From NCBI GenBank assembly GCA_038373865.1, contig JAXGGA010003029.1:46173-110172 (forward strand): a stretch of 64,000 bases of DNA, in the 5' to 3' direction. Source of the DNA: Uloborus plumipes (Eukaryota; Arthropoda; Arachnida; Araneae; Uloboridae). Below, piece after piece: positions 1 to 64,000 of the stretch. A program made the translations under genes and the position numbers. The notes beneath the pieces were generated by a model. It was not told the DNA's origin. It made no database searches and saw only the letters and a list, made by a program, of their open reading frames with translations. How positions within the stretch are numbered: position 1 is the stretch's first letter; every line of letters starts with the position of its first letter.

Positions 1-1059
1 AACGCTTCATTTCTTCGCTTTGATTACTAAGTCTCCTTATAATTTCATCATTGTCTATTTTAACTAGCTCTTCTCTTTCCATTTGCATTACAAGAAAAGC
101 TTCCAGATTATCATTGGATAAGTTTGAGCGCAGTCTAGTTTTAATTAATTTGAGGTATGAAAAGGCGCGTTCACAGCTGACTTGAGTGAGTGGTATAGTC
201 AGTAAAAACCTATACACCTTATTTAGTTCTGTATACATGAGCGAATACAAATTGTACTCGTGTATCACTTTATAAGCACATTTTAAGCAATTCTTGCAGG
301 TTTCTGTTTCTGTATGCTTAGTGAGCGCTTCTTCATCACCAGAATTATCGCTTTCTTGGTCACTTTTTTCGTCATTCTCATATGTTTCAGCCATTGTTGA
401 TGAAACTTGCGGCCAAACTTGAGCAAAAGACTGTAATTCTTCCGCTAATTTGTTTTTGTCTACAGTTGGGATTAGGCTGCATATTTTATTCAATGAATTT
501 TCTGGAAGACCGTTTTTCATTTCTTTAAACCTTCGAGGGTCAAAGCAAGAAAGATCAAGATATAAAGCCTTTTGATCAGAAAATCTTGAATCTATACTTT
601 GGTTGAGCTGATCTACAACAACATTAAAAACTTTCACTTTAAAATTTTCTTCTTCTGACCTAACTATAATTTCGTCATTCCCTATTTCACCGGCCATAAG
701 TTTTTTCTTCCTGAACCTTTTCTTTTGGAATTCAGTCTCCATACAAATACTTTCAGCATCCAGATTAGGATCTTCGTACAGTTTTGAATCAATTTTTTCT
801 GTCATTTTTGAAACAAATTTATGGGAGGCAGCTAAAACTTCAGGATAACGATTTCTTGCATCTCGAAGCTGTCGTTGAGATATTGAAATTAGAGCCCACG
901 CTTGGGCATAATCCAAATTTCTTGTTTGTAAGTAATCAGATAAGGGAGTTGTAATTTTGAAAATAAGCAAAAACATCATTGCTGTAACCACAGTTTCAAA
1001 TGACAACAGCTTTTTCAAAATACTGTTTGCAGTATTTCGCACTTTAGGGCTGAATTCAC
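1..1059 (-). pseudogene. hAT transposase, C-terminal part with dimerisation domain
   Basis: Continuation of the transposase that starts at 5989. Reading the minus strand leftward from 1059, the frame is open without a stop to the window edge. Near 215-120 it encodes TQVSCERAFSYLKLIKTRL, the diagnostic hAT C-terminal dimerisation motif (SCERxFSxL). An acidic stretch rich in D, E and S lies just upstream. Removing the insertion together with one TA copy leaves both halves in the same frame, which suggests the insertion is fairly recent and that the host hAT copy was otherwise intact here. The C terminus lies outside the window. Whether any transcript splices out the insertion is not visible. 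Confidence 0.8.
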
Positions 1060-1540
1060 TACCCAGGTAGCACATCATACCGATCGACGTAGAAAAATGT
1101 GCAAAAAAAAATATAGAACTAGATTGTTTTCCGATGTCGATCTTCCGGAAAACGTAACATTTCTGATATATGGTTCTATATAGTTTCTGAATATAGATCT
1201 GGATTGTTTTCCGATGTCGATCTATGTAAAAAAATTACTCTTTTCGAACGTAGTTCTATGTAAGTTTTGAATATGGAACTAGATTGTTTTCCGATGTTGA
1301 TCTTCCGGAAAACGTAACATTTCTGATATATGGTTCTATATAGTTTCTGAATATAGATCTAGATTGTTTTCCGATGTCGATCTATGTAAAAAATTTACTC
1401 TTTTCACCCACTGGCGGGTTTTAACCGTGACTTCATTTTTGATCCATAATCGCCGCCATCTTGATTTTAATTATTTAATTAATTTATTTAATTACTTAAT
1501 TTAATTATTGATTGCTTAATTACTTTTAATTTGAAATTTT

Positions 1541-1615
1541 CATTCCGCAGGATTCGAACGCGGGTCCCTTGTGACTCCAGCCGGACATGCTAACCACGAG
1601 ACGCTACCACGAGAC
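1541..1615 (-). repeat. tRNA-like sequence (SINE-like module)
   Basis: On the minus strand a near-consensus B box (CGTTCGAATCC) lies about 40 bp after a weaker A box (TGGTTAGCATG). The segment resembles a degenerate tRNA, with ACGCTACCACGAG duplicated at its 5' side. It sits inside the TA-flanked element, and a GCGCCATCTA word lies 50 bp to the right. The cloverleaf is not fully paired, so this is a tRNA-derived module rather than a functional tRNA. Confidence 0.5.
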
Positions 1616-1913
1616 GCTGAGGGAGGAGAAAAATAACACTTTAAAAGAAAATGTTTTGCAGAAAGCGCCATCTATGAAAGACTAAGGGCGTAAAAAGGAT
1701 AAATTAATTTTATGGTGGTTGTGGGGGGAAAAATAGTGGTGCTATCTATCGGGGAAAAGGGTCAGTAATGGAAAAATTCAATTTACTAAGGTGCTTGTAA
1801 AGGTATGGAGAAATAGTGGCGCCATCTAGTGATGATAATGATTCCTCTAAATCATTATTGAAAATTCATTTGTTTGGAAAATAATATTTTTCGAGGAAAT
1901 AATATTTTTTCTG

Positions 1914-1993
1914 TGTGTTGGAATCGAACTCACCAAAAAAGGATCTGCGGGTGACAGTTGTTATGTTGACCGATAGAACCGCTCGCCCATAGA
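1914..1993 (-). repeat. tRNA-like sequence (SINE-like module)
   Basis: The minus strand has an A-box-like TGGGCGAGCGG (10 of 11 consensus positions) and a B box GAGTTCGATTCC about 55 bp later. The sequence differs from the module at 1541-1615, so the two are not simple duplicates. Folding into a real tRNA is doubtful. Confidence 0.5.
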
Positions 1994-2137
1994 TCCTTAT
2001 TCTCACATGTGTTTTTAATGTTTATATGCAGACAAATACTAGCCCAGGATTAATATTTAAAGTTCATTCTAAATGTCAATTAAAAATAAAGGTTATTAAA
2101 AAAATTAATGACAAAAAATTACAATCTCACTCGATTA

Positions 2138-3670
2138 TATGTGTTGAAAAGTACATTTTACTAGATGTTTGATTTAAAACAGCTTCAATATTAAACGAAA
2201 TGAAATTATAAATAATGTCGAAACAAAAATATATTTTGACATAGTTCTATGTTTAAAAGACAATGATTAGGGTAACTAAAAAAAAATTCGTCTGGAAAAT
2301 TTATTTGAGTAGCAGATAAAACAACGAATGGATCAAATGCAACCTGATTAATTTAAAAGTCAAAAAAAAAAAAAAAAACAATTAAAAAAATAAATAAATA
2401 TAATAAATTAAAAAAATAAATAAATAAATATATAAATAAATAAATATATAAATAAATAAATAAATAAAATAAATAAAGATGGAAAGAAAGAAATAAAAAA
2501 GAATTTTCGAACGAGGTGGATATAAAACTTTATTCGATATATTTCCATGTTTTAAAGTCACGCAGAAGAACGTAAAACTATGTCGTTTTTGAATTATTTT
2601 TATTAATTGGAGTTTTAGAGGTTTTTTTTATTTATTTATTCATTCAGTTATTTTTTTGTAATGTGTTGAAAAGAACATTTTACTAGATGTTTGATTTAAT
2701 ACAGCTGCAGTATTAAACGAAATGAAATTATAAATAATGTCGAAAAAATATATATTTTGATATAGTTCTATGTTTAAAAGGCAATGATTATGATAAGCTA
2801 AAAAAAAAATCGTCTGTCAGATTTATTTGAGTAGCAGATGAAACAACGAATGAATCAAATCAAGCCTGATTGATTTAAAACGTCAAAAAAATAAAAATAA
2901 AATAAAATAAAAATAAATAAATAAATAAATAAAATGAAATAAATAAATAAAAAAAATAAATAACACGAAAAACGAAAAATAATAACTAAAAAAATAAATA
3001 AATAAAATGAAAATAAATAAATAAATAAAACAAAAAATAAAGAAATAAAAAAACTTTTAAAAAAAGACTTTTTGAATGAGGAACTTATTTTTTTTCGATA
3101 TACTTTAAAGTCATGCAGAAGAATGTCAAACAATACCGATTTTGAATTATTTTTGATGATTGCAGTTTTAGAAGTTTTATTTATATATCTATGTTTAGAT
3201 TTTTTTTTGTAATGTGTAGAAAAGCATGTTTAGTTCGAAACAGCTAAAGTATTAAACGAAATGAAATTAGAAATAATGTCGAAAGAAAAATATATTTTGA
3301 TACAGTTATCTGTTTATAAGACAATGAGTAGGCTAAAACTAAAAAAAAAAAAAATCGTCTGGCAGACTTATTTAGTAACAGATAAATCAACCAGATAAGA
3401 TCAAATGAGACTTGACTAATTTAAAGCGTTAAAACACAAAATGTGATGATTTTTTTGAAGGGAGGCCGATATAAAACTCTTTCACATATTTTCCTATATT
3501 TTAAAGTCATGCAAAAGTGCATCGAAGTATATAGTTTTTAGATTGTTTTCGATGTTTAAAATTTTAGAGATTATTTCCCCTCATGTGTCAATAAATATAT
3601 TACTAATGAAAAATAAAAAGTTTTAATTTTCCCTTCTGATTTAAAACAGCTAAAATAGTTAAATTTATGA
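2138..3670. repeat. Degenerate direct repeats of about 540 bp with (AAAT)n tracts
   Basis: A block beginning GTGTTGAAAAG and continuing ATTAAACGAAATGAAATTA recurs at about 2140, 2660 and 3208, with a weaker fourth start near 3590. Each copy contains TATTTTGA-TATAGTTCTATGTTTA, then CGTCTG, then TTTATTTGAGTAGCAGAT. The first two copies are followed by long (AAAT)n tracts (2380-2470 and 2880-3060). No coding potential beyond low complexity. Confidence 0.65.
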
Positions 3671-4049
3671 AAATTCAAACAATGTTGAAATAAAAAGAAG
3701 CTATAACATAGTTCTATGTTAAGATTTAATATAGATCGACGTCAAAGTACGTCAGTGTCTCAATATTTTTTTCCCAACATTGAAAACGTTGTTCGACGTT
3801 TGCTATTTCACTAATTTTCTTCTAATTAAAATATAAGTAAGAATATCGTTGTAAAAAAACTTTAAATAATGATTATTCAATTTTTAATGTCAAAATAAGT
3901 TGTTAAAATGACTTTTTTAATAAAGTCGGTGAAACAACATATTTCGACGTAATTCTATGTTTCCAAAACCTTATCCTTTATTCAAACGAGATTCAAACGT
4001 CGAACTATGTTGGTCCCACGTCGTTCTATATTTTTGTGCTACTTGGGTA

Positions 4050-5989
4050 GAGCTTCCAATGATAAACAGCGACACAATCAGGTCCACAAAGACAGGTTGA
4101 GACGAATTGTCCAAATCTACATATTCATTTTCCGTTTTTTCGGCATCATCAAACCACAACTTAAACCTCCCAAATATCTTCAAAGTGGCATCACTTCTTG
4201 ATCGCCATCGCGTAGCACCTATAGCAGCAAGTTTAACCTTTGGATTTTGCTTCAGATATACATTTAGCCTTTTGTATGATTCTTTTAGGAAAACTTGAAC
4301 TTCCTGAAGTAACCCAAAGAATGAAATAGCTTCTGCTGAACACTGGGCTGTGTCAGTAACCACCAAATTTAAAACATGTGCATAGCACCAAGTATGTATA
4401 TGATTGTGATTTGGAACAGCTTCTTTTAGTCTAGTTGACACACCCTTATATGCCCCAGACATGTTACTTGCACCGTCAAAGGCATTGGCGATACAGTTTT
4501 CAACTGAAAGACCTGCATTGTTCATGCACTTTATTAACATATTAAATAAACTTTCCCCGGTTGTGGAACTTACCGCTTTCAATGCCAGCACTCTTTCTTT
4601 GACTACTTCTTGAAATAAATACCTCACTACCATTACACATTGATCCGAACTGGAAATGTCCATTGTAGTGTCCATCAAAATGGAAAATTGTTTGGCATGC
4701 ATTATTTCACTGGCAATATTACTCTGAATTATGTTCTTTATAATTGCAATAATATTGGCTACTGTTGTCTTGCTCAGAAAAGTAACGCAACTTCCTCTAC
4801 CATTGCCTTTCCCCCCCTCAAGAGCTCGTTTTTCTCTTTTCTCGAGAGCTTTTTTACTCTTTTCAGTGACGTATTTGATGTGGCTAGACAGATTTTCATC
4901 ATATTCTGACAGCAAAATAAGGATTTCTAAAAAATTTCCATGGTTAACAGAGACGTCACTGAGCGAATAGGCACTTTCTTCTTTGCCTCGGAAAGCAAGA
5001 CCTTGTTTTCCAATAAGTTTGATAACATTGATGACACATGATATTACATGTCTTCTTTGTAATACTTCTTTCTTTCTTTTTTCTAGTTGTTTTTCGAAAA
5101 GCATTTTGTCGATCGTTCTTCCTTGCTGAAATCTGATGAACGATTTCACTGCTTCTATGTGAGCTTTCGACTTCTCGTGTTCTCCTAGTAACTGGCTCAA
5201 GTGTCTGTAGTTATTGAAGCCTTGGCAAAACACTGACAATCCATTAGTAAATGCTAGGCAAACAGAGCAATATAACTTGCTGTCTCTTATGTTGAAGCTC
5301 AACCAGTTCCTTTTATAAGAGTTCCCATCATCGTGAGTTACCATAAAAACGTTACTTTTGAACGGAAGATTTATTGGGCTGGGTTGTTGTGGCTGAAAAG
5401 GGTGAAAGGAAAAAAATAAATTAAATTCCCCTTGTTTAGGCTTCTTAAATAAATCTGTTTCACCTGCTTCTTGAAAATCTTCATCAATGTTAGCCTTGTC
5501 TTTAAAGATTGTAACATCTTCTGCATCTAAAACAATGTCCGCAAAATCTTCTTGAATTTTGGCTTTGTCTTGACTGATCCTATCTAACCCATCTGCAACA
5601 TTACCTCCAGGATACAAGTCTACTCGATTCAAAACTCCACCACTTTCTAAAGTCAATGATGAAGTTTGGGATTCGTGGGGTGGAACCTTATCCTTAAATT
5701 CTGTTACATCTTCTGCATCTAACACAATGTCCGTAAAATCTTCCTGAATTTTGGCTTTGTCTTGACTGATCTGAAATAACTCATCTGCGATATTACCTCC
5801 AGGATACAAGTCTATTTGATCCAAAACTCCATCACTTTCTAAAGCCGATGATGAAACTTGGGAATGACGACGTGGAACACAGAAAGCAGTTATTTTAGAA
5901 CAAGAAAGGGCATCCTCTCCTCTCTGCCGAGCTTCTTTACCCTTTTTAAAATCGTTTCCTGATTTCCGCTTTTTACCTCGTTTCTCCAT
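4050..5989 (-). pseudogene. hAT transposase (ZMYM1/TTF-finger type), N-terminal and central part
   Basis: Cut-and-paste transposase of the hAT superfamily, of the kind often annotated as zinc finger MYM-type protein 1-like. The ATG at 5989 opens about 646 codons. Residues about 53-100 and 117-164 are a tandem duplication (both contain YPGGN and SQDKAKIQEDF). A TTF-type DNA-binding zinc finger follows (C241, C244, H271, H277), then the RNase-H-like core with a probable first catalytic Asp in SILMDTT (D440), AFDGASNMSG (D505) and the hAT motif ATRWRSRS near residue 596. The frame runs off into the end of the inserted 2986-bp element and stops at 3971. The C-terminal third continues in frame at 1059, so this is one gene interrupted by an insertion. 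Confidence 0.85.
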
Positions 5990-6681
5990 AATAACCCTGA
6001 AAAAAACTTATCGCTAAAACAACCTATCGAGTTTATATACATCATATTACTTCAATAAACATGTAATTTTTACATCTGTATTTTAATTTTTGCACGAATT
6101 GGATCCAATGCAGGAAGACCAAGATTTTTAAAAAAAATTTCTCAGAACGATAAGGACAAAAGCTTAAAATGTCAATTTATAAAAAGTGGACCAGCTTCAA
6201 TCTAGACCTGGAACAAGGTTCAGTTTATGCAATTGTAAGTAGTATGTAACATGGAAAGTATTAGTATTTAGTAATAGCCTTTTCTTTAAAAAATTCTAAC
6301 CTTAAAAATAAAGATGGCGCGAAGCGGGGTTTGGTCGAGGAGCAGAATACCGAAACTGCGGCTTCTGTGCATATTTGAAGTTTTAGCATTGAACATAAAT
6401 ACATGCAATATGATACTGTAATCCATATGTTTCAATATTCTTAGTGTTACACAGCAGTTTTAGCGTAATGACCCAGTTTCGAATTAATTTAACTAATTAA
6501 AATATTTATTTTTGTCTTGTATTGTTAGCAAAACTTAGTCAAAACTGGCAAAAAAAAAAAAAAAAAGGGATTTTTACAAAAATTCATTTTTAGCTGTTAT
6601 TTTATTTTGAATCATTTTGAAGTCTTATTTTACGTATCATGTCGGAGCGTTTTTCTCCGGTGAGAGTGACACCCGAGACGA
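5990..6681 (-). other. 5' non-coding region of the hAT element
   Basis: About 690 bp lie between the transposase ATG (5989) and the hAT terminus. The stretch has poly-A runs (6550-6566) and no protein-coding frame of note. It should contain the transposase promoter, but no motif can be assigned with confidence. Confidence 0.4.
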
Positions 6682-6749
6682 GCTACGCCACTGAAAATTA
6701 TGCTGTTTAAATTTTCGTTAAATTATACAGTTTTACAACAGTTTTCTTC

Positions 6750-7187
6750 AAAAATAAAATAAAATTTTATAAAAAAAAGTAAAACCGACTTCAAAAACGC
6801 AGCTGAAAATTGCTCTAAAAAGTAAAAAATAAATTTATTCTTTGAACACCATCGATACTACTTTTAAACATGAGTTTTGAAGTCGGTGTCGAAACAGTTA
6901 ATAAAATCATTCTTACCCATTGATTATACCAATTTGATTGATTTTTCCCTTCAAAAAACACTTGAAATTGAGAATGAAACATTTTTGTTGTTTTTATTAT
7001 GAAACACGTAACCGGAGAATGGGTACGAATGATTTTATTAACTGTTTCTACCCCAACTTCACAACTCATGTTTAAAAGTAGTATCGATGGTGTTCAAAGA
7101 ATAAACTTATTTTTTACTTTTTAGAGCAATTTTCAGCTGCGTTTTTGAAGTCGGTTTTACTTTTTTTTATAAAATTTTATTTTATTT
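6750..7187. repeat. Palindromic repeat with arms of about 190 bp
   Basis: The left arm (from AAAATTTTAT, through ACCGACTTCAAAAACGCAGC, to TTAATAAAATCATTC) is repeated inverted on the right and ends near 7187, with a short central spacer around 6935-7010. The arms differ by a few substitutions. A partial, diverged single-arm relative lies at about 51165-51310 (GCAGC, TTCAACACCATCGGTACTAC, GTTTTGAAGTCGG). This is a fold-back or MITE-like repeat; target duplication not resolved. Confidence 0.7.
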
Positions 7188-7600
7188 CATTCTTTTCAGT
7201 GTAAATGTATACCCGGAATAGTGCCATGTTGCCATCGTGACGCTTCATCTCACTTTATTAAAGCGTCTGAAATTTTAAGCGATTGCCATTAAAAACAATT
7301 TTTTTTCTTTTTAGGATTTATTTCTATGCTGATTTAATTAAAACATTTTTAAATTACTAGTTTTTCACCCGATTATGCGGCTAAAACTGGCCTACAGGTT
7401 AATCCGCAAAGTAACCATTTACCGCCGATTCATTAGTGCATCACTAATTTTAAAATTAAAAAGTTTAGGTGATGGGAGCCTGGAAATGTATTTTTTAAAA
7501 AATTGGAGTACTCGGGACTAAATAAACTAAATATACTCCATCAGCCTAATCGTTTGCCGTAGACAGTGCATTTTTTTTCTGCTGCTTGAAAATCCACAGA

Positions 7601-7675
7601 CTCCGTCGAGGATCGAACTCAAGCTCTTGCGAATGAGAGCCCAGCGTCTTACCGCTAGGCCACTCTATCGGCGAG
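7601..7675 (-). repeat. tRNA-like sequence
   Basis: On the minus strand there is a perfect A box TGGCCTAGCGG and a B box GAGTTCGATCC (10 of 11 positions), at tRNA-like spacing. A helix resembling an anticodon arm surrounds CTCTCATTCGCAAGAG. The acceptor ends pair only partly. It is either a tRNA relic or the head of a SINE; of the tRNA-like modules here it looks closest to a real tRNA. Confidence 0.55.
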
Positions 7676-7689
7676 CTACTGTGACCTAA

Positions 7690-7975
7690 TAAACATCAAA
7701 TGGCAAGAGTGTGCGCGTGAAATTTGAAATTCAATTCATGCGCAAAGAGGGTGCGCATGAACGGAATTCTAAAGATTTCCCTCAATTTCTTCAGTATTCC
7801 GTTCTCAAACCCCACATCATGGGACCATGGGACCACCAGGGAGGTGTACCCTTTCCAACAAAAAAAATATCAAAATCGGCCTATTCAGTAAAAAGTTATG
7901 CGTGGTCATACATTAAAAAAAAATATATATATACCGGTCGACCAGAGAACCTCCTCCGTTTTTTCGTCGGTTAAT
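7690..7975 (+). mobile_element. Possible LINE 3' end (RTE-like), degenerate
   Basis: The segment ends with the phrase ATCAAAATCGGCCTATTCAG followed by AAAAAGTTATGCGTGGTCAT and an A/T-rich tail. This style is common at the 3' ends of RTE-type non-LTR retrotransposons in arthropods. No reverse transcriptase frame is left. The family call is from recall of the style only. Confidence 0.3.
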
Positions 7976-9251
7976 AAAAAATGATGCTGATATTATTTTT
8001 AACAATTTTGAAATTAAACTCAAGTTTTTTTCTCTTTCATTTGTTGAAGATATGAAGTAAGTTTAAAAACAGTAAAACAGTTGCTAGTTCCTTCGACAGT
8101 TTATAATTTTGTTTTTCACAGAGTAAATTCAAGTAAAAGAACACAGACAGTCCCGAGTAAATCGGAATGATTATTGTTATAATCTAATAAAATAAAGTAC
8201 TTATGAAGTTAATTTGAGCAATAAATAACAGCGCATTAAGTAGACTCTGAGTACGAAGTTTCTAAATAATATATATTTTTCAATAATTTCTATAACAAAT
8301 GAATCCAAATGTCATTTTATTTTTAAACCCCCGACACAACAAGGAAAGGGGTTATAAGCTTGACATGTCTCTGAGTGTGTGTGTGTATGTTTGTGTATCT
8401 GTGTGCGGCAGTGTACTGCCAAAAAAATGAATGGACCGATTTCGATCAGCTTTTTTTTTTTTGAAAGGAGAGTTGATCGAAAGTGTACGCAGCTAGGTCT
8501 TGTCTTTGTTTTACATTAATTAAAGAAGATATTTAAATTCTTCAAAAAGCGTTTTTCGTGATTTATGCAGTGGAAACATACTTGAACGTTTGAAAAGTAA
8601 GTATCAAAAGAAAAAGGAAATGTCCTCCGTCTGATAGAACGTGTTCGGAGCTTCCATGTTGTATAGAACTCGAACTATAACATTTTTACCAGATTTAAAA
8701 TACAACTAAGCCTTTATTCACGCGACTAGTAACCGATTTCATTGTTTGCCAACAAGGAAAGAAAGCTCGATGATTTGAAACTTTTATCTGTTACCATTTT
8801 CTCTTTGTTAACAAAAAAATACTTGTAATTTATTTTTGTGTAAATCTTTCCAAATGAATTTCAATTTTTCCTCCGGATTTTGCTTTTGGGACATGATTAT
8901 TTTACTAGCTGGGATTATCTCTTTTTTTCTTGTTTCTCATGTGTCCCTTTGAATACAATTTAATATATTTAAATTTTAAATGCAGTCTGACCCGTGAAGT
9001 TTATCTTAGCATGAGGTCGGCAATCCGTTCGGGGTTTTTTAAATTTTAAATTTAAGCTTAGTAGAATGAAACTCTTACCATACTATTATTCATTGATCAC
9101 TAAAACTAACTGTATTTCTGCAATGGATTTATATTGCACATCTATACCAATGCTAATATTATTAGCCTTATTATTCAAATAAATACATGAAACATAAGGA
9201 AATAACTATTTAAAAGCTGCTGTACACGATTTCTTAAGTACGCATTATATC
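7976..9251. other. Non-coding stretch with a dispersed-repeat phrase
   Basis: No gene is visible. At 8330-8460 a repeat-like block (CCCCGACACAACAAGGAAAG, then a (TG)n tract and GGACCGATTTCGATC) resembles phrases found in many arthropod interspersed repeats. The rest is AT-rich single-copy-like sequence. Confidence 0.4.
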
Positions 9252-9784
9252 CAGGGTGTAAACGAAATCATGATTTTTTTTATAAAAAAATTTTAAAAAA
9301 TCAGATTTCTTTGATTTAAATCTGACTTTTTAAAAATTTTATCGGATTATTTTTATTTTTTTTAAGACTTTAGAAACTTGTGTTATAAATTAATTTGCAG
9401 TTATAAATGTAATGAAATTTTAAATTGACATTTAAAAAAACTCACAACTATTATATTTTGAGAGTCATTTCACCAGCAAGCTTTCGTAACGTGATGTAAA
9501 ATCAAAATAAATCTATTACTTTAAAATAGGCGTATCATGGTCACAAATTCTGCGTCATCTCCATAGAAACCTAACTCGATAAACCTAAAATAAATGAATT
9601 GACTTAGCAGTTTCTATACGATGCAAAATTTGTAACCTTTATGCGCCTATTTTAAAGTAACACACAATAATGCAAGTTCATATGATTCAAATCAAATTTT
9701 ATATAAATAGCATAGTAGTGCGCTATAAATACATGTAAACAGAGGAAAATAAACAAATTGGCTTTTGGCAAACAACTTTCATTA

Positions 9785-10525
9785 TCCCCTAGTACCTGAC
9801 GACCGAGCCCCGCTCGGTCAAAAAAAAAAAAAAAGAGGTTTGTAAAATCGTGTTTTTTTCTAAAGCTCGAAGTACTTATTTAGATACACTTGAAAAGCAT
9901 TTTTGAGCTCTTGGCTGCAATTACGCTTTTAAAACAGCCGTAATAAATTTAAAAAAACACGACCTTATTTGGACAAGACATCATCATCACAACCTCATTT
10001 TAACGTTGCGCACTAAAATCCATAGACATTGGAAACACTCGCTCGCTCGCTATACGAGCGAGCCTGCTTATCTGCTACGCTATACCTGCTCGTATAGCGA
10101 GCAGGAGCGCGAGTGTTTAAAATGTCTAGGTAAAAATCACACCACAATAACTTTTTTTGATTTCACATTTAACATTTTAAAAACAATAACAATTCTAACG
10201 TTGCCAAATACCATAAAAATTTAAACTTACGGTGATGTGATTAAATATGAAATCCATTGTTATATTAAAACGTGGTTGCTAGGAAACAGAAACAATAAAA
10301 GTAATCATAAAGAAAATGGCGAAAGAAAGCTTTTCAGACTTTTAATGAAGGCACAAAAAACGAGGTTTTTTGTGAAAACTCGCGTTTTTACAGAAAAAAT
10401 GCCGATGTAGATTAACTCAAAAACCAAAACTTGATCTAAATACAAAATTTTATCAAAATCGTTAGAGCCGTTTTCGAGATCCGAAATATATACAAGAATT
10501 GCTCGTTTAAAGATGTAAGATAGAT
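9785..10525 (+). mobile_element. Possible RTE-type LINE remnant nested in the hAT element
   Basis: It starts near CCTAGTACCTGACGACCGAG, contains GAGCCCCGCTCGGTC and ends with ATCAAAATCGTTAGAGCCG, TTTTCGAGATCC, then GAATTGCTCG and a TAAGATA-like tail. The end phrases are typical of RTE-like 3' regions. No coding sequence remains; boundaries are approximate. Confidence 0.35.
10015..10130. repeat. Imperfect hairpin of GCTCGCT words
   Basis: ATAGACATTGGAAACACTCG on the left pairs with CGAGTGTTTAAAATGTCTAG on the right. The inner part has further pairing between CGCTATACGAGC and GCTCGTATAGCG. It is a compact stem-loop, possibly a miniature element or part of the surrounding retro-element. Confidence 0.5.
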
Positions 10526-11556
10526 ATTAGATGAGCTGAGTTCTTTTACATTGAAAATTGCTTTCTTTCTCTAATCCGAAACACATTTCTGTAGTTTCCT
10601 GCCGATTTATTAGATTGTGTTAAATGAGATACAAATCGAAAGACATTTAAATAAAGGAAAAAATTATAAATTTAATTATTATTTTCGATTAAAATAAATT
10701 TTATTGATAAACGTATCAGATTTTTTTTCAAAATAAATTTTACTCTTTAAATAATCTCTTAATGTAATGGTATTTTCAAATCAGACAGCTACCCATTTTT
10801 ATTTGCTAGCTTTCTGGTAAAAGTATATAGTATTTACTGTTTATAGATAGATAAAAGTAATGTATTTACATCTAATTATGCGTGTTTTTATAATGTTTAT
10901 TTAATGTATAATTATAGTGGAAAAAATTGTATAACTTCAACCTTTTCATTTGATGATTTTTCTGCAATATTTATTTATGAGTACAAGCTTTACATTTTCT
11001 TACAACAATTTATGGTTGAAGCAATATTAATTTTTAGTTTCCTTTTTCGAATTCATACAAAATTGCACTGCACACTATAGCAACGGGCCAAATTTTGCAG
11101 AACTTTTCTGCACACACATTTTTTTTTTTTTTTTTTAGCTTGGTGCTTTAAAATTTGCCCATTATTTTCATTAAAAAAAGGAAAGTCATAAATACAGTGA
11201 CTCAGTTACTAATTAAAATAAAAAACAATAACTACTAATTTTAAAGTGCCTCTTGACCAAGGAAAGGGAATTTTTAGATTGAGTAAGGAGATAAAAGTGA
11301 TAAAAGTGAGGGAAAAATTTAGGAACAAAATCAATATAACAAAGAAGGATATTACATATTACTGACTAAGAAGAATTCAGAGCAAATGAAATTTAAATTT
11401 TTCAAGGAGATTACTGGTGTTTAAGCCAAAAAAAAAAAAAAAAAAACAAGAATAATAAATAAATAAATAAATAAATCAGTAATTTTCTTTTTGAAAAAAA
11501 ATCATTTGATTTAAAACACTGATTTAAATCATTTGATTTAAATCGTTGACACCCTG

Positions 11557-13377
11557 ATTGTATCAAATATAATTCTACCTTTGCAAATAAAAACAACGTT
11601 TAGGAATAAACTAGAAACTTTCTCCTATCAACCCTCAATATACTCGCCCTCATTCTTCAGAAGAAATTTCTGGTTTCTATCAGAAATAGAATAAGTGCTG
11701 AAGGTGTTTTCTAGAAACACTAATTTAAAAAAAAATCAGACACATGTTACGAGGTTACAAGAAACTCTTTCTTCAATACAGAGAAAAAAACACGTGCGGT
11801 AAAGATATCTGAGAATTCTCGAATTTACATCCATAGCTCACTTCTTTTTGCATTGATGAAATATATCCTAGTAGCCCCGAAACGTATATATATATCTCTC
11901 TCTCTCTCCCCTTTTTTTTGCGATTATTTATGCTTTTTTAAAGCAGTTTTATGCCTTAAATTCTTACTTATCTGCCATAAAGTATTTTAAGTTATTTCTT
12001 AACCTCAATTCTTCTAAAAATCTACCAAAACTTTGAGTGGGAATCCTTAGTTACACGTCAAGATTAAGTATGAATATGTTTCTACATAAAGCATTTAGTT
12101 ACAAAAACAAATTAGTGTTTATTTAGATCAGGAATTCTCAAGCATTGACCGGTCCTCGTAGATTTTCCTCTGTCCGTGTTAAAAAATTTCCCCTTTTCAA
12201 AACACAGTAATGATAGCATTTTATACAATTTTTAAGCTAATTTTGTAGTTACTTATTATAATTTTCAGATTTAGAGGTTCATTTGCAATGAAGTATACAT
12301 TTAAATATTGTATCTTAAAGGTTTATTTACAATCTTTAAATGTGATTCATTACTTAAATCGTAATAAAATCTTAGAAATAACTTTTGTAAAAGTTTTTGA
12401 ATACAAAATAGTTTTATTTTTATAAAAAAATTATTAAAAAATATATAGCTTCTCCGTTCTTCGAAGTTTTTTCGAAAAATTTTACCGTTCCTCGTATTGA
12501 GAAATTGATTTGGAGTACAATTGACCCTTATACAAAAACAAAGCGCACCATTAACACTTCATTGAACAATTTTTTATTTAAAAATTAATTCTTTTATTTT
12601 TTTCTTTAAAAAAAAACATTTTTCATGTAAAATTATCCAGCAAAATTTTTCAAATACTTTCGTTTTGAAGCAAATTAGAAAATAGGGATATATTTTTTAG
12701 TAAAATAATAATAATAATAATAATAATAAATAATAAATAGCAAAAGGGAAAAATATAAAACAGCAGGGGAAAAAAATATTGCTGAAAAAAAAGTTATGGG
12801 TCAAAAACATTTTTTTTTTCGTCCTTTTAAAAACGATTTTTTTTTCAAAATAACACAAAAGTAAATCAAAGCATGGCAAATAATGGATAAAAATTGGTTT
12901 AATTTCTCACCTAAATCATAGAGATGTACAATAGCGGAAAAATTTTCTTGTTTTTTATTAAACGCACCAGAGCTCCTACTAGAAAACTGACTTGACTGAA
13001 ATGATAAGAAAAAGGAAATGGCTTTGGTGTCGAAGTGGCAATCACTCCCGAATCGCTCGCCCCCCTTTTTTTTGTCTTGTTTTCCCTTTTTTTAGAACAC
13101 TGGCGTAAAACTTAAGCCATAGTTATGCCCAAGGTCGACCGCCGCCCTCCCTTGTTGTATGTTTTCCAGCCCGAGTATTTGTTTACATTTTATCGAACTT
13201 AACACCCCCTCTTTGCCCCACTATTGTCCTGCTTTGCCGCTGGCTGTATTCTGAGAACCGAATACCAGGCCCAAACCTGACCGAACACACGCCGTTGGAA
13301 AATGGGAACAAAGGGGAGCGCTTGGATCTAATCTTCTCCCGCAATAAAACCGTAAAACTGTCTCGATTCCGTAGAAA
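11557..13377. other. Non-coding stretch
   Basis: No supported gene. It contains (AT)n/(CT)n at 11886-11908, an (AAT)n microsatellite at about 12704-12738 and long A/T runs. From about 13020 the composition becomes more GC-rich and this continues to the inverted end of the next element. That segment, with its counterpart after 18386, may be pre-insertion host sequence (for example a promoter region), but no exon can be supported. Confidence 0.4.
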
Positions 13378-14625
13378 GCCGGGTTCACACTAGCCCCGGA
13401 CGGACAGAAAACGGCCCGGAAAAACGGTGGCGTCTCCTCGTTGCCATGGAGATGGTCCGGAGGAAACGGTACCGGGCACTATTCAACTGGTTGAATAATG
13501 CACGGGCCCGGGTGAAACGGATGCTTTCATTTGGCCAATCACAGTCTAGCATGTAAAGATCGCTTCGGTAAGTAATGGAGGCTAATGTTTATCTGTTTTT
13601 AGGTAGGTTAGTGCAAAAGTTCTCTTGATCATGTTGTGATATTAATTATTTTCAGTGAAAATTCAAACATATAGAATTTGAAGAAAAAGTTTGATCTAGT
13701 ATAATCGAATATTCAAACGACAAGCACAATAAAATATGAAACGAATGTAAAATTTGTACATGTTTTGCCACTTGCTTCGTTAGCATTTTCAGAATTTCGC
13801 TCTTGTTCTATATTTTAAGTGTCGGTGGTCATTTTTCAAAAAAGATATTTTTCTGAAGTACTGGAAGGAAGATGGTGGAAAAATGAAAAAAAGGGAACAG
13901 TTCCCGATGGCTACTCTTTTCAATTGACTAGAGTTTCTTCTAGCTTTAGATTAGATTAGCTTTCAGGACTCCCTTAAAAGAAGACAATTGTGATATAAAT
14001 ACGCATTCAGGTAAGCTGCTGTACATTTATTTACATTCGATATAGTAAGTTTCCATCCCGTCATATTTTGAATTTAAATGTGTTAAAATTCTAAGGATAA
14101 AAGTTCTTGCTCTTTTATAGCTTTATGAACATAGAATGTTTCTTATCTTTGTTTTTCACTACTTGTGATTAACAAAAAGTAAGGTTGGAGAGTTCCTGAC
14201 TTGAGTTCAGCAATGAACTTCAAATGGTTGGTGACAAAATGTATAAAATGTAACAAACAGAATCCTGGTAGTCAAAATAGCAAGATTTGTTTCATTTTAT
14301 GAGAAAGGCTGCAGTCTGTTTCTTCATTGTGAGAGAAAACCCTAAAATTTTTAAAGAAAAAAATCTCGAATTTTTGCGAACAAAGTGTTTTACCATATTT
14401 TCCGAGAGGTAATCCAAGGTACCATTGTACGTGCAGTTTTTAATTTCGCATCTTGTTTTTAAGTATTTCCCAGTGTCAAATCTGTGCGAAAACTGCTGAA
14501 AAAAATTCAGCGATTTTGAGAACATTTTTTGTTTCCATAATGTTTTTCTGTAAGATGAAATCGAAAAAAAAAACAACACATTGTCCCCCCTCCCGCTCTG
14601 GAAAATTGTGAAATGATGTGACTGC

Positions 14626-16085
14626 TAGTGATGCAACGAATATTCGGCCTATTCGGCCCCTCCGCCGAATATTCGGCTTCGGCCGAATACCTATTTAACT
14701 ATTCGGCCTTGGCCGAATACTGTGCAAAAAAAATATTTAATTTTCACAATTTTAAAGTTTTATACATTTTTAATTATTCTTATCATGTTTAATGGGCATT
14801 TTAAGTGCAATCTTGTGATACTATGATACTTAGTCATTTTTGAGGGTATTCACAAATTTTATTGTCAACTTAAACTGGGTGTACTACAAACCTTGACCAT
14901 CTTAATACATAAAATAATCTACAAAATTATAGAATAAAGCAAAAAAACAAAATACTTTTTCTCTCTTATTACAAGGGTTGGTATACTTATTTTATGAAAC
15001 TAATTGTTGTACATAAGATTGAAATTAATAAAATTTAAGCATAAATCATACATGAAACAATGGTCAGTCCTTTCTTTATCAAAATAAAATGCGTAAAAAT
15101 GAAATACTTTGATAGAAATATGCTTCCTTCCCGATCTTTTATAAAAAATTGAATATGAGAATTTAAAATATAAAAATAGCATTGTTAATTCCGATTCATA
15201 ACGTTTCAAAAATATTCTTTGTAATATTTGCAATTGTGAAAATCATAAAGCTAAGTTTTTTCTGTGCAAACAGATTATGAGGCAGAAAACATTTTTAGGA
15301 TATAGGTCTCGTTCTTTTTCTTTTCTTAAAATTTTACCAGATTTGGAAAATAAGTGTTCATTACATTTGGTAAATGTAGTAAGCATCTCGTTCTGAAATT
15401 CACTTTCTGCTCTGTTAAGATAGGTTCTGAAATTTAATTCTCACTACTTAAAGCATTTCGATTTTTCAAATTCGGGTTCTAAGAACGATAACAGTCGATT
15501 TTTGTCTTGGTGCCTACACGAATAAAAGTCTATGAGTTATCTAATTTTTTTTTTTTTTTTTTTTGTTGGAATACCTTCAAATATTAACATTTCTCATAGA
15601 GAAATATGGTTTGTTGCTACTAATTTTGGTAAATGTTAACATTAAATAAAATGAAAAACTGTATGATACATTTCCATGCTGAATCATTTCAGTTTATTTT
15701 TTCCCTTTATTTATTTGGAAGAGTTTTGTGAAATACTTTTTTAGGAGCTTACATATAGAGCTTTGGTCTTTAAGAACAATTGGTAAGGAAGTACATTCTT
15801 CTTTGGTCTTCATTTTAGTAATTTTTTGGCCGAATATGGCCGAATATTTTTAAAATTTGAACTAATACTACCATTTTCAAAAAAAAATACACAAAATTAT
15901 TTTTTAAAATCTTTAATAATCTATATTGAACTCATAATCATACAAAAGTGTGCTTGAAATGCAACCTTTGCTTTGATTATTAACAAAAACAAGTTAACTA
16001 TTCGGCGGCCGAATAGCCGAATATTCGGCCTTGAGTTTGTCCGAATATTCGGTATTCGGCCAAATCACTATTCGTTGCATCCCTA
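14626..16085. mobile_element. Non-autonomous hAT element, 1460 bp
   Basis: Inverted ends are TAGTGATGCAACGAATA and TAGGGATGCAACGAATA. A perfect 8-bp target duplication GTGACTGC flanks it (14618-14625 and 16086-16093). Subterminal regions repeat the word TATTCGGC many times on both sides and can pair with each other. No protein frame survives. It is inserted within the 5-kb element 13378-18385 and so is younger than it. Confidence 0.85.
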
Positions 16086-16900
16086 GTGACTGCATGTAAT
16101 GATTTTACGTATGTATGACAAAATTTGTTGAAATTGTTTGTTAAGAAATTTGATAACAACTAAATTCTTTCACTGAATTTCCTTTTTATGTCGTAATGAG
16201 TGAGCGCATATTACATGTGCATGTTGTCAAACTATGAGAGGATATTGGCAAAAAAAAGGCAGATTTGATAGTGTAACTTTTTCTCGTCTATTCACAAGAT
16301 TTTCTGTTTTTTTCTTTGGTGGCAGGAATTTATTAGCAAAAAAAAAAAAAAAAAAAAACAGAATTATGCCCCATAACTTGTAAACTAATATTTAAAATGG
16401 ACATAATTAAAAATTTACTTAATACTTTTAATAGTATAATGGGAAAAGGAATTAGATGAGGATACCATTGCCTCAAGTAGGCAATGGCATAGTTAAGAAA
16501 AAAATGTTAATGACAGGGCTGATAAGGCTAGTTTTAGCTCTTTTTTATTGTCAAAAAAGGAACGTATCTGTGTTTCGAAGGAGGATAGTTCCTTAAATCC
16601 CCTCTCCCCCTAGATTTGATCTCTGACAGTAAATGTCAAAAAAAAAAAGAAATTTCTTTAGAAAGTTGTTTTTTTTTTTTTTTTTCAATTTAAATTTCAG
16701 CACATGAATAGCAAATTAAAAGTCGTTTATAAGAGGGTACGGAATGTGTTATATGAAACTCTTTTAAACTCTAGGGGGAAAACTTGATCTGTTGTATATT
16801 GTCTACATATGTGTGATGAGTTGAAGATAAAATTCTACTTCCGTGAATTCTTTTCGGTTCCCCCAGAGTCGTGGAGGCTCTTAGCATTTGCGACATGCTA

Positions 16901-17163
16901 AATCTGCTGATGTCTGATCTCCCATCGAGTGACTTCAATCTATTTCTAACTTTGAAGAAGAATCTCGGCGGAATGCGAGTGTTGTCTCTGAATGTTGTGC
17001 AAACAAATTCAGAGAGAGAGGTCAATGCAATGCTGATGTCAAACAAGCTGTGAAATATTTCTTCCGCATGCAAATAGTTGAGTTTTTCCTGGATTGCTCT
17101 GCGAAGCTTGTCAAGCAGTATGACAAATGCATCAATATCTTTTGTACTTATATGAAAAAATAA
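16901..17163 (+). pseudogene. Mariner-family transposase, C-terminal relic
   Basis: The first block reads LMSDLPSSDFNLFLTLKKNL then GGMR, matching the region around the third catalytic aspartate of mariner DD34D transposases (S/P-D-L-x-x-S/C-D-F-x-L-F, L-x-x-x-L-G-G). After a frameshift near 17000-17020 the next frame reads DVKQAVKYFF, then KLVKQYDKCIN, ending in TYMKK and a stop at 17161-17163. That is the usual mariner C terminus. Everything upstream of the third Asp is lost. The minus-strand frame over this segment is an antisense shadow. Confidence 0.7.
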
Positions 17164-20100
17164 AGTTATGTTTTATCTATAACTCATTCTATTTTTTAAC
17201 TTTCATTCATAACTCTGAGCACAATCAATCGGAGAAACAAATTTTCCTGACTTTCTTTTGTACAAAAGCACTTTTTAGAGTTTTGGTTTCGGGGTCAGTG
17301 TTAAGCCTACAATGTTTGTTTTCCTCACTATTTCCCTAATTACATTTATTAACCTAAACATATGAAGCATTTTCATTCATTGTTAGTTGTTGAAAGCACT
17401 GAGCAGAAATTTCTGCAATAAAAAAGATTATTTTTTAGCATGAAAGTGTATTGATTATTTTGTACAGTTTGTACTGCAACAGCATAGATTTTATCATTTG
17501 CAATAAAGCTGCTTGTAACAGTCGAGTTTCAATAGCTCGAAGCCCTCAAGAGCCGCCTAAAAGCTTTGAGTTATAGGAAGTTCCCGCAGCCTCCTCGAAT
17601 GTTTAGGACCCAAAAAAGAAAATAAAGGAATGTTCAAGTTATCAAGACTGAATTAGGTCAAAAATATACAATATAAGTCAATTGTTCGTAAAATCAAAAT
17701 ATTTTGCTTGGAAGAAAATTTATTATTGTAAAATCTTGCTATCTGGAGTAGTTTTCAGTAATAAATCAAATTTATATTTTATCAGAAATTCATTTTGCTA
17801 TAAACCCAAATACATTTTAAAGTGAGTCAAGTGAAACTACTGTATCAAAAATCACCATGAGCAAAGCTTGACTATTTATTTTTGAAACCACTCTCTGTTA
17901 AAAAAAAAAAATAAGCATCCTCTTATTCTTTAATTTCACTTTGGAGATCATCTTACCATCGGTTTTGAATCATTTACGGACATAATTTGACGAAATTTTT
18001 GCTATATATTTTACAAAGTCAAATGCTTTTTCTATTTGCTTGCTCTTATTAATCCTGAAATTTAAATCGTTTTATATATCTTCGGAAATGTAGAAATATT
18101 GCCATGTGTAAAACCCCATTAAGCTGCATTTTTTTGCATTTATACGAATATCATACAAATATCATTAGTTCATGTTAGCTACAAATTGATAATGCTGTCT
18201 GCTTAAGAAGTTGATGTCTAAATACAGCACCGATAGGCCGACAGTAAGCGATTTGATTGGGTACAAAGTTTCTGCCCGTGACAGATTTTCTGCAGTGTGA
18301 ATTGACAACCGTTTTTCCCGGCCCGGGTGACGTCACTCCGTGTCCGGGCCGTTTTCCGTCCGTCCGGGGCTAGTGTGAACCTGGCTGAAAACGCCGAGTA
18401 ATCATTCAAGGTCGAACATTCAAGCATTGATTTTGGCACTCCGGGTGGTCGCAACACGGCGCCTTGTGGCTAACTGTCTGCTAACATGTCACTTTCGAAG
18501 CAGCGTTGGATAGTTTTCGCTCTTATTTTCTGATCGAGATATTTTTTAGTTTCGGGGGAAGGCGTCCGGCATTGCTCAATAAGGAGGGCGCATCTGCCCT
18601 AGGGCAGGCGGGCAGGCGGGCCAGTCCGAGCCTGGCAGGATGGATATCAGAAGAGTGATGCAATCATCCTTTTTTAAGTGGAATATAGAGTTCCCAAGGA
18701 AAAATTTTGAAAATAGATAAAAAGTTCGGCATTTTGAGGCCTTATTTGAAGTAATTGAGATGACAAAAATATGAGAAAAAAGAGGCAAACAAACACTTTT
18801 ATAGTTAACCATCGATCTAAATAAAGTCGATTTGCGTTTTGACAAATCGTTGACGATAATCGATTAGTAATCGAAGCATGAGAGAGGAGGGAACGGAGGG
18901 AAAAATACTATGCATGAAAAATGTCTGAAATGAGGCATACTTCATAAAGTTATTTTAAGAGTAAAACTAAAAATCCCATATAATCTAGCGGTTGGGAACA
19001 CTGTCTTTGACCCTAGTGACCGAACTCGATATCTAAGATGGGAAGAAACAGACCACTTATTCTAAAAAAAAAAGAGAGACGGAGAAAAAAAATAGTTATG
19101 CAAAACACACTCATTAAAATTAGAAAAACACAGTTTAAGCAAAATAATAGCAAACAATTGAAAACATTTAAATTGTAGCTTTCAAAAAAAAAAAGAATAC
19201 AGCAACATATTAGTTAAAATAAATTTTTTTATTAAATTTTTGCAAATTATCAGCCAAGAAAAAGGCATATTACAATGATTGACTTGACACAACTGATTGA
19301 TACAACTGAACATGATTGATACAACTTGAAAAGATTAAAAAATGAGTTTGAAAAAAAAAGAAGCAATCTGTACCGATTTTATAAATTGTAAGCCTAAGTA
19401 TTCTTGCTTGCCATAGCATTTAAGTGAAAAGTTTATAAATCAAGTTTGAGAGAAGACTTATGCATTCAGATTAAATACTCCTACACAAATTATGTCATGC
19501 AAAATAGCTTTTAGACAAGAATAAATGATGTATTTTGTTGCATTATGCATTGAAGTCTTTGGTGGTTACTTTCGTGCATTTAGCACTTAATTTCTTTCTG
19601 ATATGATTATGAATGACAAATGCTTGAAAGAAACATTTAGAAATTTTATTTTTTGATTCATGAAGAAAGATAATTAACTTCTATACAGAAATCCCATGGT
19701 TTAATTTAAAAATTTATTTTTTTCGTTGCATTATATGGCAGTGAGATAAAAAGGGGGGGGGGGATCGTGCATCTTTTTTCATCTCTCTCTCTCTCTCTCC
19801 TTCTTTCCCTCTCTTACAATAATCCAGATTTCGATAAAATAGTACTTTCAAATTAAAATTATTTTTTAGCGTAGTTAGTAGTTACATCGAACTAAAAAAA
19901 TATGCCTTAAAAGGGATCATACAAAATAGTATGATTTTATGCTTTTATACTTCTCTAAATTATTATTTTAGTAATGCCACACACATGGAGAAGGTCACAA
20001 TAAAATGTGACCCCCAAAAAGGGAACGGGGGAGGGAGAAAAACATCCCCAGAGGCCTTGCATTTAACAATACTGGCAATCCCAAGGACTGTTTTAGGCAA

Positions 20101-20718
20101 AAAAAAAAATCTTTCAGACAGTAATTTTGGCTCATAAATGGAAATAATCTTTCTTGTGATTTTCGTCACCCAATTTCGGGAAAAATTTGGTGCCGAACAC
20201 TGAAAATTGCGACGGAGAGCCGGAATTCCTCCGTGCCCCCCCCCCCTGCTTCACCCACACCTGGGTAATAATTCAAAGATAAAATAAAGGGAAATAACTG
20301 CAAATGATATTTTGACGATTAGTTTCGGTCTGAATTCGGAAAAATTCAGGTTTCAAAGAAAAAATTTCCAACAAGTTGGGGAAGGGGCACGTGCCCCCCT
20401 GTGCCCCCCCCCCCCCCGAAGCTACGCTTATGCTTAGGACTCATTTAAACCGATTACTGCTGGAATGCTGATAACTACCAACTAAAAGCACTACATCATA
20501 ACTTACTCATTTTCAAATCCTAATTGAACAATGTTTTTAATTTTTCAAACAGATCTGTTCGATAAACTAAAAACATTGTAATTCACACTTTTTCCAAACG
20601 CGAATATTCTAATTTCATGTTGCATCAATAAGCTAGGCAAGCAAATAGAAGCAGAAGAAAGCCCTTCTTTTGTGCCTCTCCATCTCCATCTTGCTTGCCC
20701 CTGCAGGTTGCTTTCTCC

Positions 20719-20765
20719 GCCGTCAATGGTTACTCAAGTTGTCACTTGAGTAGCCATTTACGGCG
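20719..20765. repeat. Short near-perfect hairpin
   Basis: ATGGTTACTCAAGT and ACTTGAGTAGCCAT face each other across a 4-base loop. The flanking CGCCGTCA and TTACGGCG extend the stem. Function unknown. Confidence 0.6.
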
Positions 20766-21569
20766 CACTGGGTTGCTGCTTGAAATGCGATTGAGGACTA
20801 TTAAATAAGAACAGAACTAGATAATTTTAGGTATTGGCTTTTGTTTGAAGGCTGTTATTGTAAAATTTTCATCCATTGGCTCTTTTTTTACAATGGAGAC
20901 TCGCGGGAAAAAATCCTGTGCTGTCTTTCGAAAAAAACCGATAGAATCCTATATAGTATAAAATGTTATTCCGTATTCTATGTAACGGGCGCTAAAGGAG
21001 CAGATTCTGTACACAAATATTCGAAACTAGTTAGGAATTTTTAAGGAATTTTTTAGCCATATACCCAACTATGAATGAGAAAAATTTTGGGCTTCAATTG
21101 AAGTGCATCGTTTGCTCATTTCTTTAACAATGAAGCTCACCTCTTCTTCTTCATCTATAATTATGGTTATTTTTAGGGAAATTTTATATTTAAATCCTAC
21201 ATAACTGCAAATTCCATTACATTTGAAAAGAAAAGAAGGTCCTAAAACCTTAGAAACTCCTGAGCCCAGTTGCCCAAAGCATACTGTAAAAAAAAGATAA
21301 CAAGTGAAAGGGTTTAAAACCTCAAATTAAATTAGGTTTTAATCAACAATTTGTTCTGGGGCTCCTGCACTCTTTTCTAGGGCCGCAGCTAGACGGGAGC
21401 TCTGGGGCTCAAACTGGCCTCGAAATAAACTATACAGCTTTAGTTTTTATTAAAAATAAAATAGCATTAATCTTGGCCCTTTTTTTTCGCAATAGTTAAA
21501 TTTAAATGTAATTTAAAAGGAACAAGTTTTCCTTCAGCAGTGTTTCTTTTATGAAGTTTCTCGAAAATT

Positions 21570-21885
21570 AATTTAACTCTTGGGTACAAGAAAATAATTG
21601 TCAAAGAACTTTTCTGAAACTACATATTGAGCTTATGGTCAAAATATCCGAGAAGAATCTCATATGATTGTTGTTCTAAATTAAGGTTCTTGTTTCATTT
21701 CGTATTTCATATTTACACCATGAAGGATTTCTTAAGTACGATAAGCACAAGCAGGACACTTTAATTAACGTTACTATTGAGATACAAGAAAATAATGGTT
21801 GAATAACTTTTCTTAAACTAGTACATATTGAGCTAATAATCAAAATAGCTAAGAAACTCTCATAGGATCGTTGTTAAAATCGTTG
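21570..21885. repeat. Degenerate direct duplication of about 110 bp, offset about 205 bp
   Basis: Two blocks share ACAAGAAAATAAT, AACTTTTCT, AAACTA, TACATATTGAGCT and CTCATA in the same order. It may be an old tandem duplication or two fragments of one repeat. Confidence 0.5.
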
Positions 21886-22074
21886 TCTAAATGGTCAGAA
21901 AAATTATTGTCTCGTTACTTATTTTCTAAATCTCTACAACACCATTTCTTTTGAACGATTTGTGCGTTTTTTACGATTGGTCATTTTATAGTATTCAGTG
22001 TTGTGTCTGTTGGTGAGTTGGGGGAAATGATAAAAAAATACTATATAACTATATTGAAAACCGATGTAAGCAAG

Positions 22075-22812
22075 CAGCGGCGTACGAAGACAAATAATTT
22101 CGGGGGGGGGGGGGCTGAGACGAGACTCTTTGAGAGGAGGGGGCGAACACCTCATAAAATGTAGCTAAGAAAAGTAAATGTTTCGAATTTCTGTTATCAA
22201 TGCTAATTTCAGATGACAAAAGTACATCATTAAAAAAATACTTTTTAGCGTCATAAATATTGTTGAAAAGTAAAGTGTTTTGATGAAAATAGTAAATGAT
22301 AAAATTGAAATTAGAAAATTTTTCTTTATTGAAGGAGGTGTTTCTTAAACAAATGCGAGCAATATTTTCGCAAATTTGCGCTTTGATAGCATTAATTTTG
22401 CCATTTATTTTACTGTATTCTTAATATTGGGTCTCAATCACACATTTTTTGAAATTTATTTAATAGAATTAGATGAATGAACAAGCGTTAATCGGTGTTT
22501 CTGAAGCAAATTTGGAACAAATATCAACAATTCGAATTATAAGATAACCATTCACGTCACATATAGTAAAATGGAGAGAAAGAAAAAAAAAAGAAAAAGA
22601 AGGAATTTACTTCCCCCCACCCTTTTTTTTTCAATTTTGCCCCATACTGAATTTTATTTTCAAACAAAATTTCATGTCATGATTTCAGCAAGAAAGGAAA
22701 ATTAAATAAATAAATCGAAATAAATGAACGATTTCAGCTGAAATTTAAAAAAAATTTTTGGAAAATTTCGGAGGGGCTGCAGCCCTATCAGCCCACCCCT
22801 TGAGTACGCCAC
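22075..22812. mobile_element. Probable hAT-derived element of about 738 bp (CAGCGGCGTAC end)
   Basis: The left end CAGCGGCGTACG and the right end GTACGCCAC are inverted, the right end lacking the last two bases expected. Flanking words TAAGCAAG (22067-22074) and TACGCAAG (22813-22820) match at 7 of 8 positions. The interior has G-rich and C-rich subterminal tracts and no gene. The end is related to CAGTGGCGTAGC of the hAT at 1-6693. Confidence 0.5.
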
Positions 22813-23547
22813 TACGCAAGTGATGATGCGTGTTTATCATTTTCTCTTTCCTCGCTCTTTATCTCTGGAGATTAATGTTAAGAATTCGTCCGTCCACATT
22901 TTTTTATACTTTGATTGATCCTAATTTGCAAAAGGCATAACATTTAAAAGGTTTTTGTTTGATTACTTTTCCCTTATACTTCTGTAGTCCTAATACTCAT
23001 ATAAGGCCTAAAAATGCAGAATTTTGAATCTATTTTTTAAAACTTTCCCGGGGAGATACCCCCGGACCCCTAATGTTGGTGATACCCCCACCCCATTTAA
23101 AAAATTTAAATGCATTCCCTATAAAAGTTCATTCATTCATTCAACAAAAATGAAACAGAAAAGCAGAAAGCAGGAGCATTAAAAAAAAGGGGGGGGGGTC
23201 ACATGGGTGGGAGGAGATCAGCAAAAGAAAAGAAAAAAAAAGACCCATCGACACACACACACAAATATGCATGCGAGTATTTTTATACATCTTTCTTTTT
23301 TTTTTTGGGAGGCGGGGGGGGGGACGTGCGAATCGGGGTCCAACCCGAAAAAAGAAATTCTGGATGCAGCCTTGACACTCAATGTAAACTTAATCATTTT
23401 ACAAAAGCTTGCTTCTCCTACTTTGAAATGACTATTTGAAGGCTCTGAGCATGGCAGCATAGTTATCGAATTCTACAGATAAGGTGTAAAATTTACGCAT
23501 CCGCCGCCTCTCAGCATCGGTGACGTCCAGATTTTTTACACATTTAA

Positions 23548-24916
23548 GAGCAAGAATCTGGGAAACTGTCACGCCTAGCATTATGAGGTGATTCATGACC
23601 TCTCAGATTTTCTTCCAAAAATTACCAAATGTTTATTATCTTATTGAAAGACCAAATCCAGAATGTTTTGCTCTACAGTTGAGTTGTTTAGTTTTTATGG
23701 ATCCCTAAAGATGAAGGTGCGGCATCAAAAATTAAGCGGATTTTCAAGACATGGAAGTTGCCGTGAGCCAAAACTCTTACCAGGAACTGTTTAACTCCAA
23801 TTTTCTTTTTGTATATGGAATATAGAAGGTTGAAACTTTACGAAATAAAAGTTAAATTTGTGGTAAGTTTTTGCCGTAAGGTCAGTGAAGGCCCTCAAAA
23901 CAAGGCATTTTTGACGTTTTTTAGCATTTTTGAGGTCCAAAAACAGCTTGTACATTTCAGTTGGCACGGCAAAAGCAGTGTCGTTTGAAAGACCAGTGTA
24001 AGCACTTCAAAATAATGTATAAATAACCGAGGAAAGTTCAACGTGCTTTTAGTTGCGTAAGGCCGAAATATGAAAAATGTCATATTTTACCGATATTCAA
24101 ACGGTCATAACTTCCTCTGCCATCAACATATTGAAATATTTTTTTTGCCAATGTCATACTCTGTTCTTTGTCTTAACAGAACAGTTGAGACCTTTGCCCC
24201 GAAATGTGAAAAACATTTTTACAAAAAATGTACAGGAAAAAATAAATTTTTTGTAAAAAAAATTTTCACATTTCGCCTGAAACGACTCAACTGTTCTGTT
24301 AAGACAAAGAATAGAGTATGACATTGGCAAAAAAAATATTCCAATACGTTGTTGGCAGAGGAAGTTATGACCGTTTGAATATCGGTAAAATATGACATTT
24401 TTCATATTTCGGCCTTACGCAACTAAAAGCACGTTGAACTTTCCTCGGTTATTTATGCATTATTTTAAAGTGCTTACACTAGTCTTTCAAAAGACACTAC
24501 TTTTTCCGTGCCAACTGAAATGTATAAGCTGTTTTTGGACCTCAGAAACACTAAAAAACGTCAAAAATGCCCTGTTTTGAGGGCCTTCACTGACCTTACG
24601 GCAACAACTTAACACAAATTTAACATTCATTTCGTAAAGTTTCAACCTTCTATATTCCATATACAAAAAGAAAATTGGAGTTAAACAGTTCCTGGTAAGA
24701 GTTTTGGCTCACGGCAACTTCCATGTCTTGAAAATCCGCTTAATTTTTGATGCCACACCTTCATCTTTAGGGATCTATAAAAACTAAACAACTCAACTTT
24801 AGAGCAAAACATTCTGGATTTGGTCTTTCATTAAGATAATAAACATTTGGTAATTTTTTGGAAAAAATCTGAGAGGTCATGAATCACAAGCGTGACACTC
24901 TCTCAGATTCTTGCTC
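23548..24916. repeat. 1369-bp near-perfect palindrome flanked by TTAA
   Basis: The whole segment folds on itself around 24232, with arms of about 670 bp at high identity. The ends are GAGCAAGAATCTG and its inverse. TTAA lies on both sides (23544-23547 and 24917-24920), suggesting TTAA-specific insertion. Matching frames on both strands (24070-24321 plus and 24154-24405 minus) are mirror images produced by the palindrome, not genes. Transcription through it would give a long double-stranded RNA. Confidence 0.85.
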
Positions 24917-24920
24917 TTAA

Positions 24921-27900
24921 AAATTGGATTGCATCCGCATTTATAAAACTCGCTCGTTTTTCTCCATTAGGTCTTTCTCTCACATTAATAATTTTGTGTT
25001 TAAGATTATTTTAAAATCTTCTTGTGTGTATGTCTAACTGTGTAGTTTAGGACTCCAGGCTTCTAATTTTGCTGCTCTCATTCGATTTTCATTTGCATCC
25101 GAATTGATTCAAGATATTCACAAAAATTATCATTAATTTTCACCAGTGTTTTTAGCTAATGAAGATTTTAGAAAATAAAATTGATATAAAGAATTAATTG
25201 CTTAAGACATCGATAGAATATTGATATCGGGGAATTTTCAATAGTAAACAGTCAGAAAAAAAGTGTAATATACACTAAGTTGGGAATTTTTCAATATTTG
25301 CAGCTTATCTTAAAATTTTGGTAATCATATATCGTTAGTTAATTATAAAAAATTTAGTTATATATTTTATTTTCTTCTGATTATTTACTTATTGAAAATT
25401 AACTTTTAGTAATTACTAAATTATTGCTAGTTGCAGATTTTTTAATAACTACTAGCTTAAAATAAAAAAAAGGATTATTTGTTTTTAAAATAAAAATACC
25501 TATTTAATAAGAAATTAAAACAGAAAAAAAAGAGAAAAACAAAATGAAAGTCACCTGAAATGGTTCGCTGTTAACCATTAGTTGCATCATTATTGATACA
25601 TGTTCATCAGACTTTTTTGAGAAAAAAATAATAATTTTATTTACAGGTAAATGTCTACCTATTTATAAATCCTGTATGATTTTCTCGAATAAAAAAAATA
25701 TTTTCGGAAATATTAGATTCATAAAGCAATGTCCCTGATTGCAAAATATTAAATTTAAAACTTTAATTATTTTATGTGCAGCACTAGTTATTGTTTCATC
25801 GATTGTTTTTATGGTATAACAAGTAAACAAGCAGCTAAAGCTCATTACACTGCGCTTTAATTTGAATTTTCAGAAGCACGTGTACAAAGCATCGATCAGA
25901 TGGTTGCAATGGGATTATACTAATTTAGATATCCTTGTGAAAATTGAATGCTTTTTTCTGCAAAAATTGCATTACGTAAGCTATGGAAGTTACAAGAAGT
26001 CTTCTTTTTTTTTTTCTTCTGTTACGTATTAGAGTCTATTTCCATTCATCTCATAAAAATGAAGTATTTTTCAGTTGTCCGAGTTCAATCGCTTAATAAC
26101 CTTGCCCCAAACAAGCATTTGCTTTCGCATTACAATAAAGAACTATAGATAATAAATACTGGAAAACGTCGATAGTTCCGATGTAGCTTCATGTTTTAGT
26201 TTCAAGAATGTTTCTTTTTGTGGTGTTATTAGTGAGCATATGAGAGGCATGGAGTCAAATTCATCAGCTTGAAAGTTACATCATGCATTGCATAACTGTT
26301 TAGGGGCCAGGGAGGGAGGGGGGTAATATGCTTTCACAGCATCCGATAAAAATCCGTTTCGATAATTAAATATCGTTCTTTCGTATCCTCATTGTGTGCG
26401 ATATTAGATGAATAGATTGATGCAAAATAATCTTGTGGTTATTTGTCGGTAGTAAATTCATGAATTTTCCGCAAGTGTAATTTCTTCCCAAATGCAAGAA
26501 ATCACCAGCACAACTGGATTCCAACAAAGCAAGAAAGAGATAAACGCCTAATGCCCCTGCGCTGTGCACATCTGGCATCCATTCTTCAGAAGAAAAAAAA
26601 AGGCCAGCCAGGAATACAAAACGACCACAGACGATCTTGCTATCATTTCCCATTCATGTTTGACCATTGTCACTAAATCCGACATCGGTGTGGTAATTAG
26701 CCCCCTCGTGTCTTCCCCTCAACAAACCTCGGGCACCTCCTTTTTCTTGGAATTCCTAGTCAAAAGCTATAGCAACCCCTGCGCCAATTCCGAGAAAATC
26801 CAGTTCAACATTGACGCCAAACGAGTGCCCACTTTCCCTGAATGTTAGTTTTCCTGTCAGACCGGGCAACTAAGGGTGGTTGTTTTCCCGGCAATACCAG
26901 TCACGAAGAGTCCTTTCTTCTCCTAACACTTCGAACATTGCATCAGTCGTCGAAAGGAATCTTCCCTGGAAGCTCCGTCAACGCCACTGAGGATGGCCGC
27001 TGCAATTGCGACCGAAACGTTTGGATTGCTTACACTCAGACCACGGCACAACAGCCCGGAAACTTCATATTGTATTGACACAGGCCGTGAAAGTCTTCAC
27101 TCTTACAGAAAATAGATTGATTATAAACTCGTATTTATTATCTTATTTATTAGACTCTGATTTATTTAATATTTTTATATTTTATTCTTCATAAAAATAA
27201 ATTATTTAAAGCAGTAGCTAGCTGAAAAGTAGTAGGCGAACCGGCCGATTTCACCAAAACACATTCAAATTAAATAATGTTGAAAGCTCACACATATATT
27301 TAAAATGAAATATATTTAACTAGAACACAAATAAAAGAAACAATTTTTCAACAGTAATTCTACTTCGCTTATCCCCTGGCTAATACGAAAACTAAAATTA
27401 TGGCATTCAATCATTTATACAAACTAATTAGAGCAATTAGGAAAAATTTTAAACAGGATATTACAAAAAAATCAAAACTAGTTAAAATGGATTAATAACG
27501 ATAGCTAAATATAAAAACAATTCAACCGAATTACAAAGATGTATTTCATCTATTGTAGTTAAAATCCAAGTTCTATTCAAAGATTATACAAATTCTTACA
27601 CGGATGTGAAATGTATTTCAGTAATACGCTAACAGTACATATTTGTATCATGAGAGCAGGCAAAATTTAATTTCAGAAGGGGGGGGGGTCTCACAGGCCT
27701 TACATTTAAAAAATGCCGCTAAGAATGTTAAACCAAGGGTTTGAGGGGGGGGAGTGTTGACCCCCCAAATTCCTGTAACATAATTATTAAACACCCGAAA
27801 TTTTTCATTTTTTATTTAAATTATTGTTGTCACCCCCGTTCCCAAGAAAAAATTTTTTTTGTTCATAAAATTTGAAACTAAGGATATTAACAACTAAAAG

Positions 27901-28270
27901 ACAGATAAAAAGTAATTACAGCAGCTAAAAAACATTAGTTTTAAAAAGGAATTGGGGTTTAAATTGAAAAGAAAACAGACTTAATATGTATTTAATTCAA
28001 ATATAAAATTTTCAAATATTAGTACAACTAATAAACACTTTGATAACATTTTCAGTTTGAAATTAAGTAATATAAATGTCCAAATATTAATACATTTTAT
28101 TAATAAAAGCAACTATAGGTAAGACAACTTTTTTCTTAAAAAAAAGCGAATGAATCAAAATTTCAAAAAACACTATGATTTAAAACATATATTTTTTTTA
28201 TTAAATAAAGGTAAAACATATGTAGTGCACACCACTGACAGTAAGGTTCAGTATAAGTGGTATTTACTAT
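24921..28270. other. Non-coding stretch with a GC-richer island at 26.5-27.1 kb
   Basis: Mostly AT-rich with no recognisable gene. The segment 26480-27090 has balanced composition and frames on both strands, but none reads as a known family and each is short. It may be an old retro-element or an untranslated exon. A hammerhead-like core is noted at 26987-27018. Poly-G tracts occur near 26310, 27680 and 27740. Confidence 0.4.
26987..27018 (+). ncRNA. Hammerhead-ribozyme-like core (weak)
   Basis: CTGAGGA (26987-26993) fits the C-U-G-A-N-G-A core. It is followed by a possible stem II (GGCCGC with GCGACC, one mismatch, 7-base loop) and then GAAAC (27014-27018). Penelope-like retro-elements are known to carry hammerhead motifs. 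Stem I, stem III and the cleavage site could not be identified, so this may be chance. Confidence 0.2.
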
Positions 28271-28431
28271 TTATTTCGGCTGCATATTATGCACCACGCA
28301 TCCGCTGCCCGAAAAGCGCCGGCTACCTTCCGTCGGTCTCCCCGATGACCCCGCCGAAAACTCGGGGTCCTCGGCGAAATTCTCCTTCCCCTTTTCCGTC
28401 AGCACAAGCGACAGAGTCGAGAGATCACAAG
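28271..28431 (-). CDS. Possible terminal exon of an unidentified gene, cut by a MITE
   Basis: The minus strand from 28431 to the stop at 28271-28273 is an open, GC-rich frame in AT-rich surroundings. It reads LSLVLTEKGKENFAEDPEFS and ends CVVHNMQPK. AT-rich sequence follows, as expected of a 3' untranslated region. The 416-bp MITE (28432-28847) sits immediately upstream and its left target duplication ends at 28431. I do not recognise the protein. No upstream exon or splice acceptor is established, so this may also be a repeat-derived frame. Confidence 0.25.
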
Positions 28432-28847
28432 CAACGCCTCCTAAATACTAAATGCCTAGAACATTTGCTTCGCTACCGTCGAGATGGGTTCCTCTTTAAA
28501 CGCCACATTGCGGCAATCCGATAATGCCGTTGTTATTTTTTGATTGGATAATTTTTAAATTTAAATTCAGAAATGAACCAATCGTTAATTTCTCGAAGAA
28601 CTCCGGTAGATGGCAGTGTATTGTGAACCAAGAGCATTTTGCAGCTATTGGCGATGGATCCAAACAATATTCGAATTAAATTTTTTGATTGGTTGATTTT
28701 TGAATTTAAATTTAGAAATGAACCAATCGCTCATTTCTCTTTCTCGAAGAACTCTGGTAGATGGCAGTGTATCGTGAACCAAGAATGAAATTTTGCTCTG
28801 TGCTAAAAACCAGAAAGTTGCAAGCATTTAGTATTTAGGAGGCGTTG
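28432..28847. mobile_element. 416-bp MITE with 24-bp inverted ends and 7-bp duplication
   Basis: Both ends begin CAACGCCTCCTAAATACTAA (24 bp identical) and are flanked by TCACAAG (28425-28431 and 28848-28854). The inside holds a tandem duplication: TTGATTGG, AAATGAACCAATCG and CTCGAAGAACTC followed by GGTAGATGGCAGTGTAT occur twice (about 28535-28625 and 28683-28775). A perfect 7-bp duplication is unusual; hAT makes 8. Confidence 0.8.
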
Positions 28848-29049
28848 TCACAAGTCAATCGTCTTCAGCGCCATCTCTCGGCAGTGAAAAAATCGGGACA
28901 CATTTTCACCCGCGTTGCCAAAGGAGATGAGGCTCCTTCCTTTTAGCCTCCTTGGGTCCACCTTTCGTATTTGCGCTCCTTTCACATTAATGCATCGTCC
29001 AAATAAAACATGTTTCAATTTTAAAACTTAGGTTTATATGATTTTTGCC

Positions 29050-29755
29050 TGGATTTAAAAGATAATATCTGAATGAATTCTTTCGAAAAGGGTAAAAAAT
29101 AAAGTTGATGGAATAAAATAGAGTTTATCACTCTCCGAGTTGGCGGCGGATATGGCAGCACATGCTAGCAACCATTACTTCGAAAATATAGATGAAGAGT
29201 ATTGCTCTACTAGGATTGGTATCGCTGTTCCTGAGCAGTAGGGGATTTTATCGCACGCAGTAATTGCTGCTCCCGAAGTATCAATTTAATTCATCAAACT
29301 GCACTTGGTATTCAAAAAACGACCAGATACAAAGTACGTTCATTGAGGTAATTTATCATTTGATTTTTTGTTTGTAATTACGGTCATCCTTCACTATGAC
29401 TCCGTTAAATTCAGCGACTTTACTTAAAAATTTCGGCAGAATTAAAGACTTTAAATTTCGATAACGCGTTCATGAAGGCTAATAATTTATTCGACTAGAA
29501 ACACGTTCTATAATACTACTTCGATTGCTAGTTGTTTCAACTTTTTTCACTATTACGCTATTGTATAGTTTCCGGTTAAGTGCAAAGAAGTTCATCTTCG
29601 CTACCAGTAGCGAACGAAATGCAAGCCTTTTAAACATAGACTCTTGCTTTATCCGATACAAAATAAAGTACAACCACTTGTGATTCGTGGCAATGCTTCC
29701 TCGATATTCATTGAGGAAGCAAAAATTGGACGATTTAAGAAGGATGATGTAGCAG
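29050..29755 (+). repeat. Dispersed repeat family R1, copy A
   Basis: It shares order and sequence with 51412-51955 and 55608-56250: TTCTTTCGAAAAGGGTAAAA, GGTTCCTGAGCAGT-like, GATTTTATCGCA, TAATTGCTGCTC, AACTGCACTTGGTATTC, then AACACGTTCTA and TAGTTTCC. It ends near the phrase TGAGGAAGCAA. In copy C the same module lies directly upstream of a Jockey-like ORF1, so it may be the 5' leader of a LINE family. Here the downstream sequence is different. Confidence 0.65.
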
Positions 29756-30407
29756 CCAAAGCCCGAAGTCCGGTTACTTCGTGAATTGGCCGGGGCGTGT
29801 GGCCAATGTCCGATTTACTGGAAATGAATTATGTATATGGGTCATTCCATGTCAAGTGATCCAACGTTTTTTACCTTACATTTTTGTATTTCTTTCAAAT
29901 TTGGCTCATCAATTGTACCCCTTGAGGTAATCAAAAGTCTCTATTTTTAGATTTTTATCTCTATTATTTTTTGATTTATGAGACTTTGAACTTTGGAAAA
30001 ACCCTCGTTTTTCCATGGATAAGGGAACATAAAAGGGGCCATAACTCGGCACCAAATACAGATAGAACAATTTGGTAAAAAGCATTGTAAAGTACGTTAG
30101 TTGCCGCTTAATCTGATATGCAACATGACTAATTTGATAAAAATTTTCTTTTTCAAAAAATGAAATTTAAATTTCTCGAAAAACATATAATGAATTTTTT
30201 TTTAAAAATTCTCAAAAATTCTTGCGTATTTTATCTATGTTTGTACAAATTTTTAGATTGGGATCTCAATGGGATCATATTTTTTTGAATTTTTGAATAA
30301 AACTGTATAGGAAAAAAATGATATTTTTTAGATTCTATTTATTTAAATACTAAGTTATATTGCTTGTGATGGTCTAAAACGTAGTAAACAAACATGAATA
30401 TGTTTAA

Positions 30408-30938
30408 AGTGAGCTGGCATGGGCTTATAGATTTGTCAGGTTCACCCCCTCACCCCTTCCTCCCCCGTACAACCACTCTTTTTTAATTCAAAACTGTTCA
30501 AAATGTTAAATAAACTCTGATACAAAATGAATAGTAAACTTATTTAAAGTTGATGAATGGGTTTCCTTATAACTAGACGAAGTATCCCCTCCTCCAACCA
30601 AATATACCATTAACGCTGTACTATTATGACATCTAACCTGGGATTGAATTGACTATTATTTTTACTCTAGGTAAGTGAGCTAGCATTAACTTGTAAATTG
30701 GTCAGCTCTCCCTCCCTTCCTTCCCGACCCAACCATTTTTTCCTCCAAACTGTTTCAAATGCTAAAAAAAACCTTTTTGATACAAAATGAACAGTAAACT
30801 TATTTAAAGTTGGTAAATGGGTTTCCTTATAACAAGGCAAAGTAAAACCCTTCCCCACCCGAATATACCATTAACGCAACACTAATATGACGTCTCACCT
30901 GGTGATTGATTTGAAGATTAATTTCCCCCTAGGTATAT
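30408..30938. repeat. Tandem duplication of about 265 bp in the left fold-back arm
   Basis: Two units start GTGAGCT and share CAAAATGAA, AGTAAACTTATTTAAAGTTG, GGGTTTCCTTATAAC, AATATACCATTAACGC, ACCTGG and a final CTAGGTA. The opposite arm has only one unit (about 33865-34120), so the duplication arose after the arms formed or was lost on one side. Confidence 0.7.
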
Positions 30939-32097
30939 ATTGTTTTTCACACACACACAGACGAAGTGTTTCTTTTTTCAATCTGGCTTCACAAAGTGTA
31001 CTTCCATTCAATATCTGAATTTAAACTTATGATTCATTTCATCCCCTCCCCCAGCACCAATCTTCAATTTTGGAGGAAGAAAAGAAACGGTTCGCCCCAA
31101 GATCATAGCAAACAGCAAAATAGCACTGTTTCCCCTTGTTCTCATAATGTTTTCCCATTATTTTAACACAAAACTGAAAAGAAATCAAAGTATCAGGTTA
31201 TATGTCAGTCCCCATCACTGCCTTTCCTTTCTCTTATTGGACAAAGCTAATGAGCTAATAGGAAAGAGTAACAAACAGAACAAACTGAAACACTACCAGG
31301 CATCAGTAGAGACTAAGGCTTTGAAATGGGGTTAGGCGGGATGATAAAAAAATAAGAGTTTGGAGCGGGAAGGTAGGAAAAGGGGAGGAGCAATCTGTCC
31401 AGAAGTTGAACAACATAAGAGGTTATGATCAAAAAAGCAGTGTTTGTTTGATATACTATGTATATAGATATATCTTGCCGCACTACTTTCCTTTACAACA
31501 AAATGAAAAAGAACACAAACAATTAAAAAAATTAAATAACAGCTGCACACTAGAGAATGTGGGAAGATAGTTATGGGGACACAGACATATGATCTGATAT
31601 TTTGATTTATTTTCAGTTTTGTGCGAAAAGAAAAGAAAAAACGATGAGAACAAGGAGAAACTGCTATTTTGCTGTTTCTATGATCTTGGGGCGAACCATT
31701 TATTTCCTCCCTTCAAAATTGAAGATTGGTGCTGGGATAGGAGATGAAATGAATCATACAGTTAAATTTCAGATATTGAATGGAAGTACACTTTGAAGTT
31801 CGGATCGAAAAGAAACACTTCGTCTGAAAAACAATATCTACAATAATAAAAGCAAGTGTAATGTGTCTGTCTGTCTGCCTGTCTGTCCATTTGACCGAGC
31901 TCTCCAGCCAAATCTATCGCACGCAGGGACCTGGAATTTTTTACACGGAAGCACAAAGGGGCTGGCCACCAGACCTCGAAGCCCGATTTTCGATTTTTGA
32001 ATTAGAAAAATTTTAAAAAAATATTTATGAAACTTCTTCTCGAGATCGCTGCTCGCCAATACAATATGTGCTATCGTAAATCCTTACTTCAACGAGC

Positions 32098-32168
32098 GAC
32101 CCGATGGTCAAGTGGTTCTGCGCGTCAGGTTGAAGTTCCTGATGGAATGAGATCGAATCCAGACCCGC
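32098..32168 (+). repeat. tRNA-like sequence inside the Helitron
   Basis: A perfect A box TGGTCAAGTGG is followed about 45 bp later by AGATCGAATCC (9 of 11 B-box positions). The outer ends pair weakly. It belongs to the set of diverse tRNA-like modules in this window. Confidence 0.5.
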
Positions 32169-32491
32169 AAGGATTTTTTCGAACAGCTGCATGGTTTTTT
32201 TTTTTTTTTTTATGATTTTAATGATTGTAATGTCCTTATGCAGGTACATCCCCTCATGGGGATCTACCCCATATTTTTTTATAGTACAAAATGACAGTTT
32301 TGGTCGGATCTTTGTTAAAATTGGCAATGGGGTCCTTCGATGCTGTAGAATTTTCTTATGGACGTTTGCGCCATTTTTGGGGGCTTTGAATCGATTGTGG
32401 CAATAAATGGTTTTTGATTTGCGGCACTTATATTATTTTTTCAAAAATTATATACACTATCAATTATATTATGTTAATTTTTGTACCTTGT

Positions 32492-32814
32492 AAAAACCTT
32501 TTTGATACAAAATGAACAGTAAACTTATTTAAAGTTGGTAAATGGGTTTCCTTATAACAAGGCAAAGTAAAACCCTTCCCCCACCCGAATATACCATTAA
32601 CGCAACACTAATATGACGTCTCACCTGGTGATTGATTTGAAGATTAATTTCCCCCTAGGTATATATTGTTTTTCACACACACACAGACGAAGTGTTTCTT
32701 TTTTCAATCTGACTTCACAAAGTGTACTTCCATTCAATATCTGAATTTAAACTTATGATTCATTTCATCCCCTCCCCCAGCACCAATCTTCAATTTTGGA
32801 GGAAGAAAAGAAAC
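32492..32814 (+). repeat. Near-identical copy of 30767-31088 carried inside the Helitron
   Basis: About 323 bp match the left arm of the surrounding fold-back element, with very few differences (for example CTGACTTC for CTGGCTTC and one extra C). The copy starts in AAAACCTTTTTGATAC and stops at GAAGAAAAGAAAC. The flanking sequence is unrelated. It is either sequence captured by the Helitron or a gene-conversion product. Confidence 0.8.
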
Positions 32815-33099
32815 TTTATAAAATTCTGTATTTTATACCTTGCATTTACGTCAAATTCAAGGTAAAATTAAAAGTCAAAAATTCTGAAGAAGATAAATAT
32901 ATGTTAAAAATTAAAGTAACTATTTTTTGTGATTTTCATATTGTTTGTGACCAAAAAACATCATTACAAACAAATAAAACGTATCAAACACCATGAGTGT
33001 TGAGTTATTAGGCAAAATCTGCTGTGTAATGTTTTTTTTTTCACTGCGAGAGGGGGGGGGGGTATGAACGACCATTAAAGTGACACAAATTTTTAAAAA

Positions 33100-33513
33100 A
33101 TGAAGGTTGGATCTCCAATTATCTTGCTTCGTAATTTGAACCCGCCCCGGCTGTGCAACGGTACGCGATTAGTCATTCAAAAATTAATGAAAAACGTGAT
33201 CGAAGCCAGGATTTTAAATGGCAAGTTCAGAGGTGAAAATATACTCATACCACGGATTCCTATTATACCTACAGATGTGCCAATTCAATTCAAACGTATT
33301 CAGTTTCTGATTAGATTGGCATTTGCAATGACTATCAACAAATCCCAAGGTCAAACGATGTCTGTTTGTGGCTTAGATTTGTGAACACCATGTTTATCAC
33401 ACGGACAATTATACGTGGCATGCTCTCGAGTGGGTAAACCATCCGGTTTGTTTGTGTTAGCTAAAGATGGACTAACAAAAAATATTGTTCACGCTATAGC
33501 ATTAAGAGATTGA
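33100..33513 (+). pseudogene. Helitron Rep/helicase, C-terminal relic
   Basis: This is the tail of the PIF1-like helicase domain of Helitron replicases. It starts at VGSPIILLRNLNPPRLCNGT, continues through FAMTINKSQGQTM (helicase motif V/VI region), then after an in-frame TGA (33382-33384) reads LSHGQLYVACSRVGKPSGLF and ends at AIALRD with a stop at 33511-33513. Everything upstream, including the Rep nuclease and Walker motifs, is missing. The TGA replaces a sense codon in an otherwise continuous frame. About 335 bp separate its stop from the Helitron 3' end. Confidence 0.9.
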
Positions 33514-34340
33514 TATTGTTTAATAGTGTTACTGTCGTAATTGTTTAATGATATATAATTTTAAGGAATGAATTATAATAACTTAAAAATAATGTTTGCC
33601 TTTTGTTATTTTTATATTCCCTCATCGTTCACAGCGCTCCATGCTTATTTCACGCATATACAACATTCTTACATACATACAATATACACATTCTACCATA
33701 CATACATACTTACAATAAGTAAGCTATTTTTTGTTTACACTAGAAATTGCTACTATTGTGATTTGTTGCTATACACACTACTATTCCTGCGCTATTCACT
33801 TATCTGCATTTTCTAAATGCACGGACAACGCCGGGCGGGTACAGCTAGTAATTATATATACGTAGGGTGAAAATAATCCTCAATTCAATTACCAGGTTGG
33901 ACTTCATATTAGTATAGTGTGAATGGTATATTTGGGTGGGGAGGGGGATACTTCGTCTAGTTATAAGGGAACCCATTTACCAACTTTAAATAAGTTTACT
34001 ATTCATTTTGTATCACAGAGTTTTTTTTAAAAAACATTTTAAACAGTTTTGAGAAAAAAAAGTGGTTGTGCGGGGGAGGGGGGATGAACCTGACAAATCT
34101 ATAAGCTCATGCCAGCTCACTTTAAACATATTCATGTTGTTTTACTACTTTTTAGACCATCACAAGCCAGACAACTTAGTATTTAAATAAATAGAATCTA
34201 AAAAATATCATTTTTTCCTATACAGTTTTATTCAAAAATTCAAAAAAATATGATCCCATTGAGATCCCAATCTAAAAATTTGTACAAACATAGATAAAAT
34301 ACACAAGAGTTTTTGAGAATTTTTTGAAAAAAATTCACTA

Positions 34341-36024
34341 GGGTGAGTTCTGGTAAGTGCGTACCCTTTTTTTCAAAGTTCATGTTCTGAAGGATGCTGC
34401 TCTGTTGAAAAATCTTGTACACTCACAACTTTTTTTTAGTTTTCTTTCCACATCCTTTAGTAAGATTTTCAAGCATATAATATGTCAAATAAACCATAAG
34501 CATAGGTTTTGTGACCTGGTTTATGACACCTATTCTAAGGTACGCACTTTCCCTACCTAGCGGGGTAAGTGCGTCCACCTTAAATTATGTGAATATGAAC
34601 AGGAAAAAACTTCTGGCACATATTAAGTATGTTAGGTAGTTGCCTTGGGATAATTCCTAATACTAGAGATCAGCACTTGCTTGCATGGATGAAACGCAAT
34701 CAGTGATATCCCACGTGTCTTGCGAACAACTGTAATTTGAAGATTGAGAGTGTTGCGTTTGTGATTCTTTTTCTGTCCTTTTAATAAGACCAAGTGAGCA
34801 AATGTAAGTTGTTTTTATTTAGTAACAATCACTTATAGTCTACATAGTTTATTTTAGTTTAATACATTAATCAGTCTGTGTTTAAGCCAGGGTTCGCACT
34901 TACCCCTTCTTAAATGTAAGATGAGACATGTGCGTCTAATAGCGTTGTTGTAAGTGCGTACCCCTATGATTTTTTTTAACTCTATTTATATGGTAGATCG
35001 TTAGGTGACCTGAGTGAACAATTCGTTTTTTTTTTTTCGAAGAAATACGGTTTTAAAATATTTTTCTTATTAGAATCAGCAGCAGTAAGAAAAAACACAA
35101 AATAAAGAGCAAAAAAAAAAAAAAAAACGATCATGATATGATACCTGTACTTTTTTTTCTTGTACATTGAAATAGTTTTTCACAAGGTGTTCTTAATTTT
35201 CTTAAATACAATACATTCATTACTGCACCTTCGTTTTTTGAATCAGTTGGTTCCTTATTTAGTGTTTCACGTAATTTCACTGCTTTATTTCTCATTCTGG
35301 TTTAAATTAAGTATAGCTTATGATCGCTATTTTCAATGAAAAATTTACTAACTGATATCTAAAAGCCAATATATTTCAGAGGTAATGAATGAACTTGAAA
35401 CCTTATGACGCATTCAATGTAAATATAAATACTTGATGGAAATGACGTCGGATTTATAATCGGCTTATAAAAGAGTTATAAGCAAAATTAAAGGTGAATT
35501 ACGAGAGTCTGATTTTCCACGTAATGGTGCACACTTGCCTCATCATAATAGTACGCACTTGCTCCACATAATAGTACGCATATGCCTCATGATAGTGGTA
35601 CGCACTTGCCCCATCGTAATGGTACGCACTTACCCCCACCTTACTTTAAAGAAAGGGAAAGTGCGTACCGTCATATAACCAAATTTTCGTTAGAGTATTT
35701 GATCAAAATACCCCATGTATTTTATTAGTAGCTATTACTCAAAAGAAACAACTTGCATTTCTTGACTTCAATTGCTTGGTATGACTACAAGAGAAACTGA
35801 AACAAAACCTTCTCAATCTTTAGTTTACAGTTTTTTTGAAGACATTTAAGTTGTCTCTGATTGTGTTTCGTCTATTGAATCCAGGCCTGAATTCTACCTA
35901 TTGAAATTATCATTAGACAGTTATCTAACATAGTCGATGTGTTGCAGAAGCCATTTCAGGACAGGGATCATATAATTCCCAGTGGACGCACTTACCCCGT
36001 GGACGCACTTACCAGAACTCACCC
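34341..36024. mobile_element. 1684-bp TA element rich in GCACTTACC words
   Basis: The inverted ends are GGGTGAGTTCTGGTAAGTGC, continuing GT-A/C-C. TA flanks both sides (34339-34340 and 36025-36026). The opposite fold-back arm (near 30185-30195) shows the uninterrupted sequence with a single TA, which proves the duplication. The terminal word GGTAAGTGCGT recurs many times inside in both orientations. No transposase frame is present. TA duplication suggests a Tc1/mariner-type mobiliser. Confidence 0.85.
35527..35640. repeat. Five-unit minisatellite of about 24 bp
   Basis: Units have the form GTACGCACTTGCCCCATCRT plus AATG. They repeat the sequence of the terminal inverted repeat of the surrounding TA element. 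Confidence 0.8.
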
Positions 36025-36397
36025 TATATGTTTTTCGAGAAATTTAAATTTGAAATTTAAATTTCATTTTTTGAAAAAGAAATTTTTTATTAAATTAGTC
36101 ATGTTGCATATCAAATTAAGCGGCAACTAACGTACTTTAAAATGCCATTTATCAAATCGTTCTATCTATATTTGGTGCCGAGTTATGGTCCCTTTTATCT
36201 TCCCTTATTCATGGAAAAACGAGGGTTTTTCCAAAGTTCAAAGTCTCATAAATGAAAAAATAATAGAGATAAAAATCTAAAAATTGAGACTTTTAATTAC
36301 CTCAAGGGGTATAATTGATGAGCCAAATGTGAAAGAAATACAAAAATGTAAGGTAAAATTTTTCTCAGATTTTGGATCACTTGACGTGGAATGACCC

Positions 36398-36688
36398 ATA
36401 TGCGACTTTGGCCGGCCACTTCGCAAAGCGGCCGGAACTCCCTGGCCAATGTGCGATGTGCTTGCTGTTCGATGCAGTTGCTCTACCAAGTTCTCAACAA
36501 ATCGCTGCAGATGTAAAAACAACCAACTCTTGTATAATATTCGAAATGCCATAACAGTTCGTCTTGTTGTATCAAATGATGATACTCATAATTTTCTGAA
36601 AAAACTAATTCAGTAGATAATGTGATTTTATTTTTGTCTGTTAGTTTGTTTTCTCCAACGGAGAGGAAATTTTCATAAGAGACCATGA
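36398..36688. other. Unassigned stretch between two mobile elements
   Basis: It begins with a palindromic phrase GGCCGGCCACTTCGCAAAG-CGGCC related to 39361-39520 and to the left flank at 29780-29815, so the fold-back element was probably inserted into a copy of that repeat. No gene is seen. Confidence 0.4.
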
Positions 36689-37615
36689 CAGTGGCGTAAC
36701 AACTTTGTAAAAGCAGGGGGAGCCAGGTGCAGCGACAGAGCTTGGCGCTTTCTGGAGGGGGGGGGGGGCAAGACACACATAGTCACTTTACACTCAAACT
36801 CAATTATAAAGTCATAAATGTTCAGATAGAAAAATTTTGTGAATAATAGAAATTTTAAAATATTACTGTTTTGACAGAAGACGACAAGTTTAAATATACT
36901 TTTACGAAATTTATATGAATTTAGTTTTAGATGCTTTGCTCAGAAATAGGAAGGCTCGAATTTTTTTCCCGGAAAAACTATCAAGTGGTTCCTTATAAAA
37001 ATGACTTTAGACGATTTTTGACGACTTTTGAGGCTGTAATTTTTTTTAATCAAATTTTAGCAATTTCAGTGTTTAAAGCAAATTTTAGGCAATCTTTGGT
37101 TTCATTAGGGGCAGGAACTGAGTTAGCAAAATCATATTTGTCAAATTTTTCAAACCTGTAAGCTTAAAAAAGCACTTTTAAACGATTTTTAATGATTTTG
37201 AAAGCAATGGAGGTTCGGGACTCTCCTCTAGAAATTCTTGGAAATGTAATTCATAAACACGTAACTGAAACTTTGATTTTAGAAAAAAAGTTTTTTGAAA
37301 AATGCACTTCTACCAGAACTAAAAATAATTATCTTGTCTTTATCTTCCCGTCCAATGCACCTTGTAAAAGAGGTTACAATAGTTAAAATCCAGGTAATAC
37401 GGATTAAAAGTGGTATTAAAGAAAAACATTCAAATTGTGCACTTTAAACACTAAAAGTTCATTAGATGCTGTTAGAGCGTCTCAAATAATTTTTCTTTTG
37501 TTCTTCACCAAAAATGTACTGCAAAAAGTTTTAGTAAGGGAAATTTTCCGGGGGAGCTGAGCCGGTCTGAAATATTCCAGGGGGAGCCCAAGCTCCCCCG
37601 GTTCCTACGTCCCTG
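36689..37615. mobile_element. Non-autonomous hAT element, 927 bp
   Basis: It starts CAGTGGCGTAACAAC and ends, inverted, CAGGGACGTAGGAACCG. A perfect 8-bp duplication GACCATGA flanks it (36681-36688 and 37616-37623). Subterminal GGGGGAGCC and AGCTCCCCC words mirror each other. No transposase. The left end resembles that of the hAT element at 1-6693. Confidence 0.85.
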
Positions 37616-38154
37616 GACCATGAGTTTTCTGGTATTGTGAGATCGTCACGCTACTACCGACCTTGACCTTTTACCCGACGGAAGATTCTAGGTGCCTAAG
37701 AGTGCGGATTCGTCCCAAAAACTACTCTGTGGCAGTAGCGGATTTTATGGGGGGGGGGGCTCCCAAAGGCATAAAAATAATTTTACTTTTTATTTAATGT
37801 TTAATTGCTTTTTAATTTCTCCATAACATTCGTAAAAAATTTTGAACTATGTCTTTAAAAAAAGCTCATGCACAGCATATTTGAATAACATCACTTTGGT
37901 TTGCTATGGGAATAATATAGCAATCGGGGGTTAGACAGGGTAAAAGAATACATAAAACACAGGGTTTACGAAATCAGTGGTGCATAATATATATCACGAT
38001 TCATTCATTAATTCATCCGCGATGGAAAAAAGTGACGATTTCGTTTTGATAACTTTTTGTTTTAAATCATACTGACAGTTGTTTCTAAGTAATACCGTAT
38101 ATCATTTACGAATTAGGTTAAATAATATTGAATAATTTGATATAATTTTTAATA
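37616..38154. other. Non-coding stretch
   Basis: No gene. A possible unpaired transposon end (CAGTAGCGGATTTTATGGGG) lies at about 37732; no partner was found. Confidence 0.35.
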
Positions 38155-38937
38155 CAGTGTTTCCCAACCTTTTGAGCTCATCGCCCCCTTAAAGATGCTG
38201 ACTGACACCTATCGCCTCCCCCCTTCCTCTAAAAAACAATAAGTTGACCCAAGTGAACATCGATATTGTTGAAAATATAAGTACCTAACTTCAATTGAAG
38301 TAAAATGTACTCAATAAAGAAATTATAACCAATCACTTTTAAACTAAAAATATTAATAAAGAAGTAAAAATACCTTTGTGCTTTTGTCCTTTCACAAAGT
38401 GAACTGAAATATAACTGAAGCATTTGAAGGGAAACATCTAAAATTTTCGACGTACTTTTCAAAAAACAAAAGGATATTTTTCAAGAAATATTATTTTCTT
38501 TTCTACACTAACTAAAATCGTTGAAACTAAAGATTTGAATTAAAACAAATTTACACTTTGAAAATTTATAAAATTAGCAATAAATGACAAAATACTTCCT
38601 AAGGTTCATCCTAGGTGCAAGGAGGAAGCTCTTAAACTTTAATTTAAAGTTCAATTAGTTCTATTTGAATTCAAAAAGCGCGAAAAACGTATTAAAGGTT
38701 TTTAATTAATTTCTTCGTTAATTAATGTCATCAAAGCACGCCATCGCCACCTAGCTCAAGACACTCCGATCAACTCTAAACAACCGGTTTCGTACATGTT
38801 TACAATTTCGGTTTTCGCTAGTTTTATTTCTACCTTTTTTTCCCTTCTAAATACCCATCGCCCTTTAAAAATTTACCGCCCCTTTGAGGAGTCCAATCGC
38901 CCTTCAGGAGCAATCGCCCCCAAGCTGGGAACCACTG
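38155..38937. mobile_element. Non-autonomous hAT element, 783 bp
   Basis: The left end CAGTGTTTCCCAACCTTTTG and the right end, inverted, CAGTGGTTCCCAGCTTGGGG are typical Charlie/hAT-like termini. Flanking words TTTTAATA (38147-38154) and GTTTAATA (38938-38945) agree at 7 of 8 positions. Subterminal TCGCC words recur. There is no transposase. Confidence 0.8.
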
Positions 38938-39360
38938 GTTTAATAGTTAATCGGCTTAAAATGTTAAAATAAATTTTTTCCGCCACACATTCGAAGTAAA
39001 TTAGTACACGTATGTAATCTTTCTGCACTTTAAAGTAGATTGATTGACTTTATGTTTTTTTTCTCCCTCCCCCCAGTTTTTAAATTTAAAGGAACTTTGT
39101 GAGATTTTTTTAAATAAAAATGTAGGGGGAAGCACTTTTTACTTTTCTGGGCCACCTCACACCAGGGTGGTGTGACCACCCTGGTGTGACCCCCCCCCCA
39201 CCACCACTCATCACCTCTGGGCCACCACTATTTCTGTATCCACTCCTGCTCTGTGGCAGATATAATGTGATAATCGTTAGCATTACGGTAAACAAGCACA
39301 AAATGTGACATGTGAAAAAGTCATGACCCACAAAATGTCTCACTACCTTTTTTTTCTAAC

Positions 39361-39520
39361 TTTGGCCGATAGCCTCTAGCCAGTTCGCGAACTGGCTGGT
39401 CAAAGCCCGAAATCAAGGAAAGATCGGACTTTGGCCGGTCATTTTGAGGCGATATTGGCCATTTCGCGAAGTGGCCGGCCAATTCGCGAACTGGCCAACT
39501 TCCAGCTTTGGCCGTAACAT
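39361..39520. repeat. GGCC-rich palindromic repeat
   Basis: Contains CCAGTTCGCGAACTGG and CCATTTCGCGAAGTGG followed by CCGGCCAATTCGCGAACTGG, interspersed with CTTTGGCC. The same vocabulary occurs at 29775-29815 and 36405-36460. The words are near-perfect inverted repeats centred on TCGCGA. An unidentified interspersed repeat. Confidence 0.6.
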
Positions 39521-39538
39521 ATACATCATGTATACATG

Positions 39539-39963
39539 AGTAGGGTAATAATGGGCGTTCTGCAACGGCAGGAGGCTGTGCGGCTCAGCCGCCTCCCAGA
39601 GCCGCCTGTGACCTCCCCTCCGCCGCCTGTGACCTCCCCTCCGCCGCCTCCCCCACCCAATCCGCCGCCTCCTCCCACAGCCGCCTCCCCAGGGCCGCGA
39701 GGATTTTAGTTTTGGGATGGCAACATCCAAGTTTTGATTTCTTGAAATGGCAACAGGTTTGGTTGTCATGCCAACCAATGTTTTGGTTTCTTTGAATGGC
39801 AACACTTGTGTAATATTTTACAGAGTTAATTTCGATCGTGCTGCCATCTATCGATGGAATTATTTATTTTTCTTGAACTTTGAATATTTTCACGAACTTA
39901 ATTTTATTTTAGGTGCTCGTGGCGCCATCTATTGAGTGAACGAATTTAATTCTTTTTTTTTTA
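39539..39963 (+). repeat. Left terminal inverted repeat of the Maverick
   Basis: It pairs with 49684-50099. The outer 170 bp are GC-rich with two copies of a CTGTGACCTCCCCTCCGCCG-type unit; the right arm has three. The inner part reads GTTGCCATTTCAAGAAATC inverted and GGCGCCATCTATTGAGTG. The left arm also has an extra stretch of about 25 bp (GGGATGGCAACATCCAAG) absent from the right arm. Arm identity is otherwise high. Confidence 0.85.
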
Positions 39964-39984
39964 TTTTCGGACTTAGTCAATTTC

Positions 39985-40063
39985 CCGAAGCGGGGTTCGA
40001 ACTCGAACCAAAAGTTTTCCGCTTGCTTATCAGAAGAATGCGCAAGCCAACTACGCTATGGTG
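39985..40063 (-). repeat. tRNA-like sequence in the left Maverick end
   Basis: The minus strand has a perfect A box TAGCGTAGTTGG and a B box AGTTCGAACCC (9 of 11), about 50 bp apart. It points toward the left end of the element. Its mirror position on the right is held by another tRNA-like segment (49561-49650) of different sequence. Confidence 0.5.
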
Positions 40064-40326
40064 TTCTTACTCTCGACAGTGCTAATAGGAATCACAATAT
40101 AATTTAAGATTATATCGCCGTCTGTTGATTACACGATGATGTTAATTTGCATGCTAACTTATTTTGTAATTCGAACTTTGTTTAATTTTTAAGACTTAGT
40201 TTTTGTAACCTATTTCAATATAATTTTTGATTTTAAAGAACGATGATGCTGACATCTGTTGATGGAAATTTATTTTTTTTTCGAATTTAATTATTTCTTC
40301 GAACTTAATTTATTTTTCAAGCCGAA

Positions 40327-40800
40327 ATCGGACTTTGTCAATGAAAATTAATTTTTTTATGTTTACGATAATCCGACCCTGTGTAATGATTAACTAATTT
40401 TTTATTAACCTACTAATTTAATTAGTAATTAGTCGAATTTAATTAATTTCACACCATCGAAAGATAATATTATTTAGGAATTCCCAACTTTGCATGCTTC
40501 TTTACGAATTTTACAGTTTTTCAGTTTGCCCCTCTTGCTTTTACATGTTAATTTAAGAACTTTAACTTTTTTTCTACGAGTTTAATTTTCTTTTTCGGAC
40601 TTTGTCGATTTTTTCAGACCGAAATGGGAACTTTGTTAGTGAAAATTAATTTTTTAATACTGTTGATCGCTGTAATGAATAACTATTTGTAATTGCCCCA
40701 TCATTTTAATTAGTAATTATTCGAATTTAATCAATTTCACACCATCGAATGAGAATATTATTTAGGAATTCCCGACTTTGCATGCTTCTTCGCGAATATC
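40327..40800. repeat. Subterminal tandem repeat, unit about 285 bp
   Basis: Two copies share GTTAGTGAAAATTAATTTTT-like sequence, TTTAATTAGTAATTA, TTCACACCATCGAA, ATATTATTTAGGAATTCCC and GACTTTGCATGCTTCTT (about 40335-40515 and 40620-40800). No protein frame. The stretch 40064-41277 before the oxygenase gene is otherwise AT-rich; a small frame at 40833-41027 is not supported. Confidence 0.7.
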
Positions 40801-41277
40801 AATTGAAGTTGTAGACTCACCCGTTCGACACGATGTCAACTCGTACATATCCCGATTTTCAGGGAGGATTTCTCGGCAAGCTCTTTCCTTGGGTACCTTC
40901 TCCATCCACAAAATGCAAGCTACTACATAGAAGTCGAACACTCAACTGGCGTGTAATCAGAAAGATAAGTGAATCATTACTGATAACTGATGACCACGTG
41001 ATTGTCCACGGATTAAACATCGGATGATATTGATAAGCTTGCGGTTAGGGGTCGATGAATCAATGTCTACAAGAGTGGGTCCCTACCTCATGTGATAAGA
41101 GATTACACATACTTTCTTGTGATTATCTTGATGATTAAATGACACGTGATGTTTAATCAATCCGACTGCAACGCCACGAATTGATATCTCATTGTGACCA
41201 TTTCCAAATGCATTCTTCCTCCTGATTTCATTGTGTTCAGTTGCTAGTTTTATGCTGGTTGAGAAATTAAAAAAAAA

Positions 41278-43062
41278 ATGGATTACGCACTTTCTTCAAA
41301 TGCCCTGAACGTTCAAGTAAAAGAACGCTTTTACACTCGTACAGAAGCTGATGCTATATTCAAAGAACTTTTAAACATTCCATTTCAACCCATTAATGTT
41401 GTGGTGTACGGAAAACATTATACACCGAAACGCAAATCGTATGCCTTCGGTGACGAAGGACTGGACTATCGTTACTCCGGCACCTCGAATCCGGCTCATA
41501 TGTGGAATCCGATGATGTTGAAAATTAAAGAGGATGTTGAAAAGGCTACGGGCAAGTCATACAAGTATGCCCTACTCAATTTTTATCCAGATGGAAGTGC
41601 AGCTCTTGGCCAGCATAAAGACAACGAGAAAAGCATAGATCCATCCAGCGGCGTTGCCTGTGTCAACTTTGAAGTCTCCAGAACCCTCTCCTTTGAAAGA
41701 CTTGGATTCCCGCCTCAAGAATTAGAGTGTCAGCATGGTAGTTTGTATGTTATGCTGCCGCCCACCAATGAACTATTCACCCATGGGATTAAACCCAACA
41801 GAGCTGTGACTCTGCCGAGGATCAGCATCACCTTTCGAAACATCATGAGCAATGTGATCCCACCTGCAACGAAACGTTTGTGGTCCGAGACGTGGACCCT
41901 GGATGATTTTCCTCTCTTCAGTCAGTCTGAAATGGAAATTGTATCGACTAGCTCTCCACGTCGAAGAAAAGTTCCATGCCGAACTGCCCTCCCTCAATCT
42001 GTTTTTAAAAGTGGAGAATCGAACCTCGAGAATGCATCGACGATGATATGCACCCCAGCGGAGATGTGCACTACATCAGAGATGGACGACCCCGTGGAGA
42101 TTGACAACCCAGTGGAGACGTGTATCCCAACGGAAAAGATTGAAGTTCCAACATTAGAGAAACCTCTGCTGAATCCCTCGCCCCTTGTGTCTTCAACAAG
42201 CTTGACCGAATCTGTGCAAAGTTCCTCTCCGAGTGACACAGTGTTTAAAGTGTCGTCTTCTTCTTCTCAGCCATCCGCCGGAGAACAATCAGCGGATTGG
42301 CTTGACATATTCTTACAAAATGCATTCAAACGTTTTGACGAGCGCAACTTAAACGTTTTGGAGCTCGATAATGATCTTCAAATTAATGTGTGTTTACGAA
42401 AAAATGGAAAAATCACGATTGTGCTTGAAAATAGTGTTTCAGGTGTTAAAATTAATTTTCAACCACTGAGTTGGATTTATTTTCAAAGAAAAATATGGGA
42501 ATACAATTCCAGATACTCCAGCAGTAATTTTGTAGCAGGAAACGATGCACTTGTTGTTTGTAGAAATGGTGACTGTGAAATTTATCAACTTGTAGAAACC
42601 GTTGAAGAATTTGCGATGAAGAAAGGATGTATCGTCCTCAGAGAATACGATATAAAGAAAATAAAGGAAGATAATATGAGTTTAGATGAAAAAATTTTGG
42701 AGGCCGTATTTGATCATTTCCGACAAATGTTAAAATGCGAAGAAATGCAATTTTTTCAAAATCCTGTTGACGAAGTGGAAACATTTGAAATTATCTTTGA
42801 CTGTTTTATCGGAGAAATGCGTGCATGTATTAACATGAACTATGAATGTACAGGATGTAAATGTAATCATCCCTCACAGAAGCGACACGAATGCATGTCA
42901 CTAACAGTAAAAGAAAAATATTACACTATGGATAACAACATTTTTATATGCATTGACTTTTTAAAACTCGTAAATGATTTATCTACTAAAGTGAAAATGT
43001 GTGATAATGAAATTAAAAAAATGACTGTGGAGTATTTGAAAGCTCTAATGGATGATTTGTAA
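41278..43062 (+). CDS. AlkB-like 2OG-Fe(II) oxygenase with long C-terminal extension
   Basis: 594 aa, ATG at 41278 after an A-rich leader. Residues about 10-190 form an AlkB-type dioxygenase: NFYPDGSAALGQHKDNE holds the iron ligands H113 and D115, then HG(S) and FTHGIKP with H169, then RISITFR with R181 and R187 to bind 2-oxoglutarate. This order is typical of ALKBH2/3-like enzymes that remove alkyl groups from nucleic-acid bases. Residues about 225-330 are a Ser/Thr/Pro-rich linker. Residues 330-390 (ICLRKNGKI-like strands, then an aromatic helix) look vaguely like a PC4-type DNA-binding fold (speculative). The C terminus has a Cys-rich patch ECTGCKCNHP. It is the only rightward gene of the element and takes the space normally held by polymerase. 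AATAAA lies at 43093. Confidence 0.85.
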   Translation: MDYALSSNALNVQVKERFYTRTEADAIFKELLNIPFQPINVVVYGKHYTPKRKSYAFGDEGLDYRYSGTSNPAHMWNPMMLKIKEDVEKATGKSYKYALLNFYPDGSAALGQHKDNEKSIDPSSGVACVNFEVSRTLSFERLGFPPQELECQHGSLYVMLPPTNELFTHGIKPNRAVTLPRISITFRNIMSNVIPPATKRLWSETWTLDDFPLFSQSEMEIVSTSSPRRRKVPCRTALPQSVFKSGESNLENASTMICTPAEMCTTSEMDDPVEIDNPVETCIPTEKIEVPTLEKPLLNPSPLVSSTSLTESVQSSSPSDTVFKVSSSSSQPSAGEQSADWLDIFLQNAFKRFDERNLNVLELDNDLQINVCLRKNGKITIVLENSVSGVKINFQPLSWIYFQRKIWEYNSRYSSSNFVAGNDALVVCRNGDCEIYQLVETVEEFAMKKGCIVLREYDIKKIKEDNMSLDEKILEAVFDHFRQMLKCEEMQFFQNPVDEVETFEIIFDCFIGEMRACINMNYECTGCKCNHPSQKRHECMSLTVKEKYYTMDNNIFICIDFLKLVNDLSTKVKMCDNEIKKMTVEYLKALMDDL

Positions 43063-43092
43063 GTACTTTTCCAAATATTATTGAAAATGTTC

Positions 43093-43098
43093 AATAAA
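43093..43098 (+). terminator. Poly(A) signal of the oxygenase gene
   Basis: AATAAA lies 31 bp after the stop codon. A minus-strand AATAAA (43197-43202) overlaps the stop of the convergent block, leaving an intergenic gap of about 140 bp with a poly(A) signal for each direction. Confidence 0.6.
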
Positions 43099-43200
43099 TG
43101 TATTATTTTGTTTAACTTTTTTTTTTCTATGTTTTCATTTGCATGCATTTAATCAATAATGATCAGAGAGAGACAATGATTCAATAGCAATTTTTTTTTA

Positions 43201-43839
43201 TTAATACATACTATCCCATTTTACATTTGATTTTCTCTTCCTTTTGTGATGATTAACAATTTTAGGAGAAAGAACAGGTTTTCCATCATCTTCTTCAGTG
43301 ACAATTTTCTTTTCATACAGATTTTTATTTTTCACGAAAAATTTAGGAACATTCATTTCTTGTAATGAATTTAAAAATTCATTTATCCACGGAATATCGG
43401 CATTTTTTTTCTTGTGACTGAAAATCAAATTTAATAAATCAGCAATATTCGAATGTTCAATCTTCTGATTTTTATAAATGACTTCACCCTTCTCGTTCCA
43501 TGTGAGGATATCGGAATGTCTTTTCATAATGTCTAATAAGTTGTGAGCTTGATTCAAGTATTGTTTATTAATACTGTTGAATATAGTCGACTCGTATTGC
43601 TGAGGATTTTCTTCTGCTTTACTTTCTTCTCGAGGTGGGATCCAAGGAGGGTTATTTTCTGCTAGATTTAATTTCTTTTGCAGTAATTCTGTATACTTTG
43701 CCAATTTTTCATGTTCTTCAAGATTGCTTTGCAAAATATTCATCATCTGCATATCAAGTTCGCTTAACTGTTTCGGTGAAACAGTATGCTTTGAAACCAT
43801 CTCTTCAGGAATTAGAGCGTACTTCCTCGCGTGGTCCAT
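43201..43839 (-). CDS. Maverick protein of unknown function, 212 aa
   Basis: ATG at 43839; the last gene of the leftward block. The N terminus (YALIPEEMVSKH) and the helical, charged body rich in E, K and N resemble small conserved Polinton proteins of unknown role. Residues about 20-65 are likely coiled coil. A hydrophobic segment IADLLNLIFS lies near 135, and the C terminus is strongly basic (HHKRKRKSNVKW). It overlaps the preceding gene by 35 bp in another frame. A structural or DNA-binding role is only a guess. The stop codon overlaps a minus-strand AATAAA. Confidence 0.7.
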   Translation of the reverse strand: MDHARKYALIPEEMVSKHTVSPKQLSELDMQMMNILQSNLEEHEKLAKYTELLQKKLNLAENNPPWIPPREESKAEENPQQYESTIFNSINKQYLNQAHNLLDIMKRHSDILTWNEKGEVIYKNQKIEHSNIADLLNLIFSHKKKNADIPWINEFLNSLQEMNVPKFFVKNKNLYEKKIVTEEDDGKPVLSPKIVNHHKRKRKSNVKWDSMY

Positions 43840-44158
43840 TGCCGAAAAGTGTTGATAATATATTCACAGCAGCGGGAATAAGGAAACTTAGAAAACCGCC
43901 TTTTTGAACAACCAACTTTCGTTTCTTAGCTAAAGCTAATTTTCGATCAGCTAGCTTACGCAGAGTTGTTTTATGCTTTGATAAGTTCTTCTTTTGATGT
44001 TTCGAGAGAGGTATATTTCCACAGAGCACGTTGTGGCTGCACTCACATATAGCCCTGATACAATTCACATTGATTTTTTTCAGTAACTCTTTTTGCAGCT
44101 TTGCAGGGCAAATTTGCAAGAGATGTAGCTCATTCAGCTGTTGCTTCGTGATTGTCAT
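43805..44158 (-). CDS. Small Maverick protein with basic centre and hydrophobic tail, 117 aa
   Basis: ATG at 44158. Helical N terminus (LNELHLLQICPAKLQKELL), then a lysine-rich region of about residues 55-85 (LADRKLALAKKRKLVVQ), then KGGFLSFLIPAAVNILSTLF, a glycine pair followed by an apolar helix. Polintons commonly encode a short protein of this layout. The GG step is a plausible cleavage site for the adenain-type protease encoded two genes upstream, releasing a membrane-active or DNA-binding peptide by analogy with adenovirus minor proteins. That processing is inferred. It sits 38 bp after the ATPase gene. Confidence 0.7.
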   Translation of the reverse strand: MTITKQQLNELHLLQICPAKLQKELLKKINVNCIRAICECSHNVLCGNIPLSKHQKKNLSKHKTTLRKLADRKLALAKKRKLVVQKGGFLSFLIPAAVNILSTLFGNGPREEVRSNS

Positions 44159-44196
44159 GATTGCAAATGATTTGCATTATTTATATCTTTACATTT

Positions 44197-44859
44197 TTAT
44201 ACTGCTCTTCTTTGGTATATGAATTGCGTTTCGTTGGGAAGAATATTTGTGCGTAATCTCATTTTTTCAGGAGTGTCATTTCTCAAGTCAATCAATAGAT
44301 AAGAAAAATTTTTCTTGGTTGCGTCATCAAACACCTCTTGGAAAAATCTCAAATGTCTTGGGAAAATCTGTTTCCCCAAATGAGTCACTTGACTCAAATC
44401 TCTCCTATTTTTGAAAAGAAGGATGTAATGTGCATTTAAAGTAATTTCACGCATTTCTTTTCCTTTGTGAAAGAAATTCTGTGTAATAAATATAATTGAA
44501 ATGTTGAGATGGTGACTTCCGCGGGTAAATAGTTTTGTGATGGCATCATTTTTTCCACACTCAGCCATCAGATCATCAATGATAAATAATGTATTATCAC
44601 CTAACAAGTCCATATAATTCGTGGGAAATCCTTCGATGAATGTAACATCGGGTATCGTATCATACAAACTTTGATACACACCATAGAACCATACGACTTT
44701 GTCCGGTACTTTTGAAAACATTTCATGTCTATGTTTCAAAATACGTGAAATAAGATGACTCTTCCCACTTCCGGTTGGACCCGACGCCACCATGGTAAAG
44801 CTAACTTGTAACTTTGGAAATTCCATCGTGAATGAGAGACAGACAAGAATGATATTCAT
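44197..44859 (-). CDS. DNA-packaging ATPase (FtsK/HerA, A32-like)
   Basis: 220 aa. Walker A GPTGSGKSH at about residues 27-35, Walker B LFIIDDLM at about 91-98, and a conserved ISIIFITQN strand at about 120-128, as in packaging ATPases of Polintons, virophages and large DNA viruses. The expected role is to pump the element's DNA into a capsid. An alternative start at M12 (MEFPKL) is possible; the first ATG at 44859 is kept because it is only 12 bp from the preceding stop. Length is usual for the Polinton family. No break seen. Confidence 0.9.
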   Translation of the reverse strand: MNIILVCLSFTMEFPKLQVSFTMVASGPTGSGKSHLISRILKHRHEMFSKVPDKVVWFYGVYQSLYDTIPDVTFIEGFPTNYMDLLGDNTLFIIDDLMAECGKNDAITKLFTRGSHHLNISIIFITQNFFHKGKEMREITLNAHYILLFKNRRDLSQVTHLGKQIFPRHLRFFQEVFDDATKKNFSYLLIDLRNDTPEKMRLRTNILPNETQFIYQRRAV

Positions 44860-44871
44860 TTAAATGCAAAT

Positions 44872-45345
44872 TTATTGATTGAAATTCGGAAATACATGAA
44901 AATAATTGGCTACAAAATTATAGACACTTTTATCATTACAAACATGTTTGTTCACAAAAGTTGACAATATGGTTTTCAGTGAATGACCGCGACATTTTGA
45001 ATATAAGTAATAAATACAATATTGGCCACACACGGCCGTGACATTACTTTGCAAGGTCATAGGATTATAAGTCACATTTGGGAATTGAGATACAAAATCG
45101 TGAATATGGCCTTTGAAAAAAGATGGTGGATTTCCATAAGAATCAAAAAATTCCAGTTGACGATCAATATAAAAAGCCACCCAATGGCTTCCAGATTCGC
45201 CCGACTTGTCCACATTTGCAATAAAACAGGCTGGGGTCTTATTAATTTTGATATCACTTAAATAATCACTGGGAAACACTCCCAGAAAATATTTTTTGGT
45301 GATTGAATCGCTTTGCAGAACACTTTGTATTTGATTCGAATCCAT
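44872..45345 (-). CDS. Adenain-like cysteine protease
   Basis: 157 aa from the ATG at 45345, which is 1 bp after the stop of the capsid gene. Catalytic pattern: H54 in GSHWVAFY, an acidic partner D68 in FFDSYG, the oxyanion Gln Q99 in TLQSN, and C106 in VCGQYC. The Gln-to-Cys spacing of seven matches adenovirus proteases, and the CG step is shared with Ulp1/SENP enzymes. Such proteases mature virion proteins. The gene lies between the capsid and ATPase genes, a usual Polinton neighbourhood. All catalytic residues are present, so it may be active. Confidence 0.88.
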   Translation of the reverse strand: MDSNQIQSVLQSDSITKKYFLGVFPSDYLSDIKINKTPACFIANVDKSGESGSHWVAFYIDRQLEFFDSYGNPPSFFKGHIHDFVSQFPNVTYNPMTLQSNVTAVCGQYCIYYLYSKCRGHSLKTILSTFVNKHVCNDKSVYNFVANYFHVFPNFNQ

Positions 45346-45346
45346 T

Positions 45347-46654
45347 CTAATTGGCAAAATCGCATAACACGTGACGTGACTTTGTAATTTCGATCACGTT
45401 TTGAAATTCTGCATAGACTAGCAATGATAGAGTTTCGGCGATTGCTTTGCTAAATTTAATTTCAACTCTCAAATTTCCTTGATGTTGTAAATTTAAATGA
45501 GGTCCGTTACACATATCAGCAGAGAGATCGAAACAATATAATGCATTTCCTTTTGAAAATTGTTCACGCGATACATAGTTACCCTTATCACTGTTAAATC
45601 CTTCAAACAGACTGTAGTAAGCACAAATGTAATTATTACTTTCAAAATCTAGTTCCAATGGTTTACTCGGTACAGGTTGACCGTCTACATAAATAGCAAC
45701 AAAATTTGCATTATGATGAGCAAACAGAAATGGATTCTTGTGATATTGTCCGTTCATGGCAGCATTTTCAACACATCCAATCACCACTCTTTTAGGCATT
45801 ACACCTAAAAATACATTATCTTGTGTGAAGGAAAAACTTCCTTTCGAAATAGAATAGGTCTTGCATAGAACTCGGTCGATGGGATACTTGGCTGAAGTTT
45901 CTTCTAAAGCCTTTGCATGCCCGAGAGAAACACCAGGGCTGACTTGCACTTTTCGAATGAATAGAGAGGCATGATCTAATACAACTTTATAGTCGGCACC
46001 TTCTTTGTTTGACAAGAGGCAGAACGGAGCACTACTTCGAATCATCTTAATTTTAATATCGACCAAATTTAACATAAGGCGATTCTGTTCGAAAATATCA
46101 CAGTGGAGCTTTCCGAGAAGTTCGAAGTCGTTACTATTTTTACTGAGTTCGTATCTTGCTTTTAATCCGTCATCTGCTCCTTCAGCGGTGGGATCGATTT
46201 CAGTAGGATTGGAGTCTTTGTAAAACATCTCACAGGTGAGTAAACTTTTCTTTGCATCTTCTCCATAATTTAAAAGAGTTTCAATATATGCACGATAGGG
46301 ATAGGTATTGCTTGCCGAAGATATATTTCGCTCATTCAAGCTGACGTCGATTTGTGAAAAAAGAGAATGCAGGAATAAGTTGGTCGGGACAACGGGTTCT
46401 TTGACAGGTAACACGGATCCATCAGGTTTGACTATTTTCACTTTCAGGTAGATGTAGGAAGCTGAGAGGTCTGCATATTCTGATCCTGATCCTGATATTA
46501 AGTACTCCAGAGGACCACCATCTTTCACACTTGCAATAGGATGATATTCAACAAATTGTCCCTTTTCAATAGCGGCCTGAGTAGGAGGCAGCGTAAATAA
46601 GTCTAGTTCAGATTTCACACATGCTTCGGAATCGCGATGGATGAGAGATGCCAT
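45347..46654 (-). CDS. Major capsid protein candidate (F54H12.2-like)
   Basis: 435 aa, ATG at 46654. From recall, it resembles the family widely annotated as uncharacterised protein F54H12.2-like, found in many invertebrate genomes beside Maverick integrases. The N terminus has FTLPPTQAAIEKGQFVEYHP, then many beta-strand-like stretches (ASYIYLKVKIV, IDVSLNERNI, DFELLGKLHCDIF, SFSFTQDNVFLGVMPKRVVI). Length and strand density suit a double jelly-roll capsid subunit, but the fold was not tested. It is flanked by the protease and core-like genes. No frame break is visible. Confidence 0.75.
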   Translation of the reverse strand: MASLIHRDSEACVKSELDLFTLPPTQAAIEKGQFVEYHPIASVKDGGPLEYLISGSGSEYADLSASYIYLKVKIVKPDGSVLPVKEPVVPTNLFLHSLFSQIDVSLNERNISSASNTYPYRAYIETLLNYGEDAKKSLLTCEMFYKDSNPTEIDPTAEGADDGLKARYELSKNSNDFELLGKLHCDIFEQNRLMLNLVDIKIKMIRSSAPFCLLSNKEGADYKVVLDHASLFIRKVQVSPGVSLGHAKALEETSAKYPIDRVLCKTYSISKGSFSFTQDNVFLGVMPKRVVIGCVENAAMNGQYHKNPFLFAHHNANFVAIYVDGQPVPSKPLELDFESNNYICAYYSLFEGFNSDKGNYVSREQFSKGNALYCFDLSADMCNGPHLNLQHQGNLRVEIKFSKAIAETLSLLVYAEFQNVIEITKSRHVLCDFAN

Positions 46655-46664
46655 TTTTTTTTTC

Positions 46665-47081
46665 TCAAGAGAAAATATCGTGATGTCTTTTCACCCTCTT
46701 GGTTTTGTGAAGACTGATTCGCTTCTTGAAAAGCTTACGCTTTTTATTCTTTTTCCCAGAACCAATCATAGTTTTAATTTTGACAGCAGCCTTATCAGTC
46801 AATTTTTTTCCAGCTTCTTTCAGGCGACGCTTCGCAGCCACTTTCAGATTTTCGCCGCGTGAAACATCATTGAATAAGTCAACACCACTATTCAAAATTT
46901 GCTTTCCGACGGTCTTAGCTCCTGATTTGAAAAGGGGAACCGCAGCTCTGAAAAAAGATTTGAAGAGACCTCCGAAACCATATCCTCTTTGATATGGAGC
47001 GCCTTGATAATAACTAAGTCCATTTCCAGATTGTTGAGTGTAATAATCCTCGAAGGATTTTTGGCAGCATTGATATGGCAC
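46665..47081 (-). pseudogene. Basic virion core-like protein, stop at codon 2
   Basis: The open frame (138 codons counted from GTG at 47081) is very basic. It has a glycine/aromatic N terminus (YYQGAPYQRGYGFGGLFKS), a KSGAKTVGKQILNSGVDLF helix, AAKRRLKEAG and a lysine/arginine tail with KKNKKRKLFKKR. This layout is common in Polinton proteins thought to be minor virion or DNA-condensing proteins. The expected ATG (47087-47085) overlaps the upstream stop as TAATG, but the second codon is TAA (47084-47082). Expression would need readthrough, initiation at GTG, or a transcript I cannot see. The rest of the frame is intact. Confidence 0.75.
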
Positions 47082-47086
47082 TTACA

Positions 47087-47833
47087 TTATGAAAGATACT
47101 TCTGACGAAAGTGAAGTTTCACGTACGATCTTCCACGCTCAAATGGCACTAGCAGTCCAGTGTTGGTCCTTATAACGATTTCAATAGTGTCTATAATTTT
47201 TCTACTCACAGGTAGATAATGGGGTCTTTCATATTCAACACTGACCATCTCCCCGTCTGTACCTGTAACCGTAACCGTGCGAAGGAGGGGTGCATAAACA
47301 TCTCCCACGACTTGATGTTCGATAATATCCGTGTAAATCATCAACACTCTAAAGTGAGCATTCGGATCAGCGATTTGTGGGCTGAACACTGTCTGTTCCA
47401 CATTTTTGTCGCTCTCGCCGCCAACAACCATCGGTGGAAATCCCAACATCTGGGATAATCCTTCATGAAAGACAACGCGTGCATTGTTTTTGACTTTGAC
47501 ACGTACACGTTTTGTCACAGCATTATAGTTGAAGGAAATTCGATTCTCATGATCAGGTATAATTATCGCTTTTAAAATGTCAGGTACATTTTCATAGCAT
47601 CCAGGAGGAATATTTCTACCTAATTCTTTTCCATCACCTAAATCAAATCCAATCAAGTTATTCTCTCGGTTCACATTATACCAAGTATGAGGATAGATCA
47701 ATTCGACTAAGGCACATTCCCAATTGCCTGTTAGTTCAATTGGTTTCGGTAAACGTGTAATAAAATGTGATGTTTTATTATCGGGAAAATAATTCAAGGA
47801 ATTGTCGCTCGGTAATGTTACGAAGAATGACAT
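47087..47833 (-). CDS. Minor capsid (penton-like) protein
   Basis: 248 aa from the ATG at 47833 (MSFFVTLPSDNSL). An upstream in-frame TTG exists but the ATG is preferred. The opening FFVTLPSD, the central WECALVELIYPHTWYNV and the C-terminal IDTIEIVIRTNTGLLVPF with FERGRSYVKLHFRQ are typical of the Polinton minor capsid family, predicted to be a single jelly roll at the capsid vertices. The gene follows the integrase by 39 bp and its stop overlaps the old start of the core gene. It is apparently intact. Confidence 0.8.
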   Translation of the reverse strand: MSFFVTLPSDNSLNYFPDNKTSHFITRLPKPIELTGNWECALVELIYPHTWYNVNRENNLIGFDLGDGKELGRNIPPGCYENVPDILKAIIIPDHENRISFNYNAVTKRVRVKVKNNARVVFHEGLSQMLGFPPMVVGGESDKNVEQTVFSPQIADPNAHFRVLMIYTDIIEHQVVGDVYAPLLRTVTVTGTDGEMVSVEYERPHYLPVSRKIIDTIEIVIRTNTGLLVPFERGRSYVKLHFRQKYLS

Positions 47834-47872
47834 CTTGACAAAACTGAGCAAGTAATATCACGACTTCGATAT

Positions 47873-48916
47873 TTATAGGTCAGATAAATGAGTGGCTGGA
47901 ATCCATTGGTTGAATTTATCAGGGTACCCGCGAAATTTGACAAAATATTCTGTTTGATTTTCCTTTTTTCTCTTCCGTAAAATTTTTTCGACAGTATAAT
48001 CTTCATTAAGTTTAACTTTTTGCAATTCTTGAGGGTAAAAAGTGCCTTGAATGGGCTCGCCCATTAAATCTCTCACACGATACACAGGAATAGCTCTTTT
48101 TACACACTCTGTAATGATAAACATTTCTTCTGTCCAATTTTTCTCGTATCCTTTTTCAAAAGTGAGTTTTTGCTTGGAAATACGAACAACGTCACCGACA
48201 TTGAAACTACAAGGTTTCACTTCTGTAGCTTGATTATCGCCGTAGGTTGTGAAATACACATCACTCTCATTATCGGTGTTCACTTCTGCGGGTGCTCTCT
48301 TGATGGTCGAATGGTAAGTGATGTTATAACTTTTTACCAAATCGTCTAAGACATCTATAAAATTATAAGTATTTCGACTCGTGAAATATTTCCACATTTT
48401 TGTTTTCAATGTTCTGTTGAACCTTTCCACGATCGAAGCCTTCGTGGCGTTAAAAGTTGTAAAGAATTTGACTTGATTCTCTCGGAGAAACTTTTGAAAG
48501 AGTGCATTTTTAAATTCAGTTCCTTGATCCGTTTGCAGTAACTTTGGCTTTCTCTCAGAAAAAATAGACTTGAATGCTTCAACAATCTCACTCCCCTGTT
48601 TCGTTTTCAGAGGTATTGCCCATGCATACTTTGAGAAAATGTCAATACAGGTCAATATATATCGATAACCTCGATTATGCTTTTGTAAACTTGTAAGATC
48701 TGCGAGATCTGCCTGCCATTGGTGATCCTTTGAATGAGCAATCACCTGATTGGTTGGGAACCTCTTTCTTGCAGGACGGTGGAGCGTGTATGCATCCACT
48801 CCCGTTAAATATTTCTGAATGACTTTCTTGGGTACTTTTCCTCGCGCAGCACGATATAATGCATCGACACCACCAAAACTTGCTTCTCGACCCGGTTCCA
48901 GATAAGCCTTCTTCAT
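47873..48916 (-). CDS. Maverick integrase (rve) with C-terminal chromodomain
   Basis: 347 aa, ATG at 48916. The N-terminal region contains REASFGGVDALYRAARGK and DAYTLHRPARKRF, standard for Polinton integrases. The retroviral-type catalytic core has D70 (WQADLADL), D130 (LLQTDQGTEF) and E164 (SIVERFNRTLK), with 33 residues between the last two. An SH3-like region (FNVGDVVRISKQK) follows, and the C terminus (about 305-347, YTVEKILRKR to FRGYPDKFNQWIPATHL) is a chromodomain that may steer insertion. It makes the 6-bp duplication seen at the ends. It resembles the C. elegans transposon-derived F54H12.3 family. Complete and first in the leftward block. Confidence 0.93.
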   Translation of the reverse strand: MKKAYLEPGREASFGGVDALYRAARGKVPKKVIQKYLTGVDAYTLHRPARKRFPTNQVIAHSKDHQWQADLADLTSLQKHNRGYRYILTCIDIFSKYAWAIPLKTKQGSEIVEAFKSIFSERKPKLLQTDQGTEFKNALFQKFLRENQVKFFTTFNATKASIVERFNRTLKTKMWKYFTSRNTYNFIDVLDDLVKSYNITYHSTIKRAPAEVNTDNESDVYFTTYGDNQATEVKPCSFNVGDVVRISKQKLTFEKGYEKNWTEEMFIITECVKRAIPVYRVRDLMGEPIQGTFYPQELQKVKLNEDYTVEKILRKRKKENQTEYFVKFRGYPDKFNQWIPATHLSDL

Positions 48917-49188
48917 TGCAGCAGGAGAAATGATTATCCGACACTTTGATATGAATCATCCTCGAAACGATATGAGGGACTTAGACGTGTCATTCGGTTT
49001 AAGTAGAAAATCAACTTCAAAATCTGATTTTCCAGTTAAAATATATATTATGCCCATCACAATGCACAAACTGATATAAAGGACCGTAATCCACATAACC
49101 TCCTCTCTCGATGCCATAACTAAAAATGAAAAGGTAGTACATGCAATAAATATTTTATATTCAACACTTAAAAATTGAATAAATTTCC
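48917..49188 (-). promoter_or_regulatory. Presumed upstream region of the leftward gene block
   Basis: About 270 bp of AT-rich DNA between the integrase ATG and the first tandem unit. The promoter for the block should lie here or in the tandem repeats, but no TATA or initiator motif can be assigned. Confidence 0.35.
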
Positions 49189-49267
49189 GTCAACAGATGG
49201 CAGCAACATCGTTCTTTGACACTGAAAATTATATTGAGATTCATTTAAACCTTTACTTGAGTGAAAG

Positions 49268-49352
49268 CATTGGTGGCTCAATCGACAAAGCGCGCGGTCA
49301 ATTGAAGCATCAATACTTTTTGGATCCGAAGGTCGCATGTTCGAAACTCACC
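49268..49352 (+). repeat. tRNA-like sequence in the right Maverick end (first)
   Basis: Perfect A box TGGCTCAATCG at 49273-49283 and a weaker B box TGTTCGAAACT near 49339. It points toward the right end of the element. Confidence 0.45.
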
Positions 49353-49560
49353 CCAATCAGCGAAAAATATTCAAAGTCCCGAAAAAAAAAAAAAAAGAAT
49401 TAAATTCTATCACTCAATAGATGGCGCCACGAGCACCTAAAATAAAAATTAAGTTCGTGAAAATTAAGAAAAAAATATAATTTCATCGATAGATGGCAGC
49501 ATCATCGTTCTTTAGCACTGAAAATTATATTGGGATCATAGTTAACAAACAGGACATCAG

Positions 49561-49650
49561 ACCTCCGTAGCTTAGTCAGTTTGCGCGTTGACCAATCTGA
49601 CAGCTACGAAGGTCTTTTGTAGGTTTGAGGTTCGATCCTCACCTCGAACA
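49561..49650 (+). repeat. tRNA-like sequence in the right Maverick end (second)
   Basis: A-box-like TAGCTTAGTCAG at 49568 and a perfect B box GAGGTTCGATCC at 49628, inside TGAGGTTCGATCCTCA, which can form a T-arm. The anticodon region is unusually long. It also points outward. Confidence 0.55.
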
Positions 49651-49683
49651 CAGTAAAATTTACAAAAATATTCGAAGTCCCGA

Positions 49684-50099
49684 AATAAAAAAAAGAATTA
49701 AATTCATTCACTCAATAGATGGCGCCACGAGCACCTAAAATAAAATTAAGTTCGTGAAAATTAAGAAAAAATATAATTCCGTCGATAGATGGCACCACGA
49801 TCGAAATTAACTCTGTAAAATATTACACAAGTGTTGCCATTCAAAGAAACCAAAACATTGGTTGTCATGACAACCAAACCTGTTGCCATTTCAAGAAATC
49901 AAAACTAAAATCCTCGCGGCGGCCCTGGGGAGGCGGCTGTGGGAGGAGGCGGCGGATTGGGTGGGGGAGGCGGCGGAGGGGAGGTCACTTGCGGCGGAGG
50001 GGAGGTCACAGGCGGCGGAGGGGAGGTCACAGGCGGCTCTGGGAGGCGGCTGAGCCGCACAGCCGCCTGCCGTTGCAGAACGCCCATTAGTACCCTACT
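49684..50099 (-). repeat. Right terminal inverted repeat of the Maverick
   Basis: Inverse of 39539-39963. It contains three GGAGGGGAGGTCAC units (about 49970-50035) against two in the left arm, so the arms differ in a minisatellite. Confidence 0.85.
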
Positions 50100-50118
50100 T
50101 ACATGTGTGATCACATCA

Positions 50119-50174
50119 TGTGTGATTGAGGCGCACTGTACCATGTAACATGGTACCGTGCGCCTCAATCACAC
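50119..50174. repeat. 56-bp near-perfect palindrome beside the Maverick
   Basis: TGTGTGATTGAGGCGCACTG and CGTGCGCCTCAATCACAC face each other around ACCATGTAACATGGTAC. It lies 14 bp outside the right target duplication. A related fragment (CACGGTACCGTGCGACTCAA) occurs near 51975. Confidence 0.75.
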
Positions 50175-50204
50175 ATTATATTTTCGTCTTTCAGAATACG
50201 AATT

Positions 50205-50515
50205 TGTTTATAATTGGTCAAAAATATGATCAAAGCATAATTTTTTCATTTTTCGCCACAAAAGACCAATTTTTGAAGCACAATGTCTCCTAAACTATTC
50301 ACCCTACAGACCGCCACTTGAACATAATTTGTTGCAAATTTAGTGTTCTTTAAAATGAGAACATAGATGTGACATCAAAAGTTGCTTACTTCAGGAGTTA
50401 TAAAGAAAAAATTTAAAAAAGCAGGTAAATTTCGAAGTTTTTCGCGAATTTCGCAGCGAACACAAGTTTTAAAAAAGTGCAAACTTTGATTTAGACTACC
50501 CTAAGTGACCCAAAC
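50205..50515 (+). repeat. Left arm of a long-range inverted repeat
   Basis: About 310 bp that recur inverted at 54816-55135 (TTTGGGTCACTTAGGGTAGT and onward to GATCATATTTTTGACCAA). They may be outer arms of the 52337-54752 fold-back structure separated by later insertions, or two independent copies in opposite orientation. Confidence 0.65.
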
Positions 50516-50879
50516 GGGTGATCCCCGTAACGTAAAGATTTAAAATTGCATCGTAATTTGCGGTTTTAGCACTGAGATTTTAGTTTTTGTACATTATGAC
50601 TGGACTATATTATTCAATAAACATATTAAATGATCGAGAAATAACGGGAAAAGCAGCAAATTGAATAAATAATAATAAAAAAAAACACTTGAGAAGGTTA
50701 TGAGATGTTGATGGGTGCTGCAAAATTGTCGTTCGCTTAGTATTATTATTTATTCATATGAAGTTTCAGCAAAAAGTAAAATTTAAATTTAGGGAAAAAA
50801 TATTGGGCAAAGTTGGTTTTCACACAAATTGCGATAGGTTATGTAACCCACCTTTGCCCCGAGACTTAAACTCGTTTTG

Positions 50880-51010
50880 GCGCAGTGGACAAGTTGGTTG
50901 GTTGAATTGGGTCAAATGGCGCAAGAGCCGTAAAAGGCAAAACTGCACCACGCGGCGGATAAAGTACTGGATAACCATCACAGTCTTTCGCGGTTCAGAT
51001 CCAGAGAGGA
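50880..51010 (+). repeat. tRNA-like segment with widely spaced boxes
   Basis: TGGACAAGTTGG (one A-box mismatch) is followed about 110 bp later by GCGGTTCAGATCC (B-box-like). The spacing is long for a tRNA, so this is a weak call. A partial relative of the palindrome at 6750-7187 follows at about 51165-51310. Confidence 0.3.
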
Positions 51011-51411
51011 CAACACATCCGTCTGGCACATTGGTTGCAAGGCCATTCAACAGATGACGCCTATGCCGCCTGCATGCAATGCCTTATGATGGAAGACCTA
51101 GGCGAACACTGGTAGGCGCGAGTCTTGACATGCAGCAATTTAGTCATTGCTACAAAAAAATAAAAAATATTTAAAAAAAACAAAATAGAACTGACTGCAA
51201 AGTGCAGCTTTAAATTGCTGTGTAAAAAGGAAAACAAAATATATTTATTCGTTCAACACCATCGGTACTACTTCTAAGAATAAGTTTTGAAGTCGGCGAA
51301 AAACAATGGGTATAATCATACGTAACTATTCTTCGTTTACAGTATCGTCAATTTACAGAAAGCCTGGTCCAACAGCACCACTTACAAGACGAACTTGTTC
51401 CAGTGCAATCT

Positions 51412-51955
51412 TCGTACTAGAATTGGTAGCGCGGTTCCTGAGCAGTGGAGGATTTTATCGCAAACAGTAATTGCTGCTCTCGAAGAATCAAATAATTTAT
51501 CAAACTGCACTTGGTATTCAAAAAATGACTAGATACACAATTTGTTCATTGAGGTAATTTATCATTTGATTTTTTTGTCTGTAATTACGGTCATCCTTCA
51601 CTATGATTCAGTTAAATTGAGCGACTTTACTTAAAAATTTCTGCAGAATTTAAGACTTTAAAATTCGATAACGCGTTAAGGAAGGCTAATAATTTATGCG
51701 ACCAGAAACACGTTCTATAATGCAATTTCGATTGCTAGTTGTCTCAACTTTTGTCACTGTTACACTATTGTGTAGTTTCCAGGTAAGTGACCAGAAGTTC
51801 ATTTTCACTACCAGTAGCAAAATAGTTGCAAGACTTTTAAACACAGACTCGGAGTTTCCCGATTGAAACAATTCGGCGGGACGTCATGTAAATGTTTCCT
51901 CGTTATTAATTGGGGGAAGCAAAGATTAGACGCTTTGAAAAGGATGATGCCTCGG
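51412..51955 (+). repeat. Dispersed repeat family R1, copy B
   Basis: Same module as 29050-29755 and 55608-56250, lacking the first 230 bp or so. It ends at TCGTTATTAATTGGGGGAAG, equivalent to the start of ORF1 in copy C, then diverges. Confidence 0.65.
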
Positions 51956-53014
51956 GGCGGCGCGGCGTGTAATCACGGTACCGTGCGACTCAAACACTGC
52001 ACTCTAGTGTGGCAACATTACGTATGTAGACGGTCGAATGTACGCAATTTAGCCGATCAAATCGTTTCACTCCATACCTTGAACTTCTTGTCAACGTCAA
52101 GTGTTAGGAAATAAAATCATTTGTTGATTCAGATGTCAAATTGAATCTGGGTCACTTGCATGAATTCATTTTTGAAAGAAATTCTTGAGAAATGGAAGAA
52201 CTTTTGCCCGTAACTCTTGTCAAATGGAATTTATTAATTACTCCAATCATATTAGACATTAAAATCGTAAAATTACGAGGCAGTTCTACCCACGGAGTAG
52301 AAAGAAGGAGAGAAATGTTCTACGGATGCGCTAGTTTGAAAGTGGCAACAAATTCTCACACGCCGCCAGAGGACGCTAGCTGAAACGCTCCCTACTTCCT
52401 ACAGGATTCAATGTAAATGATACTGAATCTGTCCTCTCTTTAAATGCTGCTATGGGAAAGAAAAAAAATTTTTTTCAACTGGATTTTGATGTAAATCTTC
52501 GACTGACATTATGAATTAAGTATGATTTTCATCCCACGAAAATAGGAGCCGTATTTTTTGAGAAATAGGTTTAATCGAATGCACTTACCAACTTGCCAAA
52601 TCTGACAGAATCTGTCATTTTTTAAAGACTGCTGTTGGTAAGAGTTTTTTTTAAAGCTAATTAATTAATTCATTCATTTATTTAAATTATTGATTAATTT
52701 ATTTTTTAATTAAAATTATGGGCTGATTTGTTTTGAATAAAAATTATTCATTAATTAATATTTTTAATCCACATTAGTTCTTTTATTTCTTTATTATTTT
52801 ATTTACTTATTTATTTATTTTGTGTGCGTGTGAGTGTGCTTGGAATGTCTGGAAAAGAAAAAAAGCGATTCTGTTCTACGTATAATTAGTATTTTTAGAA
52901 AAATAATAATAAATAAAAAAATAATATTTACAATTTAAAAAAATAAACAAATGTTTAAAAAAATAAATAATATTTTAAAAAATAAATAAAATAAAAAAGA
53001 GGGGTAAAAAAATA

Positions 53015-53221
53015 ACTGGAAGCGAATTACATTATCATCAACTTAAATTGGCATGACGTCACTACGGGTGGAGCCAATAAGAGCTCACAAGCACTCAGCG
53101 ATCTCCTCTTATTCGCCAAGTAGGCTGTGACGTTTTAACTAGCTCGTTTTTCATAGGCAAACGTCACGCTGACGTCACGATGTTTTTATCAAGAAACGTT
53201 CTAATGTAATTCATTTCCAGT
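53015..53221. mobile_element. 207-bp MITE candidate
   Basis: Inverted ends ACTGGAAGCGAATTACATTA and ACTGGAAATGAATTACATTA. The inside has three TGACGTCA-like words. No target duplication recognised. Confidence 0.5.
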
Positions 53222-53565
53222 CGCGATTGTAATTTGCGATTGCCTGTTTCACTTGAATCCCTGCCTTAGTCATGATAAAATGATAACTTTCAGTGGCGTA
53301 GCACAGAATTTTTTAAATAAGAAATAATAGTTATAATTTAAAAATAAAAGAAAATAATAGGTAAAAAAAAAAAAGAAAATAATAGGTTTAAAAAAAAGAA
53401 AATAATATATTAAAAAAAAGAAAATAATATGTTTAAAAAATAATATTAAAATTAAAAAAAAATTAATAATATATAACAAATAATTATATACGTTGAAATA
53501 ATAATAATAATAAACACACCATTTGGCTCACAGCATGTAAAATAGAAATGACGAAATTTATAGTA

Positions 53566-53743
53566 CAGTCGACGCTCGATATAACGACCATCTCCGTCCC
53601 ACAAAAAAGATCTTTATAACGAGTCGTCGCTATAAGAGGTAGAACATAGAGTATATTGGGATAAGTGGGGGGGGGGGGTTCCCACCGTTCGTAATATTGG
53701 GACAGTCTTTATAACGAGTGGTCACTATAACGAGCGTCAACTA
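53566..53743. mobile_element. Pogo/Tigger-type MITE, 178 bp
   Basis: Starts CAGTCGACGCTCGATATAAC and ends ATAACGAGCGTCAACTA, with TA on both sides (53564-53565 and 53744-53745). The ends and TA duplication are typical of pogo/Tigger elements. No coding capacity. Confidence 0.8.
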
Positions 53744-54815
53744 TATTTTGTATCATAATTTAAGCTTTTACAACTATCTCTACTTAAAAAATCACTTAAA
53801 AAATACGGCACTGACTTCCGTGGGAATAAACACATTTAATTCATAATGTCAATTTCAGATCTTAAATGAAAAAAAAAAAAAAATGATAAAAAAATTTGGA
53901 GCAAGGACAGAGAGGAAAAATTCAGAGACAAAAATTTCTGGAAAGAATTTTTAAGTCTTAAAATATGATTTTTGTCTATTTTAAACGGAGTTAGAGATAG
54001 GGGTGCTCATCCCCCCCAAGCTCAATGGCGCAAATCCCCCCCCCTCCCCAAAATGTTTCCCAACCCTCTTGTGCTTTTTATTTTTTTACCCCTCTTTTTT
54101 ATTTTATTTATTTTTTAAAATATTATTTATTTTTTTTAAATATTTGTTTATTTTTTTAACTTGTAAATATTATTTTTTTATTTATTATTATTTTTCTAAA
54201 AATACTAATTATACGTAGAACAGAATCGCTTTTTTTCTTTTCCAGACATTCTAAGCACACTCACACGCACACAAAATAAATAAATAAATAAATAAAATAA
54301 TAAAGAAATAAAAGAACTAATGTGGATTAAAAATATTAATTAATGAATAATTTTTATTCAAAACAAATCAGCCCATAATTTTAATTAAAAAATAAATTAA
54401 TCAATAATTTAAATAAATGAATTAATTAATTAATTAGCTTTAAAAAAACTCTTGCCAACAGCAGTCTTTAAAAATGACAGATTCTGTCAGATTTGGCAAG
54501 TTGGTAAGTGCATTCGATTAAACCTATTTCTCAAAAAATACGGCTCCTATTTTCGTGGGATGAAAATCATACTTAATTCATAATGTCAGTCGAAGATTTA
54601 CATCAAAATCCAGTTGAAAAAATTTTTTTTTCTTTCCCATAGCAGCATTTAAAGAGAGGACAGATTCAGTATCATTTACATTGAATCCCGTAGGAAGTAG
54701 GGAGCGTTTTAGCTAGCGTCCTCTGGCGGCGTGTGAGAATTCGTTGCCACTTTTAGATAGCAGAGATTTAGCTCCTCCCGTTTAACCTCCTTGGTTCTAC
54801 CTTTTTAATATGTTG

Positions 54816-55135
54816 TTTGGGTCACTTAGGGTAGTCTAAATCTAAGTTTGCACTATTCTAAAACTTGTGCTCGCTGCGAAATTCGCGAAAAACTTCGAAA
54901 TTTACCGGCTTTTTTTAGTTTTTACTTTTACTCCTAAAGTATGTAACTTTTGATGACACATGTATGTACCCATTTTAAAGAACACTAAATTTACAACAAT
55001 ATAAGTTCAAGTGGCGTTCTGTAGGATCAATAGTTTAGAAGATATCGCGCATCAAAAATTCGTCATTTTTTGGGAAAAATGAAAAAAAAAAACTGCTTTG
55101 ATCATATTTTTGACCAAATATCATCATAAATTCCT
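54816..55135 (-). repeat. Right arm of the long-range inverted repeat
   Basis: Inverse partner of 50205-50515. Its inner end runs directly into the palindrome at 55080-55570. Confidence 0.65.
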
Positions 55136-55570
55136 ATTCTACAAGTCAAAAAATTGAAATGCAATCGCATTACATTAAATCAGCTGTCATTTAAGCCCAT
55201 ACAGAAGTCTGTAGGTTCAATATTTCATTTACAATCGCGAGAAAAAATATTCGAGATTATTTTTAATTATTAAAATAATATTTTAATACAGTGTTACTCT
55301 TTTTATACCATTCTATGCATTTTTTTCATGATTCGGTGCCCTCCTATCATTATTAGAAAATGATTTTCCTCATTTCTAAAAAAAAATAAAATTTTCGAAT
55401 TATTGTTTTTTCGCGATTGTAAATGAAAGATTGAGAGTGCAGATTTCTTTTTGGGCTTAAATAAAAGCTGGTTTAATGCAATGCAATTACACTTTGATTT
55501 TTTGCTTTACAAAATGCGAATTTATGTAGATATTTGGTCACAAATATGATCAAAGCATACTTTTTTCATT
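55080..55570. repeat. Imperfect palindrome with arms of about 200 bp
   Basis: TGCTTTGATCATATTTTTGA, AAATTGAAATGCAATC-like, TTTAAGCCCA and CATTTACAATCGCGA on the left recur inverted on the right, centred near 55310. Diverged fold-back repeat. Confidence 0.65.
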
Positions 55571-55607
55571 TTTCGCCAAAAATGACCAATTTTTTATTTA
55601 AAAAGCG

Positions 55608-56250
55608 CATATTTAAAAGATAATATCTGAATAAATTCTTTCGAAAAGGGTAAAAAATAAAGTTCATGGAATAAAATATGCATTGTCACTCTCTGAAGTA
55701 GCGGCAGATGGCAGCACATACTAGCAACAGTTCCTTCGAAAATAGATGAAGAATATAGCTCTACTAGGGTTGGTAGCGCGGTTCCTGAGCAGTAGAGGAT
55801 TTTATCGCACGCAGTAATTGCTGCTCCCGAAGGGTTAGATAAATCATCAAACTGCACTTGGTATTCAAAAAATGACTAGACACATAACAGGTTCATTGAG
55901 GTATCATTTGATTTTTTGCCTGTAATTAGGATCATCGTTCACTATGACTCAGCTAAATTCGGCGACTTTACTTAAAAATTTCGGCAGAATTTAAGACTCT
56001 AAAATTCGATAACGCGCTAATGAATGCAAAAAATTTATGCGACCAGAAACACGTTCTACAATGCAATTCCGATTGCTAGTGGTTTCAACTTCTTTCACTG
56101 TTACACTATTGTATAGTTTCCAAATAAGTGACCAGAAATTCATTTTCGCTTCCAGTAGCAAAATAACTGCAAGTCTTTTAAACAGAGACTCGGACTTTCC
56201 TCGATGTTGTTAAATTAACCTTGTGATCGTGTAAAAGCTTTCTCGTTATT
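55608..56250 (+). repeat. Dispersed repeat family R1, copy C, upstream of LINE ORF1
   Basis: Matches 29050-29755 along its length and runs into the ATG of the LINE ORF1 at 56253. The position suggests a 5' leader with an internal promoter, but the copies elsewhere lack LINE sequence downstream. Confidence 0.6.
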
Positions 56251-56252
56251 CA

Positions 56253-57886
56253 ATGAGGAAGCAAGCGTCTAGGGGCAAGACAAATTCTAATGATAAAACT
56301 TCAAGCAGAATAAACCCTCCGCAGGAGCGGAGAAGAGGAATGCGCTACCACATGGTAGCAAGAAGGAAGATGGCATTATTTACACGGACTCGACTGGCAA
56401 AAAATACATCGTTACCACTGCTAAGGATGGTACAAAACGCTATCGAAGTGCAACCGACAATATTCCAAACTTTGGCAGAAAATCCGTAAAGGATTGGTCG
56501 GAGCAGAGCTCCCCGTCTGATGTTGAAGAAATGGATGATGAACCAGTTTCCGAATCGCCACTCTCTTATAGTGAGGTGACCGATATACTGAATTTGGGGC
56601 ACAGCGCCCTGCACTTAACCGAATTGCAAGACGCCATTGGCCTGGAGCACGTGGCGACCATCAAGAATCACTATGACAGGAGAGAGGACGGAACTAAGGA
56701 TGAAGCTTTCGCGGAGTCCCTGGTGAGAATCCTTTCCCATATTCCCTACTTTAACGCTACGGTCAGTCCGTACGTTACTAAACTGGAAGAATCAGCTCTT
56801 CCCTTCAACTCTCCCAAGAGAACTTGTAGGTCTCCCACCCCCCAGGTGGTAGCACCGGTAAATACTGTGAACCAATTTGAGCCCCTGGCTCAGGTCACCA
56901 CCCCCCCTGAAATTACGATGGAAACATCCACCCCCCCTCAGATGGGTCTCCCCCCTTTGGTTGTAACCACCCCCCCTGACTATTTTGACTTCGTTAAAGA
57001 AGTCAATTCAATTTGCAAAGACTTCAAAATTAGAAACTCCGCTAAGAGCAACGAATGCACAATCCACATTAACGACCCATCTGAAAGGAACTCACTCATT
57101 GAGCACCTTAAAGCTAGGAAAATTGAATTTTATTCCAAAAGGGCCAGAGGGCCGAAACTCCAGAAATATGTGTTGAAGGGCCTACCCTCCAGCACTAACA
57201 CAGAGGACCTTGCGTCTGAGCTCCGTAATCTTAAATTCAATATTTTCAAAATTAACCAAATGTCCAGAAGGGATAAAACCCCCCTTCCATTATTCCAAAT
57301 CCAACTTATTGATTGTGAACAATCCACTAAAATTCTTCAGATCAGTACCCTCATGTTCACTAGGGTACAATTCGAAAAATACCGCAATAGAAAAGCCGTA
57401 ATACAATGTTACGCCTGCCAGGGGTTTAACCACCTGGCAGTTAACTGCAACCGTAAGGTCCGCTGTGTCGTGTGTGGTGGGGAACACACCAAAGCAAATT
57501 GTCCCAGTAAAGGACAGGCCCGGTGCTCAAACTGCGGCGAAAACCATGCAGCCTCCTATCGGGGCTGCAGGGCTTTCCCCAGACCTAAGATTAGCCTTGA
57601 CAGGCCTATATTTAAGAGAAATAATATTAGGGAAGGATTATCCTTCGCTGGAGCTACTGCCGGGAACACTTCAAGTGCCCCCCCCCCTGATCCATCCCCT
57701 ACCCACCCTCCTATGGAGGCTTTTAATATTAAAGAAATTTTGGCAATTGTCCAGGAAATTAATCAACTCTTTGACGTTAGGAAAATTTTCAATAAAATCA
57801 AAAATGCTCTGCCCTCCATTAAAAATGCCCCAAGTAATGCTGATAAGCTCTTTGCACTTGCCCAGATCTTTTTCGATCTGGACTAA
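56253..57886 (+). pseudogene. Jockey-type LINE ORF1 (Gag-like, three zinc knuckles), frameshifted
   Basis: ORF1 nucleic-acid-binding protein of a Jockey-clade non-LTR retrotransposon. The ATG at 56253 starts MRKQASRGKTNSNDKTSS; a one-base frameshift near 56305 moves the remainder to the frame that stays open to 57886 (451 codons from the internal ATG at 56531). Counting from that ATG, a PRE_C2HC-type domain covers about 211-290, followed by knuckles CYACQGFNHLAVNC (293-306), CVVCGGEHTKANC (312-324) and CSNCGENHAASYRGC (332-346). Proline-rich repeats with TTPP lie at about 120-150. No ORF2 with endonuclease and reverse transcriptase follows. It would bind its own RNA in retrotransposition. Confidence 0.85.
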
Positions 57887-58126
57887 GCCTGGACTGTTTG
57901 CCGTTGCCGCCTTGTATCCTTTTTATCCCCCCTAAGTTCTCTGTTTAACTTTCCCCTGCAATGTTCCTACTTTCGATCTCCCTCGGATTCTCCCAGGGAT
58001 CTCTCAGCCAATCACTGATTGGCGTTTACAGCAGCTAACCGCTCCCTTCGGGAGCGCATTTTCACCAACGTTCGACTAGGGAGGTAGAGGCCTTCGGCCT
58101 AGGTACTCCCGAGGAACAAAAAAATT
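57887..58126 (+). other. 3' tail of the ORF1-only LINE
   Basis: About 240 bp without a frame, with the stem GCTCCCTTCGGGAGCGC, then GAGGCCTTCGGCCTAGG and a short A-rich end (AACAAAAAAATTTT). The LINE goes straight from ORF1 to this tail, so ORF2 is missing. The tail abuts the stop codon of the candidate exon on the opposite strand. Confidence 0.55.
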
Positions 58127-58381
58127 TTAGATTTCATCCTCGCTGGGTAGGGAAAATCTGCGGGTTTCAGCTTCTACCCGTAGGGGAGAATTCTTGTTTA
58201 TGCGCGCACAAAGCTGGCACAGGAGAGGAGAAATCTCTGCACGGAACTCGCGGTTTGTGTACGCGGGAAGAATTAATTTGAATGTTTGGTTGAATAATTT
58301 TATTGTAAGAAGTTCATAAACTTTTTTGTCCTTCGCAAGGTCAATCGATATTTCACCCAAAAATGAACAAATCTCATTCCG
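58127..58381 (-). CDS. Candidate terminal exon of an unidentified host gene
   Basis: The minus strand has a good splice acceptor, TGATTTTACATTTCAG, ending at 58382. The frame is then open for about 84 codons to TAA at 58129-58127. The product reads RNEICSFLGEISIDLAKDKK at its start and FSLPSEDEI at its end, with LLCQLCARINKNSPLRVEAE between. Composition is amphipathic and non-repetitive, with balanced codon use in AT-rich surroundings. No ATG is needed if it is an internal or last exon. I do not recognise the family. The upstream exon would lie to the right; none was identified. A LINE in opposite orientation ends at the stop codon. Confidence 0.4.
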   Translation of the reverse strand, partial: RNEICSFLGEISIDLAKDKKVYELLTIKLFNQTFKLILPAYTNREFRAEISPLLCQLCARINKNSPLRVEAETRRFSLPSEDEI

Positions 58382-58727
58382 CTGAAATGTAAAATCAGTT
58401 CAGCGAACAATTGTTTGTATACATTCACGTAATGCTTATTTTATTATGTAGTTACCATAGTAATAAAAATAATAATAATAAATCTTAGTTTTTTAAACCT
58501 AATTAACTTAAAGTATTTATTTAGCCAAACAAACTGAAGAATAAATTATACATGGGTGATTCTGCAAAAATGGGCAATTTGTGTTCCATATTGATTACTT
58601 TTTGTTTTTAATTTAATAAAAAACTATTTCGTGAATATTTTTATGCGTCTTTTGTTCCATAATTCTGATTATCAACAAAGTCATTAATTAATTATTATTC
58701 ATTTAAAAATAAAATATTATATTGAAA

Positions 58728-59505
58728 TGTCATCCACATGTTCTGTCAGATAGGTGCAATTTTCACAATCAATGGAATATAGATTTTAAAAAAAATAAGT
58801 GATTTTTTTCTCAGGAGTTTTTTATTTATAAATGTGAATGTGTGCAAGATGTAAATTACAAAAAAAAAAGCAAAATAATGTGAAAATAATGTCTCTAAAA
58901 GTTAATCTAAACTTTGTCCCAGCGATTATCAGTCATCCACATGTCTGAAAAGTATAGATATTTTTCTCTAAAATTTTTATTTCAAAATCTGGCAACACAT
59001 CTTAAAATAAAGCATGGAACTTTTTTATTCTTGGCTGAAGATTAATTTTGCTGTTCTGCAATTACTTCTTGATAAAAAGCAAGCTAAACTCAACTTTCAA
59101 GCCAAGTGTTTTTCATCTTTGTCGTTAACATGGTCTACAGAATGCAAGTAACATGTACATGTAAAATTTTTTTGATGATGAATAGTCCTAAATCTTACAT
59201 TTGTTGGTTCTTATTTGAAGTTAAGCAGAAAAATATTCAGATATGACTTATTGAGAACATATCACTTGTGTTTTGTCATTCACATGCCCTTTTTCTAATG
59301 TCATTCACATGCCCCAATATGAGACACGTGGATGAATCAAAAGCCAAACTATGACAGTACAATGCTTAAAAATTATGTCTAACAGTTTACAGGTTAAAAA
59401 ATTTCATTAATATACCTATTGTGTTTGTGTTATTCACATACTTATTGTGTTATTCACATACCCATTGTGTCATCCACATGTCCTTTTTATCACTCACATA
59501 TGCCT
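58728..59505. repeat. Interspersed TCATYCACATG motif, about eight copies
   Basis: GTCATCCACATG, GTCATTCACATG or TTATTCACATA occur near 58730, 58932, 59276, 59298, 59430, 59450, 59470 and 59495, the last four almost in tandem. The region is non-coding and AT-rich. The pattern resembles the repeated terminal word in the TA element 34341-36024, so it may be the interior of another DNA transposon whose ends were not found. Confidence 0.6.
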
Positions 59506-61124
59506 TCAAAAAAACAAAAATACAATAAAATACAAACATTTAAGATCTGCTGATATTCTATTTTAATTATGTAACTTATAAAGTTTGCTGATTTTTTTCA
59601 GATTTTTAATTTGAAATTAATTTTTTGAAATCTACATGTTAGAAATACGTCCGTATTTTTAAATCATCCATATCCCGATTAATGGATGCAAAATTGACGT
59701 GATACGTACGTCACATGGTCATACTAAAATTTTTTTTTCTGGAATGCAATTTTACAACGCTGTCAAACCGTCAGACAAGGGTGACGGCACGGGCTTACAA
59801 AGGGGTGCTCTTGTGCCCCCTCCCTTTTGGAGGGGGGGGAGATATTTAAAAAATAAAGCACTTATTTGATTTTATTTGAAAACGATTTTTTTTTAATAAT
59901 TATTTTTCTTACTTAAACACTTAAACTACATCACAAAAAATACAAAAGCCATTTAAGTCTATGGGTGCTGGCAGGAGATTGCACTTTAACGACACCATGG
60001 CTTTTAAAAATAAAGCTTAATCAATTAAAAAGCGAAGAACTTTAAAATACTTCTGAAACTACAAATACATCACAAATCTTATGTGTACGAGCATGAACAT
60101 CGATAGGTGGGGGGCATGGAATGCGTTTTCACGCCCATTGGCTTTAAAAAAATAAAATTAATAAAAATTAAGCAAGGAAAAGCAACAAAATACATCACGA
60201 AAACTATTAATTCTACTTTTATGGCACATGAGCTTTAGCAGGGAGCTGCATGTGGTGCAATTTCATCCACTAGCAGAGGCGTAGCAAGGGGTGGGCGAAT
60301 CGGGCGACCGCCCAGGGCCTCGCGCTTCCCGGGGCCTCGCATCTCCACCAGTGTTTCTTTCAGGCATTTTCCCGGGGGGGGCACTGCCCTCCCGGAGAAA
60401 GTCAACTGCCCCCCCCCCGGGGGAAAATCTCAGTTTACACCAACACACACACACAAAATAATAACAAAAGAAATAAATCAATAAAGTAAAAAAAAAAAAA
60501 TCAATAAACAAACAAGTAAATATTAACTAAGTATAAAAATAAATGAAAGCTTTAAAACATATATCGTATTTGTGTGTTTGGGGTGGGGGGGTAATTAAAG
60601 ATGGCCTGCAATTGTATCTTAGGACGTCAGTTCGGGAAGGTACCGGGAAAGAATTTGCGAACTTTATCCTTTTTCCATTGACATCAAAAATTGCCTACAG
60701 TTGTGCTTTTTCTTTTGAAAGGGGGGGGGGGTGATTTCAATTTCAGAACACTTCCAGGGAGAGTCCTGAATTGCATTAATATTCATAATGCTATGAAAGA
60801 GAGTCTAAAAATGCGTTTTTAGGACTTCAATTTTTAAAAATTTAAAAATTCTAATTTTTCTCAAAGATGTTTTATAATGCAATTTTGGAAAATTATAGAA
60901 GAACGGAAGTCCGTGGACAACCCATCCCTTTCTCTGATAGCATCATAAAGCACTAAAATTGTGTTTTAATGTTTCAATTTCAAAAACTTTTCCGGGGTGG
61001 AGTTCCGAACTCGAAAAGTAACGCCCTCAGAGACGGCTTACATTTTCCTTTTCAGGACTTCAATTTCGGAAAAGTTCCAAAAGAGTTTCACAAACCACAT
61101 TTATCGCCCCTATCTTATGAAACA
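59506..61124. other. Non-coding stretch with transposon-end fragments
   Basis: No gene. At 60271 a hAT-like end (CAGAGGCGTAGCAAGGGG) is followed by GC-rich sequence (GGGCGACCGCCCAGGGCCTC) and poly-G/poly-C tracts; no partner end was found. Poly-G tracts recur at 59830, 60585 and 60720. Confidence 0.4.
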
Positions 61125-62754
61125 CTAGCGGTACCCGCACGGCTTTGCCCGTGGTATAAACTTAAAAATTCATTTGTAAAAAATTGATATAGCAAAAAAA
61201 AACTCTATTTTAGTTATAATTCAACTATAATTCTTTCAAAGAATGATATAAAAATTTGGCATGGACCCCACACTACTTCCTTTTACGTGTAAATTTCTTA
61301 GTAGATGCTTTAAATGCTAAAATAGTGCTTGGAGTGAGCAAGATAACAATTCAAACATTTACATCCCTAGTTTTCCACAAAACAATGCCAAAATAAAAAG
61401 GTTTTACAATGATTAATCTCCTAAATATCGCCGATTTTAACATCATTCAGTGGATTTTCCGCAAAATATCGCCAATAGCGCCAAATTGAACCAAAATAAA
61501 AAAATAAATTTTTTCGCCATATTTGCCGCCAACTTGGCGATATGTCGCCAAATTGGCGTCAAACACTTGGCGGCTAAAAGCTTGGCTATATTTCGCCAAC
61601 TGGTCGCTCCAATTCATATCACTTTTGTCTGCATTGAAATTAACACTGATTTACCCGCATAAAAGGGGTAAAACCCCCCTTGGGGGGAATTCGAATGCAA
61701 CCCCAAGGGAAGGTGCACAAAAATAAGCCAAAAGAGAAAATAAGAACAATTTTGCTGCTCACAGAAATCTTACCAAAGTTTAAAAGAAGAAGAAAGTTTT
61801 CTTTCCTAACTTCAAAAACAAAATAATAGAAATTTCGTGCATTATTCTTCACCATGATAATAAAAACAATAAACATCGACAAACATCAACCAGCAAATGA
61901 TAAATTAAAAGCCAAACTCATTCACTCAAGCCATTTACTGCAATTTATATTGAAATAAAAAAAAAGGAAATAAAATATGTTTTGCCAGACGATAAATTTA
62001 GAATGGTTTACTATCATGTTGTTTCTTTTTTGACCTCATTTGGTTAAACAATGTTTCCCTCTTCTACACAACTCGTCAGATCGCCAAAATATCTCTAAAC
62101 TCACAAAAATGGTACGCGTCAGTTTCTTCCTTCTCTACCTTTTTTAAAGAAAGGACTCGATTTCTCATTTGATTGACAGGTGCCATCTTATCACGATTTT
62201 ATTATATTTCATTTGACTAATTTTAATAAGGCTTGGAGTTTGGATTGCTACAAAAACATATACATTTTTAAAATTATTAATGGAAAACGAACGAAACAAA
62301 TAACCGAAATAAAAACGTAACCATGGTAACAACATTAAAAGTTGATTTCCGTTGATAAAATAATTCATTTCATTAACCATTTTAGAATCGTTTGGCTTGC
62401 TTTACTGAAGATAAGCCTTGAATTCCGGGATTCTAAAAACAATTGTTACAGCTCTCCTGATGATCGTAGAAACTTCGAAAAAACTTCATTTTGTGCAGAA
62501 AATTTCAAGCTTTCGAATGACATAAGACTTGAAAATGTGTATGAAATATTTCTTCCCTATTTTATCGAATTTCCGCTAAGAATTCGAATAGAAAAAGAAC
62601 GAAATGGAATTTTGGAAAAATCGCTTCGAGGTGCAAAACTACATGCTACAAACTAATTTTGTGCCAAGTGGCATGAAAATCGACCGAACGGTTTTGGCGC
62701 TACGCGCGTAACAGACAGAAAGACAGACACACCTTCAGCTTTATTATTAGTAGA
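61125..62754 (-). mobile_element. Non-autonomous Helitron, about 1630 bp, minus strand
   Basis: Read on the minus strand, the 5' end TCTACTAATAATAAAGC followed by GTGTGTCTGTCTTTCTGTC lies at 62754. The 3' end CACGGGCAAAGCCGTGCGGG, TACCGCTAG, lies at 61125 and is followed by T. Both are characteristic of arthropod Helitrons; the 5' flank is a GA-rich simple repeat, so that boundary is approximate. The interior has repeated TTGGCG words (61530-61600) and no replicase sequence. Confidence 0.7.
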
Positions 62755-63541
62755 GAAGAGATAGAGAAGAGAAGAGATAGCTTACAATTTCGCGTTTTGG
62801 ACTTATTTTCTTGAAGAGAGTTTCAAAACCTGTCCCTTTCTGTAACTTCATCACACATACCAACAATTGTGTTTTTGGGCCTTCAGTTTGCAAAACAAAA
62901 AAAAAATAAAAATATGGGGGAGAGTCCGCGACCCCCTCCCCCTATTTATAGATGCCTTATCCTAAATATCATCGCAGATGACCTTCAATTGCGTATTTAG
63001 AGCTCCAATATCGAAATATTTTGAAGGTGGTGTCTTGAACTTCATCCCTTACCGAACGTCATCAACAATCCTATATGTTTGTGCATTTAGGGCTAGTTGA
63101 AAATTTTCTGGGGGACTGCCTCCAAATTTCTCTTAACGTTTTTAAATATCTAACAAAATTTTGTTTTTGGAACAAAAGAGTTTTTGGAGTTTCATGTTCG
63201 AAAAATTACCAGGCGAAAAACTAAGTTTTAAAAACATTTTCGCTTCTCCCATGGTAATGGTGGCTATGGGAATTTATTTAGGGAGGGGGTAAGTTAATCA
63301 TTAAGATAAATTTACGAATTGATGTTTCAAAATATTGAAGTTTTTGTTGCGGGTAAGACATTTTTAAGTTATTTCGGAAGGGACAGAAGTTGTCAACATC
63401 CACTCCCTTTAATACGTCCTTGGCAACTGTCGATCTAGCTTTGGGGGAGGTTAGAGTCCTATATGAATACGTAGTATTCAGAGTAGCGACAACAGCCGAG
63501 TTCGAATAGGACAACCGGTTACAAGCAGAAACGGGGTTGCC
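62755..63541. other. Non-coding stretch
   Basis: Starts with a GAGAAGAGATA simple repeat; otherwise AT-rich with no recognisable gene or element. Confidence 0.4.
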
Positions 63542-63781
63542 GTGAAGCTGCAAGTTTGGCTTCGTACTCGCCCAAGGGTTTCATTTCTAAAAAATTGTCA
63601 CAAACGGTGTGGTGTGACGGTGAGCGCGAACAAGAGCAGGAGAGGTCTTAAGCTTTACACGAATGCGATAATGCGTGATGTTGGTAATTTGTTCGAATTT
63701 GATTTTAACTTTAATAAAAGCAAAAGGTTAGCAGTATTTAAAAAGTATTTCCTCGAACTCAAACCTCTGAAAAACGATTAG
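63542..63781 (+). CDS. Short open frame, possibly an exon
   Basis: 79 codons from ATG at 63542 to TAG, with a basic product (LRTRPRVSFLKNCHKRCGVT to LAVFKKYFLELKPLKND). Composition is less AT-biased than the surroundings and the upstream sequence is also balanced. No family is recognised and no splice site was evaluated, so it may be chance or an old repeat. Confidence 0.2.
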   Translation: MKLQVWLRTRPRVSFLKNCHKRCGVTVSANKSRRGLKLYTNAIMRDVGNLFEFDFNFNKSKRLAVFKKYFLELKPLKND

Positions 63782-64000
63782 TGTTCCAATGTAATGATAC
63801 TCTTAAGGTTTTAAAACAGCGAAAACTGTATTTGCATTTAATTGATCCAAAGAAAAGGAAGAAATAAAAATAGTAGGTGACTGAATACTAACTAGTAAAT
63901 AAATTCATCGCGCGTTTTTGTTTTATTATTAAGTTTACCATCAGGAAGATTTTTGAGTACAACAATATTTCGTTCTTGATATCAAAAGCTAAAAAAAAAA

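Follow-up and report, generated by a model that had tools for sequence, protein, structure and literature searches.

The definition of Polintons/Mavericks reportedly goes back to Kapitonov and Jurka and to Pritham et al. These elements are named for a protein-primed DNA polymerase (pPolB, in the following PolB), usually measure 15-20 kb, and are bordered by terminal inverted repeats (TIRs), which begin with 5'-AG as a rule, and by a 6-bp target site duplication (TSD). They further encode a retrovirus-type (rve) integrase with a chromodomain, an A32-type ATPase, a predicted double-jelly-roll major capsid protein (MCP), and an adenain-like protease. Virophages and satellite viruses possess their own capsid and depend partly on another virus for replication. 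The accessible passages on related groups describe several other combinations of these modules. Mavirus keeps pPolB and a helicase, and Tlr1 of Tetrahymena has retained the rve integrase, lacks pPolB, and encodes a superfamily 1 helicase as part of a large multidomain protein (PMC11071308). Polinton-like viruses and 'meldviruses' without pPolB are mostly devoid of the rve integrase and use another replication protein, e.g. a primase-helicase (PMC11071308, PMC11071296). Adintoviruses combine the rve integrase with chromodomain and adenovirus-like virion genes with an OTU-PolB as defining trait (PMC11071296), and vertebrate Mavericks comprise amplified copies with nonfunctional PolB, while the core genes of other, intact Mavericks are under purifying selection (PMC8097293). 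The literature searched (titles, abstract openings, and passages, with few subscription papers) yielded no description of a Polinton lineage that has an integrase but no replicase, nor any paper on the 'F54H12.2' family or on non-autonomous Polintons.

The element described here resides in a window of 64,000 nucleotides from the spider Uloborus plumipes (contig JAXGGA010003029.1, positions 46,173 to 110,172). It is complete, spans positions 39539-50099 of the window (10,561 bp), and shows nine coding frames, TIRs of about 0.42 kb, and the TSD TACATG. A first-pass annotation made from the sequence had described a 6-bp duplication and long inverted ends enclosing an integrase, a protease, a packaging ATPase, capsid-type genes, and small virion genes within 10.56 kb; the duplication, the ends, and the frames were all recovered:

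39533-39538: left TSD, TACATG (from the sequence)
39539-39960: left TIR, tip AGTAGGGTA (pairs I1-I4 of the repeat comparison)
40212-40797: subterminal direct repeats, two copies 288 bp apart, akin to the right-end repeats (repeats D1, I6)
41278-43062, plus strand: 'AlkB1', 594 aa, N-terminal AlkB/ALKBH2-like 2OG-Fe(II) oxygenase and C-terminal domain with a Cys/His-rich motif
43201-43839, minus strand: p212, 212-aa protein under purifying selection
43805-44158, minus strand: p117, small protein of 117 aa
44197-44859, minus strand: packaging ATPase, Pox_A32 type (Pfam), Walker A motif GPTGSGKS
44872-45345, minus strand: adenain-like cysteine protease (weak Pfam match below the cut-off)
45347-46654, minus strand: MCP, 435 aa, 'F54H12.2' family, predicted double jelly roll
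46665-47081, minus strand: pX-like frame, 138 aa
47087-47833, minus strand: putative penton-like minor capsid protein, 248 aa (assigned by size and place)
47873-48916, minus strand: rve integrase with C-terminal chromodomain (Pfam)
49165-49803: right subterminal repeats with a spacing of 296-298 (repeats D2, D3, D6)
49687-50099: right TIR (pairs I1-I4 of the repeat comparison)
50100-50105: right TSD, TACATG (from the sequence)

The inverted ends match in register over stretches of 109, 98, 141, and 75 nt (98, 98, 96, and 99% identity), and their tip, AGTAG, starts with 5'-AG as in Polintons/Mavericks. A Pfam scan that took in eight of the nine proteins, i.e. all except the pX-like frame, assigned the integrase (rve, 2.5e-14; Chromo, 1.6e-10), the oxygenase domain of AlkB1 (2OG-FeII_Oxy_2, 2.4e-20), and, just above the cut-off of 22.8 bits, the ATPase (Pox_A32, 5.4e-5, 23.2 bits). 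The protease stayed below its cut-off (Peptidase_C5, 8.8e-4, 19.4 against 21.3 bits), the MCP gave one weak match under the cut-off, and p212, p117, and the penton yielded nothing at E <= 1. The structure model of the MCP resembles double-jelly-roll capsid proteins, another trait shared with Polintons/Mavericks, and a search of IMG/VR with the MCP as query found no relatives. Judged from sequence and gene position, p117 is likely a virion or membrane protein. The pX-like frame, which presumably resembles the small basic core proteins of the adenovirus type, has no usable ATG, as the ATG overlapping the penton stop directly precedes a TAA. For AlkB1, the N-terminal part of a model built on six sequences (pLDDT 64) resembles human ALKBH2; the predicted activity is DNA demethylation, which would repair the element's DNA or remove marks from it. 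Residues 338-594 alone gave no stand-out structural match among the best 50 listed per library, and a sequence search with the C-terminal domain found no relative outside the U. plumipes genome; the whole protein as query retrieved one weak relative.

Both PolB, the hallmark of Polintons/Mavericks, and the OTU-PolB that defines Adintoviruses are absent from this element. The longest gene-free stretch amounts to about 1.3 kb (39.96-41.27 kb), or 1.7 kb if the TIR is counted, so that a PolB gene of approximately 3.8 kb cannot be accommodated. Neither Pfam nor PHROGs profiles of PolB, primases, or helicases matched any of the eight proteins searched, although profile searches may miss PolB: hmmscan failed to recognize PF03175 in an entire PolB frame of a relative (contig C10017), of which a piece scored 1.1e-25. 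The earlier statement that no polymerase, primase, or helicase frame fits into the remaining sequence agrees with the lack of room for a PolB gene and with the lack of a recognized profile in the proteins scanned, and a hidden polymerase was rejected for these two reasons. The packaging ATPase showed very weak matches to RNA-helicase P-loops below the cut-off in Pfam and a weak DnaC-like match in PHROGs. AlkB1 is unlikely to substitute for PolB, as AlkB homologues are also situated within about 6 kb of PolB in PolB-bearing elements (C10017, C3239, C2292, C6046, C9254).

The element is one of many. DNA of window positions 43000-46000 has at least 42 matches in the 1.42-Gb genome, a lower bound from 40 of 122 candidates scored, of which 23 show 93-100% and 19 show 86-90% identity. 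The former constitute type A, found on 21 contigs besides the window; the AlkB1 gene and the left TIR, or at least some of it, are present in all 18 left arms fetched. Perfect 6-bp TSDs, each of a different sequence, border nine of the 13 type A copies examined at both ends, including the one in the window, with lengths of 10,353-11,986 bp:

Window copy: TSD TACATG, 10,561 bp
C624: TSD AACATT, 10,540 bp
C782: TSD TACCAA, 10,726 bp
C17078: TSD CACGTT, 11,986 bp, with about 1.8 kb extra between the capsid and integrase genes
C20352: TSD AACGGG, 10,527 bp
C11206: TSD TACATA, 10,611 bp
C3331: TSD CATGAG, 10,353 bp
C16492: TSD AGTAAT, 10,515 bp
C7605: TSD TACAAC, 10,786 bp, palindromic derivative

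These nine represent separate insertions, since a single short similarity (96 bp) was detected among ten left flanks compared. The remaining four lack a TSD: in C7417 both ends are present without a duplication, and in C1242, C80, and C4846 the right end was not found at the expected place, with inverted pieces of the left arm in the right arms of the latter two. C7605 carries an AlkB gene at either end; 246 bp separate its capsid gene from the second AlkB, which leaves no room for an integrase, and none was present among the 117 integrase matches scored. Type C is a sister type without PolB, with the same layout and a DNA difference of about 11% from type A; its copy on C59 measures 10,014 bp, is flanked by the TSD ATTTTA, and has an open AlkB frame of 600 aa. 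Ten PolB-less copies with TSDs therefore cover 10,014-11,986 bp, below the 15-20 kb of Polintons/Mavericks. Eight type A loci are mutually 95.5-99.9% alike, and some copies are hybrids, with a C-like capsid and integrase (C436) or B-like integrases (C80, C4846, C429). Among the 18 left arms, AlkB1 contains stop codons in three (L020, L024, L025) and a frame-shifting gap in two (L011, L022); most integrase matches listed for the genome are free of stops. The ends of the element on C1560 were not found, and C11842 (L028) harbors an AlkB homologue with no other frame of at least 150 aa and no left TIR in 9.5 kb. Copies of about 10.5 kb with the same structure, which the first-pass annotation had named as support for a true lineage, are hence numerous, with common ends, a common layout, and mostly intact genes, and they speak against random deletion. 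The independent TSDs rule out a one-off deletion or an assembly artefact.

PolB genes are likewise present in the genome. A profile search gave at least 46 matches (91 of 98 candidates scored), an undercount relative to a protein search that gave at least 55 places (53 of 325 candidates scored); at several of them the frame is open over 1227-1322 aa. C3906 carries a complete element of 16,474 bp flanked by the TSD TACGTT, which includes an open PolB frame of 1269 aa as well as capsid and integrase genes. On C10017, two TIRs about 16.2 kb apart, with no clear TSD, enclose in this order a PolB frame of at least 1225 aa, an AlkB homologue (two frames), and the same capsid and integrase module. 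The MCPs of both elements are 98% identical to that of the window. C3239, C2292, and C6046 each show one stop within the matched PolB stretch. The left arm of C466 is similar to that of C10017, its left end lying outside the sequence examined. The first 21 nt of the PolB-less C3331 equal those of the PolB-bearing C3906 (AGTAGTGTAAAAATGACAGTT); the other type A copies have AGTAG in common and are variable thereafter.

No AlkB1 gene was detected beside a PolB gene. None of the 57 AlkB1 matches (83-100% identity, 48 contigs) has one of the listed PolB matches within 12 kb, and the AlkB1 gene occurs here only in elements without detected PolB. The sole PolB match on any contig with AlkB1 lies on C3029, 53 kb away in another, divergent element outside the window. 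Among 64 MCP genes of at least 93% identity, 44 are near AlkB1 and seven near PolB, with no gene close to both and 13 close to neither; among 33 more distant ones, 19 are near PolB and none near AlkB1. These counts are coordinate comparisons of scored matches, limited by contig ends and unscored candidates. One C-type capsid gene, on C9780, does lie close to an open PolB frame. Most simply, PolB would be the ancestral state and the left arm with AlkB1 the mark of a derived lineage, which most likely lost PolB once, some time ago. Relatives with PolB between the left end and the oxygenase gene, which the earlier annotation had regarded as evidence for a one-off deletion, do exist (C10017, and C3906 by coordinates). 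The conclusion does not follow, because the type with PolB differs in its oxygenase and left arm and because the type without it has been amplified as a separate lineage.

The two kinds have exchanged capsid DNA, as illustrated by the following tract of the window copy:

46034-47700 (about 46.03-47.7 kb): almost the same sequence as in the PolB-bearing C3906 and C10017, with the left switch falling between 45920 and 46034

From 43051 to 45850, the window copy differs from the type A copy C624 at 0-1 positions per 200 bp and from C3906 at 10-40 per 200. From 46034 to about 47.7 kb, six or seven differences in all separate it from C3906, compared with 7-27 per 200 from C624 (46034 to 47.5 kb). 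Beyond 47.7 kb, it departs again from C3906 (2-19 differences per 100), and its integrase is of the A type, 98-99% identical to other type A copies. The copy is accordingly a mosaic, with A-like sequence up to 45920, a B-like part between 46034 and about 47.7 kb, and the A type again at the integrase. By this pattern, a stretch of the PolB-bearing type has entered a PolB-less element, directly or via a hybrid copy; capsid DNA has thus moved between both kinds, which very likely met in the same nucleus.

Each gene compared between types A and C is under purifying selection. The dN/dS values are 0.20 for AlkB1, 0.11 for p212, 0.09 for p117, 0.06 for the ATPase, 0.09 for the protease, 0.05 each for MCP and penton, and 0.09 for the integrase. 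For penton and integrase, C35, a rearranged type C copy, was used; its incomplete AlkB yields 0.24, so that the eight genes range from 0.05 to 0.24 at a dS of 0.28-0.84. The excess of silent changes is significant in all seven genes tested (binomial p from 7e-13 to 3e-44). With capsid segments passing between the two kinds of element, some of the constraint on the capsid genes they share could have arisen in PolB-bearing ones. AlkB1 escapes this objection: no detected PolB-bearing element has it, and its constraint therefore acted in PolB-less ones. Within type A, AlkB1 shows few differences from the window copy and is less constrained (dN/dS 0.38-0.89 where dS exceeds zero).

Compared with the systems described above, this lineage shares with Polintons/Mavericks the TIRs, the 6-bp TSD in the window element and other copies, the integrase with chromodomain, the ATPase, the predicted capsid fold, and relatives in the same genome that carry PolB and an MCP of 98% identity, along with a protease resembling adenain at a score below the cut-off, but differs in lacking pPolB, in its length of 10-12 kb, and in its own AlkB1 left arm. 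As far as the accessible passages describe those groups, it resembles Adintoviruses in its integrase and adenovirus-like virion genes, whereas their OTU-PolB is missing and no replacement replicase was seen. It resembles Tlr1 in having an integrase and no pPolB, without a superfamily 1 helicase gene in the window element, and Polinton-like viruses and 'meldviruses' in having virion genes without pPolB, but keeps the integrase and shows no recognized replication gene. In vertebrate Mavericks, PolB is present but broken, whereas here its absence is a fixed structure and most other genes are intact.

The findings are probably best explained by a multi-copy, polymerase-less lineage of 10-12 kb, likely derived from Polintons, with its own capsid, ATPase, and integrase and replicated in trans by the PolB of relatives. 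The satellite relation to a polymerase-bearing relative, one of three options named in the earlier annotation, fits best, as the lineage is real and such relatives exist in the same genome. The more specific proposal of a self-packaging satellite, i.e. a stable, diversified Polinton lineage with its virion and integrase kit under selection, PolB borrowed via shared ends, and capsid genes traded, has roughly even chances. The polymerase of an active PolB-bearing element would recognize, together with its terminal protein, the shared AGTAG... ends and copy the PolB-less element as linear DNA. The ends of adenoviruses repeat a triplet; the tip AGTAGT is likewise a repeated triplet and would suit protein-primed initiation with a slide. 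Linear protein-primed genomes are also subject to rearrangements such as inverted duplications. Inverted duplications of the left arm occur on C7605, as opposed AlkB genes on C18898, C2288, C1562, and C21351, and on C80, where left and right ends are homogenized (732 bp at 100%); they resemble such rearrangements and would fit copying from the ends by the PolB of a relative. The element would then be packaged by its own capsid proteins and ATPase, and the selection on its capsid genes suggests such self-packaging, which would in turn explain why capsid and ATPase genes have stayed under selection. Either its own or a relative's integrase would insert it with a 6-bp TSD. The copy on C7605, with a TSD and neither an integrase match nor room for one, suggests that integration can be served in trans and that the element's own genes may not always be needed. 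Against this reading stand the four type A copies without a TSD, the weaker constraint and occasional damage of AlkB1 within type A, and the capsid gene near PolB on C9780; the C-terminal domain of AlkB1 might also have some role in replication. As in virophages and satellite viruses, a capsid of its own would go together with replication that partly relies on another virus, except that help would likely come from a close relative resident in the same genome.

Other explanations are less well compatible with these data. The lineage might be replicated by the host, moving by its integrase and gaining copies via host replication or repair, e.g. by host polymerases acting on excised forms. No detected polymerase near any AlkB1 match, the mostly stop-free integrases, and ten copies with TSDs of their own are in line with this explanation, which is nevertheless held to be unlikely: the TIR tips are kept and common to a PolB-bearing relative, the homogenized ends of C80 suit end-primed linear replication, and the common capsid tract suggests co-residence with PolB-bearing elements. 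Rather unlikely as well is a passive non-autonomous derivative of the internal-deletion type, moved by autonomous relatives, whose capsid genes serve no purpose and look conserved through youth or gene conversion. The close likeness of the eight type A loci, the B-like tract of the window copy, the TSD of the palindromic C7605 without an integrase match, and the relaxed AlkB1 within type A are expected from such a derivative; the divergence between types A and C, with its low dN/dS in eight genes including AlkB1, speaks against it.

That AlkB1 and PolB were not detected side by side, together with the shared TIR tip and exchanged capsid modules, could also indicate a two-component virus, in which PolB-bearing and PolB-less elements are co-packaged partners: one segment would supply the polymerase, and each would carry virion genes. 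This is very improbable, as C3906 possesses capsid and integrase genes of its own and should not need PolB-less partners, and as the copy numbers detected at the closest capsid type are unequal (44 against 7). An assembly artefact or a one-off deletion has practically no chance in view of nine type A copies and one type C copy between exact TSDs on different contigs, and of the single similarity among the flanks.

If this lineage persists and spreads without a polymerase of its own, the polymerase and virion modules of Polintons evolve apart, PolB can act in trans on shared ends, and animal genomes harbor satellites that exploit Polintons. With both partners in one genome, particle formation and linear replication of animal Polintons would become directly testable.

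The 594-aa AlkB/ALKBH2-like protein of the PolB-less elements (AlkB1; window 41278-43062, + strand) carries, behind its N-terminal 2OG-Fe(II) oxygenase, a C-terminal domain (residues 338-594) with a Cys/His motif, C-x2-C...HPSQ.RH.C, that is conserved in all six AlkB proteins compared. A sequence search with residues 338-594 found no homologues beyond the host genome.

The pX-like frame (46665-47081, - strand, 138 aa), which follows the penton-like gene (47087-47833, - strand), has no usable ATG (47082-47090, - strand). An ATG does overlap the stop codon of the penton gene (TAATG), but TAA comes directly after it, within ATGTAAGT, a sequence that looks like a splice donor. Even so, the frame is conserved, with a dN/dS of 0.10-0.15 between seven copies of the window's own type (A) and the window.

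C2H2 zinc fingers stand at the start of the PolB frame of the PolB-bearing relative on C10017 (L035:4499-8176). Its polymerase domain went undetected when the frame was scanned against profiles at full length, whereas a piece of the frame scored 1.1e-25. About 630 bp outside either end of this element (L036/L039) are 98.7% alike, in direct orientation and repeat-rich, and no 6-bp duplication was found at its ends.

Copies of the PolB-less type at C7605:26167-36952, C18898, C2288, C1562, and C21351 are palindromic derivatives or carry AlkB genes in opposed pairs. The first is flanked on both sides by a target-site duplication, and integrase is absent among its listed matches. Since the right arms of the copies at C80:100800-101600 and C4846:47150-47950 (L031, L032) contain an inverted left-arm piece at 100% identity, their terminal repeats look extended and homogenised.

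A divergent Polinton-like set (C3029:23875-34494) comprises an integrase (43%), an MCP (39%), and an open PolB frame (42%); it is located outside the window, roughly 50 kb left of the window element on the same contig. At C9780:12762-22875, where AlkB1 is absent among the listed matches, an open 1279-aa PolB frame adjoins a capsid module (94%) of the sister PolB-less type C, perhaps representing another left-arm exchange.
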